Virus record (IMG/VR): IMGVR_UViG_3300027736_001324
Coordinates: 1-64,000 of that record
Length of the DNA: 64,000 nt
From: a virus
Reading direction: 5' to 3' (one strand)
This document shows positions 1-64,000 of the stretch, in pieces. The position numbers and the translations under genes are program-made. The notes under the pieces were generated by a model. That model made no database searches. It was not told the origin of the DNA and was given only the letters and a program-made list of their open reading frames with translations. Within the stretch, counting starts at the first letter, position 1; every line of letters begins with the position of its first letter.

Positions 1-432
1 ATAACCCGTTGCACCAGTTGCTCCATCAAATCCAGTTGCACCTGTACCTCCATCAAATCCAGTTGCACCTGTACCTCCATCATAACCCGTTGCACCAGTT
101 GCTCCATCATAACCCGTTGCACCTGTACCTCCATCAAATCCAGTAGCACCTGTGCCACCATCAAATCCAGTTGCACCTGTACCTCCATCATAACCCGTTG
201 CACCAGTTGCTCCATCAAATCCAGTTGCTCCAGTTGCTCCGTCTAGACCAGTTGCACCAGTGCTGCCATCGAATCCAGTCGCTCCAGTTGCTCCATCAAA
301 TCCAGTTGCTCCAGTTGCTCCGTCTAGACCAGTTGCACCAGTGCTGCCATCAAATCCAGTTGCACCAGTGCTGCCATCAAATCCAGTTGCACCAGTTGCA
401 CCATCAAATCCAGTCGCACCTATTGCGCTCCC
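1..432 (-). repeat. Collagen-like Gly-X-Y coding repeat
   Basis: Read on the minus strand, this stretch codes for uninterrupted Gly-X-Y triplets, mostly GFD, GAT, GST and GYD, about 48 triplets before the window edge. At DNA level it is a degenerate 9/27-base tandem repeat. Collagen-like segments are known in phage fibres, where they form triple-helical rods. The codons are in frame with ATG 6054, which confirms that the minus strand is the coding one. Confidence 0.85.
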
Positions 433-3400
433 GGCGCTAGCGAATACACCATTGCCATATAATACATTTGCTGCACTACCATCAATGTTGATAGAAGCAA
501 TATTGCCTATACCAACTACATTTGCTAAATCTACTGAGTAGGCAGAATTTGCTATATTAGCAAAACTTGCATAGTTTGCGTTTGATACCTCACCTGATAC
601 ATTTGCACCATCAACACTATACGCCGTGCCTGCAAAGTTTGCGTAATTAGCATTGGCGACATCCCCAATGATATTCCCACTGGCAATATTTGATAGTCCT
701 GCACCGTTTCCAGTAAAGACTCCGGTAGTAATAGTGATGTTGCCGTTAACGGTTAAATTACTAGTAATATCTAAATTACCAACAATATTAGCACCAACTC
801 CAGTAACAACAAATATATTAGCATTACCTGCTACACTAGTTGATACATTGCCATTTGCTTCAACAATTACATTACTATTGCCATTAATAATACTTGATAA
901 GTTAGCAGAAGGGGCAAATACTCCATTACCATACAATACATTGCTACTGTTGCCGTCAAAGTTTGCTAGAGCAACGTTACCTAGTCCAGTAACATTTGCT
1001 GCTACAATAGAGTTAGCAATATCTGCTATCCTAGATGAATCTACTCTTACACCATATGTGTCAATTCCATTCCAACCCATCAATGTTGGATAATTGTTAG
1101 TCCAAACTACAGCAGCATTAGCATCATTTATAGCATTACCAGATGGACTTGTTCCATTTGATGCGTCAAATATTGTATGATTATTGCCGTAGTTTTTCCA
1201 CATCAACTCTCCTGCAACTGAATTATTAGTTACAGTAAAATAATTTGTTCTGTTAGATGCAAATGTATTTGAGAAACTTGCCAAGTTGCTAAAAGCAGAA
1301 TAATTACCATATGTTGCATAGTTAGCATTGGCTACTTCACCTGATACGTTAGCACCATCTACGCTATATGCCACTTCGGCAATGTTTGCATAACCCGCAT
1401 TTGCCGCGATATCTGATGTTCTTGCTGAATCAACACGTACACCATATGTGTCGAATCCATTCCAACCCATTAATGTTGGTGCATTATATGCTATATTAGA
1501 CCATGGGTATGCTGAGTTGGCGTTGTTTATAGCGTTGCCCTCTGGACTTGTGCTGTTAGATGCATCAAATACAGTATGATTATTACCGTAATTTTTCCAC
1601 ATCAATTGTCCGGATACTGCGTCATTAGTTACAGTAAAGTAATTTGTTCTGTTAGATGCAAATGTATTTGAGAAACTTGCTAAATTACTGAACTCTGCAT
1701 AGTTGGCATTAGATATGTTACCAGATATATTACCAATAACGTTAGCACCATTGATATTAGTTAAGCCGGCGCCATTGCCGTATATTGTTCCTGTAATTAA
1801 TGTTAGATTAGCAGCATATATATCTAAATTACCATCTCCCATGGCAACGCCACCGCCTGATGCCATTAATCTAACATCATAATCTGTTCCAGATGTTGAA
1901 CTGTGAAAATCTAAATAAGGAGTTCCTGCAACTGTTCTACTTTGCAATCCAATCTCAATGCCCGGATTAGTATCAGTGTTTAATGATATCTGACTATCGG
2001 TTAAGTATCCAGCATATATTATACTATTGCTAGTAATGTTACCTGTAACATCTAAGTTGGCCAACACGCCAACACTTGTTATATTTGGTTGTGCATTATC
2101 GGTTACTATATTAGCATACGATGATAAATTTGCTGTGTTTGCATAACCAGCATTTGAAGAATAGTTAGCAGTATTTGCTGAATCGGCATACCCAGCATAT
2201 AGTTTAGTCCATACACCCCAAACACCTGCTTCTTTTTGTCTTACTGTTAAATATGGATCCCCGCCAGCAGTAAACCTATTAAGTGCCATCTGTTGAGCAT
2301 AATCGCTATATGGATATTCTGCACCAAGGCCAGATGCTACAGTATAAAATTGTGTTCCACCTGTGTTTGGTCCATTTGTGCTACCAAATATATATTGATA
2401 TCCAAAGTTGTTTGGCGTATCAAAGTTGTTATAGGTAGTAAGACCAAGACCCATGTTATTGAATAGTCCATTACTAGTAATACCATTCAAATAATTTGAG
2501 TTGTTTGCGTTGCCAGATAAATCACCAATGAATACATTAGCACGAACATTGCCGTATGTATTTACCGTTATAACATCAGAACTGTTTGTAACATTACTAC
2601 CCAATATGAATTCACCACCACTGTTATCCCAACCCATAAATGCTTGAATAGGAGTGCCGTTATAATAATATAATAAACTACCTCTATCTTTGCCGTCATC
2701 AGTTGTTAATGGATCTCCGTTTGCGCTGCCGCCCATCTCAATGATAGGGTCAGTAATATATAATTGATCTACATTTACATATGTTATGTTACCACTTACT
2801 GTTAAATTACCCGCAATAAGAGTATTGCCAGTAACATTTAATTCTGTTAAATTACCAAGACTGGTAATGTTTGGTTGTGCGTTATCAGTTATGATATTAG
2901 CAAAACTTGCTAAATTACTGTATACGGCAAAGTTAGCATTAGCAACAGTGTTTGAAACATTGGCTCCGTCTACTGTGAAGGCAGTACCTGCATATGTTGC
3001 ATAGTTAGCGTTGGCTACTTCACCTACTACGTTTGCCCCGTCTACTGAAAATGCAGTGCCGGCATATGTTGCATAGTTAGCATTGGCTACTTCACCTACT
3101 ACATTAGCACCATCTACTGAAAATGCAGTGCCAGCATAGGTTGCATAGTTTGCGTTTGCTACTTCACCTGATACATTAGCGCCATCTACATTGCCTGCAA
3201 AATATGCATAGTTAGCATATGTTGCATAGTTTGCGTTTGCTACTTCACCAACAATATTTGCCCCGGCAATATTTGATATTCCATTACCATCACCACTATA
3301 ATAAGTAGCAACAACTCCGGTGTCAGTTACAGTGAATATATTAGCATTACCTGCAACACTTGTTGTTACATTACCATTGGCTGCTACAGATACATTGCTG

Positions 3401-6054
3401 TTACCATTATAGATACTACTAGGGCTAGAACTGATACCAGTTAATAATGCACCATTACCAATGAAGTAGTTAGCACTAACAACATTCGCGCCAGTAAGAC
3501 TACCACCTGTTCCAGTACCTACATTTAAATTACCAACATTAGCATTACCGGTCGTGTTGAATGTTCCAGAAACATTCATACCAGTGCCTGTTACTACAAC
3601 AATGTTAGCATTACCTGCTACACTAGTTGTTACATTGCTGTTAGCAAATACACGCACATTGCTATTACCACTAGAGATATAAGTTCCGGAAGCTATTGAA
3701 AGATTAGAAAGTAGATAACCATCACCAGAAACATAGTTACCGGCTAACAAGTTAGCATTAACTGTGTTGGCATTAACTATATTACCATCAATATTACCAT
3801 CAACTACTAAGTTTGTTAGATTACCAAGACTTGTGATATTTGGTTGAGCATTGTCAGTTACTATGTTGGCATAGGTTGACAAGTTTGCTAAGTTAGCTAT
3901 TCTTGCTGAATCAACTCTTACACCATATGTGTTTGCTCCATTCCAACCCATTAATGTTGGATATGCATTAGTCCAGGCAATATCAGCGTCAGTTGCGTTG
4001 ACAGAACTGCCTGTTGGGCTTGTGCCATTAGAGCCGTCAAATATAGTATTTCCATTACCATACTTTGCCCACATCAATTGTCCTGCTACAGCATCATTAG
4101 TTACGCCATAGTAAGTTAAATTATTAGAAGCAAAAGTATTAGCATAACTTGCTAAATTACTATATCCAGCATAGTTACCATATGTTGAATAATTAGCATT
4201 GGCTACTTCACCTGATACATTAGCACCATCAACTGAGTATGCAGTACCGGCAAAGTTTGCATAGTTAGCATTACCTATGTTGCTTAATAATCCGCCATCG
4301 CCGCTGAAGTAATTGGCTGCTACTAGATTACCTAAATTAGCATTATAACTAGTTAAGTTTCCAGAAACATTAACTCCATTACCAGTAAAGAAGTTAGCAC
4401 TTATATTACCAGTAGCATCAAATGTGCCTACTACATTAGCGCCAGTACTAGTAACAACTAATACATTAGCATTGCCAGCTACTGATGTGTTTACATTACC
4501 GTTAAGAGTAACAAGCACATTACTTGTTCCGTTTATGATAGAACTGCCGGCAGCAATTGTAAGATTAGAAATTAGATAACCATCACCTTGAAGGTAGTTA
4601 CCATAAACTAGATTAGCAGTAACTGTGTTAGCACTAACTACATTTGCACCAGTAACATTACCACCAACCCCTGCTCCAACTGTAAGACTACCGGATACCT
4701 TTGCCCCAGTTCCACTGACAACAACTATATTAGCATTACCCTCTGAACTGATATTAACATTACCATTAGCGATTGGAATGTTTACATTACTATTACCGTT
4801 GCTGATAGAACTAGTAGAAATACCACTAAAGTTAGCAGTGAACTCAATTTGTTGTGGGTAAGCACTAGCATTAGTAGTGATTATCATGCCGTTGCCGGCT
4901 ACAAATTCTACTACATCTTCACCAACGGCGACTAGATTAGCCTGTCCAGCTACTTCCCAAGTTTTGAATGAACTACCCAATTGAATTAAAGCATTGCCTC
5001 CGCCCATGTCAGTGACGCTAAAACCAGTAGTAGTATCAAAATTCAATCCATGTACGTTATCAATAATATTTGAAAAATTTCCAGTCGTATATTGACTTAC
5101 TGTTAGTACATTAGATAGTAGATTACCTCCGCCAATGAATTGAGTAGCAGATACATTGCCAGTAACATTGATGGGTGATGCTTGCCATATATTACCATCA
5201 TATATTAAAGTACCCTGTGGTTGACCAAATGGTACGTCTTGATATACCATATTAATACTAGCATTAGTAATACTAGCACCATATGATGAAATATCTATAA
5301 CACTTGAACTTTCAAATGTTAATAATTTTGTTTGTGTTCCGGTAATAGCACTACTTGGATTACCGTTCGTATTTGCTGTTTGTGTGCTAGTAAGAGGACT
5401 ATTGGGTGGGGTAAAAGTAGTTGTATAGACTGCTGTACCTATGACTATACGATAATTAGAAAGACGACCATCAACACCATCAACAAGAGTAATAGTTGAT
5501 GCTGGGTTATATATCCCCAATGCACTTGTCACAGTGCTAGTAACTACACCATCTTTATATAATTTAAAATTTGAACCTTGTCGAACTAAGGCAATGTGAC
5601 TCCAGACACCAATTGTGGTTGTACAAGTTAATGCTTCCAGTGATATATTCCAGGAACTACCGTTGCTACTTATATCTAACGCAATAGTACCATCAGATTG
5701 GTATATAAAGTCTATAGCAGGACCGGTGGTAAGGAAATGACCCGGGGTGAATGTTGTTGGGTTAAACCAAAACTCTATTGTAAAGTCGCTAGTTCCAAAT
5801 ATATATTGTGATGCGTATGCAACTGTTGCAGAATGAGTACCTACGCTGGCCACATAACCCGCGCCCAATGCACCGGAAACTAATCCGGTACCTGCTTGTG
5901 AAGTGTTTACATTTCCTGCGAAAGTTGCGCCGTTTCCGGTATAATAATTGCCACTAACGTTCGCAAGTGTTGCGTTGCTGTTAGCGTCAATTACCAGATT
6001 GGCGTTGCTTCCAACACTAACTCCAGTCAATGCATTGAATGCTTGAGTTGCCAT
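1..6054 (-). CDS. Giant tail fibre protein, partial (3' end outside window)
   Basis: The minus frame starts at ATG 6054 and stays open to position 1, giving at least 2018 residues with no stop. It begins [15 protein letters not shown], like the start of the two neighbouring fibre genes, so this is probably the shared particle-anchoring end. A single LamG-like module (residues about 60-240, with FTIEFWF and a W-x-H-I-A-L-V-R strand) follows. The middle is repetitive beta-rich fibre sequence ([24 protein letters not shown]). Three copies of a module containing LMGWNG and [10 protein letters not shown] lie near nucleotides 1034-1260, 1423-1650 and 3895-4130. A pyocin-knob-like segment ending [12 protein letters not shown] is near residues 1200-1285. 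The last ~145 residues are collagen-like Gly-X-Y triplets. AAGGAC lies about 10 bases before the ATG. Role: host-contact fibre, inferred from architecture and position; the receptor is unknown. Confidence 0.85.
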
Positions 6055-6062
6055 TTATTTTG

Positions 6063-6096
6063 TAGTCCTTATTAATATATTTATCAATAAGGACTA
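6063..6096 (-). promoter_or_regulatory. Late-type promoter inside a ribosome-site hairpin
   Basis: A perfect 11-base inverted repeat (arms 6063-6073 and 6086-6096) encloses a 12-base loop. On the minus strand the loop carries GATAAATA (6078-6085), one base from the T4 late consensus, and the downstream arm carries the AAGGAC ribosome site for the fibre gene starting at 6054. RNA reading through from 6112 would fold and hide the ribosome site. RNA starting at the late box would lack the upstream arm and leave it open. Confidence 0.6.
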
Positions 6097-6111
6097 TCTG
6101 GAATAATGTTT

Positions 6112-9100
6112 TTAAACTAGCCTATATTGGGTAGTCCAAACAGTACTATTACCAGTAGATGGTGTAGCCGTTAAGTCAATACTAGTAGTTGGTCCAACTG
6201 ATCCGCCGATATCAACAGATAGTGCGCCTGTTGTAGTACCTAAACGAACTGTAGCAAATGTTACATAATCTACATTAACTCCATTTGTAACAGCCTGTAC
6301 TGTTGCCATACTATATTTACCAGATGAGTCATAACTCTTTACAATGTATTCAACACCGTAAACATCAGTTCCCGCAATCAAGAAACTACAGATTGTAGCA
6401 GGGCTTGTGCTGGTTGTTGTTATTGTATTAGAATAGATGTATGAATTACCAAGTTTTATATTAGTAGCAGAAACTCTATTATTTGAAGTAATATTATTAG
6501 CAGTAATGTTACCAGTTAAACTTACATTAGCAAGATTAGAAGTTCCACTAACATTCAAGTCATTTGCTACGTTTACGTAATTAGCAGTTGCTAAGTTACC
6601 TAAATTAGCATTTAATGATGTTAAGTTACCACTGAAATTAGCGATATTACCATTTAATGTAGTAGCAATATTAGCATTACCTGCTATTAATAATCCAGTG
6701 CCAATATTAGCATTAGAAGCAATTAAGTTACCACTGAAGTTTGCTGTATTACCTTGTAAGTTTAATGTTACATTTGCATTACCTGCTGTGATATTATTTG
6801 TTACAGAGATATTGTTTGCATTAGCAATATTACCAGTTACGCTTAAGTCTTGATTAACGAATACATAGTTACCAGTGATGTTACCGGTAGTAGCATTAAT
6901 ATCACCAAGTGTATTGATAGAAACATTAGCATTAACATAGTTAGCAGTTAATGAAGTTGCTAGAGAAACGCTTGTACCAGTTGCTGCACCAATATTTGGT
7001 GTAGTCAACCATGCGCTAGCTGGAATGTAAATATTACCCTGTGCGTCAAACGCAGTTGTTGGGTGAGCATTACCATCGACCTTAGCACTGAATACTGTAC
7101 CGTTTAATACTAAACCAGCACTAGTATTTGCAGTATATTGACCAGCACCAGAGAACTGTGTCCAAACTACAGGAGTTGTACCAACTGTAACGACTTCGCT
7201 TGTTTGTACCCAACCTGTATCTGCATTTTGAGTACCAACAGAAACGAAAGTGAATGCCCCATCAAATTCTGCTGCTACATTCATATCTAATGAACGAGTC
7301 AATACAAAATAATCAGCAACGCCGCCGGCTGTTGTTAATGTGTATATACCGTTATAAGGTGCATTACCAGCAGTTTCGTTCTTAACTAAGACACGAGTGC
7401 CTACTGTTGAAATTGTTTGACCATCAACAACTAGTGCACCAAATGCATTAGCAGTAATAGTTGCGCCAACACCAGCTGTGCCGTTGTTATAAGTATACGA
7501 TGGAAGTGCAGCATATGTAGCAACATAAACTGATGCCTTAATATTCAACCCTTGTGCTACGCTATCAACATATGCTTTAGTAGCAGCATCAGTGTCAGCA
7601 GTTGGAGTAGCAAGATTTATAATTTTCTTGCCAGAAACTGCAACTGCACCATTACCAGATGGAACAAGATCAACGTTAAGACTTATATTAGCAGGATCTG
7701 GATTTGTTCCAGCTGAAAGTGTTACACCAGTATTCGCATACGCAGTAAACGTATTAGCAATAATTGAACCATTAGATTGAATATTACCAGTTGCAGTAAT
7801 TGCAGCAGCAGTTTCTAATATAGTATCACTAAAGACATAAGCATTGCCGCCTAGTGCGCCTGGATTAATTGTAACGTTACCGTTTAATGCAATTTCTACA
7901 TTACTTGTACCATTAGCAAGAGTACCAATGAAGTTAGCAGCAGTTACGTTGCCTGTAAAGTTAGCATTAGCACCATTAAGTTGAAGTGATATATTAGCAG
8001 TATTAGCAAATAATACATTAGCACCATTGATGTTGCCACCAGACAGTGTGATGTTGCCACCAGCGCCTGAAGTAGTAATGTTTCCGCCAACTGTTAAGTT
8101 ATTTGTAACATTAGCATTAGAATTTAAGAATACATTACCGCTGAAGTTAGCAGTATTACCGGCTAGTTCTAAGTTAACTGTTAAGTTGTTAACTGTTAAG
8201 TTGCTGCTAATATTTGCATTGCCAGTATTAAGTGTTGTAATATTAGCAATATTAGCAAATAGTGTGTTACCAATATTAGCATTATTATTTACTTGCAAAT
8301 CGTTACTTACGTTTGCATAGTTAGCATATACATATCCGCTATTAGCATATATGTTACCGCTTGAAGTGATACTTGTAGATGCTGTGATATATTGAGCATT
8401 AACTGTACCATTGGCTTGTATATCACCTGCTGTGCTAAACTTGCCGTCTGTACCAAATGTCCAAGTGTTGGTTCCACCAACAGTAATTGTTACATTACCA
8501 TTAGCAACCGGAATGAATACATTACTATTACCATTCATTATTTCGTTAATGTTGGCAGTTGAAGACCATGATAGGTTACCGGTGCCGTCTGTTTGTAGAA
8601 CTTGACCGTTACTGCCGCCAGTGATGTGTAAGTTACCTACTGCGCCTAGTGATACATTTGCTGCACCAGTAAAGTTAGCATTACCTGATACTACCAAATT
8701 AGCTGCTACATTTATGTAGTTAGCAGTTGCCAAATTACCTAAACTAGCATTTAATGATGTTAGGTTACCAGTGAAGTTAGCAACATTACCATTTAATGTG
8801 CCTATTAGATTTGCATTATCAACAGACAATGTTTTTGCAGTAGCATCAAATACAAAGTTTGCGCTACCACTTAATGTGTTAGCAGCATTAGCAAAAACAA
8901 TTTGTGTGTTTGATAAGTTTGTATCAACAATGTTAGCAGCAGTTAATGTGTTAGCAACAACAACGTTGTTACTTAAGTTAACACCGGCAGCGTTTGAAGT
9001 AATTTGTTGAGCACCAAGATAGATACTTGTACCAGACAAGTACAAATCTTTCCATGAACTTGTTGAATTACCTAATGTATATGTGTTAGATGCGCTAGGG

Positions 9101-9795
9101 ATGAAATTACCAGTTACAACACCAGTGATTCCCAAATTAGCAGTTTGAATATTAGATGCTACATTTACAAAATTAGCAATTGCTAAGTTACCTAAGTTAG
9201 CATTAAGAGAATTAATATTACCAGAGAAGTTACCAACATTACCATTCAAGTCAAATGCGATATTAGCATTACCTGCTATTAGTAAACCAGTACCTAAATT
9301 AGCATTAGCAGCAGTTAAATTGCCACTGAAGTTACCAACATTACCATTCAATACTAAAGTAACATTAGCAGTATTAGAAGTAATTGTGTTAGTAGCAGCA
9401 ATATTACCAGTGATATTTGCTAAGCCTACAACATCAAGTACATTAGTACTAGGATTGAATTGGAAATTAGCACTAGCACCAAAACTACCATCATTGTTAT
9501 ATTGGATGTAGTTGTTTGAACCTGCAGGATTTGACAAGTCCCAAGGTTGACCATTACTATAATATAGATTATCTGTTAAAACACCCCAATTTGCATTTGC
9601 ATTTGATATGTTTAAATTGCCGCTAAAGTTAGCAAAATTAGCGGTTAAATTACCGTTAATGTTAGCATAACCATTTGCACTAATATTGTGCGCGGTTATA
9701 TCACCGTTCCCTAATATGACTGTATCTTGTGGGTTATCCCCTACTGAAAAGCCGCCTAGCGAGTTGAGTGGACGTAGTGTACCTGATGTTGCCAT
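6112..9795 (-). CDS. Tail fibre protein with repeated NANxxG-type shaft
   Basis: 1227 residues. The N-terminus contains LNSLGGFSVG, matching the neighbouring fibres and probably an attachment tip. Most of the chain is a repetitive shaft of units such as NFSGNLTSLNANLGNLA and NYVNVA, typical of trimeric beta-structured fibres. A globular insertion near residues 725-940 starts at DAATKAYVDSVAQGLNIKAS and includes RVLVKNETAG, NGIYTL and a GW motif, a module widely seen in phage tail fibres. A GSNNYIQYNNDGSFG motif near residue 90 is also a common fibre element. The last ~110 residues form a non-repetitive domain ending TTQYRLV, resembling the end of the 529-residue neighbour, and are a plausible receptor-binding tip. 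AAGGGG lies 8 bases before the ATG and GATAAATA about 22 bases before it. The exact receptor and position on the particle are unknown. Confidence 0.8.
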   Translation of the reverse strand: MATSGTLRPLNSLGGFSVGDNPQDTVILGNGDITAHNISANGYANINGNLTANFANFSGNLNISNANANWGVLTDNLYYSNGQPWDLSNPAGSNNYIQYNNDGSFGASANFQFNPSTNVLDVVGLANITGNIAATNTITSNTANVTLVLNGNVGNFSGNLTAANANLGTGLLIAGNANIAFDLNGNVGNFSGNINSLNANLGNLAIANFVNVASNIQTANLGITGVVTGNFIPSASNTYTLGNSTSSWKDLYLSGTSIYLGAQQITSNAAGVNLSNNVVVANTLTAANIVDTNLSNTQIVFANAANTLSGSANFVFDATAKTLSVDNANLIGTLNGNVANFTGNLTSLNASLGNLATANYINVAANLVVSGNANFTGAANVSLGAVGNLHITGGSNGQVLQTDGTGNLSWSSTANINEIMNGNSNVFIPVANGNVTITVGGTNTWTFGTDGKFSTAGDIQANGTVNAQYITASTSITSSGNIYANSGYVYANYANVSNDLQVNNNANIGNTLFANIANITTLNTGNANISSNLTVNNLTVNLELAGNTANFSGNVFLNSNANVTNNLTVGGNITTSGAGGNITLSGGNINGANVLFANTANISLQLNGANANFTGNVTAANFIGTLANGTSNVEIALNGNVTINPGALGGNAYVFSDTILETAAAITATGNIQSNGSIIANTFTAYANTGVTLSAGTNPDPANISLNVDLVPSGNGAVAVSGKKIINLATPTADTDAATKAYVDSVAQGLNIKASVYVATYAALPSYTYNNGTAGVGATITANAFGALVVDGQTISTVGTRVLVKNETAGNAPYNGIYTLTTAGGVADYFVLTRSLDMNVAAEFDGAFTFVSVGTQNADTGWVQTSEVVTVGTTPVVWTQFSGAGQYTANTSAGLVLNGTVFSAKVDGNAHPTTAFDAQGNIYIPASAWLTTPNIGAATGTSVSLATSLTANYVNANVSINTLGDINATTGNITGNYVFVNQDLSVTGNIANANNISVTNNITAGNANVTLNLQGNTANFSGNLIASNANIGTGLLIAGNANIATTLNGNIANFSGNLTSLNANLGNLATANYVNVANDLNVSGTSNLANVSLTGNITANNITSNNRVSATNIKLGNSYIYSNTITTTSTSPATICSFLIAGTDVYGVEYIVKSYDSSGKYSMATVQAVTNGVNVDYVTFATVRLGTTTGALSVDIGGSVGPTTSIDLTATPSTGNSTVWTTQYRLV

Positions 9796-9817
9796 TATAA
9801 AATCCCCTTATATACTT

Positions 9818-9825
9818 TATTTATC
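9818..9825 (-). promoter_or_regulatory. Late-type promoter box for the 1227-residue fibre
   Basis: GATAAATA on the minus strand, followed 8 bases later by AAGGGG (9804-9809) and then ATG 9795. The spacing gives a normal short leader. No hairpin hiding the ribosome site is visible here, unlike at the two flanking fibre genes. Confidence 0.5.
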
Positions 9826-9827
9826 AT

Positions 9828-11417
9828 TTATGTAAATAATTCGTTGTATTGAGTTATCATCATGCTATAATAGCATGTATTTGCTGACCTAGGACTTACC
9901 CTAAGCACTAAACTCGGGGGCAATAACACATTCCCCGAGTCATAATCGACGGTAAAAGTACCGATACCTCCGTTAATTTCTAACGCTGCGTATTTGTTGT
10001 AATCTATTGTCCCGTTTAGGATAGTAGATGAAATCTTAAGTGTTGATCGTGTATTCCCTACAACATCTGTAGAGATAATCATAAAGTCTACCGCAGAAAC
10101 TTCTGATGCCGGTACTGCCCAAATTTGTTGATTTGCTGTAGTGTTTGATGTTTGTGCGCTGAAAACAAAACTCTTACTAAAGCTAAATGCACCTGCACCT
10201 AACTGCACACTATTTGCTGCCAACGGTCCGTTAATTGTTACTGAATGATTAGAATTATTATATGTAAAGAATGCGCTACCGCCAAATATTCCACCGTTAT
10301 TATATTGAATACTTGTGTTTCCACCCGCTGGAGTTCCACCTCCGCCTCCACCTCCGCCGTTAATCCAAGACAGATTGCCTTGACCATCGGTTCCAAGCAC
10401 TTGCCCATTAAATCCACCTAATATATGAAGATAACCAGCATCACCAAAATTTACATTTGAACTGTTAAATGTTATTACATTTGCGTTTGCTACAAATGAG
10501 TTAGCAGACGCAAAAGAAATATTTCCACCTACACTAACATTACCAGTAATGAATAAATTACCACCACTTATTCTATTACTTGAATTTAAATTACCTGCTG
10601 TGGCTGTTGCTACAACTTCTAATGCAAGCAGATTACCTACACTTGTTATATTTGGTTGAGCATTTGCGCTAACATTTATGGATAGTGGGACGCTTCCAAC
10701 TAGATTTGCAGCCGGAATATTTGAAAGATTTCCTGCGTCTCCTGCAAACTTGCCTGCTGTAACAGCACCAGTTACATCTAAATTTACTAGAGTGCCAACC
10801 GCAATAATATTAGATTGTGTGCCTTGAGTTACTGTTCCCGCTGTTGTTGCATTAGAAGCAGTACCAGTTAAGTTACCTACAAAGTTAGCGTTAACCTGTT
10901 GAACATTTAATATGTTTGTAGTTTGATCATATATAAAACCTGGATCTCCCCCAAACTCACCTGCATTGTTGTATTGAACTTGTGTGTTGGAACCGCCCGG
11001 GGTTCCGTTTCCGCTGCCACCGTTACCACCTGCTGCCCAAGTTAATTGACCTAGACCGTCTGTTTGTAAAAAGTATCCGTTCAATCCACCCAAGATAGAG
11101 ACATTTGCTACATCCCCAAGTGACGTTCCCCCGGATACATTTAAATTTTGTGTTGATAGAAAGTTTGTTGTAGTGTTAAATGTCAAATTGCTGCTAGAGC
11201 CAAATGCACCATTGCTATTAAAAATTACTTGGGTATTAGACCCAATTGGAACATATGATTGCCCATTAGCATAACGTAGATTATCTGTAAGAACTGTATT
11301 TGCTAATACATAATCATTATTAACATTTGCTACAACAGTTCCTGCTGAAGAAACAACCGGTATAGGTGGTATACCGACGGTTATTCCGCCCAAACTGTTA
11401 AATGATTCTGCTGCCAT
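9828..11417 (-). CDS. Short tail fibre protein
   Basis: 529 residues. It begins MAAESFNSLGGITVG, sharing the FNSLGG-type N-terminus of the two downstream fibres. Three copies of a motif of the form SNTQVQYNNAGEFGG (near residues 57, 150 and 358) alternate with GNLSWxxGG loops and GLNGYFLQTDG-like strands, a common pattern in phage fibre shafts. A glycine run lies near residue 350. The C-terminal ~115 residues (from about FSFSKSFVFSAQ) form a non-repetitive domain ending MMITQYNELFT that parallels the C-terminus of the 1227-residue protein. A CATAAATA box and a hairpin lie just upstream of the ATG. Probable role: a second fibre or fibre tip of the host-recognition apparatus; which particle part it attaches to is not visible. 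Confidence 0.75.
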   Translation of the reverse strand: MAAESFNSLGGITVGIPPIPVVSSAGTVVANVNNDYVLANTVLTDNLRYANGQSYVPIGSNTQVIFNSNGAFGSSSNLTFNTTTNFLSTQNLNVSGGTSLGDVANVSILGGLNGYFLQTDGLGQLTWAAGGNGGSGNGTPGGSNTQVQYNNAGEFGGDPGFIYDQTTNILNVQQVNANFVGNLTGTASNATTAGTVTQGTQSNIIAVGTLVNLDVTGAVTAGKFAGDAGNLSNIPAANLVGSVPLSINVSANAQPNITSVGNLLALEVVATATAGNLNSSNRISGGNLFITGNVSVGGNISFASANSFVANANVITFNSSNVNFGDAGYLHILGGFNGQVLGTDGQGNLSWINGGGGGGGGTPAGGNTSIQYNNGGIFGGSAFFTYNNSNHSVTINGPLAANSVQLGAGAFSFSKSFVFSAQTSNTTANQQIWAVPASEVSAVDFMIISTDVVGNTRSTLKISSTILNGTIDYNKYAALEINGGIGTFTVDYDSGNVLLPPSLVLRVSPRSANTCYYSMMITQYNELFT

Positions 11418-11449
11418 ACATTATTCCATTATCTAATAATGTATTTATG
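11417..11449 (-). promoter_or_regulatory. Late-type box with start-codon hairpin
   Basis: CATAAATA (11442-11449) is followed by a perfect 9-base inverted repeat (arms 11417-11425 and 11435-11443, 9-base loop). The 3' arm runs into the first base of the ATG at 11417. Read-through RNA could bury the start codon, whereas RNA starting about six bases after the box would lack most of the 5' arm. The logic is the same as at 6063-6096. Confidence 0.5.
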
Positions 11450-11479
11450 CTTGGGCAGAATTTAGTTAGAATGGGCTAA

Positions 11480-14400
11480 TTAGAAAGTAATTGATCCTGA
11501 AATATTAAATGTATATATTCTATATCCACTTGCATATGTAACAGTCGGGCTACCTGTAGTCGCAGATGCTTCCGTATATGAATCTGGGTAGCGAATAATA
11601 ACAACACCTGAACCACCAGAACCACCGGCGCCGTATCCTCCTGCTCCGCCTCCGCCTGTATTGGCTACGCCGTTAGGCCCGCTAACACCTTGGCTACCAC
11701 CGCCACCTAAACCGCCGGAGCCAGCGACGCTGGCGCCGCCGCCTGCGTAGTATGTTCCGGATCCAGCTGGCCATTCTAAACCGTTGCCGCCATTGCAGTT
11801 GTTAAGGGTGCCACCGGTTGCCACAGCACCACCGCCCCCACCGCCGGTATAATCGCTGCCGTTTCCGCCAGAATTTCCATATCCGCCTGACGCTGAACTT
11901 GGTTGAAGTGCAGAAGCTCCAGCTTGCCCTCCGGAGGCTTGATTACCACCTCCACCACCACCTGAGCCACCAGTATAACCCGTCTCGCCAGTACTGCCGC
12001 CGCGCCCGCCACCTAAGGCTACTACAGAAGCAGGTAGTGTCAGTGATGAATTAACACCAGAACTAGCGGGTGCTCCGCCTGAACCAACTGCAACAGTTAT
12101 TGTGTATCCAGAGGTAACCGATGCTGTGCCTTCAACTAAACCACCGGCACCACCGCCACCACCTGTGCCGTTGCCGCTGCCTTGTCCACCGCCACCGCCA
12201 CCTGCAACTACTAAGTACTGAATTGAAGCTGGCATTACATTTGTGAATGGGTTAATTGCCGATGAACTAGGGCTAGCGTTGGCCGTTATTGTATTTTTAT
12301 AATATGAACTGTCTGTCAAATACGATGAATCATTTATTGTATTAAGCATCAAATTTGTGCTGGCTATAGTATTTGTTGGGTTTGACGGATTACCATTTTG
12401 ATTACTAGTTTGAGTTATAGATAACGGACCTGCAGGTGCTGTAAAATTGCTAGTATACGCAGCAACGCCGTTCATTACTCTGACGTTTGATATAAGACCA
12501 TACGCATTTTTACCGTTAGTTTGTCCACCAATAACAGTAGTACCAATTGGATTTATATAAGTTGTTACTGTTGCTAGTGTTGTTCCAGTTCCGTTTACAT
12601 ATAGTTTAATAGTAGTCCCGTCGTAAACTAATGCTAAGTGATACCAAGTGCCAGTTGTAAGTGTAAAGCTAGTACCATTTACTAGATTCCAACTTACTGA
12701 ACTGTTAGACATATACACTTCTAAGTTATTTCCGGTAGCGTCTAGTGCTAGTGAAACATAAGTATAACTATCTCCGTTTGTGGTTTGAAATATTTTACCA
12801 TTGGCTTGCCCGGATCCACTTGGATTCCACCAAAGTTCTACTGTGAATGGAGTAGAATAAAACAATGTATTAGAAGTTGACGTAGCATTACCACCATTAG
12901 TTGGGGTATGATTAAAACTTGAACTATCATTTAAGAAACTTGCACCAATTGGAGTGTTCAATAATAAACTAGTTTGTGTTCCTGTAATAGCATTACTTGG
13001 ACTGCCGTATATATTTGCTGATTGTGTGCTTGGGAGTGGTAATGTAGATGGAGTAAAGTTTGGTGAATTGTATATTGCTGTGCCTGTAACTACTCGCAAG
13101 TTAGTAATGTAAGTCATTGACCTATAATTTACACCAGAGGGAGTGTCTTTTGTACCAATTACTGCACTGGTTGTACCTGGACTTATTGCTGCGGTACCAA
13201 AAGAGGGGTTAGTATAATCTGCAACGCCGTTTACATAAAGTGTAAGTGTACTACCTGATCTTACCGCTGCAACATGTGTCCAAACATTTGAATTAACGGT
13301 AATCGTTCCACTATAAGCTGAACCACTAATAAAAGCAAATGTCAATTTTCCAGTACTGTTAAGGTAAAGTTTCCAAACCGCTACTGTTGCTCGGGTAACC
13401 CTAGCGTCAATTATAACTGTTTCAGCGGCGGCTCTAGGACTAGGATATATCCAGGATTCAATAGTAAAATCACCGGTTAAATTGAATACAGAAGAACTAG
13501 GCAAAGTTATGTAGGCTGATGTGCTTGGATTAAGATATAAGCTACCACCAGTACTTACCGGGTTTGCTGATATAGGTGAACTATATGTTACCCCGCCGGC
13601 ATTAGTAACAGTAAGACTATTTCCACTAGTGTCAGTTATATACGTTCCAGAAGATGCTACACTTAATAACAATGATGTACCGGATATAGCAGTCAAAGGT
13701 GATGTAGGTACTGTAAAGTTACTAGTATATACTGCGGTTCCTTTTACTATGCGAAAATTAGTCATATATCCAGTGAAGGTAGTGCCAGGAGAACTAGATG
13801 AATCTGATCCTATCGCAAAAGGATCAGAGTTTGACATTACTGCTACGGTTATTGCTGCCGGTGTGATTGCTGATATACCATTCACATATAGATATATATT
13901 ATTACTATTTCTTACTAATGCAACATGATACCAGGCTCCCGATGGATAATTTGCACTTGTAGTAGACGATATTTCCCAGGCTGAGCCAGAAGTAGACATA
14001 TACACAGTAAAAGCACTGCCGCTCCAAACTAATTGTACAGGAGAATAATTAATATTTGATGATCTTTTTGTATAAAGTGTTGCACTAGCAGTTGTAGTTT
14101 GAAACCAAAATTCAATTGTAAAATCTCCGCTGGCCATATCTAATACTGTGTTATTTGCAACAGTAAGATAAGAACTACTAAAATTTAATTGTCCACCAAT
14201 AGCAGTCGGTGGATTAGAACTATAAGTTACAGTTCCAGTTGGGGTAAGAGTAAAGTTATTAGTACTGCCATCAGTTAAATAGGCGCCGGGTGATGCTACA
14301 TCTACTAATAATTGTGTACCGGTGACCGCAGTTAAAGCAGTAGTGGGTGTAGTAAATGTAAATGAATATACTGCTTGTCCTTTAACAATACGAACATTAT

Positions 14401-14989
14401 TAACATACGAATTTGACGGGAGAGATTGGTTACTAGCCGTACTTAAATACAAATTTCCGCCGCTACCCATTGTAAATGTTAGCATATATGACCCAAACAA
14501 TACCCCATTCAAGTAACAACCAATAGCATTGCCTTGTCTAACCATTGCAAGATGATACCAAGTCTTAAGTGAGAATGGCGTAGTTCTTGCCTCCGATGTG
14601 GCAGCTCCGGTACCTACATAATAATAAATATTAGTACTATTAGGCATGAATCCATATATTGGATTAGTAGTGCCAACATTCCACCCCTGTTGAAGTATAG
14701 GCCCCCAGCCGGGTGGATATTCTAAAGCATAATACCAACATTCTACAGTCCAATCACCTGCACCGGCACCTAAATTTAGTGAAGCGGCAGCAGGATATGA
14801 CACCGAACTAGCATTAGTATTGTTGAAATATATGCTGCCACCAAGAGGTGATTGATTCGTAGTATCTAGTCCACTAGTAGTTGTAGACAAGAACTGTGTA
14901 GTACCATTGAAGGATATACTGCCAGAGATTGCTTCTCCTGACATTTGTGTACCAGTTGGTATTGTTAAATTTGTTATTGTTGCGGTCAT
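11480..14989 (-). CDS. LamG-module adhesin with glycine-rich C-terminal domain
   Basis: 1169 residues. The sequence holds four LamG-like (concanavalin A-type) modules of about 220 residues, each recognised by FTIEFWF or WTVECWYY followed by W-Y-H-L-A-x-V-R, LYVNG and NVRIVKG. The C-terminal ~250 residues, from about YLVVAGGGGGGQGSG, are a glycine-rich domain with many G4-G6 runs and GGSGVVIIRY near the end, closing with YRIYTFNISGSITF. Glycine-rich domains of this type occur at adhesive tips; T2-type gp38 adhesins also use polyglycine motifs. LamG modules commonly bind sugars, so surface polysaccharide or glycan is a likely target (inference). The gene starts 3 bases after the previous stop, so the two are probably co-transcribed and translationally coupled. 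Confidence 0.75.
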   Translation of the reverse strand: MTATITNLTIPTGTQMSGEAISGSISFNGTTQFLSTTTSGLDTTNQSPLGGSIYFNNTNASSVSYPAAASLNLGAGAGDWTVECWYYALEYPPGWGPILQQGWNVGTTNPIYGFMPNSTNIYYYVGTGAATSEARTTPFSLKTWYHLAMVRQGNAIGCYLNGVLFGSYMLTFTMGSGGNLYLSTASNQSLPSNSYVNNVRIVKGQAVYSFTFTTPTTALTAVTGTQLLVDVASPGAYLTDGSTNNFTLTPTGTVTYSSNPPTAIGGQLNFSSSYLTVANNTVLDMASGDFTIEFWFQTTTASATLYTKRSSNINYSPVQLVWSGSAFTVYMSTSGSAWEISSTTSANYPSGAWYHVALVRNSNNIYLYVNGISAITPAAITVAVMSNSDPFAIGSDSSSSPGTTFTGYMTNFRIVKGTAVYTSNFTVPTSPLTAISGTSLLLSVASSGTYITDTSGNSLTVTNAGGVTYSSPISANPVSTGGSLYLNPSTSAYITLPSSSVFNLTGDFTIESWIYPSPRAAAETVIIDARVTRATVAVWKLYLNSTGKLTFAFISGSAYSGTITVNSNVWTHVAAVRSGSTLTLYVNGVADYTNPSFGTAAISPGTTSAVIGTKDTPSGVNYRSMTYITNLRVVTGTAIYNSPNFTPSTLPLPSTQSANIYGSPSNAITGTQTSLLLNTPIGASFLNDSSSFNHTPTNGGNATSTSNTLFYSTPFTVELWWNPSGSGQANGKIFQTTNGDSYTYVSLALDATGNNLEVYMSNSSVSWNLVNGTSFTLTTGTWYHLALVYDGTTIKLYVNGTGTTLATVTTYINPIGTTVIGGQTNGKNAYGLISNVRVMNGVAAYTSNFTAPAGPLSITQTSNQNGNPSNPTNTIASTNLMLNTINDSSYLTDSSYYKNTITANASPSSSAINPFTNVMPASIQYLVVAGGGGGGQGSGNGTGGGGGAGGLVEGTASVTSGYTITVAVGSGGAPASSGVNSSLTLPASVVALGGGRGGSTGETGYTGGSGGGGGGNQASGGQAGASALQPSSASGGYGNSGGNGSDYTGGGGGGAVATGGTLNNCNGGNGLEWPAGSGTYYAGGGASVAGSGGLGGGGSQGVSGPNGVANTGGGGAGGYGAGGSGGSGVVIIRYPDSYTEASATTGSPTVTYASGYRIYTFNISGSITF

Positions 14990-14992
14990 AGT

Positions 14993-17986
14993 TTAGAATA
15001 CGAATGGGTCTAGTGTGGATGAAGTTGCAGTACCAATATTAGTTATTGTTAAATTATTTATTGAACCATCTACTAAAAAGTTAGTTCCAAACGCGGTATT
15101 TAGCAACAAACTAGTTTGTGAATTAGTTACAGCGGCTGAGGGTGCGCCACTTTGATTTTCTACTTGAGAATTATTTAATGGTCCTGCAGGGGGAACAAAG
15201 TTTGATGTATATACTCCTACACCTTTAACTACTCTTAGATTACTAATATAACCACCATAAGGGTAAGTAGCTCCTTGACTTGCTACTGTAGTATTTCCAA
15301 AATTATATGATACTGAACTAGTTTGAGTTACTCCAAGTTGAATACCATTTACAAACATTTTTATACTTGTTCCGCTACGAGTTAGCGCAACATGATACCA
15401 AGCATTTAGGCTCATATTGTGCGGGTAATCATAATCCCATGTAATTCCAGCTCGACCATATCCTAAATTTGTTCCACCATAAAATCCAAAGAATAATCCA
15501 CCCGTGTCGCTTGATGATATTATAAAAGAATCTCCTCCCAATACCGTACGATATATCCATGCTTCAACTGTAAAATCACCTGTACCAAAATCAAGCGCGG
15601 TATTTGTAGGGATACTCAGATACTGAGTAGTACCATTCAATAATACACTTCCTGGATTAGCAAGAATTGTATAATTTCCTGTAAACGGATTGAATGGAGT
15701 AATTGTAGCAGTACCAACATTAGTTACAGTAAACGCATTAGTTGAACTATCAGTTAAATAACTACTATTGCTTGGAGTTGTTAATAGTAATTCTGTTTGT
15801 GAACTTTGTACCGGACAACTGGGTATGCCACTTTGATTAAATGTTTGACTAGTAGTAAATGGCCCTGATGTAGGTATAAAAGATTGTGTATATACTGCGG
15901 TGCCGTTAACAATTCTTAAATTAGAAATATTGCCAGTATACAATCCTGTGTTTGCGTATACAGCGCCAATTGTGAGAGTATTATTTCCCGGGGTAAGTGT
16001 AAGACCAGTATATGTTGTACCTATTAGTCCATTAACAAAAAATCTAAGTGTAGTTGTATCCCATGTTACTGCAACATGATACCAATTATTTACAGACAAT
16101 GTTATATCAGACTGGTATGTAGTAACGCCGTTCCAAAAAGTTAAATATCCATAACTTGGGTGTATATTAAATTGCCATTCTGCACTACCTGCTGACCTTT
16201 TAGCCACAATTCCATGATCGGCTGCACTTAAATCTGTTGGGTAAATCCATGCTTCAATAGTAAATGAAGTTCCGGTTGAGAGTTGTAGTGCAGCATTATC
16301 TGGTACGGTTAAATATTGACTAGTACCATTAAAAAATATACTTCCCGGCGTAAATATACTACCATTACTATTGAACGGGTTAGTTGAATTACTTGTTAAT
16401 GTATAAGTTGAGCTTGGGTATTGACCTACTGTTTGTTGGGTTAGTGTTACCCCATTAAAAGACCCATCAGTAAGAAAAGTATTATTATACGGTGTACTTA
16501 CTAATAAACTTGTTTGATTGCTACTAATAGATTTTGATGGCGATCCAATATTATTTGAGCCTTGAACTGCTGGTAGTGGTTGTACAGGTGGAGTAAAATT
16601 TCCTACATTATAAACTGATACACCATTCACAATACGAACATTGCTTATATTACCTTTGAAAAGATAAGCCCCGTCACTTCTACAACCAATCGTTACTGAT
16701 TGTGTTGCAGGTGATACTACAGGACTAGTAAACGGTGCACCTGATTGTGTAGCAAAATTATATGGATCGGGACCAGATGATACTATTTTGCCATTTACAA
16801 AAAGATTAGTAACTAAATTTTGTCTACACACAGCAACGTGTGTCCAAGTGTTGGCAGTTATAGGTCCTCCACCAATAGTATATAATGATGGATAATTTAC
16901 TCCTGATGTTGCAGGTGGATAACCATAACTGTTATAGTAATCAATATATTTTAATTTGTTACTTTCATAAAATAAAGCACCTTGATTGGCAGCCGGGCCA
17001 TGATCCATTAAATAAAAAGTACCACTGGTCCAAGTTGCTGAAGTAGGATATATCCACATTTCCCATGTAAAATCATTAGTGCTATAATTAAATTGTGTTG
17101 CTCTTGCGATAGTCAAATATTGGTTAGTACCGTTAAACAATATGCTACCTATATAAGTAGATGGTCCCAAAGCACTTGATGTTGGGTTATTAACTCTAGT
17201 TACTGTTTGAGCATAGCTTGAGGTATCAGTGAAGTAACTAGCATTATTGGGAGTAGTTAATAACAAACTAGTCTGTGTTCCGGTAATTGCTTGATTGTAT
17301 CCAGACAAATTTAAACTTTGTGTTGATGCTAATGGTGGAGTAGGCACTGTGACATTTGGCGGTACATATAATGATACACCTTTAACGATACGTATATTGC
17401 TTAAATATCCATTAAATGCATAACTTGGATCAGCAGTAATATAACTAGCAGGCATACCAATTTCAAAAGGTTGACCGTTGTTAGCAGCAGGGCTGGCAAT
17501 ATTAGGGGTAGAACTAACTAATACACCATTTATATATAAATAATAACGATTTCCATCTGTTGTATCTTTGCACAATGCTACATGATACCAAGTGTTTAAT
17601 GATATTGTACCACTGGGCCAACTACTCATATAAGTCCAACCTACAGTAGTGGAATAAAATTGCACTTCCAGAACATTAGTGTTAATTGTTGCAACAGTAT
17701 CATCTCCTGACTTCACTGAAAAAAGCACATTTTGACCATTACCCTTATTTAAAAAATATTGTGGGTAATTATAGCGTGAATGTTCACTAGCATATAGCCA
17801 ACATTCTATAGTCCAACTTGGGGAATCAGTGGTTAAATCTAATATAGTACCATTAGCACCAGACCCAGTTCCGCTAGTAACTACTGATTGATTAACTCCG
17901 TTAAATGACAAACTTCCATAAGGTGGTGATAGAACGGTATTATTAAAACCAGTTGTTAAATTTGAGCCGGAGATTGATATTGACAT
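14993..17986 (-). CDS. Four-module LamG adhesin
   Basis: 997 residues built almost entirely of four LamG-like modules. Each starts near S-I-F-F-N-G-T-S-Q-Y-L, continues with a F-T-I-E-A-W-I-Y-P strand, a W-Y-H-V-A core, LFVNG and SNLRIVNG, and ends with a conserved linker (QSLLL..T.., then a D-x-S strand). The short N-terminus MSISISGSNL resembles that of the upstream LamG gene. No glycine-rich tip or shaft is present. A perfect TATAAATA box sits only 7 bases before the ATG and no Shine-Dalgarno sequence is visible, so translation is either leaderless or depends on coupling to the upstream gene 19 bases away. Function inferred: carbohydrate-binding surface decoration or fibre. Confidence 0.75.
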   Translation of the reverse strand: MSISISGSNLTTGFNNTVLSPPYGSLSFNGVNQSVVTSGTGSGANGTILDLTTDSPSWTIECWLYASEHSRYNYPQYFLNKGNGQNVLFSVKSGDDTVATINTNVLEVQFYSTTVGWTYMSSWPSGTISLNTWYHVALCKDTTDGNRYYLYINGVLVSSTPNIASPAANNGQPFEIGMPASYITADPSYAFNGYLSNIRIVKGVSLYVPPNVTVPTPPLASTQSLNLSGYNQAITGTQTSLLLTTPNNASYFTDTSSYAQTVTRVNNPTSSALGPSTYIGSILFNGTNQYLTIARATQFNYSTNDFTWEMWIYPTSATWTSGTFYLMDHGPAANQGALFYESNKLKYIDYYNSYGYPPATSGVNYPSLYTIGGGPITANTWTHVAVCRQNLVTNLFVNGKIVSSGPDPYNFATQSGAPFTSPVVSPATQSVTIGCRSDGAYLFKGNISNVRIVNGVSVYNVGNFTPPVQPLPAVQGSNNIGSPSKSISSNQTSLLVSTPYNNTFLTDGSFNGVTLTQQTVGQYPSSTYTLTSNSTNPFNSNGSIFTPGSIFFNGTSQYLTVPDNAALQLSTGTSFTIEAWIYPTDLSAADHGIVAKRSAGSAEWQFNIHPSYGYLTFWNGVTTYQSDITLSVNNWYHVAVTWDTTTLRFFVNGLIGTTYTGLTLTPGNNTLTIGAVYANTGLYTGNISNLRIVNGTAVYTQSFIPTSGPFTTSQTFNQSGIPSCPVQSSQTELLLTTPSNSSYLTDSSTNAFTVTNVGTATITPFNPFTGNYTILANPGSVLLNGTTQYLSIPTNTALDFGTGDFTVEAWIYRTVLGGDSFIISSSDTGGLFFGFYGGTNLGYGRAGITWDYDYPHNMSLNAWYHVALTRSGTSIKMFVNGIQLGVTQTSSVSYNFGNTTVASQGATYPYGGYISNLRVVKGVGVYTSNFVPPAGPLNNSQVENQSGAPSAAVTNSQTSLLLNTAFGTNFLVDGSINNLTITNIGTATSSTLDPFVF

Positions 17987-17993
17987 GATATTA

Positions 17994-18001
17994 TATTTAT
18001 A
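17994..18001 (-). promoter_or_regulatory. Consensus late promoter box TATAAATA
   Basis: An exact match to the T4 late consensus on the minus strand lies in the 19-base gap between two LamG genes. It ends 7 bases before ATG 17986, so a transcript starting at the usual distance would have almost no leader. Confidence 0.55.
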
Positions 18002-18005
18002 GAGG

Positions 18006-21000
18006 TCAGAACGGATTGTTAATTACTGGTGTGGGGTTACCCGGGCTTGTTACTTGTAAACGATAACTTGAACTATCAAAAATGTTTAATACATTATTTG
18101 GAGTATTCAATAACAAACTTGTCTCTGTTCCAAATATTGCTGCTGATGGTAATCCATTTTGATTAGCAACTTGGGTTGCAGTTAAGTTACTTGTCGGTGG
18201 AGTGAAATCAGTGGTGTATACTGCTATGCCATTTACTATCCTAATATTAGAAATATAACCGTTAAAATATTCAGCATAATCCCACCGTTTACCAATTTGT
18301 ACTTGATTTGTTCCACCAGTATTTAAAGTTTGTACCACTGTTGCTGACTGAACACCGTTAATATATATGCTCATGTTAGTACCATCAAACACCGCTGCCA
18401 CATGAGTCCAAGCACTAATAGTTACGTTTGCGGTTGTAACACAACCGTTCCAATTCCCTGCACCATTATAAGTAGCAAAAACTACTTTGTCGCCCGGTGT
18501 TCCTGGTGTAACACCTCCTCCTAAATACAATGCATAAGGAATTGTTCCGCCACTAAAAGTGTTACAAACAATAAATCCATTGGTATAAGATTGCGGATAT
18601 ATCCAAGCCTCAATAGTCATTGGAGTTGTACTTGCGGTTGGGGTTAAAGTTGAACTAACAGGAGTAACAATATATTGACTAGTACCATTAAACAACATGC
18701 TACCTTCACTAATCAACAATGGATTTAAATCGTCCGGTACAGGTGTGTTAGGACTAGTTACTAGAAAATTATAACTAGAACTATCTAATCTGTTATTAGA
18801 AGAATTAAATGTATTCAATAATAAACTAGTTTCTGTTCCGGTAATTGCTGCTGAAGGATTACCATTAACATTTGCTGTTTGTGTTGCTGTTAATGGAGTT
18901 GTACTCGGTGTAAAATCACTAGTGTAAACAGCGACACCTTTAACTATACGAACATTGCTGATGTTACCGTGAAACAAGTATGAAGGATTACCCAACATGT
19001 CAGCAGAACCAATTACAACAGATTCAAGTGAATTATCATATAACGTAAAACTAATAGTCACATTCGCAGATAATACCCCATTCACCCAGGTCGTAAATAC
19101 ATTTCCATTCCGAGTAAATGCTATATGACTCCAAGAATTAAGAGATACTGGAGTTGTACCTAGTGCCGTGATATTCCATCCACTTCCCCCACCATTAGAG
19201 CAAGAATATAGTACAGGTATATTACTTGAGTTAAGTAATATCGTAAATGGGCCTGCTTCAGTCCCTATATTATAAAGTTTTGATATAATACCTTGATCAA
19301 GTCCACCTGATGTGGGATATATCCAGCATTCAATAGTCCAATCACCTGCACCAAATGTAAACTCAGGGCTAGCACCACTATCAACAACAGTTAAGTAATC
19401 ACTACTACCATTAAACAACATACTACCATCTATTAAAAAGTTAGGTGCTACTATGCTGGATGAAGGAGTGCCTGGACTAGACACAATCCAATCATAACTT
19501 GAAGTATCTATTAAATTATAATTGTTGTTGGGAGTAGTTAACAATAAACTTGTCTCCGTGCCACTGATAGCAGCACTTGGACTACCATTTACATCTGCTA
19601 GTTGTGTTGCTGTTAATATATTTGTGCTTGGCGTAAATTCTTCTGTATATACTGCTATGCCTTTAACTATACGAAAGTTAGAAATATATCCGTTAAAGTA
19701 TGCGCCGCCGGCACCATATGCTCCAAGATCGCTGCCTATTGTTAACTGAGTACCAGTATAACCCATATTAAAAGTCATTGATACTGTTGCTGTTTCAACC
19801 CCATCAAGATATGATGTTAGATTATTGCCATCACGAACTAAAGCAAAATGATACCAGGTGTCTATGCCAACTACGCCGGCGCTTTGGAATGCGCCGCCGT
19901 CGCCGCCATCACCAACGATCCAATACACTGTGCCATCAGTATCAATAAACACAAAATACGATGAATTTGCAACACCAACATAGCCGCCTTGAAGGAATAA
20001 TGCAGTTGAAGCAGCAAGACTATTAACATAAAACCAAGTTTCAATTGTCCAATTTGGCTGTCCTGTTGCTAAATCAAGTGCATCGCCTCCTGAACCATTT
20101 ATCAATAAACTAGCATTGGTACCATTGTATAATGAACTAGCACCACCGGTCAATGGTGTATTGGCATCAGGCACAGGCATATTTGGACCCAGTACATCAA
20201 ACTGATAACTTGAACTATCTAATAGATAAGTGGTATTGTTAATTGTATTCAATAACAAACTTGTTTCAGTTCCGAGTATTGCTGCACTTGGACTACCATT
20301 AACATTTGCTAATTGTGTGCTAGTCAATGGATTAGATGACGGAACAAAATCACTAGTATAGACTGCTATACCTTTAACTACACGAATATTACTTGCGTAT
20401 CCATCAAGATACGTTAGTCCGTTACCGGTCCATGCTCTACCAGTTTGTAATGGATCGCTGTTTATAAGACTATAATTTGTAACACATGTCTGTGCAGCAC
20501 CTATTTGTGTTCCATCCACAAAAAATCTCAAATCAGTTCCGCTGCGTGTACATGCTATATGATACCACTGTCCAGTATTAAGTGTTGTTGGAAATATATA
20601 ACTATCTTCTGTAACAAGATCAGTTCTAAACCAGCTAAGATACGGTCCACCGGCACCAGAGTAATATCGCATCCACCAAGCAGAATATGCAGGTACTCCC
20701 ACATCTGCCCCATTTCCAACTAACACTAGCCCAAGATCAGGACCAATACTATTAAAATAATACCATCCCTCTACAGTAAAGTCTCCTGTACCAAATTCAA
20801 ATGCAGTATTACTTTCAACATATACTACATTACTAGAACCATTAAAACTTAAACTACCAGTAGGATCAAATGGATTTGCAGCACTAGGAACTGGCATGTT
20901 TGGTCCTAATACATTATAATGATTACTAGAACTATCTAACAAATATGTCCCGTTGTTATATTGTGTATTCAATAACAATTTAGTCTGTGAACCACTAATA

Positions 21001-22274
21001 GCACTACTTGGACTACCATTAACATTTGCTCCCTGTACACTTGTTAATTGGTTTGTTGATGTAATAAAATTATTAGTATATACTGCTACTCCCGATACAT
21101 AACGGAAGTTTGACATATACCCAGTATAATAAAATTGAGATCCAGCATAATTTCCAATATACAATGTACTATTAAGTGGACCATAAGGGCCAACACTACT
21201 TCCCACTAGTATCCCATCTTTATATACTGCTGTAGCGCCTATATCACCGTTACGCACAATAGCAAGATGAGTCCATGTGTTAACTGAAATATATGCATCT
21301 ATCGGTGGTTGTCCATATTGTCCATCATCTAATATAAGTTGTCCTGTTCCCGGATACTTCCAAAAATTAAGACCTCCGGGCGTAGTTGATACAAATGATT
21401 GCTGAGTTGAATTATCAGTTGTGTAAATCCAAAACTCAATTGTCCATGTTGCGGAAGTTGTTGGTACTCCACTTGGTATAGTTAAGAAATCACTAGTACC
21501 ATTAAACAACAAACTGCCAAAGAAAGGTGTCAACACACTTGGTGTTGGCATGTTTGGTCCAGTCAATATAAAATGATTATCTGAAATGTCTAAAAAATTA
21601 AAATCGTTATTGGTGGTATTCAATAACAATACTGTTGCACCACTATATATAAATGAACTTGGGCTACCATTAAAATTCTGTGGTTGCACTACTGTCAATG
21701 GACTACTACTTGGAGTAAATGCTGATGTGTATACTGCTATACCGTTTACTATTCTTAAATTACTAATGTAGCCTGACCACGGTGACGTTCCGTCTTGTGC
21801 TGTTGCCCCGATAGTAAACGGTACTGCTGGGTTTGCAAGTAGCGCACCTGCTTCCGTTTGTGTGCTAGCAGATTGTCCATTAACCCACATTGTGTAAACA
21901 TTACCTAGTCTGGTAATAGCAACATGATGCCACTGATTAGCTGGTGTTGCTATAGTAGAATTAAGTTGAATCTCCCAATTTGATCCAGTTATAGTTCCTA
22001 AAAAATCAAGGTTACTATTCCCGGCATGACCAAGCCCAACTCCGCCATAAGTAATACTATCAGGTCGTTTTCCAAATAATGCTTCAGTAGCTGCTATATC
22101 TGTATCATAAAACCAACATTCAATTGTAAAATCACTAGTTAAAGTAAATGCAGCATTACCTGGTGTAGTAAGATATTGATCAGTTCCATTAAATTCCATA
22201 CTGCCCGAAAGTAGTTCTGGCGATACGGTCAGCCCACTTGAGGCATATATTCCATCTGATAAAGTTATTGACAT
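18006..22274 (-). CDS. Six-module LamG adhesin
   Basis: 1422 residues from ATG 22274. The longer frame can be read from 22346, but its first 24 codons run across a terminator hairpin and do not look like the family, whereas MSITLSDG matches the start of the downstream LamG gene. The chain is six repeats of about 237 residues. Each has SMLFNGTSQY-like, WTIECWIYP-like, W-Y-H-I-A, NVRIVKGVAVYT and SLLLNT motifs with an aspartate in the LDSSSY strand. LamG folds bind sugars or proteins, often with calcium. Being the first of the leftward fibre genes and rich in near-identical modules, it is probably a host-recognition or surface-binding fibre (inference). A CTAAATA box lies 4 bases before the ATG. 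Confidence 0.75.
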   Translation of the reverse strand: MSITLSDGIYASSGLTVSPELLSGSMEFNGTDQYLTTPGNAAFTLTSDFTIECWFYDTDIAATEALFGKRPDSITYGGVGLGHAGNSNLDFLGTITGSNWEIQLNSTIATPANQWHHVAITRLGNVYTMWVNGQSASTQTEAGALLANPAVPFTIGATAQDGTSPWSGYISNLRIVNGIAVYTSAFTPSSSPLTVVQPQNFNGSPSSFIYSGATVLLLNTTNNDFNFLDISDNHFILTGPNMPTPSVLTPFFGSLLFNGTSDFLTIPSGVPTTSATWTIEFWIYTTDNSTQQSFVSTTPGGLNFWKYPGTGQLILDDGQYGQPPIDAYISVNTWTHLAIVRNGDIGATAVYKDGILVGSSVGPYGPLNSTLYIGNYAGSQFYYTGYMSNFRYVSGVAVYTNNFITSTNQLTSVQGANVNGSPSSAISGSQTKLLLNTQYNNGTYLLDSSSNHYNVLGPNMPVPSAANPFDPTGSLSFNGSSNVVYVESNTAFEFGTGDFTVEGWYYFNSIGPDLGLVLVGNGADVGVPAYSAWWMRYYSGAGGPYLSWFRTDLVTEDSYIFPTTLNTGQWYHIACTRSGTDLRFFVDGTQIGAAQTCVTNYSLINSDPLQTGRAWTGNGLTYLDGYASNIRVVKGIAVYTSDFVPSSNPLTSTQLANVNGSPSAAILGTETSLLLNTINNTTYLLDSSSYQFDVLGPNMPVPDANTPLTGGASSLYNGTNASLLINGSGGDALDLATGQPNWTIETWFYVNSLAASTALFLQGGYVGVANSSYFVFIDTDGTVYWIVGDGGDGGAFQSAGVVGIDTWYHFALVRDGNNLTSYLDGVETATVSMTFNMGYTGTQLTIGSDLGAYGAGGAYFNGYISNFRIVKGIAVYTEEFTPSTNILTATQLADVNGSPSAAISGTETSLLLTTPNNNYNLIDTSSYDWIVSSPGTPSSSIVAPNFLIDGSMLFNGSSDYLTVVDSGASPEFTFGAGDWTIECWIYPTSGGLDQGIISKLYNIGTEAGPFTILLNSSNIPVLYSCSNGGGSGWNITALGTTPVSLNSWSHIAFTRNGNVFTTWVNGVLSANVTISFTLYDNSLESVVIGSADMLGNPSYLFHGNISNVRIVKGVAVYTSDFTPSTTPLTATQTANVNGNPSAAITGTETSLLLNTFNSSNNRLDSSSYNFLVTSPNTPVPDDLNPLLISEGSMLFNGTSQYIVTPVSSTLTPTASTTPMTIEAWIYPQSYTNGFIVCNTFSGGTIPYALYLGGGVTPGTPGDKVVFATYNGAGNWNGCVTTANVTISAWTHVAAVFDGTNMSIYINGVQSATVVQTLNTGGTNQVQIGKRWDYAEYFNGYISNIRIVNGIAVYTTDFTPPTSNLTATQVANQNGLPSAAIFGTETSLLLNTPNNVLNIFDSSSYRLQVTSPGNPTPVINNPF

Positions 22275-22300
22275 AGTGTATTTAGTAGATATTTTTGTCC

Positions 22301-22327
22301 AACAAAAAAGGCACTTTCGTGCCCTTA
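22301..22327 (-). terminator. Rho-independent terminator upstream of the LamG genes
   Basis: On the minus strand a stem of about 8 pairs (AAGGGCAC / GTGCCTTT, one G-T pair) closes a GAAA loop and is followed by a T run. It would stop transcripts coming from the HNH gene and the capsid operon, insulating the fibre genes. It also lies just downstream of the consensus box at 22357-22364. Confidence 0.7.
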
Positions 22328-22356
22328 GTGTTTCTTCCCATCCCATTGAGATATTG

Positions 22357-22364
22357 TATTTATA
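22357..22364 (-). promoter_or_regulatory. Consensus late promoter box TATAAATA
   Basis: An exact TATAAATA on the minus strand, immediately after the HNH stop codon and about 30 bases before a terminator hairpin. If active it would make an RNA of about 50 bases, or supply read-through into the LamG genes. Confidence 0.45.
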
Positions 22365-22369
22365 TTGTT

Positions 22370-23125
22370 TTACGCTTTTTTACAGTTGTCTCCGTGCCAT
22401 CTTGCGTAACCATTAACTGCTACCTGTTGATTACAATGTGGGCACAATTTCTTTTCACGCTTTGATCCCGTTAATGCTGCTATCTTCTTTGCGATTGTTT
22501 CAGGTGATTGTTTTCTTCCTATTGCTTTTTCTTTCATCTTTTGTTTAGTTTGCTCACTGTGAGTTTTATTGAACATTGGATTATTCTCACTGCGCTTTTT
22601 AACTGCCATTTTTTCTACCCATTCTGCTGAGAACGGGGAGCGTTTCTTTCCTAACTTGCTTTCTGATATTTTTTTGCGAGACTCTACTTTTTTTGCACCA
22701 TTTTTTTCTCCTAATACTGCTTCACGCTGTCTAGTATATCCTTCTTTACTACGATAAAATTTATCACCGTACATTGGATTATTTTCACCACTAAATCTTT
22801 CACTCTGTAATCTAGTATATTCTTCTTTTAGTTTTGCATATACTCTACTTGTTATTTTTGTATCGTATCGTTGTTGATTTTTATTCTCTGCTCTCATCAT
22901 TCTAAGAGCATTGAGCATCTTCCAATGTTCTTCACCGGTAGGATATATTTTTGTTAGTAACCAATGACACACAAAATGCTCTCTGGCTGTAATATAGATA
23001 AGATTAGATTCATTATCCGTTCCACCAAGACTTCTAGGCAATATGTGATGATGTTCGTAACCAGGAAGTTTTTCATGCTTACCGATCGCAACTATTTGAT
23101 TATACCATTTTTTATATTTGTTCAT
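22370..23125 (-). CDS. HNH homing endonuclease with NUMOD repeats
   Basis: 251 residues. The HNH core is near the N-terminus: YEHHHILPRSLGG (His25-27), Asn41, then H50 and H54 in REHFVCHWLL. The middle holds two or three NUMOD3-like DNA-binding motifs (NPMYGDKF, NPMFNKTHSEQTKQKMK, RKQSPETIAKKI). The C-terminus is a small Cys/His motif, C228-x2-C231-x12-H244-x3-C248. Enzymes like this cut a specific DNA site and spread their own gene between phages. The gene is free-standing, lies between the capsid gene and the fibre block, and is bracketed by two terminators sharing the motif TCCAACAAAAAAGG, suggesting insertion with its flank. A CATAAATA box lies 5 bases before the ATG. Confidence 0.85.
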   Translation of the reverse strand: MNKYKKWYNQIVAIGKHEKLPGYEHHHILPRSLGGTDNESNLIYITAREHFVCHWLLTKIYPTGEEHWKMLNALRMMRAENKNQQRYDTKITSRVYAKLKEEYTRLQSERFSGENNPMYGDKFYRSKEGYTRQREAVLGEKNGAKKVESRKKISESKLGKKRSPFSAEWVEKMAVKKRSENNPMFNKTHSEQTKQKMKEKAIGRKQSPETIAKKIAALTGSKREKKLCPHCNQQVAVNGYARWHGDNCKKA

Positions 23126-23130
23126 AATAG

Positions 23131-23138
23131 TATTTATG
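23131..23138 (-). promoter_or_regulatory. Late-type box before HNH gene
   Basis: CATAAATA on the minus strand ends 5 bases before ATG 23125. No ribosome site is present between them, so a transcript from this box would be leaderless or nearly so. Confidence 0.4.
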
Positions 23139-23182
23139 TTTGTTAATTCAATATAATATACTACTACTTAAATATATCCAAC

Positions 23183-23209
23183 AAAAAAGGGTGCCGAAGC
23201 ACCCTTTTT
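23183..23209 (-). terminator. Rho-independent terminator of the capsid operon
   Basis: A GC-rich stem of GGGTGC and GCACCC, extended by A-T pairs, closes a TTCG tetraloop on the minus strand and ends in a run of T. It begins about 30 bases past the capsid stop codon at 23239. This is the strongest terminator in the window and fits the end of the head gene transcript. Confidence 0.85.
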
Positions 23210-23238
23210 GATTTGAGTAAAGAAACTCGGTTTCGTTT

Positions 23239-24435
23239 TTATTGAAACGTAAGGTTCGAAACTGCTATTTCCCCAACATAGTCAGCCGCATTGCCAAACG
23301 AACTAGCAGTATTAGTTAGCTCGATGTAGCCATACCTTGTCATAAATGACACGACTGGTTCGAATGTTGATGGATCTAGAACAACACCACTGCTCATCAA
23401 TGGAATGTATGGGCAATAGAATGCTGCTGCATCAGTTTCGCTTGAACCTTTGTAACCAACCAATACAGGTTGTGTATCAGGTGCATAGCTGTTTACGAAT
23501 ACACGCATAGCGCCATTCAATGTACCAACGAACTTAGTGTTTGTTGGAGCTTCAAATGTACCTTCTGTTGTACGAGCAAAAGCTGAAGTAGTTGCTGATT
23601 GCAATACTGTCAATGAAGCTGGAGATACAACAGCCCAGTTACCAGCACCACGACGGGTACGTTGAGCGATCAAGTTAGCAACACGATTGATGAGAACAGC
23701 TAAAGCAGCATGTTCGTCACCAACGTATGTAGCTGTACCAGATACAGTAGCTTGGTTGTATGTGTACTCAGTTGTAGCTAGAGTAGCAAGAGACAATAGA
23801 ATTTCTTGGTCGATTTCAGCAGTAATTTCTTGTGCTAGTGCGGCCATGATTTCTGCTTCAACGTCAATCCCGTGTTGTGATTGTGCGTCTTGAGCAGCTT
23901 CGAATGTCCAACGTGCTTGTAACTTACGTGACTTAGCTTCAACGGCTTGACGCAAGATTTGCACAGAGATTTGCTTACCACCGTTGCCTTCAAGGGCAGC
24001 AGTATCGTTACCTGTGTAGTAACTAGTTGTATCAGTACCATACGGTGTACGTGAATATGCTTGAGCAATCAAGAATGGACTTAATGCTTCTTGACCAGCT
24101 GTAACACTAGTTTGAGCAGCACTGTTGTCTGTTAAATTGTTTGCATAGCGAACACGTAGAGTATGAATCTGACCAACTGGTCCTGTCATTGGTTGAACAC
24201 CAACCAATTCGTTAGCGATAACGGTTGGCATGACACGACGGATAACTGGAAGAATCACACGGTTTAATGTAGCGATGTTACCAGCAGTTGTTGTACCTGC
24301 TGAAGATTCAGCAAGTAGTTGCTTTTTGGTGTTTTCTAAGATAACACCCATAGTTGAACGGCGAGTTCCTTTTAGACCTTCTAACAGGGCTTCCTTGGTC
24401 TCGTTCCAACGGCCTTCTAATAATACTTTTGACAT
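23239..24435 (-). CDS. 23: Major capsid protein, T4 gp23 family
   Basis: 398 residues. The order in the operon (20, core genes, 21, 22, 23) and the internal sequence identify it as the T4 gp23-type major head protein: RVILPVIRRVMPTVIANELVGVQPMTGPVG and GQIHTLRVRY near residues 57-100, and a C-terminal MTRYGYIELTN segment. T4 gp23 is about 520 residues, so this is a short form, probably lacking the insertion domain. The N-terminal ~50 residues are the likely propeptide cut by the gp21 protease. AGGAGA lies 9 bases before the ATG, with the gp22 gene ending 27 bases upstream and a strong terminator after the stop. Confidence 0.95.
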   Translation of the reverse strand: MSKVLLEGRWNETKEALLEGLKGTRRSTMGVILENTKKQLLAESSAGTTTAGNIATLNRVILPVIRRVMPTVIANELVGVQPMTGPVGQIHTLRVRYANNLTDNSAAQTSVTAGQEALSPFLIAQAYSRTPYGTDTTSYYTGNDTAALEGNGGKQISVQILRQAVEAKSRKLQARWTFEAAQDAQSQHGIDVEAEIMAALAQEITAEIDQEILLSLATLATTEYTYNQATVSGTATYVGDEHAALAVLINRVANLIAQRTRRGAGNWAVVSPASLTVLQSATTSAFARTTEGTFEAPTNTKFVGTLNGAMRVFVNSYAPDTQPVLVGYKGSSETDAAAFYCPYIPLMSSGVVLDPSTFEPVVSFMTRYGYIELTNTASSFGNAADYVGEIAVSNLTFQ

Positions 24436-24462
24436 TTTATATTCTCCTAAATTATGTCTTTT

Positions 24463-25563
24463 TTATAGCCCTGCCAGGCGTTTGATATCGATAACGTTAT
24501 CACGTTGTTCCATATCTACTTCTTGTGGTTTGGCAGATTTATCACCAGTAACTTCTTGAACACTTTCACGTAGAGTGGTCTTAGTAGACTTTCTCTCTGT
24601 TCCACTGTTTAGAACTGCTGGTAGATACTTGTCGAAAGTGCTTTGCAACTTTGGTGTTTGCACACTTTCTAGTAAGTCCTTCATTATAGATCCTTTTTCT
24701 GCGTTTAATGGAGCAAGTAAATCACTCATCATTTTTTCACGCTGATTAGACTCTTTAATGATACGAACTTCACGTTCCTTTGTCTCAATCAATTTTTTAG
24801 TTTGATTGATTACGTTAGTAGATTCGGCTAATTGTTGGTCTTTCAATTGTAGAGCATTCATTAGTTTACGTGTTTCAGCTTTATCATTTAAATGAGTAAC
24901 TGAGAACTCGCTTGCAAAACTTTCAAATATTCTACGTCCAAAATTGTTCTCACGAGCAACTTTGATATCTTCCTTCAACTGTCCTAATTCACCCTTTAGA
25001 TGTGATGTTACAACGGTATTCAATCTCTTAGCAGATTCAGTCACAAAACGTGACTTCAATCTTTCAAGTTGTTGACGACCTTCAGCAACTAACTTGACCT
25101 TTGCTTCAACTACAGCTTGTTTGTCTTGTGTAAATTCTTTAATTTCACGTGCCAATGCATGAACAATAAATTGTTCTAGTTTAGCTTGACTTTCCATTTG
25201 TAGTTTACGTTCAGAGCGTAATTCTTTAATTTCTTCAGCTAGTTTAGTAACCATGAAATTATTGAATTTAACTGCGCTTTCACGCAATTGTTGTTTAGCT
25301 TGTACGCGGTCTTCGTTCATTGCTTGTCTTTCAGTTTGAAATTCTTGAATTTCTTCTGATAGACTTTCTGTAACCATTTTATCTAGGGCTTCTACCATTA
25401 CGATTCTGTCATGTTCATAACGTTGTGCGAATTCTTCACGTAATTCAACACGTACTTGCTCACGTGCCTCTTGTAACTTAGATTCCCATGCTTCGTTAAG
25501 AGCCTGGCCTACATCTTCGTTAATAAGTCCACTTTCAAGTAATGGCTTGATAGCATCAAACAT
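24463..25563 (-). CDS. 22: Prohead core scaffolding protein, gp22-like
   Basis: 366 residues, dominated by long charged helices predicted to form coiled coil (residues about 25-290, rich in E, K, Q and R with regular L/V/I spacing). The start MFDAIKPLLESGLINEDVG and the C-terminal tail (KKTTLRESVQ-like, then VIDIKRLAGL) fit the T4 gp22 family, the main internal scaffold around which the gp23 shell assembles and which gp21 later degrades. It sits between gp21 and gp23, the conserved order. AAGGGG lies about 8 bases before the ATG. Identity rests on position plus coiled-coil character, both clear. Confidence 0.9.
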   Translation of the reverse strand: MFDAIKPLLESGLINEDVGQALNEAWESKLQEAREQVRVELREEFAQRYEHDRIVMVEALDKMVTESLSEEIQEFQTERQAMNEDRVQAKQQLRESAVKFNNFMVTKLAEEIKELRSERKLQMESQAKLEQFIVHALAREIKEFTQDKQAVVEAKVKLVAEGRQQLERLKSRFVTESAKRLNTVVTSHLKGELGQLKEDIKVARENNFGRRIFESFASEFSVTHLNDKAETRKLMNALQLKDQQLAESTNVINQTKKLIETKEREVRIIKESNQREKMMSDLLAPLNAEKGSIMKDLLESVQTPKLQSTFDKYLPAVLNSGTERKSTKTTLRESVQEVTGDKSAKPQEVDMEQRDNVIDIKRLAGL

Positions 25564-25575
25564 GCTGTTTCCCCT

Positions 25576-26211
25576 TTATTTAATTTTGAGATCATTGATT
25601 AGACGAAGGACTTCGCTTTTCAAGTATTTCTCTACTTTCTTGTTGCCCTGTGCGTCTTTTGCAATATCCAACATTCTATGACCATGACGTAAATTCATCA
25701 TGCCTTCATAGATTGCTTTAGGATACGCATTAGGTGCGCTTGGTTGTGCAACAATATCCACAGTGACTATTTCAAAGTCACTTACTTTGCCGTTCATATC
25801 GTCAACGTTACCGCTGCCACGACTTGAAACGCCGAGTTTGACACCACTCTCCAACATAGTAGCAACTAGTTGCCCCATTGGAGTTGGTAATATCTTTAAC
25901 TTTCCGAACCCGTTAGCACCGTCCATCCACATGCTTGTAATCATATGTGATACACGGTCTAGGTTGATCTTTAAATCATCTGGGTGATCTACTTCACCTA
26001 ATACAGAATGACCTTCTGTAATCTGTTCGTTTAATGTTTGTACAGCGGATTCGATTTCGGAAACAGGGTAAATACGCTCGTTAGCGTTTTTTACCCCGCC
26101 CTGAATGAAGATACCTTTCATATAAAGGTTCTTCTTATCACCTTCACTTACACTTTCAACCACCATGCTTGCGCGGTCAAACGTCAAGTGCTCCTTGAGA
26201 TACAAAGCCAT
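25576..26211 (-). CDS. 21: Prohead maturation protease, gp21-like
   Basis: 211 residues, matching the size of the T4 gp21 prohead protease. It cleaves the scaffold and the capsid propeptides inside the prohead, then itself. Likely catalytic residues are His76 in GEVDHPDD, Ser129 or Ser130 in GVSSRGSG, and possibly Asp152 in TVDIVAQPSAP; the NANERIYP strand near residue 42 is also typical. The C-terminus is a basic helical tail. The stop lies 12 bases before the gp22 start. The start at 26211 has AAGGAAT about 12 bases upstream. Confidence 0.93.
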   Translation of the reverse strand: MALYLKEHLTFDRASMVVESVSEGDKKNLYMKGIFIQGGVKNANERIYPVSEIESAVQTLNEQITEGHSVLGEVDHPDDLKINLDRVSHMITSMWMDGANGFGKLKILPTPMGQLVATMLESGVKLGVSSRGSGNVDDMNGKVSDFEIVTVDIVAQPSAPNAYPKAIYEGMMNLRHGHRMLDIAKDAQGNKKVEKYLKSEVLRLINDLKIK

Positions 26212-26224
26212 TCTCTCAGATTCC

Positions 26225-27052
26225 TTATATTCTACGCTTTACTGTCTTGCGTGATTCAGCAACAGGGCTCTTAGCATTAGATCCATCATCAGCCTTTTTA
26301 GGAGCCGGAGCCTTTTCTAAGTCAGCATTGTTTTGTGCCGGAGCATTCTTCCAGTTGTTAGCGTTCTTTACACTTGTTTCACCTTTTGAGTAGAAGTTGC
26401 TAGGTCCTTTAGGACTTGTAGGAACTGTCTCACTAGCGCCACTGAACTTTACTGGACGACTGTCCATTCCAGCTTGTCCACTGTTGTTTAAACTTGTGCT
26501 TTTTGTGTTCTGACCGTTGTCACCATGAGTAACAGATACTTTCTTCAAAGTAATTGCTTCCATCATAGCTTCTTCGTCATGATCTTGTTCCATGTCATGT
26601 GTTAAATCTTCACCATCTTCTTCAGCATGGTCATCAAATTCAGCGTCAGACTCATCGTCACCCATTTCTGAGTCGCCATTACCCATGATTTCTTCAAATT
26701 CAGCCATCAATTGGTCTAATTTATCTTCAATGCTTACTAGACGATCTTCAACACCTTCATCGTCCATGTCATCGTCGGCTTCGATATCAACGATATCGTC
26801 ATCACCGTCGTCATCAAAGTCAATTTCATCTTCTTCCTCTTCGGTCATGCCTTCTTCTTCAGCACTGATTTCAGCCATCATCTCGCCTACTTGACCGCCT
26901 GGGTTCATGCCTTCATCCATTTCATCGGACATTATATCTTCATAGATTTCGCGGCTTTTTTCAACTACGATATCGTGAAATAATGCACGGGCTTGTTCTT
27001 CGTTCTCGTTGATAATCAAATCAATAAGTTGTTCAAATTTTTTGTGGTCCAT
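26225..27052 (-). CDS. Acidic prohead core protein, gp67/gp68-like
   Basis: 275 residues. An N-terminal helix (KKFEQLIDLIINENEEQARALFHDI) is followed by a very acidic stretch from about residue 42 to 175 with long runs of D and E, then a polar, basic C-terminal third ending ESRKTVKRRI. T4 gp67 has the same plan in miniature: a short helix with an ALF-type motif, then an acidic tail; it is a prohead core component processed by gp21. The location between portal and protease genes is the expected place. The length (T4 gp67 is about 80 residues) suggests fusion with, or expansion into, a gp68-like part. AGGAGA lies 9 bases upstream of the ATG. Confidence 0.7.
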   Translation of the reverse strand: MDHKKFEQLIDLIINENEEQARALFHDIVVEKSREIYEDIMSDEMDEGMNPGGQVGEMMAEISAEEEGMTEEEEDEIDFDDDGDDDIVDIEADDDMDDEGVEDRLVSIEDKLDQLMAEFEEIMGNGDSEMGDDESDAEFDDHAEEDGEDLTHDMEQDHDEEAMMEAITLKKVSVTHGDNGQNTKSTSLNNSGQAGMDSRPVKFSGASETVPTSPKGPSNFYSKGETSVKNANNWKNAPAQNNADLEKAPAPKKADDGSNAKSPVAESRKTVKRRI

Positions 27053-27105
27053 TGTTTGTTTCTCCTAAGTAATGGCTTTGTATTATATTTACACCATATC
27101 TTAAC

Positions 27106-27128
27106 AAACAGTGTTATAAGTACTGTTT
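27106..27128. other. Small inverted repeat between core genes
   Basis: AAACAGT (27106-27112) and ACTGTTT (27122-27128) form a 7-pair stem with a 9-base loop. The T run is on the plus side, where no gene needs stopping, so a terminator role is doubtful. It could be an RNA processing or pause site in the leader of the acidic core gene. Confidence 0.3.
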
Positions 27129-27147
27129 TTTTACGTTTTTAGGAGAG

Positions 27148-27375
27148 TTATACGGTTGGTGCGCCTGCTTCGGGCTTAACACCATATTGTTCGTGTACTT
27201 TTTTGATATACTTTGCTTTTTCAAAATTACGAACATCTAACATTTTTCTAAGTTTGCGTATCTGTCTTAATGTTAGTTTTGTCTTACGACTTTCTTTCCA
27301 CTTTGGTTTGCTGTTGTCCGCTTCGGTATCTTGGTAGCCTTCTACGGCGGGATTAAACATTTCAAAGAGTTTCAT
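27148..27375 (-). CDS. Small basic conserved protein beside the portal gene
   Basis: 75 residues. It begins MKLFEMFNPAVEG and contains a basic helical core with TLRQIRKLRKMLDVRN and a YIKKVHEQYG helix. Similar small basic proteins are found next to portal or core genes in aquatic T4-like phages; their function is not known to me. Its place between gp20 and the gp67-like gene suggests a prohead core or portal-assembly role (inference). A GATAAATA box lies 7 bases before the ATG. No Shine-Dalgarno sequence is evident. Confidence 0.75.
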   Translation of the reverse strand: MKLFEMFNPAVEGYQDTEADNSKPKWKESRKTKLTLRQIRKLRKMLDVRNFEKAKYIKKVHEQYGVKPEAGAPTV

Positions 27376-27382
27376 AGATATG

Positions 27383-27390
27383 TATTTATC
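27383..27390 (-). promoter_or_regulatory. Late-type box between portal and 75-residue gene
   Basis: GATAAATA on the minus strand directly abuts the portal stop codon and ends 7 bases before ATG 27375. It would start a separate transcript for the core, protease, scaffold and capsid genes. Confidence 0.5.
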
Positions 27391-29187
27391 TTACATTGCA
27401 TTACCGGTCGGTGCTGGCATTCCACCCGGAGTGTTTCCAGCATCAGTAACTGGACCTGCTACTTCTGGACCACCTGCTTCGCCTTCTTCTGGTTGATTTT
27501 CAATACTATCAGCAGTTTCCATGTCAGCATCTATGTCGCCGGCGCTAACGCCAATATTACGTAAATCACTACTTGATGGTTCAACATCAGTGTCTTTGCC
27601 GTTTTCTTCACGCCACATCTTCTCATTCTTATTGATTTCTTCTTCACTTAATCCCAAGAATCTTTCCAAAGCAAAACGTTTACTCATATAAGGAAACGCT
27701 TCCATTGCTTGAAATGTAGCAACTCTAGCTGTATCTAATTCACTTTGACGATAAGCAGCAAAGTTTTGTGGAGGATTAAACTCTAGTGTAAACAATCCAC
27801 TATCAATGTTAAACCCTCTCCAACGCAAGAATAACTTGAATTCTTCATCTAGCTTATGACTCAAATACTTCTGTAAACGTTCGCAATATTGATTGAAACG
27901 AAACTCTTGTATCATTGCTGTACCAACACGGCCATCACTTAATGGAGTGGTATTATCATCAGGACCAGTGGGTAAATATGAACTTGGGACACGTAAACCA
28001 CGTGCTAATCTATTGTTAAAGTACTTCAAGTCATCAATTTCACCAAGATTTTGTCCGCCGGGCAATACTTCAACACTACTTCCGCGCCCATCAGCAGTGA
28101 CTGGGAAGAAGTAATCTTCGTTCATACTCAATGGATTGTATGTAGCGTCAACGATTGCGGAACCACCATGAACTGATGGAATACGTCTTTGGTGAATCTC
28201 ATTCTTAATACGTTCAACGAAAGCCATAGCTAAGTGACTTGGCATGTTACCAACGTCAATCTTAAACATTCTACGTTCTGGAGCACGTTGTACACGATAG
28301 ATAAGAACCGCATCTTCTAATAATTCTTTCTGCTTGTAAACTTTGAAAATGTTTTCTAAGATACTTTGTCCAAAAGGCCAAAAACGATCTAGTCCTTCAG
28401 TTAAACTCAAGTGAACAATGTGTTTAGCATCAATTGCTGATTCACTTTGTCCTAATGTAAAACGACTACCAGTAGTGTTGTAGGGCATACTTGGAACAGT
28501 ATATCCACCGCCGCCTCCGCCACCAGAGCCGCCGCCTGTACCACCTAACCCAGTTGCTGGATTAGCAGCAAAGTCTGAATTAGTTTTTTGTGCTACGGTA
28601 AGATTCTGTAAGTTAATGTTAATGTCTTTGATGACATATTGTTCTGGCTTCTTGCCTTCACTTTCGTTAACAATAACTTTAATAACTTTAGTATTATCAA
28701 TCCAGTATAGTTTAAAGTTTTCTGGATCACGAACAAAAACTTGATCTCCATACTTGATAGTATTACGGAAAATTTTAAATGTTCTTGTTCCAAATTCGTT
28801 TAGTTTACACCATTGTTGTAATTGTGTCTTAAGCAATTCTACCTCATGAGGGGTTGGATCCTCAGTAAATGCTAAGTTAAATGGGGTATCGTTATGTTCG
28901 TTTTTCTGTGTGCTGAATTCGCTAATGATATCTAAACATGCGTTAATTTCAGCATCAACGTCCATCATTTCATATTGATTATATCGTTCAATACGATTTG
29001 GGTGACCAGTATAGACTTCTGGAAGTCTAGACATATAGTTTTTATAACCCATCTCATGGTTATTCCAGCCACCAGTTGATGAAGCGTTTTGTCCAGGACT
29101 GCCGTTCCATGCACCGGTATTGCTATTTCCGCCGCCAATTGGACTAGAGATACCACTTTTATTTGTAAAACGTTTTTTATAGGTCAT
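27391..29187 (-). CDS. 20: Portal vertex protein, T4 gp20 family
   Basis: 598 residues. Family signatures are plain: RYNQYEMMDVDAEINACLDI near residue 69, GTRTFKIFRNTIKYGDQVF near 134, the RAPERRMFKIDVGNMP helix-strand near 305, EVLPGGQNLGEIDDLKYF and RVPSSYLP near 370-400. The protein forms the ring at the head vertex through which DNA is packaged and the tail is attached. Size is close to the T4 protein. An unusual glycine run (about residues 210-229, GGGSGGGGGGG) interrupts the loop before YTVPSMPYN. The acidic and proline-rich C-terminus is probably disordered. A CTAAATA box lies 12 bases before the start. Confidence 0.95.
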   Translation of the reverse strand: MTYKKRFTNKSGISSPIGGGNSNTGAWNGSPGQNASSTGGWNNHEMGYKNYMSRLPEVYTGHPNRIERYNQYEMMDVDAEINACLDIISEFSTQKNEHNDTPFNLAFTEDPTPHEVELLKTQLQQWCKLNEFGTRTFKIFRNTIKYGDQVFVRDPENFKLYWIDNTKVIKVIVNESEGKKPEQYVIKDININLQNLTVAQKTNSDFAANPATGLGGTGGGSGGGGGGGYTVPSMPYNTTGSRFTLGQSESAIDAKHIVHLSLTEGLDRFWPFGQSILENIFKVYKQKELLEDAVLIYRVQRAPERRMFKIDVGNMPSHLAMAFVERIKNEIHQRRIPSVHGGSAIVDATYNPLSMNEDYFFPVTADGRGSSVEVLPGGQNLGEIDDLKYFNNRLARGLRVPSSYLPTGPDDNTTPLSDGRVGTAMIQEFRFNQYCERLQKYLSHKLDEEFKLFLRWRGFNIDSGLFTLEFNPPQNFAAYRQSELDTARVATFQAMEAFPYMSKRFALERFLGLSEEEINKNEKMWREENGKDTDVEPSSSDLRNIGVSAGDIDADMETADSIENQPEEGEAGGPEVAGPVTDAGNTPGGMPAPTGNAM

Positions 29188-29198
29188 AATATTATCTA

Positions 29199-29206
29199 GT
29201 ATTTAG
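29199..29206 (-). promoter_or_regulatory. Late-type box before portal gene
   Basis: CTAAATA on the minus strand, 12 bases before ATG 29187 and just after the tape measure stop codon. It deviates from consensus at the first positions. It would let the head operon be transcribed independently of the tape measure gene. Confidence 0.4.
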
Positions 29207-29208
29207 TG

Positions 29209-32200
29209 TTAAACCTGAGAATACTTTAATATTTTGTCGGAGATATTGTTACCATCTCTAATAGCAGATATCATCGAATCAAATTTATCTTCCATGAGAT
29301 CGTGTATTCCTGCTAATATTTCAGCAGACTGGTCTACTTTGGAACTTGATATGTTATCATTTGCCATTACAGTAGACAATGGTTCTTTCTTTGGAGGGTT
29401 AGTTTCTTGTTCTGATTTTTCTACTCTAATCTTTTCACCTGGGTTCAATGGAACTGCTGCTTCTCTTAAGCCAGCTTCAGCTAGATTTACATGTACCCCG
29501 CCCGGTCTTGGCTCAAATACGCCGCCGTCAAATGCATTTAGTTGACCATGAAAATGTCCACCTGTTCGGAATGCGCCCGAAGTATCATTGTATTCATCTT
29601 TAACTAAATCTAGTCCCAATGCTTTTAGTTGTGATTTTATTTTCTCACCTTCTTCTTTTGAAGGGGTTTTATTTAGAGAAAAGTCAAATGCTTTTCCTTT
29701 AGTATGCTGCGATTTTGGAGTATTTTCAGTATGATAAACATCATTAAATCCAGTGAATTGTGAAAACCCTGGAATAGTTTCCTGAACCTTTTTTGCTATA
29801 TCAATAAGTTTAGGATCAATATCTCCGTTATTTTTCTGAAGGTCACGGCCCGGGCTAAAAATCAGTCCTATCTTCTTAAGCATATCCGTACCTGCTTTAA
29901 TCATCCCTCCCGAAGTAGATGCTTGTGGTACAGGGGCTGAACCTGATGCTCCACTGCCCGCAGCAGTGGCCGGTGCGCCGGCCGGCGCAGTTGTTGATCC
30001 ATCGCCGCCGGGCGCCGGTGCAATTGCCGAAAGTATTTGAGACAGTACGTTAGGTAACATATCTGTTACCTTATTCATACTAATAATTAGTTTGTCTGAT
30101 GTTTTAGTTTGTTTCTCTAATAATTTATTATTGTCTTTAGATAAATCGTTGTTTATTTTTCCTAATTCAACCGTCTTAGCTGATACATCAATTGATCCAG
30201 AAAAGTTAGAATTAAGTTTCAATATCTGAGCATACCGTTGATCATTATCACCCTTGGCACCAGTACCACCTATCATGCCACTAAGTACATCCAATGGCAT
30301 AATTGCTTCTGGCTTGCCTTTTTCACCTACTGTAACTGTCGTACCTTTTTCAGTACCCGGAACAAGGCCTCCCTTTTCTTTCTTAGGTGGTATATCTGCT
30401 GCAGGTGTTGCCTCAGTGGGGGTTGCTTTTGCCCAGATTCTCTCCCTATTTGCAGCAGCAGAACGTCCTTGGGGAGAATTATCATAAAGCGGTGCTGTAA
30501 CAGGTACTGTCTGGTTTGTCCGCAATGCCTGGGCTTGTGCAGTTGTTGTAACCGGTGCTGCAACAGGTGCTGCAACAGGTGCTGCAACAGGTGGTTTGGC
30601 AGTTGTTGTAACCGGTGCTGCTGCAGGTGCTTCCTCTGCGGAGTCGTCAATTGCGTCATTTGCATTTATAGTTTTTACTGGGTTTTTTCCTCTACCTACA
30701 TATGCATTCATTGTACCTTCTTGAGTGCTTGATCCCGATTGTGTGGCTATTTTTAATTTGTTAGATTTAGCTAATTTTAATTGTTCCTCTACTTTTGCAT
30801 AATCTGCATTTTCTTTTTTAAGTACTGCTTCTTTTTCAGCCGTTTGTTTATCTACTAATGCCCTTTCAGCTTCAATTCTGTCTTTAGTAAGTTTGGTTTG
30901 TTTTTCTTGAAGTGCTGCTAATTCTTTAGATACATCGGTACCGTTTGCTCTTTTCTTTTCTATTTGTTTGGCTTCTTCACCCAAAGCAACTTGTTTTGCC
31001 AAGAAAAGTTGATTTTGCTGGACACGTTGAGCCTCAAACTTTTCTTTAAAGTCCTCGGTTGATCTTCCCATCTTATCTTCGAGTGCAGCTTTATCTTCTG
31101 TCAACTCTTTTTGTTTTACTAATAATGCTTTTTCTTTTTCTAATGTTTTTACACGATCACCCCACAATGCCAATTCTTCACGATTTGCAGAAGTGTTTTC
31201 TCCTTTTTTTATTTTTTCTTCAACTGCTGCTTTTCTTGCGTTAGCACTATCTATTTGTTCTTGTTTTTTGTCTATGTTTATTCCTATGTTTTCAGCCTCA
31301 CCTCTAGTACCTTTAAATGCAGCATTATACATTTGTTTAGCGGCTGTCAACATTGAAGATGCAGCTTTACCAAACATACCGCCGGCTTCTTTCATCTGAT
31401 TAGCTGCGCCTAATTGACCATTTAATAATTGAGTTTGTTTAGCTATTGCTTCATCCTGTGTCTTTCTCCCTGTTTCTACATCACTGGTGGTTCTTGGATC
31501 TTTAGCAACTCGTGATAGCATTTGATCCATTGCCTTCTCATCAAATGGTTTACCTTTATTTTTAGGATCTTTTTCCCATTCTAGCCTAAGTTTGTTTGCA
31601 TTATCAAAGGTATTAATACCATCTAATAATTTTGGAATGTCAAGGTCTGCAAGTCCACTAATAGCATCTGATTTTATTCTTGCTAGTGGTGCTAATTCTT
31701 TAAAACCAGCTCTTAATTCGTTACTCAATGTCCCCAATCTAGTCTGAGCAGTACCTTCTCCCTTTCTATATTGTTCTATCGTTCCACCGATCATTCTTAT
31801 AGCCTTAGCAGAAGAAGAATCAACTATTTGTCCGTTATTAGCCGCCGCTTTAGCTGTACCGGTTGCTAATTCTTTTTGACCAATAAGTTCTAACTTAGAC
31901 ACTAGATCCATCTGGCGTTGTAATGATAATACTCTTAACTCAGCTTCTTTATCTCCTCCCTTTGCTTTTTCTTGTTCATCAAATATAGCTGCACGTAATT
32001 CAGATTGAGCCATTGCAAGGTCACGGGCATTTTCTTGTTCTTTTCGTGAGGCTCCGGTCAATGCTGCTGTTTTGTCTAACTCACTAATATAATTTTGAGT
32101 ACCTTTAATTAAATCTTGTTTTGATTTACCTTCAAGTAATCCAAATCTAGCCTGCATTGCCATGTATTTTTGAGCATGTTCCATTTGAGCATTTTGGCTA

Positions 32201-33597
32201 ATCCCCATCTTCTCAAATGTTCTACTCATTTTGCTGTTTATTAAGCCACCTGTAACTTCAATAAAACTCTTAGCGCCGGCCATCGTAGTAGAGCCAAACA
32301 TTGCTATTTCTCGGGTGTTGCTTGATAATATTTTATTAAGTTTTTCAAACTCTTTAATAGTCAACCCTACCGATTTAAGATCATCTATTAAACCGGTAAC
32401 ACCTCTTGCCCCGGTAACTGATGCTTCACCTAATTGCAAGAAATTTTTAAATGCTTCATCTTCAAGTGCAGCACGGTCTTTGTTTAGTTTAGCATCTCGT
32501 CTTATAATTTCCGCTTCAGCTTGAGAAGCATATCCAAGAATAGCCAACAACCCACCTATTGCTACTGCCAACAATCCAATTGGGCCAGTTGCTAGTGTTA
32601 CTTGAACACCTACTGCCATCATAGTGGCACCAAAATCAACCATACCACCACCTGTTTTTTCTAATGATGATGCATATGCCTCTGCTTGTGCAGAAACCAT
32701 GGCAGCTGCCACGCTTTGACCTCTTACTCCATCTAATAACGCATCTTCATATGCTATTAGACCTTTATAAGTTCCTACTATTCCGGCTTTTAAAAAGTCA
32801 AACGCAGCCGTTAAAACAAAGCTACCGGCGGCTATGGCTCCTTTTTTACCAAACATATCTTTGAATTCTTCCAAAGCTTTTTCAGCTTTTTCTCTGGCTT
32901 CATTTTCTGCTTTTATTTTTCTTAATGAGGCTTCTTGTTCTTTGTTTAATTTGATAGTCGTGTCTATTATTTTATTATTACTATCAACATAACGACCCAT
33001 TGAAGCTAACTGTTGCTTATATAATTTTTCTTGGTCCATTGCAAGTTTAGCATTTTTTGCATCTGTCCCATATTTTTTTTGTAGATCAGGACTTTCAGCA
33101 AGACCCTTTTGCAAATCTTCTATTAATTTTTTTTCAATTGATTCACGTTCATTAGCTAATTGATGTAATTTACCCTGACTATCTTTTACTAATCCTAAAC
33201 TTTCAAGTTCATACTTGGCGCGCCGCTCAAAAGTTTCTTTTTGAGCCTCATTAATTTTGTTAAGTTCGGCATCATATGCATTGTCTTTTTGAATTTGTCG
33301 TTGAGTTAATTGGTTGGCTTCAGCATCTAGTTCTTTTTGACGTTCTATTTGCTTGTCTTTATCACTTAATGAATTCCATATAGCCTTTGCTTCGTCGTCA
33401 CGGGCATCCTTTAAAGCCTGCGCAGCTTGTTCACGTTCTTTTTGTTCACGTCGGCGGAGAAATTTTTCTTCCTCAGTTAGGACTTCTGCTTCTGCAATTG
33501 CTTCTCTAGTGCTATCATTTCTGGAACCCAGACCTTCAGCCAACAATTGAAGTTGTTCAAGAATTGATCTAGATAGATTGTCATTTTCTATTGGCAT
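29209..33597 (-). CDS. Tape measure protein with C-terminal M15-type peptidase domain
   Basis: 1462 residues from ATG 33597 (MPIENDNLSRSILEQL). The in-frame start at 33732 would add 45 residues lying across the promoter region and is rejected. Residues about 20-250 and 800-1010 are long charged coiled coils. Residues about 250-360 are hydrophobic with membrane-like segments (for example ATGPIGLLAVAIGGLLAILG). VTVGEKGKPEAIMPL near residue 1120 is a typical tape measure motif. The C-terminal part has SQHTKGKAFDF and TGGHFHG (about residues 1293-1348), the metal-ligand pattern of M15 D-Ala/L-Ala peptidases, which cut peptidoglycan. Tape measure proteins set tail length and enter the cell with the DNA. 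Proline/alanine repeats (PVAAPVAAPVAAPV) lie near residue 1040. T4 gp29 is far shorter and lacks a peptidase domain. Confidence 0.8.
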   Translation of the reverse strand: MPIENDNLSRSILEQLQLLAEGLGSRNDSTREAIAEAEVLTEEEKFLRRREQKEREQAAQALKDARDDEAKAIWNSLSDKDKQIERQKELDAEANQLTQRQIQKDNAYDAELNKINEAQKETFERRAKYELESLGLVKDSQGKLHQLANERESIEKKLIEDLQKGLAESPDLQKKYGTDAKNAKLAMDQEKLYKQQLASMGRYVDSNNKIIDTTIKLNKEQEASLRKIKAENEAREKAEKALEEFKDMFGKKGAIAAGSFVLTAAFDFLKAGIVGTYKGLIAYEDALLDGVRGQSVAAAMVSAQAEAYASSLEKTGGGMVDFGATMMAVGVQVTLATGPIGLLAVAIGGLLAILGYASQAEAEIIRRDAKLNKDRAALEDEAFKNFLQLGEASVTGARGVTGLIDDLKSVGLTIKEFEKLNKILSSNTREIAMFGSTTMAGAKSFIEVTGGLINSKMSRTFEKMGISQNAQMEHAQKYMAMQARFGLLEGKSKQDLIKGTQNYISELDKTAALTGASRKEQENARDLAMAQSELRAAIFDEQEKAKGGDKEAELRVLSLQRQMDLVSKLELIGQKELATGTAKAAANNGQIVDSSSAKAIRMIGGTIEQYRKGEGTAQTRLGTLSNELRAGFKELAPLARIKSDAISGLADLDIPKLLDGINTFDNANKLRLEWEKDPKNKGKPFDEKAMDQMLSRVAKDPRTTSDVETGRKTQDEAIAKQTQLLNGQLGAANQMKEAGGMFGKAASSMLTAAKQMYNAAFKGTRGEAENIGINIDKKQEQIDSANARKAAVEEKIKKGENTSANREELALWGDRVKTLEKEKALLVKQKELTEDKAALEDKMGRSTEDFKEKFEAQRVQQNQLFLAKQVALGEEAKQIEKKRANGTDVSKELAALQEKQTKLTKDRIEAERALVDKQTAEKEAVLKKENADYAKVEEQLKLAKSNKLKIATQSGSSTQEGTMNAYVGRGKNPVKTINANDAIDDSAEEAPAAAPVTTTAKPPVAAPVAAPVAAPVTTTAQAQALRTNQTVPVTAPLYDNSPQGRSAAANRERIWAKATPTEATPAADIPPKKEKGGLVPGTEKGTTVTVGEKGKPEAIMPLDVLSGMIGGTGAKGDNDQRYAQILKLNSNFSGSIDVSAKTVELGKINNDLSKDNNKLLEKQTKTSDKLIISMNKVTDMLPNVLSQILSAIAPAPGGDGSTTAPAGAPATAAGSGASGSAPVPQASTSGGMIKAGTDMLKKIGLIFSPGRDLQKNNGDIDPKLIDIAKKVQETIPGFSQFTGFNDVYHTENTPKSQHTKGKAFDFSLNKTPSKEEGEKIKSQLKALGLDLVKDEYNDTSGAFRTGGHFHGQLNAFDGGVFEPRPGGVHVNLAEAGLREAAVPLNPGEKIRVEKSEQETNPPKKEPLSTVMANDNISSSKVDQSAEILAGIHDLMEDKFDSMISAIRDGNNISDKILKYSQV

Positions 33598-33622
33598 ATT
33601 AATTTTACCCGTGTTTTTAACT

Positions 33623-33648
33623 AATAAATAGTTATATATGTATTTATT
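33623..33648. promoter_or_regulatory. Face-to-face pair of late-type boxes
   Basis: AATAAATA occurs on the plus strand at 33623-33630 and on the minus strand at 33641-33648, forming an 8-base palindrome with a 10-base centre. The plus box points to gp26 (ATG 33681) and the minus box to the tape measure gene (ATG 33597). The two transcripts would cross each other over a few bases. Confidence 0.5.
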
Positions 33649-33680
33649 GTTTGTAAAAATACATTTTTGGAGAAATATCA

Positions 33681-34502
33681 ATGACAAACCCACTAAGACA
33701 ATACTTTCGTAGACCTGCACTTTATCTAACATTACCTAGTAGAGGTAAATTTTACCCTGAAGGAGCATTAGAAATGCCGGAAAACGGAGAACTTGCGGTA
33801 TATCCTATGACTGCAATTGATGAGATTACTAGTAAAACCCCCGATGCATTGTTTAACGGTAACGCAGTACCTGAAATTATCAAAAGTTGTGTCCCGGGAA
33901 TAAAAGACCCGTGGGCAGTTCCCAGTGTAGATATGGATGCTATTTTGGTTGCTATTCGTGCTGCTACTAGCGGTAATGATTTGGAAATCAGTAGCACTTG
34001 TCCTAAATGTGAAGAAGAAAGTAAGTATAATATCAACTTGGGATTTTTACTAGGTAGTATTAAAGCCAGCGACTATAATGAAGTGTTTCACATGGGGGAA
34101 TTAACGCTTAAATTTAAACCATTAAATTACACTCAGGTCAATGAAGGCAATATGGGGCAATTTCTTATACAACGTGAAATAAACGGATTAGAAGGAATGA
34201 CAGATGATACTGAAAGAAGCAAAGTATCCGGTGAAATTATGAAAAAATTGACCCAGATGAATATGGAATTAATCGGTTCAGTAATCGAATCTATAACAAT
34301 CCCAACTGAAGTGGTAACTAATAGAGAATTTATTAGTGAGTTCCTATCAGGATGTGACAGGGCTACTTATGAAAAAATTCGTCAACATGTATTAAGACTA
34401 AGAGATAGTTCAAATATTAAACCACAACATATCAAATGTGTAAGTTGCTCACATGAATATGATCAAGCACTAGTGTTAAACGTTTCTGATTTTTTCGAGT
34501 AA
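33681..34502 (+). CDS. 26: Baseplate hub assembly protein, T4 gp26-like
   Basis: 273 residues. Characteristic features are the N-terminal LTLPSRGKFYPEG, a YPMTAIDEI strand, and the C-terminal IPTEVVTNREFISEFLSG plus CDRATYEKIRQHV helices, which fit the T4 baseplate protein gp26 family. Two CxxC pairs (C107/C110 in STCPKC and C253/C256 in KCVSC) look like a zinc-binding ribbon. In T4, gp26 is needed for hub assembly but is not clearly a structural part of the finished hub. TTGGAGAAAT lies 8 bases before the ATG. The last codons include T-TTT-TTC (34490-34496) just before the TAA, the site of a probable -1 frameshift into the next ORF. The gene is on the opposite strand from its neighbours on both sides. 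Confidence 0.85.
   Translation: MTNPLRQYFRRPALYLTLPSRGKFYPEGALEMPENGELAVYPMTAIDEITSKTPDALFNGNAVPEIIKSCVPGIKDPWAVPSVDMDAILVAIRAATSGNDLEISSTCPKCEEESKYNINLGFLLGSIKASDYNEVFHMGELTLKFKPLNYTQVNEGNMGQFLIQREINGLEGMTDDTERSKVSGEIMKKLTQMNMELIGSVIESITIPTEVVTNREFISEFLSGCDRATYEKIRQHVLRLRDSSNIKPQHIKCVSCSHEYDQALVLNVSDFFE
34490..34496 (+). promoter_or_regulatory. Candidate -1 ribosomal slippery site
   Basis: The sequence T-TTT-TTC is in the correct phase with the gp26 frame. The -1 frame has a TGA at 34487-34489 and the gp26 frame stops at 34500-34502, so any shift between the two frames has to occur in this window, which is almost exactly the heptamer. Confidence 0.6.
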
Positions 34503-34726
34503 GGCTTCTGTCGCTTATCCCCGAGAAGATACAGAAGCTGCTAGACAGCATGGATGAAGAAACAACAACAATTAAGAAAAATGCATTAAAGTTTTCTTGG
34601 TATATGCGGGGCGGAGTATCCTATGAGGATGTACTTAATATGTCTGAATCGGAAAGAGAAGCTATAAGTCAAATCATAGATGAGAACTTGGAAACTACTA
34701 AGAAAACTCAGATGCCATTCTTCTAA
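34496..34726 (+). CDS. gp51-like small ORF, probably expressed as a -1 frameshift extension of gp26
   Basis: The -1 frame after the slippery site reads on for 76 codons. It contains a helix (SLIPEKIQKLLDSMDEE), then ALKFSWYMRGGVSYEDVL and a C-terminal ETTKKTQMPFF, which I recognise as a small conserved protein following gp26 in T4-like phages and tentatively liken to the gp51 hub catalyst. An internal ATG at 34550 would give 58 residues, but it lacks a good ribosome site and would discard the conserved-looking helix upstream, for which no start codon exists in this frame. A frameshifted product would be about 348 residues. Identity as gp51 is uncertain; that it is coding is likely. Confidence 0.65.
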   Translation, partial: RVRLLSLIPEKIQKLLDSMDEETTTIKKNALKFSWYMRGGVSYEDVLNMSESEREAISQIIDENLETTKKTQMPFF

Positions 34727-35224
34727 TCCGTAATTATTCATTTATCAACTTTGGGATGTTTCATTAAGAGATGAACTTCGTTCATCTAAGAACTCACTTC
34801 GTTCGTTCTTATTTCTTTCAGTATACGGAATCGTTTAAGACTTTAATTGTATCGGATATATATTGCCGATTAGAAGCCATGGTAGTGCAAATTTGCACCA
34901 CCAATGGGAAAGGTATGTTTGCCATGACCGTCGTCCAGTGTTATCTATCCCCCAATTAATCGCCTATTTCTGACACTAACTGCTACCGGTTGCTCTGTAA
35001 AGTATTATGGGACTGTAGTGAAGCTAACAACTTTAGTTGTTTCTTCCGCAACGCACATTCTATGAAATCAAGATAAAGTATTCATAGACTTGTTGAAGGT
35101 TCGCTTTGCCGATTGCCTTCTCGGTATACCCATAGTTATTGCTAACTATGCTTACTCCAGATCCGTCAGCACAGCACTACCTGTACAAACTCAAGGAGGA
35201 CTCACAAACTGAGCCAACGAATTT
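34727..35224. ncRNA. Candidate large structured RNA (strand uncertain)
   Basis: About 500 bases without a convincing ORF, visibly richer in G and C than its surroundings and dense in inverted repeats: 34769-34776 with 34780-34787 (8 pairs); 34788-34793 with 34805-34810 (6 pairs); 34877-34907, a long hairpin with one mismatch and one bulge; 35026-35031 with 35036-35041 (6 pairs); 35060-35066 with 35081-35087 (7 pairs); 35131-35138 with 35143-35150 (8 pairs). Candidates are one of the large phage-associated ornate RNAs (for example the GOLLD or ROOL classes), or a group I intron relic linked with the nearby homing endonuclease. I cannot recognise a diagnostic core of any class. Confidence 0.5.
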
Positions 35225-35785
35225 TTATGTATTAATGGTTAAAAGGGAATCTTTGTTTTCTGTTGACTTGGTGTCTATTGTACTAGAATATGTTTTTAAT
35301 AAGTCTGTATTATGTAGGAAGAAACTATCAAATTCAAAAATCATCCAGTCTCCGTGTTTTTGAGATGTATAGTATGTGAAGTTATCCGCAACCCATGTTA
35401 GTTTGCTTTGTACACAAACATAGCGACCTTTACGGGTAATTTTAATAAATAAAATATTAATGTCATTTGTGTCCTCTACTGCTAGTAATTGTCCTAGCCA
35501 AGTATCTAATTGCTTACATTCCCCAGTAAGTAATAGATGAAACGGGAAGTCAGCATAATTTTTACACTCAGCATTGAAATGCGCCCAAGTGTCAGGTGGA
35601 GTTATATCACCCTTAAAAGATTTGGCTTGATTCCCGTCTAAAAAGTTCTTTCGATGTGAATTAGCGCCCCCAATATAAGCCCCTGAGTTTGGAACACGAA
35701 CAAATGGCTCCCCGTAAGTATCGCTGAGAAATTTTGCAATTTCTCTCTCATAAGAACTACCTTTTGTTTTACTTTTTGAAGTCAT
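35225..35785 (-). CDS. PD-(D/E)XK-type nuclease
   Basis: 186 residues. The N-terminus GSSYEREIAKFLSDTYG resembles the first helix of Holliday-junction resolvase and restriction-type folds. The catalytic pattern is Glu13, Asp60 in FKGDITPPD, then E73-x-K75 in NAECKNY. RVPNSGAY between the helix and the Asp is also a common feature of such enzymes. Its closeness to gp46, gp47 and the GIY-YIG gene suggests a role in DNA recombination or repair, or branch resolution (inference). The last ~30 residues are polar and low in conservation signals. The gene ends at the border of the candidate structured RNA. Distinction between resolvase, restriction-like and homing-type nuclease cannot be made from sequence alone. 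Confidence 0.7.
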   Translation of the reverse strand: MTSKSKTKGSSYEREIAKFLSDTYGEPFVRVPNSGAYIGGANSHRKNFLDGNQAKSFKGDITPPDTWAHFNAECKNYADFPFHLLLTGECKQLDTWLGQLLAVEDTNDINILFIKITRKGRYVCVQSKLTWVADNFTYYTSQKHGDWMIFEFDSFFLHNTDLLKTYSSTIDTKSTENKDSLLTINT

Positions 35786-35805
35786 GCTATTACTTATTAG
35801 ATTAT

Positions 35806-36549
35806 TCAGGCACTGATAAATTTACACTTGTCACCGTGAAACATTGTATAATGATTTTTTGCTATTGTCCGATTACAATGTTCACATACTTTTTGATTTT
35901 TTAGTTTCTTCATAGGATTATTTTCACCTGAGTTTTTTAATCTTGTCATTGCTTTATTGTAATCAGACGCAGGAATTCCATACATTGGATTTTTATCACC
36001 CCTCATTCGGTCAGACAATTTTGAATTTCCAGTGAGAGATTTGCTAATATTTTCATTATGAGAAGCTGGTCTATTTTTTGCATATTTTTGCACACCTATA
36101 CTCTGATTCTGTTTTCTAATATCATCATGCTTTTTCCCATAATGGGGAGACTTCTCTCTAACTTTACCATACATGGGATTTTTATTACCTGTTCTAGCTT
36201 TACTTTTACGTTGTCTAGTAATTGAATTTTCTTTAACACCGTACCGATTGTATAATCCGTCTCCGTTGTGTTGGTTAAAACTCATTGCATCATCTTTGGC
36301 ATTGAGTGATTTAAGAAGTACACGCTCTAACTCGGCAACATATCCTGCCTCGCCTATGTGTAATATTTCAAAAGTCCACTCATTTCTGTTTTTCAATATC
36401 ATTGGTTTGACTTCTTTACTGGAACATATATATTCTTCATGGCGTGATGGATTCCAACCGTTGCGTATTTTAGATCCAATATACCACCGTCCGGATGGAA
36501 TATGAATCCACTTATAGATATAAGGTATAGTTTTGTTATAAATAGTCAT
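35806..36549 (-). CDS. GIY-YIG homing endonuclease with NUMOD repeats
   Basis: 247 residues. The GIY-YIG nuclease domain is N-terminal: PYIYKWIHIPSGRWYIGSKI (residues 9-28) holds the degenerate first Tyr strand and the YIG motif, with a probable catalytic Glu in VAELERV and NQHNGDG downstream. NUMOD3-like DNA-binding motifs (NPMYGKVREKSPHYGKKH, NPMYGIPASDYNKAM, NPMKKLKN) fill the middle. The C-terminus is C222-x2-C225-x12-H238-x3-C242, the same spacing and similar sequence as in the HNH enzyme at 22370. It is a free-standing mobile gene. A GATAAATA box and a leader hairpin (36579-36616) lie upstream, and AAGGAGC lies 9 bases before the ATG. Confidence 0.88.
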   Translation of the reverse strand: MTIYNKTIPYIYKWIHIPSGRWYIGSKIRNGWNPSRHEEYICSSKEVKPMILKNRNEWTFEILHIGEAGYVAELERVLLKSLNAKDDAMSFNQHNGDGLYNRYGVKENSITRQRKSKARTGNKNPMYGKVREKSPHYGKKHDDIRKQNQSIGVQKYAKNRPASHNENISKSLTGNSKLSDRMRGDKNPMYGIPASDYNKAMTRLKNSGENNPMKKLKNQKVCEHCNRTIAKNHYTMFHGDKCKFISA

Positions 36550-36578
36550 GCTGGTGCTCCTTGTAAATGAATAGCATT

Positions 36579-36626
36579 AGAGTAGTCGGAGAGGTTAGAG
36601 ACTCGTGGACTACACTTTTATTTATC
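36579..36626 (-). promoter_or_regulatory. Late-type box and leader hairpin of the GIY-YIG gene
   Basis: GATAAATA (36619-36626) is followed by an inverted repeat whose 9-base arms (36579-36587 and 36608-36616) pair with one mismatch. The hairpin lies in the leader about 30 bases before ATG 36549. Expression of homing endonucleases in T4 is also restrained by leader structure. Confidence 0.4.
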
Positions 36627-36627
36627 A

Positions 36628-38391
36628 TTATTCTATGTTTACTGAGGTATCATACGTAGTAAAGCCATGCTCCTTAACTACACGAAGGACGTTAGGTACC
36701 CTATTTACTAATTCCTCCTTATGGGAAACAAGCCAGATTGATTTGTGTCTGCGGCGAGTCATCTCTTTTAGAATTGCAAGAGAATTCTCAACTCCAACAC
36801 CATCAGTGCCGTTATCTAATAGTTCGTCAATGAACAACAAATTGATTGGGGAATACAAGTTTTCCCAAACATCACGGAATGCCCAAGACAATGATAGAAT
36901 AACTCTATTCATTTCTCCCCTTGATAAATTATAGAAATCCATTTCACGACCCAATTCCGTAATCTCAACTTGTAAATCATTCTTAAATATTACTTGATGT
37001 GGCAATCCAATCTTATCTAAGTAATGTGTCAATCTACCATTCAAATATGATAGATTCTGGTCAATAATCTTTTTACGAACAAAGCTATCCTTGCTAGTTA
37101 AAATATCAAGCAAGAACTTTTGGTGTTCCATTGTGCGTGTCAATTGATTAATTCTGTCAAAGTTAATCTCTTGCAATGCTTGGTTCTCCATCTCTGAAAT
37201 CTGTTCACTATACGGATCAACTTCTTCGCCTTTACGTTCAATATCTTTAATAAGATTCTCAAGTTGGCTACTGTGTTTGATTGCTTGTGCTTCAGTATCA
37301 TAATGAGTAGTTGGCATTGCACCTAATGCACCCAAGTCCTTTAATGCTTGAGTATGTTCCATGAATTGTTTATTGATAGTTAAAACTTGAAATGCTGCTT
37401 CATGTGATGCTTTTATCTTCTCATCCAACACACTTTCATGCTTTTGATCATGGAACTCTTGACCACAAGCATAACATTTGTGGTCACGCAAATCACTAAT
37501 TTCTGTTGTTAGTTTATTAACTAATTTTTGTTCTTTGGCTTCGTCAGCTACACAACGAGCAATTAGTTTATTGAGGTCATCAATAGTCTTGCGCTTTTCA
37601 TTGTATGCTGTTAAATCTTTGTGAGCCTGTAATTCATTAGCAATATCAATAGTGATTAGTCTTTGATAATCAATAGCAAGACGTTCTAAATCTTCATCGT
37701 GCTTCATCTTCCACAATTTCTGTCTACGTTTAGTAGAATCAATTTGTTCTTTTACACGCTTATTGGCTTCCTCAATTGCTTTTACTTTGAATTCTTCTTG
37801 CTGAATATCATCTTTGCTATCTTTAACCAATCCCTTAATCACTTCTGCTTTTTCTGAAAGCAAGGTGATACCCAATAATTGTTCAATGATAGCACGTTGT
37901 TCATTATTTTTCAATGCAAGAAATGGTTCAGAATAGGTGTTAAGTGCCACGATATGTTTAAACATATCACTACTCATGTGGATCACTTTTTCAATCGCAG
38001 CTTGTGTTTCTTTGTTCTCGCCCTGTGCGTCATCCAATCCTTTTTGTAAATCACTATTTACATAGAATCGTAGGATGTTGGGCTTACGTCCACGTTCAAT
38101 CTTATAATCTATCCCATTAACACTAAACTCTAGTGTTACCATCATGTTTTTACCATTGGTACGATTAACTAGATTATCTTTACGAATACTGTTAATGGGA
38201 ACACCAAACAATGCATAACTCAATGCTTGGATGAGTGATGTTTTACCCGTACCATTACGAGCGCCATCACCACCTAAGTCTAGATTTTCACCTAGAATAA
38301 GTGTTAGTTCCTGTCTGTCAAAGTTGACTGCTTGTGTTACTTGTCCGATTGATAAAAAATTACGGAGGGTGATATTCTTCAGAGTTATCAT
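36628..38391 (-). CDS. 46: Recombination endonuclease subunit gp46 (SbcC/Rad50 family)
   Basis: 587 residues. Walker A is GENLDLGGDGARNGTGKT (residues 34-51). A coiled-coil arm is split by a zinc hook, CYACGQ, near residues 307-312. The ABC signature LSRGEMNRVILSLS is near 485, Walker B LLFIDELLDN near 515, and the H-loop WLVSHKEEL near 550. With gp47 it forms the complex that processes broken DNA ends for recombination-dependent replication in T4. Its ATG overlaps the gp47 stop (ATGA at 38388-38391), a sign of translational coupling and fixed subunit ratio. Confidence 0.95.
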   Translation of the reverse strand: MITLKNITLRNFLSIGQVTQAVNFDRQELTLILGENLDLGGDGARNGTGKTSLIQALSYALFGVPINSIRKDNLVNRTNGKNMMVTLEFSVNGIDYKIERGRKPNILRFYVNSDLQKGLDDAQGENKETQAAIEKVIHMSSDMFKHIVALNTYSEPFLALKNNEQRAIIEQLLGITLLSEKAEVIKGLVKDSKDDIQQEEFKVKAIEEANKRVKEQIDSTKRRQKLWKMKHDEDLERLAIDYQRLITIDIANELQAHKDLTAYNEKRKTIDDLNKLIARCVADEAKEQKLVNKLTTEISDLRDHKCYACGQEFHDQKHESVLDEKIKASHEAAFQVLTINKQFMEHTQALKDLGALGAMPTTHYDTEAQAIKHSSQLENLIKDIERKGEEVDPYSEQISEMENQALQEINFDRINQLTRTMEHQKFLLDILTSKDSFVRKKIIDQNLSYLNGRLTHYLDKIGLPHQVIFKNDLQVEITELGREMDFYNLSRGEMNRVILSLSWAFRDVWENLYSPINLLFIDELLDNGTDGVGVENSLAILKEMTRRRHKSIWLVSHKEELVNRVPNVLRVVKEHGFTTYDTSVNIE

Positions 38392-39401
38392 AGATTGTTA
38401 TAAATTTCCAAGAGTATTCGTTTATCAAAGCTATTGCTTTCAATGCTATTGATTTGGTCAATAATGATTTGGTCTACTGATTCAAACTTCAAATCACCGC
38501 GCCCCTCTTGCTCAACTTGGTCTACTTTCATTGGTATCAATGCCATCTCTCTTAGTTTATGTTCTGGAATTAATGTTTCACGTATGAAGTTAGCTTCTTC
38601 ATATGAAATATCAATGTCAAGATGCACTCTAACATGACTATCAGGTAATAGCAATCCCTTTGGATTTTCTAATATATCGCTTAACTTGTGAACACGATAC
38701 AGTGGTTGTTTAGGCCAACTATGAAAGATTGGGTCTTGTCCCCATTCCATTACCATCATACCACGTGCATCATCTTGTGCATCAGCATAGTTATGTGGGA
38801 AACTATTGCCAATGTACCAAACATTAGCACGGCTTTGTCGTTTATGAAAATGCCCACTAAAGACATAATCAAAATCTTTCATATGATCGGTATTAATTTC
38901 ACCGTGATCGGGCATCTCTACCATAGCATTCATATAGAATCTTGGCAATTCAAAATGTCCAAACATATATTTGCCACTTAGTTTCTGAACCTTTTTGTAA
39001 TCATCCTGTACAAGCCATGGTGCAATTACTACATCTCCTTCGGTGAAGAAGTCGTTGACAATTTGTACGTTTGGTAAATGTTTAGCCCACTCAACACTAT
39101 GAATGTCCCTGCGGTCACGATAATAAAGGTCATGATTGCCCGGTATAAAATATACCCTATCAAAGTTATCATTTAGTTTCTCCAATGCTTGTAATCCAAA
39201 CTGTAGTGTGTGAATATTGATACTTGCTCTGTGATGATTATAATCACCCAAGAAAAAACAAGTTTCACACCCTTCACTTTTAGCTTTGGTTATAAACCAA
39301 TCTACAAAATTATTGCAGTCATGGTTATGCTGTAAGCTATTTGACTTAAGACCAAAATGAATATCGGTGAATACAGCGGCTTTTTTAAAAAGGTTAGTCA
39401 T
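38388..39401 (-). CDS. 47: Recombination endonuclease subunit gp47 (SbcD/Mre11 family)
   Basis: 337 residues from ATG 39401. A longer frame from 39443 begins inside a hairpin and is not chosen; MTNLFKKAAVFTDIHFG puts the first metal-binding motif close to the N-terminus as in the family. Phosphoesterase motifs are visible: D-x-H in TDIHFG (D13, H15), GDYNHH, GNHD in FIPGNHDLYY, GHFE and SGHFHKR. It is the nuclease half of the gp46/gp47 complex. It lies directly downstream of the late sigma gene, as in T4 relatives, with a hairpin between them. Confidence 0.93.
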   Translation of the reverse strand: MTNLFKKAAVFTDIHFGLKSNSLQHNHDCNNFVDWFITKAKSEGCETCFFLGDYNHHRASINIHTLQFGLQALEKLNDNFDRVYFIPGNHDLYYRDRRDIHSVEWAKHLPNVQIVNDFFTEGDVVIAPWLVQDDYKKVQKLSGKYMFGHFELPRFYMNAMVEMPDHGEINTDHMKDFDYVFSGHFHKRQSRANVWYIGNSFPHNYADAQDDARGMMVMEWGQDPIFHSWPKQPLYRVHKLSDILENPKGLLLPDSHVRVHLDIDISYEEANFIRETLIPEHKLREMALIPMKVDQVEQEGRGDLKFESVDQIIIDQINSIESNSFDKRILLEIYNNL

Positions 39402-39418
39402 TCTTATATTGTATAATA

Positions 39419-39444
39419 AATGATGTTGCCGTAGCAACATCATT
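39419..39444 (-). terminator. Hairpin between gp55 and gp47 genes
   Basis: A perfect 11-pair stem (arms 39419-39429 and 39434-39444) closes a TACG loop on the minus strand. It follows the gp55 stop codon by only 7 bases. No clean T run follows, only ATTTATT, so it may act as a weak terminator, a processing site or a 3'-end stabiliser rather than a full stop. Confidence 0.55.
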
Positions 39445-39451
39445 GGATAAA

Positions 39452-40363
39452 TTATTCTTCGTAAACTACCGAACTCATGCCAGCACCCAGACCTTGACGA
39501 GTCCAGCTTGGGTTAAGTCCATTAATCTCTAAGATATCATCACGTATATTTTGATTACGCTTTTCCGTATTTAATACACGACAGAAACTATTTGTTATAG
39601 CTGCGGTGTAATAAGCGAATGGGTTGGCTGATTTAGCTTCGTTGAAACGTAATCCAACGTAGGTAAGTTGCAGAATAGCGGAGTTCCGCATCTCATCGTT
39701 GTAAGTATACCCACGCCAATTGTATTTCATGGCATATTTTTCGCACATCATAATATACATACGGGCAAGTTTGTTTGTTACTTGTCCATGATCCTTACTG
39801 AATTCTCCAGAATTTAGATCACCTTTCCAATGACTTTTGCCCACGCAATAAAAAGTATTATTTTTATCAATCATATAATGTTGGAATGGGGGGAAGTTTA
39901 CTTTGACATGAACCATATCATCTACTTCAGCTTTGGTTGTCACATCCTCTAAGTCAGCAAAGATTTCATCTGGGTCAGCTTCTTCAAATTCAAAGATATC
40001 TTTTGCTGTTTTCTTTTTAACTGTTTTGCGGGGGACTTTTGGTGCTACTGGTACATGATCCCAATTCATTACTCTAAATATTAAATCTGTTACTGGGATA
40101 GATTCTGGGCTAACTGCGTCTTTTGAGCCTTGTTCCAAGCTAAGACGTAATGCTCTTGTTTCTTTAGCTTGTTGAATTGTTTCAGGTTTGAATGCGTATT
40201 CTAAACTTTCTTCAATAGAAGATTGGGGCATATCCACGATGAAATCATACCTATGATATTCGGGTTTAGCAAAATGACAGTATGCGTTTTTGCTTTCATG
40301 TATCTCTTTTAAGATATCTTTGTTATTTAAATAGTTGACAGGTTTTCTTGAGGGTAATGACAT
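39452..40363 (-). CDS. 55: Late-transcription sigma factor, T4 gp55-like
   Basis: 303 residues. The C-terminal half is the conserved sigma part: YNDEMRNSAILQLTYVGLRF near residue 221, SANPFAYYTAAITNSFCRVL near 245, and a C-terminal NPSWTRQGLG. gp55 directs host RNA polymerase to TATAAATA-type late promoters with the sliding clamp. At 303 residues it is much longer than T4 gp55 (about 185); the extra N-terminal ~100 residues include a basic RKTVKKKTAKD and acidic EFEEADPDEIF stretch of unknown role. AAGGAG lies 6 bases before the ATG, and a strong host-type promoter lies upstream. The many late-type boxes in this window are consistent with its activity. Confidence 0.92.
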   Translation of the reverse strand: MSLPSRKPVNYLNNKDILKEIHESKNAYCHFAKPEYHRYDFIVDMPQSSIEESLEYAFKPETIQQAKETRALRLSLEQGSKDAVSPESIPVTDLIFRVMNWDHVPVAPKVPRKTVKKKTAKDIFEFEEADPDEIFADLEDVTTKAEVDDMVHVKVNFPPFQHYMIDKNNTFYCVGKSHWKGDLNSGEFSKDHGQVTNKLARMYIMMCEKYAMKYNWRGYTYNDEMRNSAILQLTYVGLRFNEAKSANPFAYYTAAITNSFCRVLNTEKRNQNIRDDILEINGLNPSWTRQGLGAGMSSVVYEE

Positions 40364-40395
40364 AGGTCTCCTTGATTTATAGTTATGCTTGAGTG

Positions 40396-40424
40396 ATTAT
40401 AGCATAATGGTTGCGGAAAAGCAA
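40396..40424 (-). promoter_or_regulatory. Host-type sigma-70 promoter of gp55
   Basis: On the minus strand, TTGCTT (-35, 40419-40424) and TATAAT (-10, 40396-40401) are separated by exactly 17 bases, with an extended TGC just before the -10. An inverted repeat GTTGC/GCAAC (40410-40414, 40421-40425) overlaps the -35 and could be an operator. It is the best host-type promoter in the window. Confidence 0.75.
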
Positions 40425-40468
40425 CAGATTTTTAGTAGAAAAGGTAAAAATAGCGCATTATATTTATG

Positions 40469-40476
40469 CTAAATAG
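40469..40476 (+). promoter_or_regulatory. Late-type box for the baseplate operon
   Basis: CTAAATAG lies on the plus strand 22 bases before ATG 40499, with AAGGAC as ribosome site in between. It faces away from the gp55 promoter, so the same 135-base gap serves an early gene on one side and a late operon on the other. Confidence 0.45.
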
Positions 40477-40498
40477 TGTATAAGGACAATAATAAATT

Positions 40499-42232
40499 AT
40501 GGCAACTTTATCGGCAACTGGCGATTCTTCAGCATTCCTGGCAGAACAATCTGCCAGATCGGCAGACTTGGAAACATCGATAAGAGTACTTAAGAAAGAT
40601 ATTGCTGAGATTGATGCTGAGAGAAACGCTGTCAACAAAGCACGGACAGCTGCCCGGGAAGCCGGCGATACTGTGGCTGTTGCTGCCCTTAAAGAAAAAA
40701 TTGATGCTTTAAATAGGGAGTGGTCAAAAGCTAGGACACAACTTTACGGCTATGAAGAAGAAAAATCAAATGTTGATGTTAACATATATAAAATACAAAA
40801 ACGTCAACAAGATTTAGCCGAACAGGATAAAGTTCCTATTCCTGTAAATACAGGAAGTAACCCCGGTGGTGTCCCAGCCGGCCCAACTTCTACTATAACT
40901 GAGGGAAACCGCAATGACCCGTTGCCGGTAACCAAAGCTAGTGATCCTAATCTAGCACAAAACGCCGCTACAACGAATGAAGCAGCACAAGACAAGAAAC
41001 TTCCAGTTGAACCTAATCTAGCACAAAACGCCGCTACAACGAATGAAGCAGCACAAGACAAGAAACTTCCAGTTGAACCTAATCTAGCACAAAACGCCGC
41101 TACAACGAATGAAGCAATACAAGATAAGAAACCAACTGAAATAGATGAACTATCAGCTTACCCACCAAACACAGTAGCACAACAATCTGCTGAAGCAGAC
41201 GAATTATCCGCATACCCACCTTACACTCAAGTTGGTAGAACATTGGGCGGCGCACATGTTGATAATGCTACTCCTGTCAAAATATCCGGAGACCCGCCAA
41301 TTGATCGTAAGATGGCTGATGCGGATTATACTAATAATTTAATTCCTACTTCAGGAGAACGTGGACCTAATGTTGGGTTTGGATCTAATAAAACAGCATT
41401 ACGCAATGCTCAAGCTGGACAGACAGAACAAACTGCACAAAAGTTTAAAGCACAAGAAGATTGGCGTGTGCGTTTAAGTTTAGCGCCTGGCGCCAATTAT
41501 TTATATAAAGTTGGTCAGGGTGCTGCCGGTATACTTAATCCATTACAAGCAACAGATGGGGTTATATTCCCGTATACCCCGGCAATATCAGTATCATATA
41601 ATGCTGGATATGATGCCACTGATGTAACACATAGCAATTATAAATTTTTCTCATATAAAAATAGTAATGTTGATAACGTCACTATAACTGCTGAGTTCAC
41701 CGCACAAGATACAGCAGAAGCACAATATTTGTTAGCGGTAATTCATTTCTTTAGATCAGTTACTAAAATGTTTTATGGTAAAGACCCAGGGCCAGGACCC
41801 GGTGTTCCCCCTCCATTGTGTTATTTGAATGGATTGGGTTCATTTCAATTTGATTGGCATCCATTAGTAATTAATAATTTCACTTACACCTTACCAACTG
41901 ATGTAGATTATATTCGTGCTATGGATACAGCAAGTAGACCGGGAGTTAATACAGGATCAGGTCAACCCAAAGGTAAACCGGGTGAAAATCCAGACGCACA
42001 ACGCATGGCGGGGGGAGGAATACAGACCGGCGCACTTGCTGCTGCACCTAAGTTTAAAAATGATTCAGGCAACAAAGATGCCGTAACTTATGTTCCCACA
42101 AAAATGTCAATAACGATACAAGCATATCCAATTGTATCTAGAAATGATGTAAGCAATAACTTTAGTTTGAAAGAATATGCAACTGGTAAGTTATTAAGAG
42201 GATCGCAACGACAATCAGGAGGATTTTGGTAA
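40499..42232 (+). CDS. Baseplate-tail tube protein, gp48/gp54-like
   Basis: 577 residues. The C-terminal half carries the conserved part: GVIFPYTPAISVSYNAGYD near residue 350, DVTHSNYKFFSYKN, then ITAEFTAQDTAEAQYLLAVI, HFFRSVTKMFYG and CYLNGLGSFQFDW near 440. I recognise this as the family of tube-initiation or cap proteins (T4 gp48/gp54) in aquatic T4-like phages; which of the two it is cannot be told. The N-terminal half is charged helix, then low-complexity sequence including three tandem 22-residue repeats (nucleotides 40946-41140). The stop overlaps the start of the next gene (TAATG). AAGGAC lies before the ATG. Confidence 0.7.
   Translation: MATLSATGDSSAFLAEQSARSADLETSIRVLKKDIAEIDAERNAVNKARTAAREAGDTVAVAALKEKIDALNREWSKARTQLYGYEEEKSNVDVNIYKIQKRQQDLAEQDKVPIPVNTGSNPGGVPAGPTSTITEGNRNDPLPVTKASDPNLAQNAATTNEAAQDKKLPVEPNLAQNAATTNEAAQDKKLPVEPNLAQNAATTNEAIQDKKPTEIDELSAYPPNTVAQQSAEADELSAYPPYTQVGRTLGGAHVDNATPVKISGDPPIDRKMADADYTNNLIPTSGERGPNVGFGSNKTALRNAQAGQTEQTAQKFKAQEDWRVRLSLAPGANYLYKVGQGAAGILNPLQATDGVIFPYTPAISVSYNAGYDATDVTHSNYKFFSYKNSNVDNVTITAEFTAQDTAEAQYLLAVIHFFRSVTKMFYGKDPGPGPGVPPPLCYLNGLGSFQFDWHPLVINNFTYTLPTDVDYIRAMDTASRPGVNTGSGQPKGKPGENPDAQRMAGGGIQTGALAAAPKFKNDSGNKDAVTYVPTKMSITIQAYPIVSRNDVSNNFSLKEYATGKLLRGSQRQSGGFW
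40946..41140 (+). repeat. Three tandem 66-base repeats coding 22-residue units
   Basis: Copies start at 40946, 41012 and 41078. The first two are identical and the third diverges and shortens after 40 bases. Each codes for a unit starting PNLAQNAATTNEA and continuing QDKKLPVE. A related EAATTNAE motif occurs in the neighbouring 1015-residue protein. The unit count probably varies between relatives by slippage. Confidence 0.9.
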
Positions 42233-42540
42233 TGGCAACAAGTATCTACCCAGCAACCAGTCCGTATTATAATACAGACATATACAATAGTAACTTTTTA
42301 GATGTAATGATAAATCGTACAATCCCAATGCAGCCGTCGGATATCTATTGGGAAATATCAACTGCATATGAATTTCGCCCTGACTTACTTGCATATGACT
42401 TGTATGCTGATAGTAGATTGTGGTGGGTATTTGCACAACGAAATCCAAATAGATTAAAAGATCCTTATTTTGATTTTGTAACAGGTGTGGGAATATATTT
42501 ACCTAAGTTAGATTTATTAAAACAAGTATTGGGTATATAA
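42232..42540 (+). CDS. 53: Baseplate wedge protein, gp53-like
   Basis: 102 residues from ATG 42232. A TTG two codons earlier is possible, but GGAGG at 42218-42222 is well spaced for the ATG, which overlaps the previous stop. The conserved half is FRPDLLAYDLYADSRLWWVF, AQRNPNRLKDP and GVGIYLPKLD, the LysM-like fold of gp53-type wedge proteins that lock the baseplate wedges to the hub. T4 gp53 is about twice this size, so the N-terminal domain is reduced. It lies between the tube-initiation gene and the hub candidate. Confidence 0.8.
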   Translation: MATSIYPATSPYYNTDIYNSNFLDVMINRTIPMQPSDIYWEISTAYEFRPDLLAYDLYADSRLWWVFAQRNPNRLKDPYFDFVTGVGIYLPKLDLLKQVLGI

Positions 42541-42541
42541 G

Positions 42542-45500
42542 ATGGCATCTTTTGATGAACTTAAGTCTCAAATAGCAGCATTAAGCAGTAAAGTAACTGA
42601 AGTAGATGCACTAAAAGTGCCATTGGCAAATGAGATAGCTGCATTACAAAAAGAAGATCCATGCGGTCCCGGGTTCGCAGAAAAATTAGATGCGATAGAT
42701 GCACAAGCAGCAAAAGTTAATGCAATGGCTCAAACGGCTAACGAGGACACAAGAGTGCTGATTGCTAATTTTGAAGATTCTAAAGGATTTTTTGGTCTTA
42801 GTACAGCAAATACTGACACTATAAAATCTGAAATACAAACATTAATAACCCTTGTCAAAGACGGAAACGCTAGGATTAAAGAAATAACCGGCCCCGGCCC
42901 TGTCAGAAAAGAGATGCGTGATAAACTCAATGCATGTCCCGGCGCTAAACCATCAATTGATAGTGCTGAAGCCAAAGCACCAGCGACCGATGCGCCAGGT
43001 ATACAGAAAGAAGCAGCAACGACCAATGCTGAAGTAGTTGCCGGCGCTGCAAAAACTCCCGAACAAATTGCACAACAAAATAAGGCATATGTTGCCACCG
43101 GCGGTGCTGACGGTGATAAAAGTAATCCACCACAACCAAAACTCTACAATGATGTAACGGTGAAAGCAGACGGAAGCCAGGCATTAGCCGATGTAGAAGT
43201 TACTGGCAAAAAATTACCAGGCACCAAATCGGGTCCCAGAATACGTAAAAATCCTTTGGGTGATTTCAGCAGCTATACATATCAAATAACACTATATATG
43301 ATAACGCCAGATGCATATAATGCATTTGTTTTATCTGGTAAAAAAGATATAAATGCTTTTCAAAATGCATTGACTGCTGCAAACGTTAGTACTATTGACA
43401 ATAGTAATAGAGCCGGCGGTGCCGGTGGTGCCAGTGGTGGCGGCGGTGCATATGTAATTGCACAAAGCGGAGGAGTAGGCCCTGGCCAAAAACGAGCACC
43501 AACACTGGATTATGATTTTTATATAGATGATTTAAAAATTACACAAGCCATCAATGCAAAATCTACATTAACAAATACTAATACTACTACACTAAGTTTT
43601 ACTGTAACAGAACCATATGGATTTTCATTTTTAACAAGACTACAAGAAGCGGCAAAAGAATTAGCTACACTTTGTAAAATAAAAGGATATCCAGATTTAA
43701 AAAATCCATCAAAACAATTTTTTGTATTGGGGATTCAATTTTTAGGATATGATGTAAACGGCAACTTAATAAATTCAAAAGATATACCAGGAGCCGAAGG
43801 GGATACTACTGCTAACTCATTTGGTTTATATCAAAGATTTTATGATATTTATATTACTAAACTTAATTGGAAAATAGATGGCAGAAATGTAGTTTATTCT
43901 GTAGAAGCAGCTAATTTAGCTAATGCCCCGTTTAAAACTAAACGAGGACTAGTACCACACTCTCTCACTACTATAGGCAAAACTGTATATGATAATTTAA
44001 AAGGAGGACTACAGGTAGACAGTAATCAAAGTCAAGCTGAAGTTAATAGATTATCTAGATCATCAAATAAATCAGTACCTCCTGATTCAGGAAATAATAT
44101 AGGATTGATTACTGCCTTAAATAACTTTGAAAAAAACATGGTTGGAAATTCTATTGAAATAGCAAATGAATGGGATATAAAATTTATAGGTGACGCAGAA
44201 ACATATATTAAAGATGCATTAATGGTTACCCCAAATGATTTGAATAAACATAGATGGGGAAGAAATCCCGAAGTAACTACTACCAATAAATCACATGATG
44301 GTACTTCAACAAAAACTGGCCAAGCACCTGATCCTAATTCAAGAATGGTTCAGATTCAAAATGGTACCATGATTCTTCAAGCAATTAATTCTATCATTAC
44401 ACAAAGTACTTTTATGACAGAGGCTATGCAGGAAATGTATCAGGAAAATGCAGAACTTATAATAAAGCCAAATAAAAACGCTAAACTTCAACTTTGGTAT
44501 ATGGTTACCGCACAAATAGAAGTTTTGGGATGGGATAATAAAGTAGGAGACTTTGCACTAAAAACTACATATATAATTGAAACATATGATACCCCAATGG
44601 CGTTAAGTACCTCTATTGGCAGTACCACTCCATATTACGGACCACATAAACGATATGACTATTGGTTTACTGGAGAAAACAGTGAAATTGTAAAGTATGA
44701 ACAATCTTTGGATAATAATTATTTTCTTAACTCAATAACATCAAATGGATCCGCTGCTTCACAAGCGGGAAACGTTGACGTTGTTACCAAAGCAGGAAGA
44801 CCTACAAATGGAATCAAACAAGGCGCAGAAAATCAATCGCTAGAGGCGCAAAATAATTATATTACAAATTTAACTGATCCAGGATCATGGTCAGAAGTTA
44901 AACTATCAATTATAGGCGATCCGGATTATTTAATGCAAACTTCAACTTCAAGTATTTCTCAAGTATATAGCAAATTTAATGGCTCAGATGGCTTTACTAT
45001 AAATCCTAATGGTGGACAAGTATATATTGAAATAAATTTTAGAGAACCAAAAGATTATGATATTAATACTGGATTAATGAATATTAATAAAAGCATAATA
45101 TTTTGGAAATATCCTGATGATATAAAAGATAAGATTAAAGGAATTGCTTACATGCTTTATGAAGTAGTAAGTAGGTTTAGTAAAGGTAAATTTGAACAAG
45201 ATATGACAGGAACGATTGCCACATTTGATAGCGCAAAGCCAGTAAAGGCTTCAGAACAGGCTGCTAATCCAATGTCACGAGACCCTGCTCAACGAGCGGC
45301 CGCAGCCGCAGCTGCCGCAGGAGGAAATCAATCTCAGGTTGACACAAATAGATTAAATAGAAGTTCTAATGCAAGTGTTCCTACTATAGCAGATGGTACA
45401 GGTGTATCACCATTAACACCATCTACTTCATTGGCAGCAGCTTCTAACTTTTTAGACCCGGCACAAAGAGGAGAAATAGCATTACTTAACTCTAACGTAT

Positions 45501-45589
45501 TAAATCCAATGCAAAAAATTTCACAAAATCAAAATATAACAATCCCGACGTTAAATGGAAGAACACAGGATGATGATGCAGGACCTTAA
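42542..45589 (+). CDS. Large putative baseplate hub or structural protein
   Basis: 1015 residues, starting one base after the gp53 stop. An N-terminal coiled coil (about residues 1-120) is followed by a low-complexity Ala/Lys linker. A beta-rich body starts near YQITLYMITPDAYNAF (about 247) and includes a glycine run (about 290), YDFYIDDLKITQAINAKS, FTVTEPYGFSFLTRLQEA and LWYMVTAQIEVLGWD. Two similar linker repeats, one at NRLSRSSNKSVP (about 505) and one at NRLNRSSNASVP (about 940), flank the second body. I do not recognise a named family with certainty. The FTVTEPYGFSFL pattern and the gene order (gp53, this, gp5 spike) suggest a hub protein standing in for gp27 (inference). The C-terminal 90 residues look disordered. 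Confidence 0.55.
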   Translation: MASFDELKSQIAALSSKVTEVDALKVPLANEIAALQKEDPCGPGFAEKLDAIDAQAAKVNAMAQTANEDTRVLIANFEDSKGFFGLSTANTDTIKSEIQTLITLVKDGNARIKEITGPGPVRKEMRDKLNACPGAKPSIDSAEAKAPATDAPGIQKEAATTNAEVVAGAAKTPEQIAQQNKAYVATGGADGDKSNPPQPKLYNDVTVKADGSQALADVEVTGKKLPGTKSGPRIRKNPLGDFSSYTYQITLYMITPDAYNAFVLSGKKDINAFQNALTAANVSTIDNSNRAGGAGGASGGGGAYVIAQSGGVGPGQKRAPTLDYDFYIDDLKITQAINAKSTLTNTNTTTLSFTVTEPYGFSFLTRLQEAAKELATLCKIKGYPDLKNPSKQFFVLGIQFLGYDVNGNLINSKDIPGAEGDTTANSFGLYQRFYDIYITKLNWKIDGRNVVYSVEAANLANAPFKTKRGLVPHSLTTIGKTVYDNLKGGLQVDSNQSQAEVNRLSRSSNKSVPPDSGNNIGLITALNNFEKNMVGNSIEIANEWDIKFIGDAETYIKDALMVTPNDLNKHRWGRNPEVTTTNKSHDGTSTKTGQAPDPNSRMVQIQNGTMILQAINSIITQSTFMTEAMQEMYQENAELIIKPNKNAKLQLWYMVTAQIEVLGWDNKVGDFALKTTYIIETYDTPMALSTSIGSTTPYYGPHKRYDYWFTGENSEIVKYEQSLDNNYFLNSITSNGSAASQAGNVDVVTKAGRPTNGIKQGAENQSLEAQNNYITNLTDPGSWSEVKLSIIGDPDYLMQTSTSSISQVYSKFNGSDGFTINPNGGQVYIEINFREPKDYDINTGLMNINKSIIFWKYPDDIKDKIKGIAYMLYEVVSRFSKGKFEQDMTGTIATFDSAKPVKASEQAANPMSRDPAQRAAAAAAAAGGNQSQVDTNRLNRSSNASVPTIADGTGVSPLTPSTSLAAASNFLDPAQRGEIALLNSNVLNPMQKISQNQNITIPTLNGRTQDDDAGP

Positions 45590-45612
45590 AGAATAATTAC
45601 TAATTTAAATAT

Positions 45613-48600
45613 ATGGCAACCGATAATTTTAAACCAACCGGGCAAGTAAAAAACTTTAAGAATGACTCTGGCGGCGGAGTTGTTCGTAATAGCCCCATCA
45701 TTGGTGTTGTAAAAAACAATATTGATCCTAACCGCAGCGGCAGAATTGATGTATATATTGCAGACTTTGGCGGACTTGATCCAAATGATAGCAAAAGCTG
45801 GACAACCGTAGGATACATGAGCCCGTTCTTAGGTAGCACTAGACCAAGCGGTCCCAATGGAGAAAAAGATTATGGAAGCTATACGCAGAACCCAAGTTCA
45901 TATGGCATGTGGTATAGTCCCCCTGATATCGGTAGTACTGTAGTTTGTATCTTTATCAATGGTGATATAAACTATGGATACTACATCGGTAGTATTATTA
46001 ATCCGGAATTGTTGCAAATGGTTCCTGCTATTGGAACCAACACACTATCTAGTCCAGTAATATTCAACGGAGGTGAAGCAACTAGTTATGGTGGAGCAAC
46101 ACAATTACCTGTAACCAACTTAAACACTAACAATAAATCAATTAGAGACAGTGCAGGCTTTTTAGATGCACCAAAACCAGTTCATAGCTACTCAGCTTCT
46201 ATATATTTTCAACAAGGTTTACTTAGAGACCCAGTAAGAGGCCCGGTGTCAAGTAGTGCATTACGTGAATCGCCTTCAAGGGTTGGATGGGGTGTCAGTA
46301 CACCCGGTAGACCTATATACCAAGGTGGATTTACTGATGATACAATTCTTAAACAATCGGGATCAAAAGACGCTGACGCTTTAAAAATTGTTGCACGTAG
46401 AGCCGGACATACATTAGTTATGGATGATGGTGATGTTGTTGGTAAAGATCAATTCATTAGACTTAGAACATCACTTGGGCATCAGATATTAATGAGTGAT
46501 GATGGGCAAACATTATTCATCATTCATAGTAATGGACAAAGTTATATTGAATTAGGTAAAGAGGGTACAATTGATATGTACTCTACTAACAGTGTAAACA
46601 TTAGAACACAGGGTGATTTAAATTTACATGCTGATAATAATATAAACATTAATGCTAAAAAAGATTTAAACATCGCTGCTGACAATATTAAAATAAATTC
46701 CACTAATAATTATGATGTAAGAGTTGGAAAAAATTATAGTGGTTACACAATGGGCAAGTATACTGTTAAAGTTAATGGATCAATGAGTATGGCTACTGCC
46801 GGCGAAGGATCTTATGCTGCCGGTCAACTAATGTATATTAATGGAGACAAGATTAATCTAAATACCGGAGCTACTTCAAATCCTCCTGCTGAAGTGCCAC
46901 TAATTCCTCAAGTTGCACATACAGATACACTGGGTGATAAGAGTAAGGGATATGCAGCAGCACCAGGATATTTATTATCTATTGTTAGTCGTGCTCCTGC
47001 ACATGCACCATGGGCAAGTGCTGGTCAAGGAGTAGATGTTAAAGTAACAACTAGTGCCAGCGCCGGGTTGCCAGCACCACCCACGCCGGCAACCGCAGCA
47101 GCAAATACAGCATCAGCATCAACTGCTCCTGCCAATCCAGCAAGTGCATCAACATTATCAACTGTACCGGGAACCGGCGCAGCAAGTAGCGCATTAACTT
47201 CGGGTGTAACCGCTGGATTAGTAGGTGCAGCAGCAAGTTCAGCAGCCGGCACCGCTGCCTCAGTAGTAGCAACAGGATCAGGTGTTATAAAAGATGCAAC
47301 AGGTAAGATTAATGCCGCAGTTGGATCATTAGCACAAACCCCTCAACAATTAGAAGCTGCCGGCGTAATTAAACCAGGAGCCGCAGCAGTAGTAACCGGA
47401 TTAGTTCAGAATGGTTCTAATGTAGTTGCTGCTATGACAAATAATTTGTTTACCGGGGCAGCCGGTGCAGAGACTCTTAACAAAATTTCTACTAATGTTG
47501 CTGCACAAGTTGATGTGGCTAAAGCTAATTTACAACAAGCACAAACTGCATTGACTAAGGTTGGTGCAATTACCGGCGGAGAATCAGCAGGTACTATAGC
47601 AGGAATGGTATCAGCAGCATCAGCAGTTGGAGTCGGTCCAACTGCCGACTTTGTTAAAAATGCAGCTAGTAGTGCAACAAGCGCGGTCACCAGTGCATTA
47701 GGAGACGTAACCAAACTTACATCAACTATAGGAAACGCAGTATCTAGTGCAATGGCTGGCGGAAATCTTGCAACTAATTTAGCAACAAATGTAACAGGCA
47801 AGTTAACTTCTATAACTGCTGGGGTAGAAGGTATGTTAGGTAAAGTAGGAGAAGGGGTAGCAAGTTTAGCTGACAAAGCCAAAGGAATATCAGGTGCAGC
47901 CTTTTCAGCAATTACAGGTTCATTCAAGAACTTTGCCCCGGGTATACCACAAAATTTAGCAGCTATCGCAGAAAAAAATGCAGCGGCATTGGCTGCCGGA
48001 GCGTCTGGGTTAGGTGGAATTGCTGACGCAGCTAAGGGTGTTACTAATTTAACTGGCTCAATTACTAGTGGCGGATCCTCTCTTTTATCCGGCATAGGTA
48101 GTGCAGTCGCCGGCGCTGCAGGATCAGCATTAAATGCTGTAACCGGTGCTGCAGGAATAGCAGGAAAACTAGTAGACGGTGCAACATCAACACTTGGCGG
48201 TCTAGCGTCCGGTGTAGCAGGTGGGGTTAGTAATATAGTATCGGGCGCAGCCAACGCTGTAACTAATGTAGCATCTGGAATAGCAAATGGAGCATCTTCT
48301 ATTGCTAGCAGCATAGCTAGCGGAGTAAGTAATTTGGCAGGCGGACAAAATGCAATAGCCGCAATAACAACTGCTGCTTCTTCTGCTAGTAATCTGCCTC
48401 CTGGTATAGCAGGCATTGGAAATATGGCAAAAACATTATCAACTGCTGCACAAAATGGTATGAACCCGGCAGCTGCATTAAACAGTACAATCACATCAGC
48501 AACCGCTGCTGCATCCGCAGCAGCAGGGGACTTATTAGGCAAGGTAGCCGGCGGTTCCGGAGCATTAGCCGGCGCCCTAGCAGCAGGAAAAGATAAACTA

Positions 48601-49077
48601 TCTTCTCTTGCTAGTGCAGGATTGCCACCGGGACTGGCAGCACAGTTAGCATCAAATATCAATTCACTTAACACAGCAGGTGCTGACCCAATAAAAATGC
48701 CAAGCATTGGGTTAGGTACAGTAGATAGAAGTGAGTTAGAGGCTTCAATTAAAGCAGGCTTGGGGGACAAAAAAATAGCATTACCAAACTTCTCGGGTGC
48801 TGTTTCTGCTGAAGCAACAGATGCTGTGAAAAAGCTAGCTGACCGTAAAGAAGGATTTAATAAATTAAAAGCAGAACTTGATATCCCGTTAACGGCTCAA
48901 CGTTCTATAACCGATGCTGCTCTTGCAAAGTATGAAGAGGCTAAAAAATCTTTACCTGAAGGTGATCCTGAAAGAGAAAGATTAAGAGTAGCTGCTATGG
49001 TTGAAGTAGACAAGGGCGGAGCAATAATGATGGCAAATCTAGAAAAATTGCGAGAATATACTACTTCTGCTGCATAA
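45613..49077 (+). CDS. 5: gp5-like baseplate central spike, without visible lysozyme domain
   Basis: 1154 residues. The N-terminal part (about 22-140) is the OB-fold seen in gp5/VgrG spikes: GVVKNNIDPNRSGRIDVYIA and STVVCIFINGD. The middle (about 300-425) holds the beta-helix repeat sequence: RLRTSLGHQILMSDD, IELGKEGTIDMYS and DLNLHADNNININAKKDLN. No T4-type lysozyme sequence is seen between them. Residues about 470-1025 form an extraordinarily Ala/Gly/Ser-rich stretch with many SAVAGAAGSAL-like units, then a charged helical end. This gene is the membrane-piercing tip candidate. Ribosome site is weak (AGGACC 30 bases before). Confidence 0.8.
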   Translation: MATDNFKPTGQVKNFKNDSGGGVVRNSPIIGVVKNNIDPNRSGRIDVYIADFGGLDPNDSKSWTTVGYMSPFLGSTRPSGPNGEKDYGSYTQNPSSYGMWYSPPDIGSTVVCIFINGDINYGYYIGSIINPELLQMVPAIGTNTLSSPVIFNGGEATSYGGATQLPVTNLNTNNKSIRDSAGFLDAPKPVHSYSASIYFQQGLLRDPVRGPVSSSALRESPSRVGWGVSTPGRPIYQGGFTDDTILKQSGSKDADALKIVARRAGHTLVMDDGDVVGKDQFIRLRTSLGHQILMSDDGQTLFIIHSNGQSYIELGKEGTIDMYSTNSVNIRTQGDLNLHADNNININAKKDLNIAADNIKINSTNNYDVRVGKNYSGYTMGKYTVKVNGSMSMATAGEGSYAAGQLMYINGDKINLNTGATSNPPAEVPLIPQVAHTDTLGDKSKGYAAAPGYLLSIVSRAPAHAPWASAGQGVDVKVTTSASAGLPAPPTPATAAANTASASTAPANPASASTLSTVPGTGAASSALTSGVTAGLVGAAASSAAGTAASVVATGSGVIKDATGKINAAVGSLAQTPQQLEAAGVIKPGAAAVVTGLVQNGSNVVAAMTNNLFTGAAGAETLNKISTNVAAQVDVAKANLQQAQTALTKVGAITGGESAGTIAGMVSAASAVGVGPTADFVKNAASSATSAVTSALGDVTKLTSTIGNAVSSAMAGGNLATNLATNVTGKLTSITAGVEGMLGKVGEGVASLADKAKGISGAAFSAITGSFKNFAPGIPQNLAAIAEKNAAALAAGASGLGGIADAAKGVTNLTGSITSGGSSLLSGIGSAVAGAAGSALNAVTGAAGIAGKLVDGATSTLGGLASGVAGGVSNIVSGAANAVTNVASGIANGASSIASSIASGVSNLAGGQNAIAAITTAASSASNLPPGIAGIGNMAKTLSTAAQNGMNPAAALNSTITSATAAASAAAGDLLGKVAGGSGALAGALAAGKDKLSSLASAGLPPGLAAQLASNINSLNTAGADPIKMPSIGLGTVDRSELEASIKAGLGDKKIALPNFSGAVSAEATDAVKKLADRKEGFNKLKAELDIPLTAQRSITDAALAKYEEAKKSLPEGDPERERLRVAAMVEVDKGGAIMMANLEKLREYTTSAA

Positions 49078-49080
49078 GCT

Positions 49081-49088
49081 AATAAATA
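49081..49088 (+). promoter_or_regulatory. Late-type box before gp25
   Basis: AATAAATA on the plus strand, 16 bases before ATG 49105, followed by CAGGAT as ribosome site. It would start a transcript for gp25, gp6 and the giant baseplate gene. Confidence 0.45.
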
Positions 49089-49104
49089 CATTACAGGATA
49101 AAAT

Positions 49105-49554
49105 ATGCCAGCATACATAGGATATAGTTCAATAAACGGATCTCAACCAAGGTCTACTAACCTCCCGTTTGGTACCGCCGGCGGGGTAGGATCAATGGTT
49201 GCCCCCGTCATAGTTGGGAATAAGTTTCAATTAGTAGATACTCCACTAGTTGTACAAGATTTTATCAATGCATTAAACATACAAAAAGGTCAAAAAGTAG
49301 GTAATCCAGGATACGGAACTACTCTTTGGACGTTTGTTTTTGAACCAAATACACCAGACACTCAATTTCAACTTGAAAGCGAAATACGCAGAGTTGCTAG
49401 TCAAGATCCTAGAATGATATTAAATTCTGTATATTCTTATCCTCAAGAAAATGGAATTTTGATTGAATTAGAGATGGCTATCGCACCATTTAATAATGCA
49501 TTTGATTTGAATGTATTCTTTGATAATTCAACAAATCAAGCAGTTTTACAATAA
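49105..49554 (+). CDS. 25: Baseplate wedge protein gp25
   Basis: 149 residues, close to the T4 length. The central core is VVQDFINALNIQKGQKVGNPGYGTTLW, then FVFEPNTPDTQFQLESEIRR near residues 72-92, the gp25-type fold with its EP-loop (EPR in many relatives, EPN here). gp25 joins the inner baseplate wedge to gp6 and starts sheath attachment. The gene sits immediately before gp6, as in T4-like and most contractile systems. The N-terminal ~30 residues are Gly/Ser/Pro-rich and probably flexible. Confidence 0.92.
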   Translation: MPAYIGYSSINGSQPRSTNLPFGTAGGVGSMVAPVIVGNKFQLVDTPLVVQDFINALNIQKGQKVGNPGYGTTLWTFVFEPNTPDTQFQLESEIRRVASQDPRMILNSVYSYPQENGILIELEMAIAPFNNAFDLNVFFDNSTNQAVLQ

Positions 49555-49570
49555 CCCTAAAAAACCCTAG

Positions 49571-49601
49571 TTCTCAGGTATGATAAATACTTAAAAGAGA
49601 A
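49571..49601 (+). promoter_or_regulatory. Late-type box in a loop before gp6
   Basis: GATAAATA (49582-49589) lies between TTCTC (49571-49575) and GAGAA (49597-49601), which pair, with an inner GTAT/ATAC pairing. The downstream arm includes the AAGAGAA ribosome site of gp6. This repeats, with shorter arms, the arrangement at 6063-6096. Confidence 0.4.
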
Positions 49602-49606
49602 TACTT

Positions 49607-52600
49607 ATGGCTACAAGTTCAAGACAATCAGCATTATTCGGGGTAAATGACTGGAAAGCCATCTACCAAACCTTTCAACAGGCAGATTTTAGAAGTTTTG
49701 ATTATGAAACATTACGCAAGACTTTTATAGATTACTTGCGTATATATTATCCTGAAACGTTTAACGATTACATTGAAAGTTCAGAATTTATTGCCCTACT
49801 TGACGTTATAGCATTTATGGGACAGGGTCTTGCCTTCCGCAACGATTTAAATGCCCGTGAAAACTTCATGGACACTGCTGAACGTAGAGATTCAGTTATC
49901 AAATTAGCTAATCTAGTAAGCTATACACCCAAACGAAATCTTACTTCACAGGGTTATTTAAAAGTCACTAGTATCAGCACTACACAAAATATTACAGATT
50001 TGAATGGATTTAACTTAAGCAATACTACAATATTGTGGAATGATCCTGCAAATTCATATTGGTTAGAACAATATAATACCATTATTAATGCTGCTTTAGT
50101 AAACACACAACGAGTTGGTGTGCCAGGTAATTCAGCACAGATTCTTGGAGTTAAGACAGACGAATATACTATACAAATTCCTGCAGGTAGCTTGCCTGCA
50201 ATTCCGTTTTCAAATAATGTTAACGGAATGAATATGAATTTTGAATTGTGTAGTGTAACTACTGTGGGTGAAGATTATGTTTATGAATTACCGCCCGCAC
50301 CCACAAACAGATTCAATATGTTATATCGTAATGACAAACTTGGGTACGGTAGTCCAAATACTGGATTTTTCTTTTACTTCAAACAAGGCACGTTGCAAAA
50401 CTTTGATTTTGTTTTACAAAATCAAATATCTAATCAAACAATTGATATAGATATTCAAGGTGTTAACAATACCGATACTTGGTTATATCAAATAAGCCAG
50501 GCAAATGGATTGTTTGGATTGTGGAAACAAGTAGAAAATGTTTATGCAAATGCATATCTTCAAAGAGAAGCCAGTATCAATAAAATATTTTCAGTTGGCA
50601 GTAGGTTTAACGACCAAGTAAGTTATATATTTGGTGATGGGGTTTTCAGTGAAATACCAGTGGGTAATTTTAGAGCATATGTTCGTGCTGGCAACGCATT
50701 AACATATACGATTGACCCAACACAAATGCAAGGCATTAGTGTTAACATCAACTATGTAAGTAGAGTTGGTCGTATTGAAACATTAACACTTCAGCTAGCA
50801 TTACAACTTCCTGTGTCAAATGCACAAGTTCGTGAATCATTGGCTGATATTAAACAACGTGCTCCAAGTCGTTATTATACTCAAAATCGCATGGTTAATG
50901 GAGAAGATTATAATAACTTCCCATACACCTTGTATAGTTCAATTATTAAATCAAAAGCTATCAATCGTAGTAGTGTTGGTATAAGTAAGAATTTAGATTT
51001 ATTAGATCCGACTGGAAAATATTCTAGTACTAATAGTTTTGCAAATGACGGCGGAATATATTTAAATAACAATGAAGGTAATGCATTATTGGTGGTTAAT
51101 AGCACCAGTGATATTATTACGTTCTTAACCGGAACACTAACTACTATATTACAAGATAATAGGTCTTTGCAATATTATCTTCAATATTATACAAGATATA
51201 ATATCAATACTGCATCGGGCGATGGTACTACTTATTGGCAAACCAAAACAGTTAATGCTAATAGTATGACTGGTTATTTTTATAACATTGTTAACGGCGG
51301 AGAGAATCCAATACCAGTTGGAACTTACTCAACATACAATGCAAAGTACATAACAAAAGGCGCAATGCTAAAATTTACAGCACCGTCTGGTTATTATTTT
51401 GATGTTAATAATAGATTAGTAAATGGTGTCGCTAGCCCATCCGACGCCACATACATTTGGACTACTGTTTTAAATGTTATTGGTGACGGATATAATAATG
51501 GCGCCGGCGGATTTGCTAACGGTACCGGTCCAATAACATTAAATGCCTACGTCCCTGTTGGTGCTATATTATCTGTAGTAATCCCATCATTTAGTAATTC
51601 ATTGCCTAATTCTGTAATCAATGAGTGTATGACTCGTATTGATTTACAACAAGACTTTTCATTAGTATTCAATAACTCATTAACTATTGCACAAAATCGT
51701 TGGAGTGTTGAAGCATATAATGCAAATAATTATTTTGTTAATTTTAATAGTACAGGATACAATAGATATACAGTAACATATCGTTCATTGATTTATTATT
51801 TTGGTAGTGTAGCAGACACTAGATTTACTTATGAAGCAGGTAAATTAGTATATGATCCATTTACCGGTAAGATACTACAAGATTATGTAAATATGTTAGT
51901 AACAAATACTCAACCAAATTCTAACTATCCGTTAAACCAAGCTATCGCAGCTAGCATTATTGGACAAACAGTTCAATCAAATGGATATATTAATGATTTT
52001 GAAATTGAGGTTGCATGTATTGATACAAACGACAGAACCATAATACAAAATCCAGATTTCTTTAATGAGGTAACCGGGTATGTTACCGGTAATACTAATA
52101 TCGGTATCTATGCTTTCTTTGAAGAAGTTCAAGATGCTATCAACTTAACTAGTTATCAATTGATAGCATCATCTGATGTGATATATCAATATCCAACACA
52201 AACACAAGTAGAAGTTGTAAAATATGAATATCCAGTTGGTCAACTATTCTATGCTTACACAGATAATGTATTTTACATAACTGTACAAGATCCTACAATT
52301 ATTACTCCTTATTATACTTTAGTTGCACAACCGCAATATAGTATGAAACCAGGTCGTCAAGGATTACAATTCCAATATCGTCATAACAGTAATAACACTA
52401 CTCGTATTGATCCTGCCACAACTAATATTATTGATTTGTATGTAGTTACACAGGCATATTATACTCAGTATCAAAATTGGATACAAGATACTACTGACAC
52501 AGTTCCTATGCCAACTAGACTCACTATAAATGAGTTAAGTCAAAGTTATCCTAAAATACAAGATTATAAAATGTTAAGTGATAGTGCTATTTTAAATAGT

Positions 52601-52978
52601 GTTGTGTTTAAGCCATTGTTTGGACCTAAAGCAGCAGCAGCATTAAGAGGCACAATTAAAGTTATTAAGAATTCTAATACAAACGCCAGCGATAGTGAAA
52701 TTCGTAGTGCAGTGTTAGCATCAATGGATGATTATTTTAATATTAATAATTGGAATTTTGGAGACACGTTTTATTTTAGTGAATTGAGTGCATATATTCA
52801 TAATCAGATAGGAGAATACGTTAGTTCTTGCGTATTAGTACCAAATGATCCTACAATGGCATTTGGTGATTTGTATGAAATTAAATGTTTACCATATGAG
52901 ATATTTGTAAATGCAGCAACAGCAAATGATGTAATAGTTATTGCTGCCCTTACACCCGCCGAATTACAGATAGCATAA
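49607..52978 (+). CDS. 6: Baseplate wedge protein gp6 (J-like)
   Basis: 1123 residues. The N-terminus has the strong gp6 signatures ETLRKTFIDYLRIYYPETFN, ALLDVIAFMGQGLAFRNDLN, ENFMDTAERRDSVIKLA and VSYTPKRNLTSQGYLKV. The C-terminus has LFGPKAAAALRGTIKVIKNS, then DSEIRSAVLASMDDYFNINN, NWNFGDTFYFSELSAYIHNQ and GDLYEIKCLPYEIFVN, matching the other end of gp6. T4 gp6 is about 660 residues; the extra ~450 residues are in the middle, mostly polar beta-rich sequence with aromatic residues. It forms the continuous inner ring of the baseplate with gp25 and gp7-type proteins. A late-type box is 18 bases upstream. Confidence 0.93.
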   Translation: MATSSRQSALFGVNDWKAIYQTFQQADFRSFDYETLRKTFIDYLRIYYPETFNDYIESSEFIALLDVIAFMGQGLAFRNDLNARENFMDTAERRDSVIKLANLVSYTPKRNLTSQGYLKVTSISTTQNITDLNGFNLSNTTILWNDPANSYWLEQYNTIINAALVNTQRVGVPGNSAQILGVKTDEYTIQIPAGSLPAIPFSNNVNGMNMNFELCSVTTVGEDYVYELPPAPTNRFNMLYRNDKLGYGSPNTGFFFYFKQGTLQNFDFVLQNQISNQTIDIDIQGVNNTDTWLYQISQANGLFGLWKQVENVYANAYLQREASINKIFSVGSRFNDQVSYIFGDGVFSEIPVGNFRAYVRAGNALTYTIDPTQMQGISVNINYVSRVGRIETLTLQLALQLPVSNAQVRESLADIKQRAPSRYYTQNRMVNGEDYNNFPYTLYSSIIKSKAINRSSVGISKNLDLLDPTGKYSSTNSFANDGGIYLNNNEGNALLVVNSTSDIITFLTGTLTTILQDNRSLQYYLQYYTRYNINTASGDGTTYWQTKTVNANSMTGYFYNIVNGGENPIPVGTYSTYNAKYITKGAMLKFTAPSGYYFDVNNRLVNGVASPSDATYIWTTVLNVIGDGYNNGAGGFANGTGPITLNAYVPVGAILSVVIPSFSNSLPNSVINECMTRIDLQQDFSLVFNNSLTIAQNRWSVEAYNANNYFVNFNSTGYNRYTVTYRSLIYYFGSVADTRFTYEAGKLVYDPFTGKILQDYVNMLVTNTQPNSNYPLNQAIAASIIGQTVQSNGYINDFEIEVACIDTNDRTIIQNPDFFNEVTGYVTGNTNIGIYAFFEEVQDAINLTSYQLIASSDVIYQYPTQTQVEVVKYEYPVGQLFYAYTDNVFYITVQDPTIITPYYTLVAQPQYSMKPGRQGLQFQYRHNSNNTTRIDPATTNIIDLYVVTQAYYTQYQNWIQDTTDTVPMPTRLTINELSQSYPKIQDYKMLSDSAILNSVVFKPLFGPKAAAALRGTIKVIKNSNTNASDSEIRSAVLASMDDYFNINNWNFGDTFYFSELSAYIHNQIGEYVSSCVLVPNDPTMAFGDLYEIKCLPYEIFVNAATANDVIVIAALTPAELQIA

Positions 52979-53006
52979 GTAATATATAACATAAAGAATT
53001 TTAAAG

Positions 53007-56000
53007 ATGGCAACAAGAATTAGAACATTAAATTTCTTACCAGAGATATTTAAAACAGAAACCAATGCTCAGTTTCTAGCAGCAACGCTAGATCAGTTAG
53101 TATCACAACCTAATACTAAAAAGATAGAAGGATATGTTGGTAGTAAATTTGGTTATGGAATTAATGCTAATGATTATTATGTTACTGAACCAACAAAGAT
53201 AAGAACAGATTATCAATTAGAACCAGGGGTTGCTTTCTTAAAAGAAAATGATACCACCGCTACAGATTTTATTAGTTATCCTGGTATAATTGATTCACTA
53301 AAATTAGAAGGTGCATTAACGGATAACAACAATAGATTATTCAATAGTGAATTTTATTCATGGGATTCATTTACTAATTTAGATAAGATTATTAACTTTA
53401 ACCAATATTATTGGTTGCCAACAGGGCCTGAGCGTGTAGTTGTTGCCACCGATATTGTATATAATTCAGCAGCATATGTAGTTCAGAGTTTATCAAATGA
53501 ATATTTAATATCTTCTGAAACACTTACTACTCCTAGTTCTAATCCATCACTAACCTTATTGAGAGGGGGTACATATACATTTACTGTTAATCAAAATAGT
53601 CAATTCTGGATTCAAGGCGTCCCGGGCGTTACTGGATATAGCCCAACACAACGCAATGTACAAACTCGTGATGTATACGGAGTTACTAATAACGGAGCAG
53701 AAAATGGCATAGTAACATTTACTGTACCACAAAAAGATGCACTTAATGAATATAATTTTCCGCTTGGGCCGAGCATTGGAGTAATATCTACTCTCCCTTT
53801 CAGTGAAGTTAACGGAGCATTAGTAAATGATATTGGTGGAATTGACGGAGTAACCGCACTAAACGGATTAACCGTGATGTTTTACAATACAGGCATTGAA
53901 GATGAAATTGCTTATGTAAATCAATTTTATGATCAAACTACATATGATCAAGATGGGGGAGTAGCTTATGACTCCTTAGTTGATTATCCCGGTACATCAA
54001 TATTTAATAACAATTATGAAGGTGGATATTACACTACAGTAAACGCTAATTTTTATACAATAACTTTATTAGGTGATCAATCTAATCCGCAAATTCAATT
54101 GACCCCAACTGCACCTATACCAAATAATCAAATAATAACACCTTTGTTTGGTACTCAATTTGCTGATATAGGATTTTACAGAAATAGTATAGGAACCATA
54201 TCACCTATCCCATACAATAGTGCAATATTAGATAGACTATATTATCAAGATGGTTCTAATCCAAATAAAGTTGGGGTATTAAAGATTGTAGATAGTAATG
54301 TTACTAATACGTTAAACATCTTAACTCAAATTTTAGGTAGATCAACCTATACTGCACCAAATGGAGTGGTGTTTAGTAATGGATTAAAAGTTTTATTTCA
54401 GGGTGATATATATCCAGAAAGTTATAACAACGTAGAATATTATGTTGAGGGTGTGGGCACTGCTATTGAATTAATACCAGTAACAACTTTAGTTACCCCG
54501 GGGTTGTTCTCTGAAGGCACATACATCCCATATGATACATTAGCATATGATGTTGGTAATTATGATTCAAGTTTAAATATTCCAGTTGAACAAGATTATA
54601 TAACTATTGCTAGAAATGCAATTAATAAAAATGCATGGTCAAGAAGTAATCGTTGGTTCCACATTGATGTGATACGTGCTACTGCTTTGTATAACAACAG
54701 TCCCGACTTGGTTACTCAACTGGCTACTTTGAATAATAAAGCAAACCGTCCAATTATTGAATTTTATCCAAACTTAAGATTATTTGATTCAGGGGCATAT
54801 GGAAAACCTCCAATAGATTTCTTAGATACCCGTACTACTGATGCGTTTAGTCAAGTAGCCGGACAAACTAACTATTACCCTGACGTTGCTGGATACACTA
54901 CATACAATGCAACTATTGCACCAGTCACCGGTGCAATTACTACTAAAACCGCAACATCAACTACTGCGGTATCAAATGAAATCACTTTAAATAATACAAC
55001 CGGTGTTCATATTAATGATACCATTGTGTTTGGTGGTACAGTATTTGGTGGAATTGCTTCTGGCACTACTTACTACATTACTAATGTTATTGGTAATAAT
55101 ATTACAATATCAACTACTAAATTAGGAACTAGTCTTTCATTAACAACTAGTAGTGGAACAATGACTACTAGTATATATCCATATAGTACAACAATCACAA
55201 TCCCAACTAGTGATGTGTCCGGATTATTTGAAGTTGGTCAGTATATATCTGATTCTACAAATTTATTACCAACAATTACTTTTATTACAGATGTGACTAC
55301 AGTAAGTACAGATACTGTTATAACAGTCTCATGGGATAAAACAAATGCAACTGTTTCAGCAACTTCAGTAGCATCAGTAGTTACGGCTGATACTCCTTTA
55401 TCTAACTATGCATTGTTTGAGGGTTCTCGTGTTGTTTTTGCATCAGATACTAACTTAGAAGTTAGAAACAAAATATATGTTTCACATTTTTCTACCATCT
55501 CAGGTTCTTCTACTCCAATCATTACTCTTACTGAAGCAGAAGATGGTTTAGTATTGGCTGATGAACAAACTGCTGTATATAGAGGGTATACTAATAGAGG
55601 TAAAGACTTTTATTTTGACGGACTTTATTGGAATGCCGGACAACAAAAAACAAATGTAAATCAGCCACCTAAATTTGATGTGCTGGATAGCAATAATATA
55701 AGTTTTGGTAATCCAGAATATTATTTAGGTACCTCATTTACAGGATGTACATTATTTGCATTTGGTATTGGTACTGGTGCAAATGATTCTGTTTTGGGAT
55801 TCCCGTTGCGTTATAGTTCTGTAGATAACGTGGGTGATATAAGTTTTGATGTTACATTAAATAGTCAAACTTTTACTTATGTAGATGGAACTTCCCCGAT
55901 TACACAAAATGTAAACACCGGCTATATATTTAATTACCTAACTAGAACTGAGTATGTAAGAGAATTGGGATGGCAAACAGCAGTATCACCTAGTGTACAA

Positions 56001-59000
56001 TATCAAGTATTTGAATTTAATTGGAACCTTATAGATTTAAATCCAGAGTTTGTTTGTGATGTTTCTGCTACCTATAGCATCCCAACTAACTGGCCATTAG
56101 TTCAAGTTTATATCAACAACACATATTTGCCGTCTACTGATTATACTGTTACTATTACTGATACTACTACTACTATAGATATCCCTATTTTTACTATTAA
56201 TAGTATAGAAACCGTTATTCAAGTTTTGGTATTGAGCGATCAAGTAAGTAAAACTGCATATTATCAAACCCCTATCAATTTGAATAATAATCCTTTAAAT
56301 CAGGATATTACTACTGCTAATATTGGTGATATACGCGGACAATATCAAAGTATATTCTTCAATAATCCAAACACAACCGGAGAAGTATTTGGTCCTAACA
56401 ATTATCGTGATTTAGGTAATCTAGTTCCATGGGGCAATAGAATAATTCAAAATGGTGCCTCATTAGTATTACCTGGCGCCTTCTTACGCAAACAAAATCA
56501 TAATTTGTTTAACTCAATATTGTATAATAGCAGACAATATATTGGTTTTAAAAACTTATTAATAGATACAGTTAACACTACTGATTACAGTTATTACATG
56601 ACAGCAGCAGCAATGCTTGATGATGCATTAGATAAAATGAATGCTCCGCGTACTGATAGTGATTCATTCTTTTGGAGCGATATGTTGCCACAGAAGGCAC
56701 CGTATATTACCAACACTTATAGTTTTGCAAATTCTTTAGATGTAAGTATCTATCCATTAAGTACCATCTATAATTATGCTACTGCAAATTACAATGGAAT
56801 ATTGGTATATTTAGTTCGCAATGGGGTTCAAACTCAGTTGATAAAAAATGTTGATTATACAATAAGTTCAACTTCGCCGGCATTGACTGTTACTAAAGAT
56901 TTATTGCAAAATGACCAGATCATCATCAATGAATATAATCAAACATACGGGAGTTTTGCACCAAATACTCCTACTAAATTGGGATTGTATCCAGCAACTA
57001 TACCTAATGTAACTTTAGATACTGCTTATGTTGTACCAACATATTTTATAGTTGGGCATGATGGTTCATATAATAAGTTATATGGAGAATATAATTCAGT
57101 AACTGGAAAGTTAGAAGATTTTAGAGATCAGGTATTACTTGAGTTTGAAACTCGTGTTTATAATAATTTAAAATTAAGCAACACTATTCCAATACAAGCA
57201 TATGAAGTATTGCCTGGCTTCTTTAGAAATACAGGATATTCATATGCTGAGTTTTTGCAAATATATAGTGAATCATTTTTAAATTGGGTAGGTCAGAACA
57301 GGGTTGATTATAAAACACAATTATATTCAGTTAATGGAAAATATTCCTACAACTATACTAATAGTGGCAATAGAATAAATGGAGAACCCATTGAACAAGG
57401 ATATTTTAGAGGGATGTATCTATTCTATTATGATACAAGCACCCCAAACGTTACTCCATGGGAAATGTTAGGATATGCTAATCAACCAACTTGGTGGGAA
57501 ACACGTTACGGTCCAGCACCATACACAAGTGATAACTTAGTATTGTGGGGAGATTTGGCAGCCGGTGAAGATTGGGGAACTATTAACCCAGTTACTGGTC
57601 GCGGTGTTGTATTGCCTAGATATGTCCGTAATGGGTTGTTAAATATATTGCCAGTTGACAGTAGTGGAAATTTGGTTCCCCCATTAGATTCTGTTGTGGG
57701 TAATTATGATGAAAACACTTTCAGAAACAATTGGCAAGTGGGTGATGTAGGTCCTACTGAGTTTAGTTATCGTAGAAGTAGTTCATGGCCATTTGATTTG
57801 ATGCGTATATTAGCATTAACTAAACCGGCTGAATTCTTTAATTTAGGAGTGGATGTTGACAATTACAAATACAATAGTGAATTTGATCAATATCTAGTTA
57901 ATAACAGAAGCCACCTGGTAGTTAACAATATTCCAATATATGGAAATGGAACTCCCGCAACTAGTTATATCAATTGGATAGTTGACTTTGAAAAACAAGT
58001 CGGGGTTGATGCAACTACAAATATTACTACATTATTAGACAATTTAGATGTTCGTTTAGTATATCGTTTAGCTGGGTTTAGTGATAAAAACTTATTAAAG
58101 TTCTATGTTGAAAAAAGTTCAGCAAACAGTAACAACAGTTCATTGTTAATTCCTGATGAAAGTTATAGCGTTTTATTATATGATAATCAAGCATTTGATA
58201 GAATTGTGTATAGTGGTGTGGTTATACAAATCGCAACAATTGATAATGATCCTTTAAAGGGAACATGTTTTAGAATATTTGGCAATTCACAAACTAATGC
58301 ATACTTTAAAATATTAGCCCCTAGCTACGGTGGGCAAACTGAAAGAGTTACGGTTGAGGGAGTCACTGTAACAATTGCCAATACTTATAGCAATACTGTA
58401 CAAGTAGTTCCATATGGTACAACATTTTATACTGTGCAAGAAGTTGCTCAATTCTTGTCTAGTTACGGAAAATATTTAGAAAATCAAGGTGTAAAATTTG
58501 ATCAAATAGAAAATGGAGTGCCGGTTAACTGGTCACAAATGATTGCTGAATTTTTATATTGGTCACAAACTGGATGGGATGTAGGAAGTATCACTACATT
58601 AAATCCATCCGCTAATACATTTACAGTTAACAAAGATAGTTATATTGTTCAGCCACTAACATTTAGACAATTGAATTTTGTATTAAATCAAAACTTATAT
58701 CCAATTCAATCTGTTGATTTATCTGTAGTTCGTAATGGTACTATTTTTGATGCAACTCCATTAAATCAAGGTGATACAATTGCATACGGACAATTTAATA
58801 TTAGTAATATTGAACATGGTGTTGTGTTTGATAATGTAACCTTGTTCAATGATATCATTTATAATCTAGTTACTGGATTGCGTCAAAATAGAATTTATCT
58901 TCGTGGAACAAAGACTGCTGATTGGGACGGCACAATGGATGCATATGGTTTCATCCTTAACCAAGACAATATTGTTGAATGGTCCAGAGAAGTAAAATAT

Positions 59001-62000
59001 TCTAAAGGGTCAATTGTAAAATATAAAAACAAATATTGGACAGCACTAACAATAATTCAAGCAAAAGAACTGTTTGATGAACGTGACTGGAGAAGAACCG
59101 ATTACAATGAAATACAAAAGGGTTTATTGCCTAATAGCCAAACTCGTTCATACGAAAGCACATTATATTATGATATAAACAATGCCAATTTAGAAAATGA
59201 TGCGGACTTATTAAGTTTCAGTTTAATTGGATATCGTCCAAGAGATTATATGGCGTTAGCTGACCTTACTGATATCACACAAATCAATGTTTATCAAAAC
59301 ATGATTAAAGATAAAGGCACACTAAATGCTGCCAGCGCATTTAAAGGCGCAACATTAGCACAGGGTGGAATTGACTATGATTTATATGAAAATTGGGCAA
59401 TAAAATCAGGTGAGTTTGGTGGAATATTAAATGATAACTTTATTGAATTCCAATTAAAACAAAGCGAATTAACAGGCAATCCTTCTATTGTTGGTTTAAC
59501 TAATGGGGTGCCAAATGCCGGAGTACAACAAGAAGTACCTATATACTCTATTACAAATTACGGTAGACAAATCAACAACGTTGATGTATTGCCTACAATT
59601 GAACCAACAAGCCCATCTACATTATTACCTAGTGCTGGCTATGTTAATTTCAACGATGTTAAGATGGCAAGTTATTTCTATTCTGGATTATCTAGTGCTA
59701 TTAATTCAGTTGGAACATTAATCCCAATTAATAAGTTCTATGTGCGTGACTATGCATGGCTAGCAAATTATCTATCTGAATGGAAAATATTTACTCCTGC
59801 AAGTTTGGGCGCCGTTACAAATGCAAAAAATAATTTAAATAACACAGTAACAATTACTTTCAGTCAGGCACATAATTTAAGTCGTTATCAATTATTTGCA
59901 ATCGTTAATTTTGATGCAAGTATTAATAATTATTATATTGTTGCAGCAGTGGTTGATCCATTCAATGTCATTATCAACCTTGCACTAAACCCTAGCATAC
60001 GTAATATTACTGGGTTGGGAATTGGATTTAAACTGCAAAATCAACGGGTAGCAACTGCACCTGAAATTGGCGATCTACCATTGCTAGATAACGAATTTAA
60101 TAAATTAAAAGTTTGGGTTGATACAAATAATGATGGCAGTTGGGCTGTATTCCGTAAGAGTTTAAATTATCAATTTGAAAAAGAAATACTAAATTCAGCT
60201 AGTCAATCATTTGGTAGCGCAGTAGCATACACGACTGACATGGGTTATCTAATCGGTGATGCAGATGCAGGTGAAGTTTACAGATATAAGTACGATCCAA
60301 TCACTGATTCATATTTGTTAAATCAAACATTAAGTAATGGAACATCTTTTGGTTCTACTATTTCTTATACAGACGACTTGTTTGTTATATCTGAACCAAC
60401 CGATGCTAGCAATGTTTATATATATCAATTAATTACTACCTTGTTAGTTAATACCATTGATTTGTATCAGACAATTGCTGCACCACTCGGCGTAACAAAT
60501 TGGGGTAGTTCTACTACATTATCAGGTGATAAGAATTGGTTATACATATCTGACATTGACAATAATAGTGTTCATGTTTATCGTAAGTCAACTATTACTG
60601 ATTTATATGAGCCTGAATATATTATTGACGGTGATGCGTTAAGTTTAACTTCGGCCGGGGATGACTTTGGTTATTCTATCTCTACTGATTATTATGGTGA
60701 CACCGTAGTAATTGGCACTCCGTTTAAAAATTACAATGGTGCAACAGAAAACTACGGGTATACATATGTATTTGATAGAACAGTTCAAAACTTTGAAATA
60801 CAAAATACTAGTCAACGGTATATTCCTTTACCGTTGTCATTAGCATGGACTCCTACCACAGTGACACAAACAGCCACTGCTACAGATAGTACTACAGACA
60901 GGATTACAGTTACTAGTAGTGCTGGGTTTAGTGTAGGAGATCCTGTAATATTTTCCGGCACATTATTATCATCTGGCGCATTAGGTGAGAATATTGTTTA
61001 TTATGTTTATGATAAACCATCAGCAACTACTTTCAGAGTTGCATTGACTCGTGACGCAATTTCCCCAATTCAATTGAATACAGAATCTGGCGGCAGCATG
61101 GTAGTTACTGTACAAACCACTCCATTGTTTGTTACAATTAACGGAACTCTAATTGAAGATAATAACTATGCTGTTATTGGTTCAGTATTGTATATGTATA
61201 GTAGTTCTACTCCATTATTAAATGCAGGTGATATTGTTAATGTTAGTGGTATAAATTTTGTGTTAGCACAAACACTAGATAACGGGCAAGCACCAAGAGT
61301 TGGGGTTGAATTTGGAACAAGTGTAGATACTAACAAGTTTGCAAATGAAATATTAGTCGGCGCACCATTTGAATTGAACAGTAAAAATTATGAAGGTGCG
61401 GTACATAGATTCACCAATGGTGGAGAAAGTTACGGTATAATTATAGGCACTAGTGACTGCAATATAACTACACCTAGAAATATTTTATTAAATGGATATA
61501 GTGTTTCATTGCCGGTTGGTAATGCTACTGCCGCGGCACAAGCAATTAATTTAACACAGGTAACTAATGTTAATGCAACTGCATTAGATGGCAAATTAAT
61601 CATTCAATTAATAAACATTGACATAAGCACCCCGAACAATAAACTATCATTGACCGCGGTAGAATCTGTTACGTTTGCTGAGTTAGGCATAAATGTCTTT
61701 ACAGAAACACAAGTAGTAACTTGTCCACACCCTACAGGAAGAACACAATTTGGTACAACAATAAAATTTGATAAATCTAATTCAGGTTCATTTATATCAA
61801 GCGCACCAGTTGGAGCAAGATTTGCCGCTACTACGTTTGACTTCACAGATGATGAGTTAGACAATGATACAGTATTTGACAATAACGCAACACAATGGGT
61901 TGATACATTCCGTAATGCAGGTGCAGTATATATGTTTGATTACTTATCTACATATAATGAAAGTTTATCTGCACCGGGCAAATTTGTATATGCACAGAGC

Positions 62001-64000
62001 ACAAATGCTAAAGATTTAGATTACGGCTCACAACCATACTATGGCACTGCGCTAGATTTTAATGATAATCGTGTTACTGTAGGAACTCCTAACTTTGCGC
62101 CAACAACTAACGCCAATGACACCAATGGACAAGTAATTACTTATGTAAGTTTAAGTAGCGAACCTGATTGGGCAGTATTTAGAAGTACAAGCGCAATTGT
62201 TGATGTTAATAGTTTAGGGCCTATTCAGTTGTTTAGTGCAAGCACCAATCAAACACTAGAGAATTTAGATTATTTTGATCCCTTGCAAGGCAAATTATTG
62301 GGGGCTATACAACAAAATATAGATGTTATATCTAATGTAGATCCAGCTGGATATAATAGTCCTAGCTATACCCAGGGTAATTTAGTTTGGGGGCCTGAAA
62401 AATTAGGCATGATTTGGTTTAATACCAATAACACTAGATTTATGAATTATCATCAAAATGATGTAACATACAACAGTCAGTGGTGGGGTAGAGTATTCCC
62501 GGGAAGTGATGTTTCAGTTTATTCTTGGGTTGTAAGCAATGTGCCGCCGGCACAATATCCAGGTCCTGGTGTACCATTTAGTCCAACTGATTATAGTGTA
62601 CAAGGCGTAATTAATGCTGAGGGATTAGTAGTACCTGTTTATTACTTCTGGGCAAGAAACACTAATACTGTGTTTACCCGCAGAGATAAGACATTAGCTG
62701 ACACTACATTGCAATTATATATTGCTAACCCACAGGGAACTGGCATTAGTTATTTCTCACCGTTATTACCAAATGTGTTTGGATTATATAACTGTTTTGA
62801 TTATGTTAATGGAAATGATACAACATTACATATTGGATATGCAACAGCAAACAATGATGATGTAGCGCATAATCAATATAGTTTGATTAGAGCAAATTAT
62901 GCTGATGACTTCTTGCCCGGCGTACCGGGCTCAGGCGCAGCATATCAATATCACGGGGCAGTAGGGATTACAGAGCCAACTAGTCTATACAATAGAATGT
63001 TAGATAGTATGTGTGGCGTAGATAATTTTGGAGCAGTGGTTCCTAATCCGCTATTGCCAAAACTAGTACAAACAGGTGTATTGGCTAAGCCAAGACAAGG
63101 TTTCTTCTACGACAGATTTGGTGCATTACAGAATTATTTACAGTATGCGAATGAAATATTAGCACAGTATCCTATAACTGAAACCAGAAATGCTGCATTT
63201 TTATCAAAAACCGGCACATTCTATGACACTAAAAATTATTGGAATTACATAAACTGGTGGGCAACAGGATATAATAATAATACTAAATCATCATTACAGG
63301 TTTCTATCTACGCAGACTTATCTACGTTGGATGTAGCAGCGGGCACAATTGTTACAGTAGCAGCAAATAGCGCCGGCAATAGCGAAACATACATCTATAA
63401 TGTTGATGGTACCTGGACACGAATTGGATTAACAAACGGCACAATAGAGTTCAGTAGCTATCTTTGGGATTATCCAAGTGCTAAATTAGGGTTTGGTGAT
63501 AATTTCTTTGATACAAACTTATATGATGAATATCCTAGTGAAGAAACACGTAACATAGTTCGTGCATTGAATGAAGAAATATATACCAATGAATTATTAA
63601 TTCATAGAAATAAAAGTTTAATATTATTATTTGAATATATTCAAAGTGAAACTGTTGAAAATCAAAATTATTTACCATGGTTAAACAAAACTTCATTGAT
63701 GGATGTTTCACATACTATTAGAGAATTATTACCATTGGAAGTATTTCGTTCTGATAATCAAGACTTCTTGGCAGGATATATTAATGAAGTTAAACCTTAT
63801 CACGTAGTAATTAAAGAATTCTTATTCAAGTATACAAAAACTGATGTATTTGAAGGAGACATAACTGACTTTGACATTCCATCACAATTTAACACAACTG
63901 TACAGCAATTCATATCTCCTGAGTTAGTATATGCTAATCCAAGTGGCGACAACCAATTCTTGCCAACTGATCCAATATGGCAAACTGCTCCTTATAGCCA
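53007..64000 (+). CDS. Giant baseplate/structural protein with a seven-blade FG-GAP propeller, partial (3' end outside window)
   Basis: The frame from ATG 53007 stays open to the window end, at least 3664 residues. The N-terminus (RIRTLNFLPEIFKTETNAQF, LDQLVSQPNTKKIEGYVGSK, DKIINFNQYYWLPTGPE) is that of a large uncharacterised structural protein family in aquatic T4-like phages. A Gly-rich cupredoxin-like segment (LLRGGTYTFTVNQNSQFWIQ) is near residue 180. Residues about 2400-3050 contain seven FG-GAP-like repeats, each with an FGxSxxxx start, a VxVGxP-like strand and a GxVYxF end. The C-terminal visible part returns to conserved family sequence (PRQGFFYDRFGALQNYLQYA, VKPYHVVIKEFLFKY). It follows gp6 directly, so it may replace gp7/gp8 in the wedge (inference). 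No good ribosome site; coupling with gp6 is possible. Confidence 0.8.
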   Translation, partial: MATRIRTLNFLPEIFKTETNAQFLAATLDQLVSQPNTKKIEGYVGSKFGYGINANDYYVTEPTKIRTDYQLEPGVAFLKENDTTATDFISYPGIIDSLKLEGALTDNNNRLFNSEFYSWDSFTNLDKIINFNQYYWLPTGPERVVVATDIVYNSAAYVVQSLSNEYLISSETLTTPSSNPSLTLLRGGTYTFTVNQNSQFWIQGVPGVTGYSPTQRNVQTRDVYGVTNNGAENGIVTFTVPQKDALNEYNFPLGPSIGVISTLPFSEVNGALVNDIGGIDGVTALNGLTVMFYNTGIEDEIAYVNQFYDQTTYDQDGGVAYDSLVDYPGTSIFNNNYEGGYYTTVNANFYTITLLGDQSNPQIQLTPTAPIPNNQIITPLFGTQFADIGFYRNSIGTISPIPYNSAILDRLYYQDGSNPNKVGVLKIVDSNVTNTLNILTQILGRSTYTAPNGVVFSNGLKVLFQGDIYPESYNNVEYYVEGVGTAIELIPVTTLVTPGLFSEGTYIPYDTLAYDVGNYDSSLNIPVEQDYITIARNAINKNAWSRSNRWFHIDVIRATALYNNSPDLVTQLATLNNKANRPIIEFYPNLRLFDSGAYGKPPIDFLDTRTTDAFSQVAGQTNYYPDVAGYTTYNATIAPVTGAITTKTATSTTAVSNEITLNNTTGVHINDTIVFGGTVFGGIASGTTYYITNVIGNNITISTTKLGTSLSLTTSSGTMTTSIYPYSTTITIPTSDVSGLFEVGQYISDSTNLLPTITFITDVTTVSTDTVITVSWDKTNATVSATSVASVVTADTPLSNYALFEGSRVVFASDTNLEVRNKIYVSHFSTISGSSTPIITLTEAEDGLVLADEQTAVYRGYTNRGKDFYFDGLYWNAGQQKTNVNQPPKFDVLDSNNISFGNPEYYLGTSFTGCTLFAFGIGTGANDSVLGFPLRYSSVDNVGDISFDVTLNSQTFTYVDGTSPITQNVNTGYIFNYLTRTEYVRELGWQTAVSPSVQYQVFEFNWNLIDLNPEFVCDVSATYSIPTNWPLVQVYINNTYLPSTDYTVTITDTTTTIDIPIFTINSIETVIQVLVLSDQVSKTAYYQTPINLNNNPLNQDITTANIGDIRGQYQSIFFNNPNTTGEVFGPNNYRDLGNLVPWGNRIIQNGASLVLPGAFLRKQNHNLFNSILYNSRQYIGFKNLLIDTVNTTDYSYYMTAAAMLDDALDKMNAPRTDSDSFFWSDMLPQKAPYITNTYSFANSLDVSIYPLSTIYNYATANYNGILVYLVRNGVQTQLIKNVDYTISSTSPALTVTKDLLQNDQIIINEYNQTYGSFAPNTPTKLGLYPATIPNVTLDTAYVVPTYFIVGHDGSYNKLYGEYNSVTGKLEDFRDQVLLEFETRVYNNLKLSNTIPIQAYEVLPGFFRNTGYSYAEFLQIYSESFLNWVGQNRVDYKTQLYSVNGKYSYNYTNSGNRINGEPIEQGYFRGMYLFYYDTSTPNVTPWEMLGYANQPTWWETRYGPAPYTSDNLVLWGDLAAGEDWGTINPVTGRGVVLPRYVRNGLLNILPVDSSGNLVPPLDSVVGNYDENTFRNNWQVGDVGPTEFSYRRSSSWPFDLMRILALTKPAEFFNLGVDVDNYKYNSEFDQYLVNNRSHLVVNNIPIYGNGTPATSYINWIVDFEKQVGVDATTNITTLLDNLDVRLVYRLAGFSDKNLLKFYVEKSSANSNNSSLLIPDESYSVLLYDNQAFDRIVYSGVVIQIATIDNDPLKGTCFRIFGNSQTNAYFKILAPSYGGQTERVTVEGVTVTIANTYSNTVQVVPYGTTFYTVQEVAQFLSSYGKYLENQGVKFDQIENGVPVNWSQMIAEFLYWSQTGWDVGSITTLNPSANTFTVNKDSYIVQPLTFRQLNFVLNQNLYPIQSVDLSVVRNGTIFDATPLNQGDTIAYGQFNISNIEHGVVFDNVTLFNDIIYNLVTGLRQNRIYLRGTKTADWDGTMDAYGFILNQDNIVEWSREVKYSKGSIVKYKNKYWTALTIIQAKELFDERDWRRTDYNEIQKGLLPNSQTRSYESTLYYDINNANLENDADLLSFSLIGYRPRDYMALADLTDITQINVYQNMIKDKGTLNAASAFKGATLAQGGIDYDLYENWAIKSGEFGGILNDNFIEFQLKQSELTGNPSIVGLTNGVPNAGVQQEVPIYSITNYGRQINNVDVLPTIEPTSPSTLLPSAGYVNFNDVKMASYFYSGLSSAINSVGTLIPINKFYVRDYAWLANYLSEWKIFTPASLGAVTNAKNNLNNTVTITFSQAHNLSRYQLFAIVNFDASINNYYIVAAVVDPFNVIINLALNPSIRNITGLGIGFKLQNQRVATAPEIGDLPLLDNEFNKLKVWVDTNNDGSWAVFRKSLNYQFEKEILNSASQSFGSAVAYTTDMGYLIGDADAGEVYRYKYDPITDSYLLNQTLSNGTSFGSTISYTDDLFVISEPTDASNVYIYQLITTLLVNTIDLYQTIAAPLGVTNWGSSTTLSGDKNWLYISDIDNNSVHVYRKSTITDLYEPEYIIDGDALSLTSAGDDFGYSISTDYYGDTVVIGTPFKNYNGATENYGYTYVFDRTVQNFEIQNTSQRYIPLPLSLAWTPTTVTQTATATDSTTDRITVTSSAGFSVGDPVIFSGTLLSSGALGENIVYYVYDKPSATTFRVALTRDAISPIQLNTESGGSMVVTVQTTPLFVTINGTLIEDNNYAVIGSVLYMYSSSTPLLNAGDIVNVSGINFVLAQTLDNGQAPRVGVEFGTSVDTNKFANEILVGAPFELNSKNYEGAVHRFTNGGESYGIIIGTSDCNITTPRNILLNGYSVSLPVGNATAAAQAINLTQVTNVNATALDGKLIIQLINIDISTPNNKLSLTAVESVTFAELGINVFTETQVVTCPHPTGRTQFGTTIKFDKSNSGSFISSAPVGARFAATTFDFTDDELDNDTVFDNNATQWVDTFRNAGAVYMFDYLSTYNESLSAPGKFVYAQSTNAKDLDYGSQPYYGTALDFNDNRVTVGTPNFAPTTNANDTNGQVITYVSLSSEPDWAVFRSTSAIVDVNSLGPIQLFSASTNQTLENLDYFDPLQGKLLGAIQQNIDVISNVDPAGYNSPSYTQGNLVWGPEKLGMIWFNTNNTRFMNYHQNDVTYNSQWWGRVFPGSDVSVYSWVVSNVPPAQYPGPGVPFSPTDYSVQGVINAEGLVVPVYYFWARNTNTVFTRRDKTLADTTLQLYIANPQGTGISYFSPLLPNVFGLYNCFDYVNGNDTTLHIGYATANNDDVAHNQYSLIRANYADDFLPGVPGSGAAYQYHGAVGITEPTSLYNRMLDSMCGVDNFGAVVPNPLLPKLVQTGVLAKPRQGFFYDRFGALQNYLQYANEILAQYPITETRNAAFLSKTGTFYDTKNYWNYINWWATGYNNNTKSSLQVSIYADLSTLDVAAGTIVTVAANSAGNSETYIYNVDGTWTRIGLTNGTIEFSSYLWDYPSAKLGFGDNFFDTNLYDEYPSEETRNIVRALNEEIYTNELLIHRNKSLILLFEYIQSETVENQNYLPWLNKTSLMDVSHTIRELLPLEVFRSDNQDFLAGYINEVKPYHVVIKEFLFKYTKTDVFEGDITDFDIPSQFNTTVQQFISPELVYANPSGDNQFLPTDPIWQTAPYS

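Follow-up and report, generated by a model that had tools for sequence, protein, structure and literature searches.

In phage lambda (gpG/gpGT) and in P2 (E/E′), a short protein is accompanied by a longer one that is extended through a frameshift (Xu, Hendrix and Duda 2004). For T4, gp26 and gp51 have been described as hub assembly chaperones within a hub pathway that was left unresolved (2010 T4 review, PMC3004832). Passages in two later papers, both citing Vladimirov 2022, bear on relatives of this pair: some T4-like phages carry a short tail assembly chaperone (TAC) gene together with a longer, fused one and use no frameshift (PMC10885494, PRFect), and poly-T −1 signals are placed in T4-like TAC-N genes (PMC12846349, phage Adele). 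The first-pass annotation of the DNA studied here had known of no description of T4-type gp26 and gp51 as frameshift-linked chaperones, but, going by these citing passages, Vladimirov et al. 2022 had proposed T4-like TACs. The central idea—a frameshifted T4-like TAC—is already published, and our locus is a new example of a known device. The abstract by Vladimirov, Gautam and Davidson (Virology 2022, 566:9-15) is said to name genes 26 and 51 as the TAC pair, TAC-N and TAC-NC, and frameshifting is there reportedly conserved in several T4-like groups. New here are a jumbo-phage lineage, invariance statistics for the slip site, a GGAGGG element in cyanophages, modest evidence for hairpins, and lineages with altered sites.

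The locus lies in the window, by which we mean the whole 64,000-nt stretch that was analysed, part of a 263.7-kb viral record. Here, −1 programmed frameshifting at the end of a gp26-like gene very probably yields a short and a long TAC form, as in lambda G/GT. The case is built from sequence: a slip site and its conservation, a constrained −1 frame, a single gene copy, and homology to gp26 and gp51. The features concerned are the following:

33681–34502, plus strand: gp26-like gene (T4_baseplate family), encoding the short form of 273 aa, a predicted TAC-N
34490–34496, plus strand: slippery heptamer T TTT TTC in −1 frameshift phase (X XXY YYZ), one codon before the zero-frame stop
34490–34726, plus strand: −1 frame extension (FF, 76 codons and a stop), conserved, with dN << dS
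34500–34502, plus strand: zero-frame stop TAA of the short form, one codon past the heptamer
34503–34539, plus strand: possible stimulatory hairpin with arms at 34503–34511 and 34531–34539, starting 7 nt after the heptamer
34550–34552, plus strand: first −1-frame ATG, from which alone the small ORF could be started separately (58 aa)

The product of 33681–34502 matched PF12322 (T4_baseplate) in Pfam with 78.9 bits at a cut-off of 24.5 (E 5.8e-22) and PHROG150 ('baseplate hub') with E 1.5e-20, and no other PF12322 gene was found in the 263.7-kb record. An AlphaFold2 model of the short form (pLDDT 86.5) resembled the T4-type hub assembly proteins of many phages when searched with Foldseek against BFVD, where its matches consisted solely of T4-type hub proteins and uncharacterised proteins. 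The latter include proteins of 380–690 aa from phiEaH2, Special G, RSF1 and phiRSL1 that share the gp26 fold at a TM of about 0.5 and are possibly unrecognised TACs of those phages. The homolog in phage CBB is annotated as a 'structural protein', and the window region had no nucleotide match in the phage collection searched. T4-type gp51 was likewise modelled with AlphaFold2 (pLDDT 84.2) and showed a helical C-terminal extension. A fold search returned no PDB match at E <0.2 for either the short form or T4-type gp51, and a PDB sequence search gave no relatives; since the two predicted structures match no solved structure, they match no solved TAC, and the window short form has no detectable fold likeness to those TACs.

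Within T4 itself, gp26 and gp51 are homologous over 192 columns (hhalign, E 3e-19). PF12322 matches gp26 as well as residues 1–201 of gp51, a 249-aa protein that is a full-length gp26 paralog with a C-terminal extension and is encoded divergently from gene 26; on the 282 columns of PHROG150, gp26 is covered to 235 and gp51 to 280. The −1 ORF of cyanophages matched PHROG150 columns 231–280 together with PHROG634 ('baseplate hub assembly catalyst'), and its match to the gp51 C-terminus was clear (E 7e-8). Searches of Pfam and PHROG with the window extension gave no significant match. Compared directly, extensions of the window type showed weak similarity, with P 0.005 against the gp51 C-terminus and P 2e-4 to 9e-4 against the cyanophage extension (reversed controls, P 0.7–0.9). 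Because the direct similarity to gp51 is weak, homology of the window extension to the gp51 C-terminus is transitive, by way of the cyanophage extension; the fused profiles of the window and cyanophage families aligned over 280 columns (E 1.6e-17), Phe-Phe upon Phe-Phe.

Judged by these alignments, the small ORF is probably the counterpart of the C-terminal extension that separates the long gp51 from its short paralog gp26; T4 gp51, for its part, is a long form that occurs already fused. The earlier description of the small ORF as gp51-like was too broad: its likely equivalent is that extension alone, gp51 being a gp26 paralog along its full length. Copy numbers agree with such an assignment. 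PF12322 genes number one each in the window genome and in 10 jumbo phages, and two each in T4, Aeromonas phage 31 and Campylobacter phage CP220, and nearly all genomes with a single PF12322 gene have the frameshift layout.

The 3′ end of the gp26-like ORF reads GAT TTT TTC GAG TAA, with the heptamer exactly where the first-pass annotation had put it, at the gp26 end and in correct phase, and with the −1-frame TGA just before it (34487–34489). The motif as such is weak evidence, TTTTTTC being about as common as expected by chance in the 64-kb window (18 occurrences vs 18.8), so that conservation must carry the case for frameshifting. Of the 90 ORFs in the window that reach 60 aa, only two combine a phased slippery heptamer at most 45 nt from the stop with a −1 extension of 100 nt or longer; the second (31059–31241) runs antisense to the presumed tape measure gene.

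To gauge conservation within the lineage, we compared 30 IMG/VR loci encoding gp26 relatives of 100% to 33% identity. In all 30, T TTT TTC leads into a −1 ORF that starts Phe-Phe-Arg. The same layout occurs in nine finished jumbo-phage representatives (Atu_ph07, Phosso, PA5oct, 121Q, Vibrio 2.275.O, GAP32, Munch, CBB and SNUABM_19), with XacN1 carrying an equivalent T TTT TTT, and the site is identical in cyanophages S-PM2, P-SSM2 and Sf-FS3. More distant loci, collected with cyanophage and Cygsa01 queries, have the heptamer in 96 of 97 cases, the single exception (L162) being disrupted upstream yet reading T TTT TTT at the junction. Taken together, these relatives comprise metagenomic viruses, jumbo phages and cyanophages with protein identities as low as about 20%, and hardly any of them lacks the heptamer. 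Separately, one locus (L051) has a one-base disruption in mid-gp51, far from the junction and irrelevant to the slip site.

Codon usage at the junction is equally rigid. In 100 distinct heptamer sequences—which, being related, do not give independent counts—TTT is the first Phe codon in 100 and TTC the second in 99, while the TTT:TTC ratio elsewhere in those genes is 705:305. The preceding codon (AGT, AAT, GAT, TCT, CAT, ACT, GCT or TAT) ends in T in 100 of 100; re-pairing in the −1 frame calls for just such a wobble T, held constant over eight different residues. The final C of the heptamer and the G after it also encode the −1-frame Arg, so that the protein alone could hold these two bases. 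Of the three elements that the first-pass annotation had proposed to follow in relatives, the heptamer is the one conserved; the gp26 stop lies anywhere from 3 to 33 nt past it, and the upstream −1 TGA is not a conserved feature, since the −1 frame is open upstream in several relatives, including L009 and L012.

The −1 frame beyond the heptamer is under purifying selection, with a dN/dS of about 0.05–0.25 in close pairs. It begins FFRVRLLSLIPEKIQKLL and, as had been noted at first reading, offers no ATG, GTG or TTG ahead of 34550; the 76 codons that had been called conserved-looking are indeed kept in relatives. A third-position excess phased to the −1 frame is already seen in the 15 codons ahead of the first ATG, and the zero-frame tail past the heptamer is short and variable across relatives. 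The predicted fusion of gp26 and the extension would comprise 348 aa (about 39 kDa).

Elements that might stimulate slippage differ between the groups. In most marine cyanophages (L066–L145), GGAGGG occurs 10–15 nt upstream of the heptamer within the gp26 coding sequence, and its Glu codon is GAG in 35 of 38 cases vs 22% elsewhere in the same genes, which suggests a Shine-Dalgarno frameshift stimulator of the kind that dnaX exemplifies; the window lineage has no such GGAGGG or upstream Shine-Dalgarno sequence. Both the window lineage and the cyanophages have a possible stem starting about 7 nt past the heptamer, with paired cells and covariation above those of shuffled or slid controls and few pairs changing on both sides. 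For the window hairpin, 88.9% of cells are paired in 10 relatives and the covariation score exceeds all 500 shuffles, whereas both sides changed in only two of nine pairs, and RNAalifold kept seven pairs with no compensatory change. Its folding energy is not exceptional (z −0.44), and hairpin stability was therefore dropped as evidence of frameshifting. As a stimulator, the stem downstream of the heptamer is suggestive only.

An invariant T TTT TTC would go unexplained if the small ORF were a gene in its own right, read either from ATG 34550 or through termination-reinitiation close to the gp26 stop, and we consider this account unlikely. GenBank does list separate ORFs in cyanophages and jumbo phages, and in the majority of marine cyanophage loci an ATG stands 5 nt downstream of the first base of the gp26 stop codon; yet there the GGAGGG precedes this ATG by about 25 nt, a spacing too wide for initiation, and is near the heptamer instead. 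TAATG overlaps in 121Q and Cygsa01, the second of which lacks a canonical heptamer, would suit reinitiation, but in the window lineage and in L146–L161 no start codon occurs for about 50 nt past the gp26 stop, and the −1 frame is conserved from the heptamer onwards. We also rejected ATG 34550 as the true start, for it is not conserved (L009, L011 and L015 have other residues there) and the −1 coding pattern extends upstream of it. Within the window's own lineage, the small ORF has no conserved start and the heptamer is not lost from loci in which both proteins are intact. In a distant lineage, the marine cyanophages have the ATG past the gp26 stop yet keep the heptamer, and Cygsa01 has lost its canonical form.

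Slipping by RNA polymerase rather than by the ribosome could give the identical long protein from shifted mRNAs, and six consecutive T's might promote it. Runs that support transcriptional slippage are, however, usually longer than six T's, and the strict codon phase, the fixed wobble T, the cyanophage GGAGGG and the possible downstream hairpins all point to the ribosome, which makes this route very improbable. We find it scarcely credible that the layout arose by chance, through decay or recent splitting of a gene or through faulty assembly, as conservation refutes this: the same arrangement recurs in dozens of independent contigs and in finished phage genomes, and the −1 frame shows dN << dS. 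Conservation thus strongly supports the −1 frameshift and the lambda G/GT-like short and long layout that the first-pass annotation had put forward.

Under −1 frameshifting, most ribosomes would stop at 34500 and release the 273-aa short form (TAC-N, equivalent to T4 gp26), and a minority would slip back by one base at 34490–34496, bypass the stop in the −1 frame and complete the 348-aa long form with its C-terminal extension (TAC-NC, equivalent to T4 gp51). We infer that such slippage occurs, at a rate leaving the long form the rarer product, and, from T4 genetics and the lambda analogy, that the pair may act as tape-measure chaperones. If lambda gpG/gpGT is taken as the model, coating of the tape measure protein would fall to the short form, and the rarer long form would use its extension to bring in subunits of the tail tube or the hub.

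The presumed client is encoded next door, and further genes follow downstream:

29209–33732, minus strand: long coiled-coil protein, presumed tape measure, divergent neighbour of the gp26-like gene; likely start 33597; 1462–1507 aa
35225–35785: RusA-like resolvase gene, on one side of the homing-endonuclease-like gene
35806–36549: homing-endonuclease-like gene (PHROG655, E 2e-4)
36628–38391: SbcC/gp46-like gene, on the other side of the homing-endonuclease-like gene

Size and composition point to a tape measure at 29209–33732, which gave no Pfam match above the cut-off and no PHROG match. The first-pass annotation was right about adjacency and divergence, and a similar divergent neighbour accompanies the gp26 gene in L001–L007, L009, L015 and L028; the identity of the protein as a tape measure is presumptive. 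Near its C-terminus, an M15-type peptidase-like motif can be discerned by eye (SQHTKGKAFDFS...GGHFHGQL). Just past the −1 ORF, at 34770–34815, are two adjacent small TTCG-loop hairpins, GATGAACTTCGTTCATC and AAGAACTCACTTCGTTCGTTCTT, which perhaps mark a transcript end; GATGAACTTCGTTCATC is not repeated elsewhere in the window.

Outside these groups, the slip site itself varies. PhiM9 has T TTT TTG and phiM12 has T TTT TTT. TTTTCA replaces the canonical heptamer, with the −1 extension retained, in Cygsa01 (L054; AGC ATT TTC ACC TAATG), Salmonella phage Vi01 (L171; ATT TTC ATT TAA) and Aeromonas phage phiA8-29 (L176; CTT TTC ACT GTC TGA), and these lineages are candidates for a non-standard slip site or for a switch to reinitiation. 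In Bacillus phage SP-15 (KT624200; L165/L177), the gp51-like extension SYYIPGMTWEATESMAIFERKEMY follows GAA TTT TTT CAC in the +1 frame, so that a +1 or −2 shift would be needed and not a −1 shift. Evenly balanced, in our judgement, is the broader reading that a short and a long gp26-family chaperone are a conserved trait of T4-related phages whose route to the long form has changed repeatedly. The routes would then comprise the heptamer with GGAGGG in cyanophages, the heptamer with a possible hairpin in the jumbo lineage of the window, T TTT TTG in phiM9, TTTTCA in Ackermannviridae, a +1 or −2 shift in SP-15, a stop-start overlap in Cygsa01, and two genes in T4 and Campylobacter phages.

Such natural variants (with or without an upstream Shine-Dalgarno sequence, with one gene or two, with altered slip sites) offer material for testing how the ratio of short to long chaperone governs tail assembly in T4-like phages, where understanding of the hub chaperones is still poor. 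The annotation of the present region is also corrected, and with it that of many jumbo-phage and cyanophage genomes, in which the extension figures as a hypothetical gene of its own or as 'gp51'. Databases give the name 'gp51' to the matching cyanophage small ORF.

Set beside lambda and P2, the window pair is alike in that the extension cannot be started separately and in its linkage to the tape measure. Lambda G/GT, however, lies upstream of the tape measure in one operon, whereas the window gene is adjacent but divergent; a TAC gene directly upstream of the tape measure and on the same strand is the usual arrangement, although not a universal one. T4 gp26 and gp51 belong to the same family, with the window short form resembling gp26 and the predicted long form gp51, but T4 encodes the two in two divergent genes with no frameshift, where the window has one gene and a slip site. 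The Adele-type phages (Vandenendeviridae/Andersonviridae) likewise end their TAC-N gene in a poly-T slip site, and their conserved −1 ORF is often mis-annotated as a separate gene, as in phages of the window kind; they differ in being another phage group and in their slip sequence, GTTTTT (PMC12846349). Closest at the junction are cyanophages S-PM2, P-SSM2 and Sf-FS3, which share with the window T TTT TTC, Phe-Phe-Arg and a stop one codon later; cyanophages mostly have GGAGGG and a post-stop ATG, whereas the window lineage has neither and carries a longer and diverged extension.
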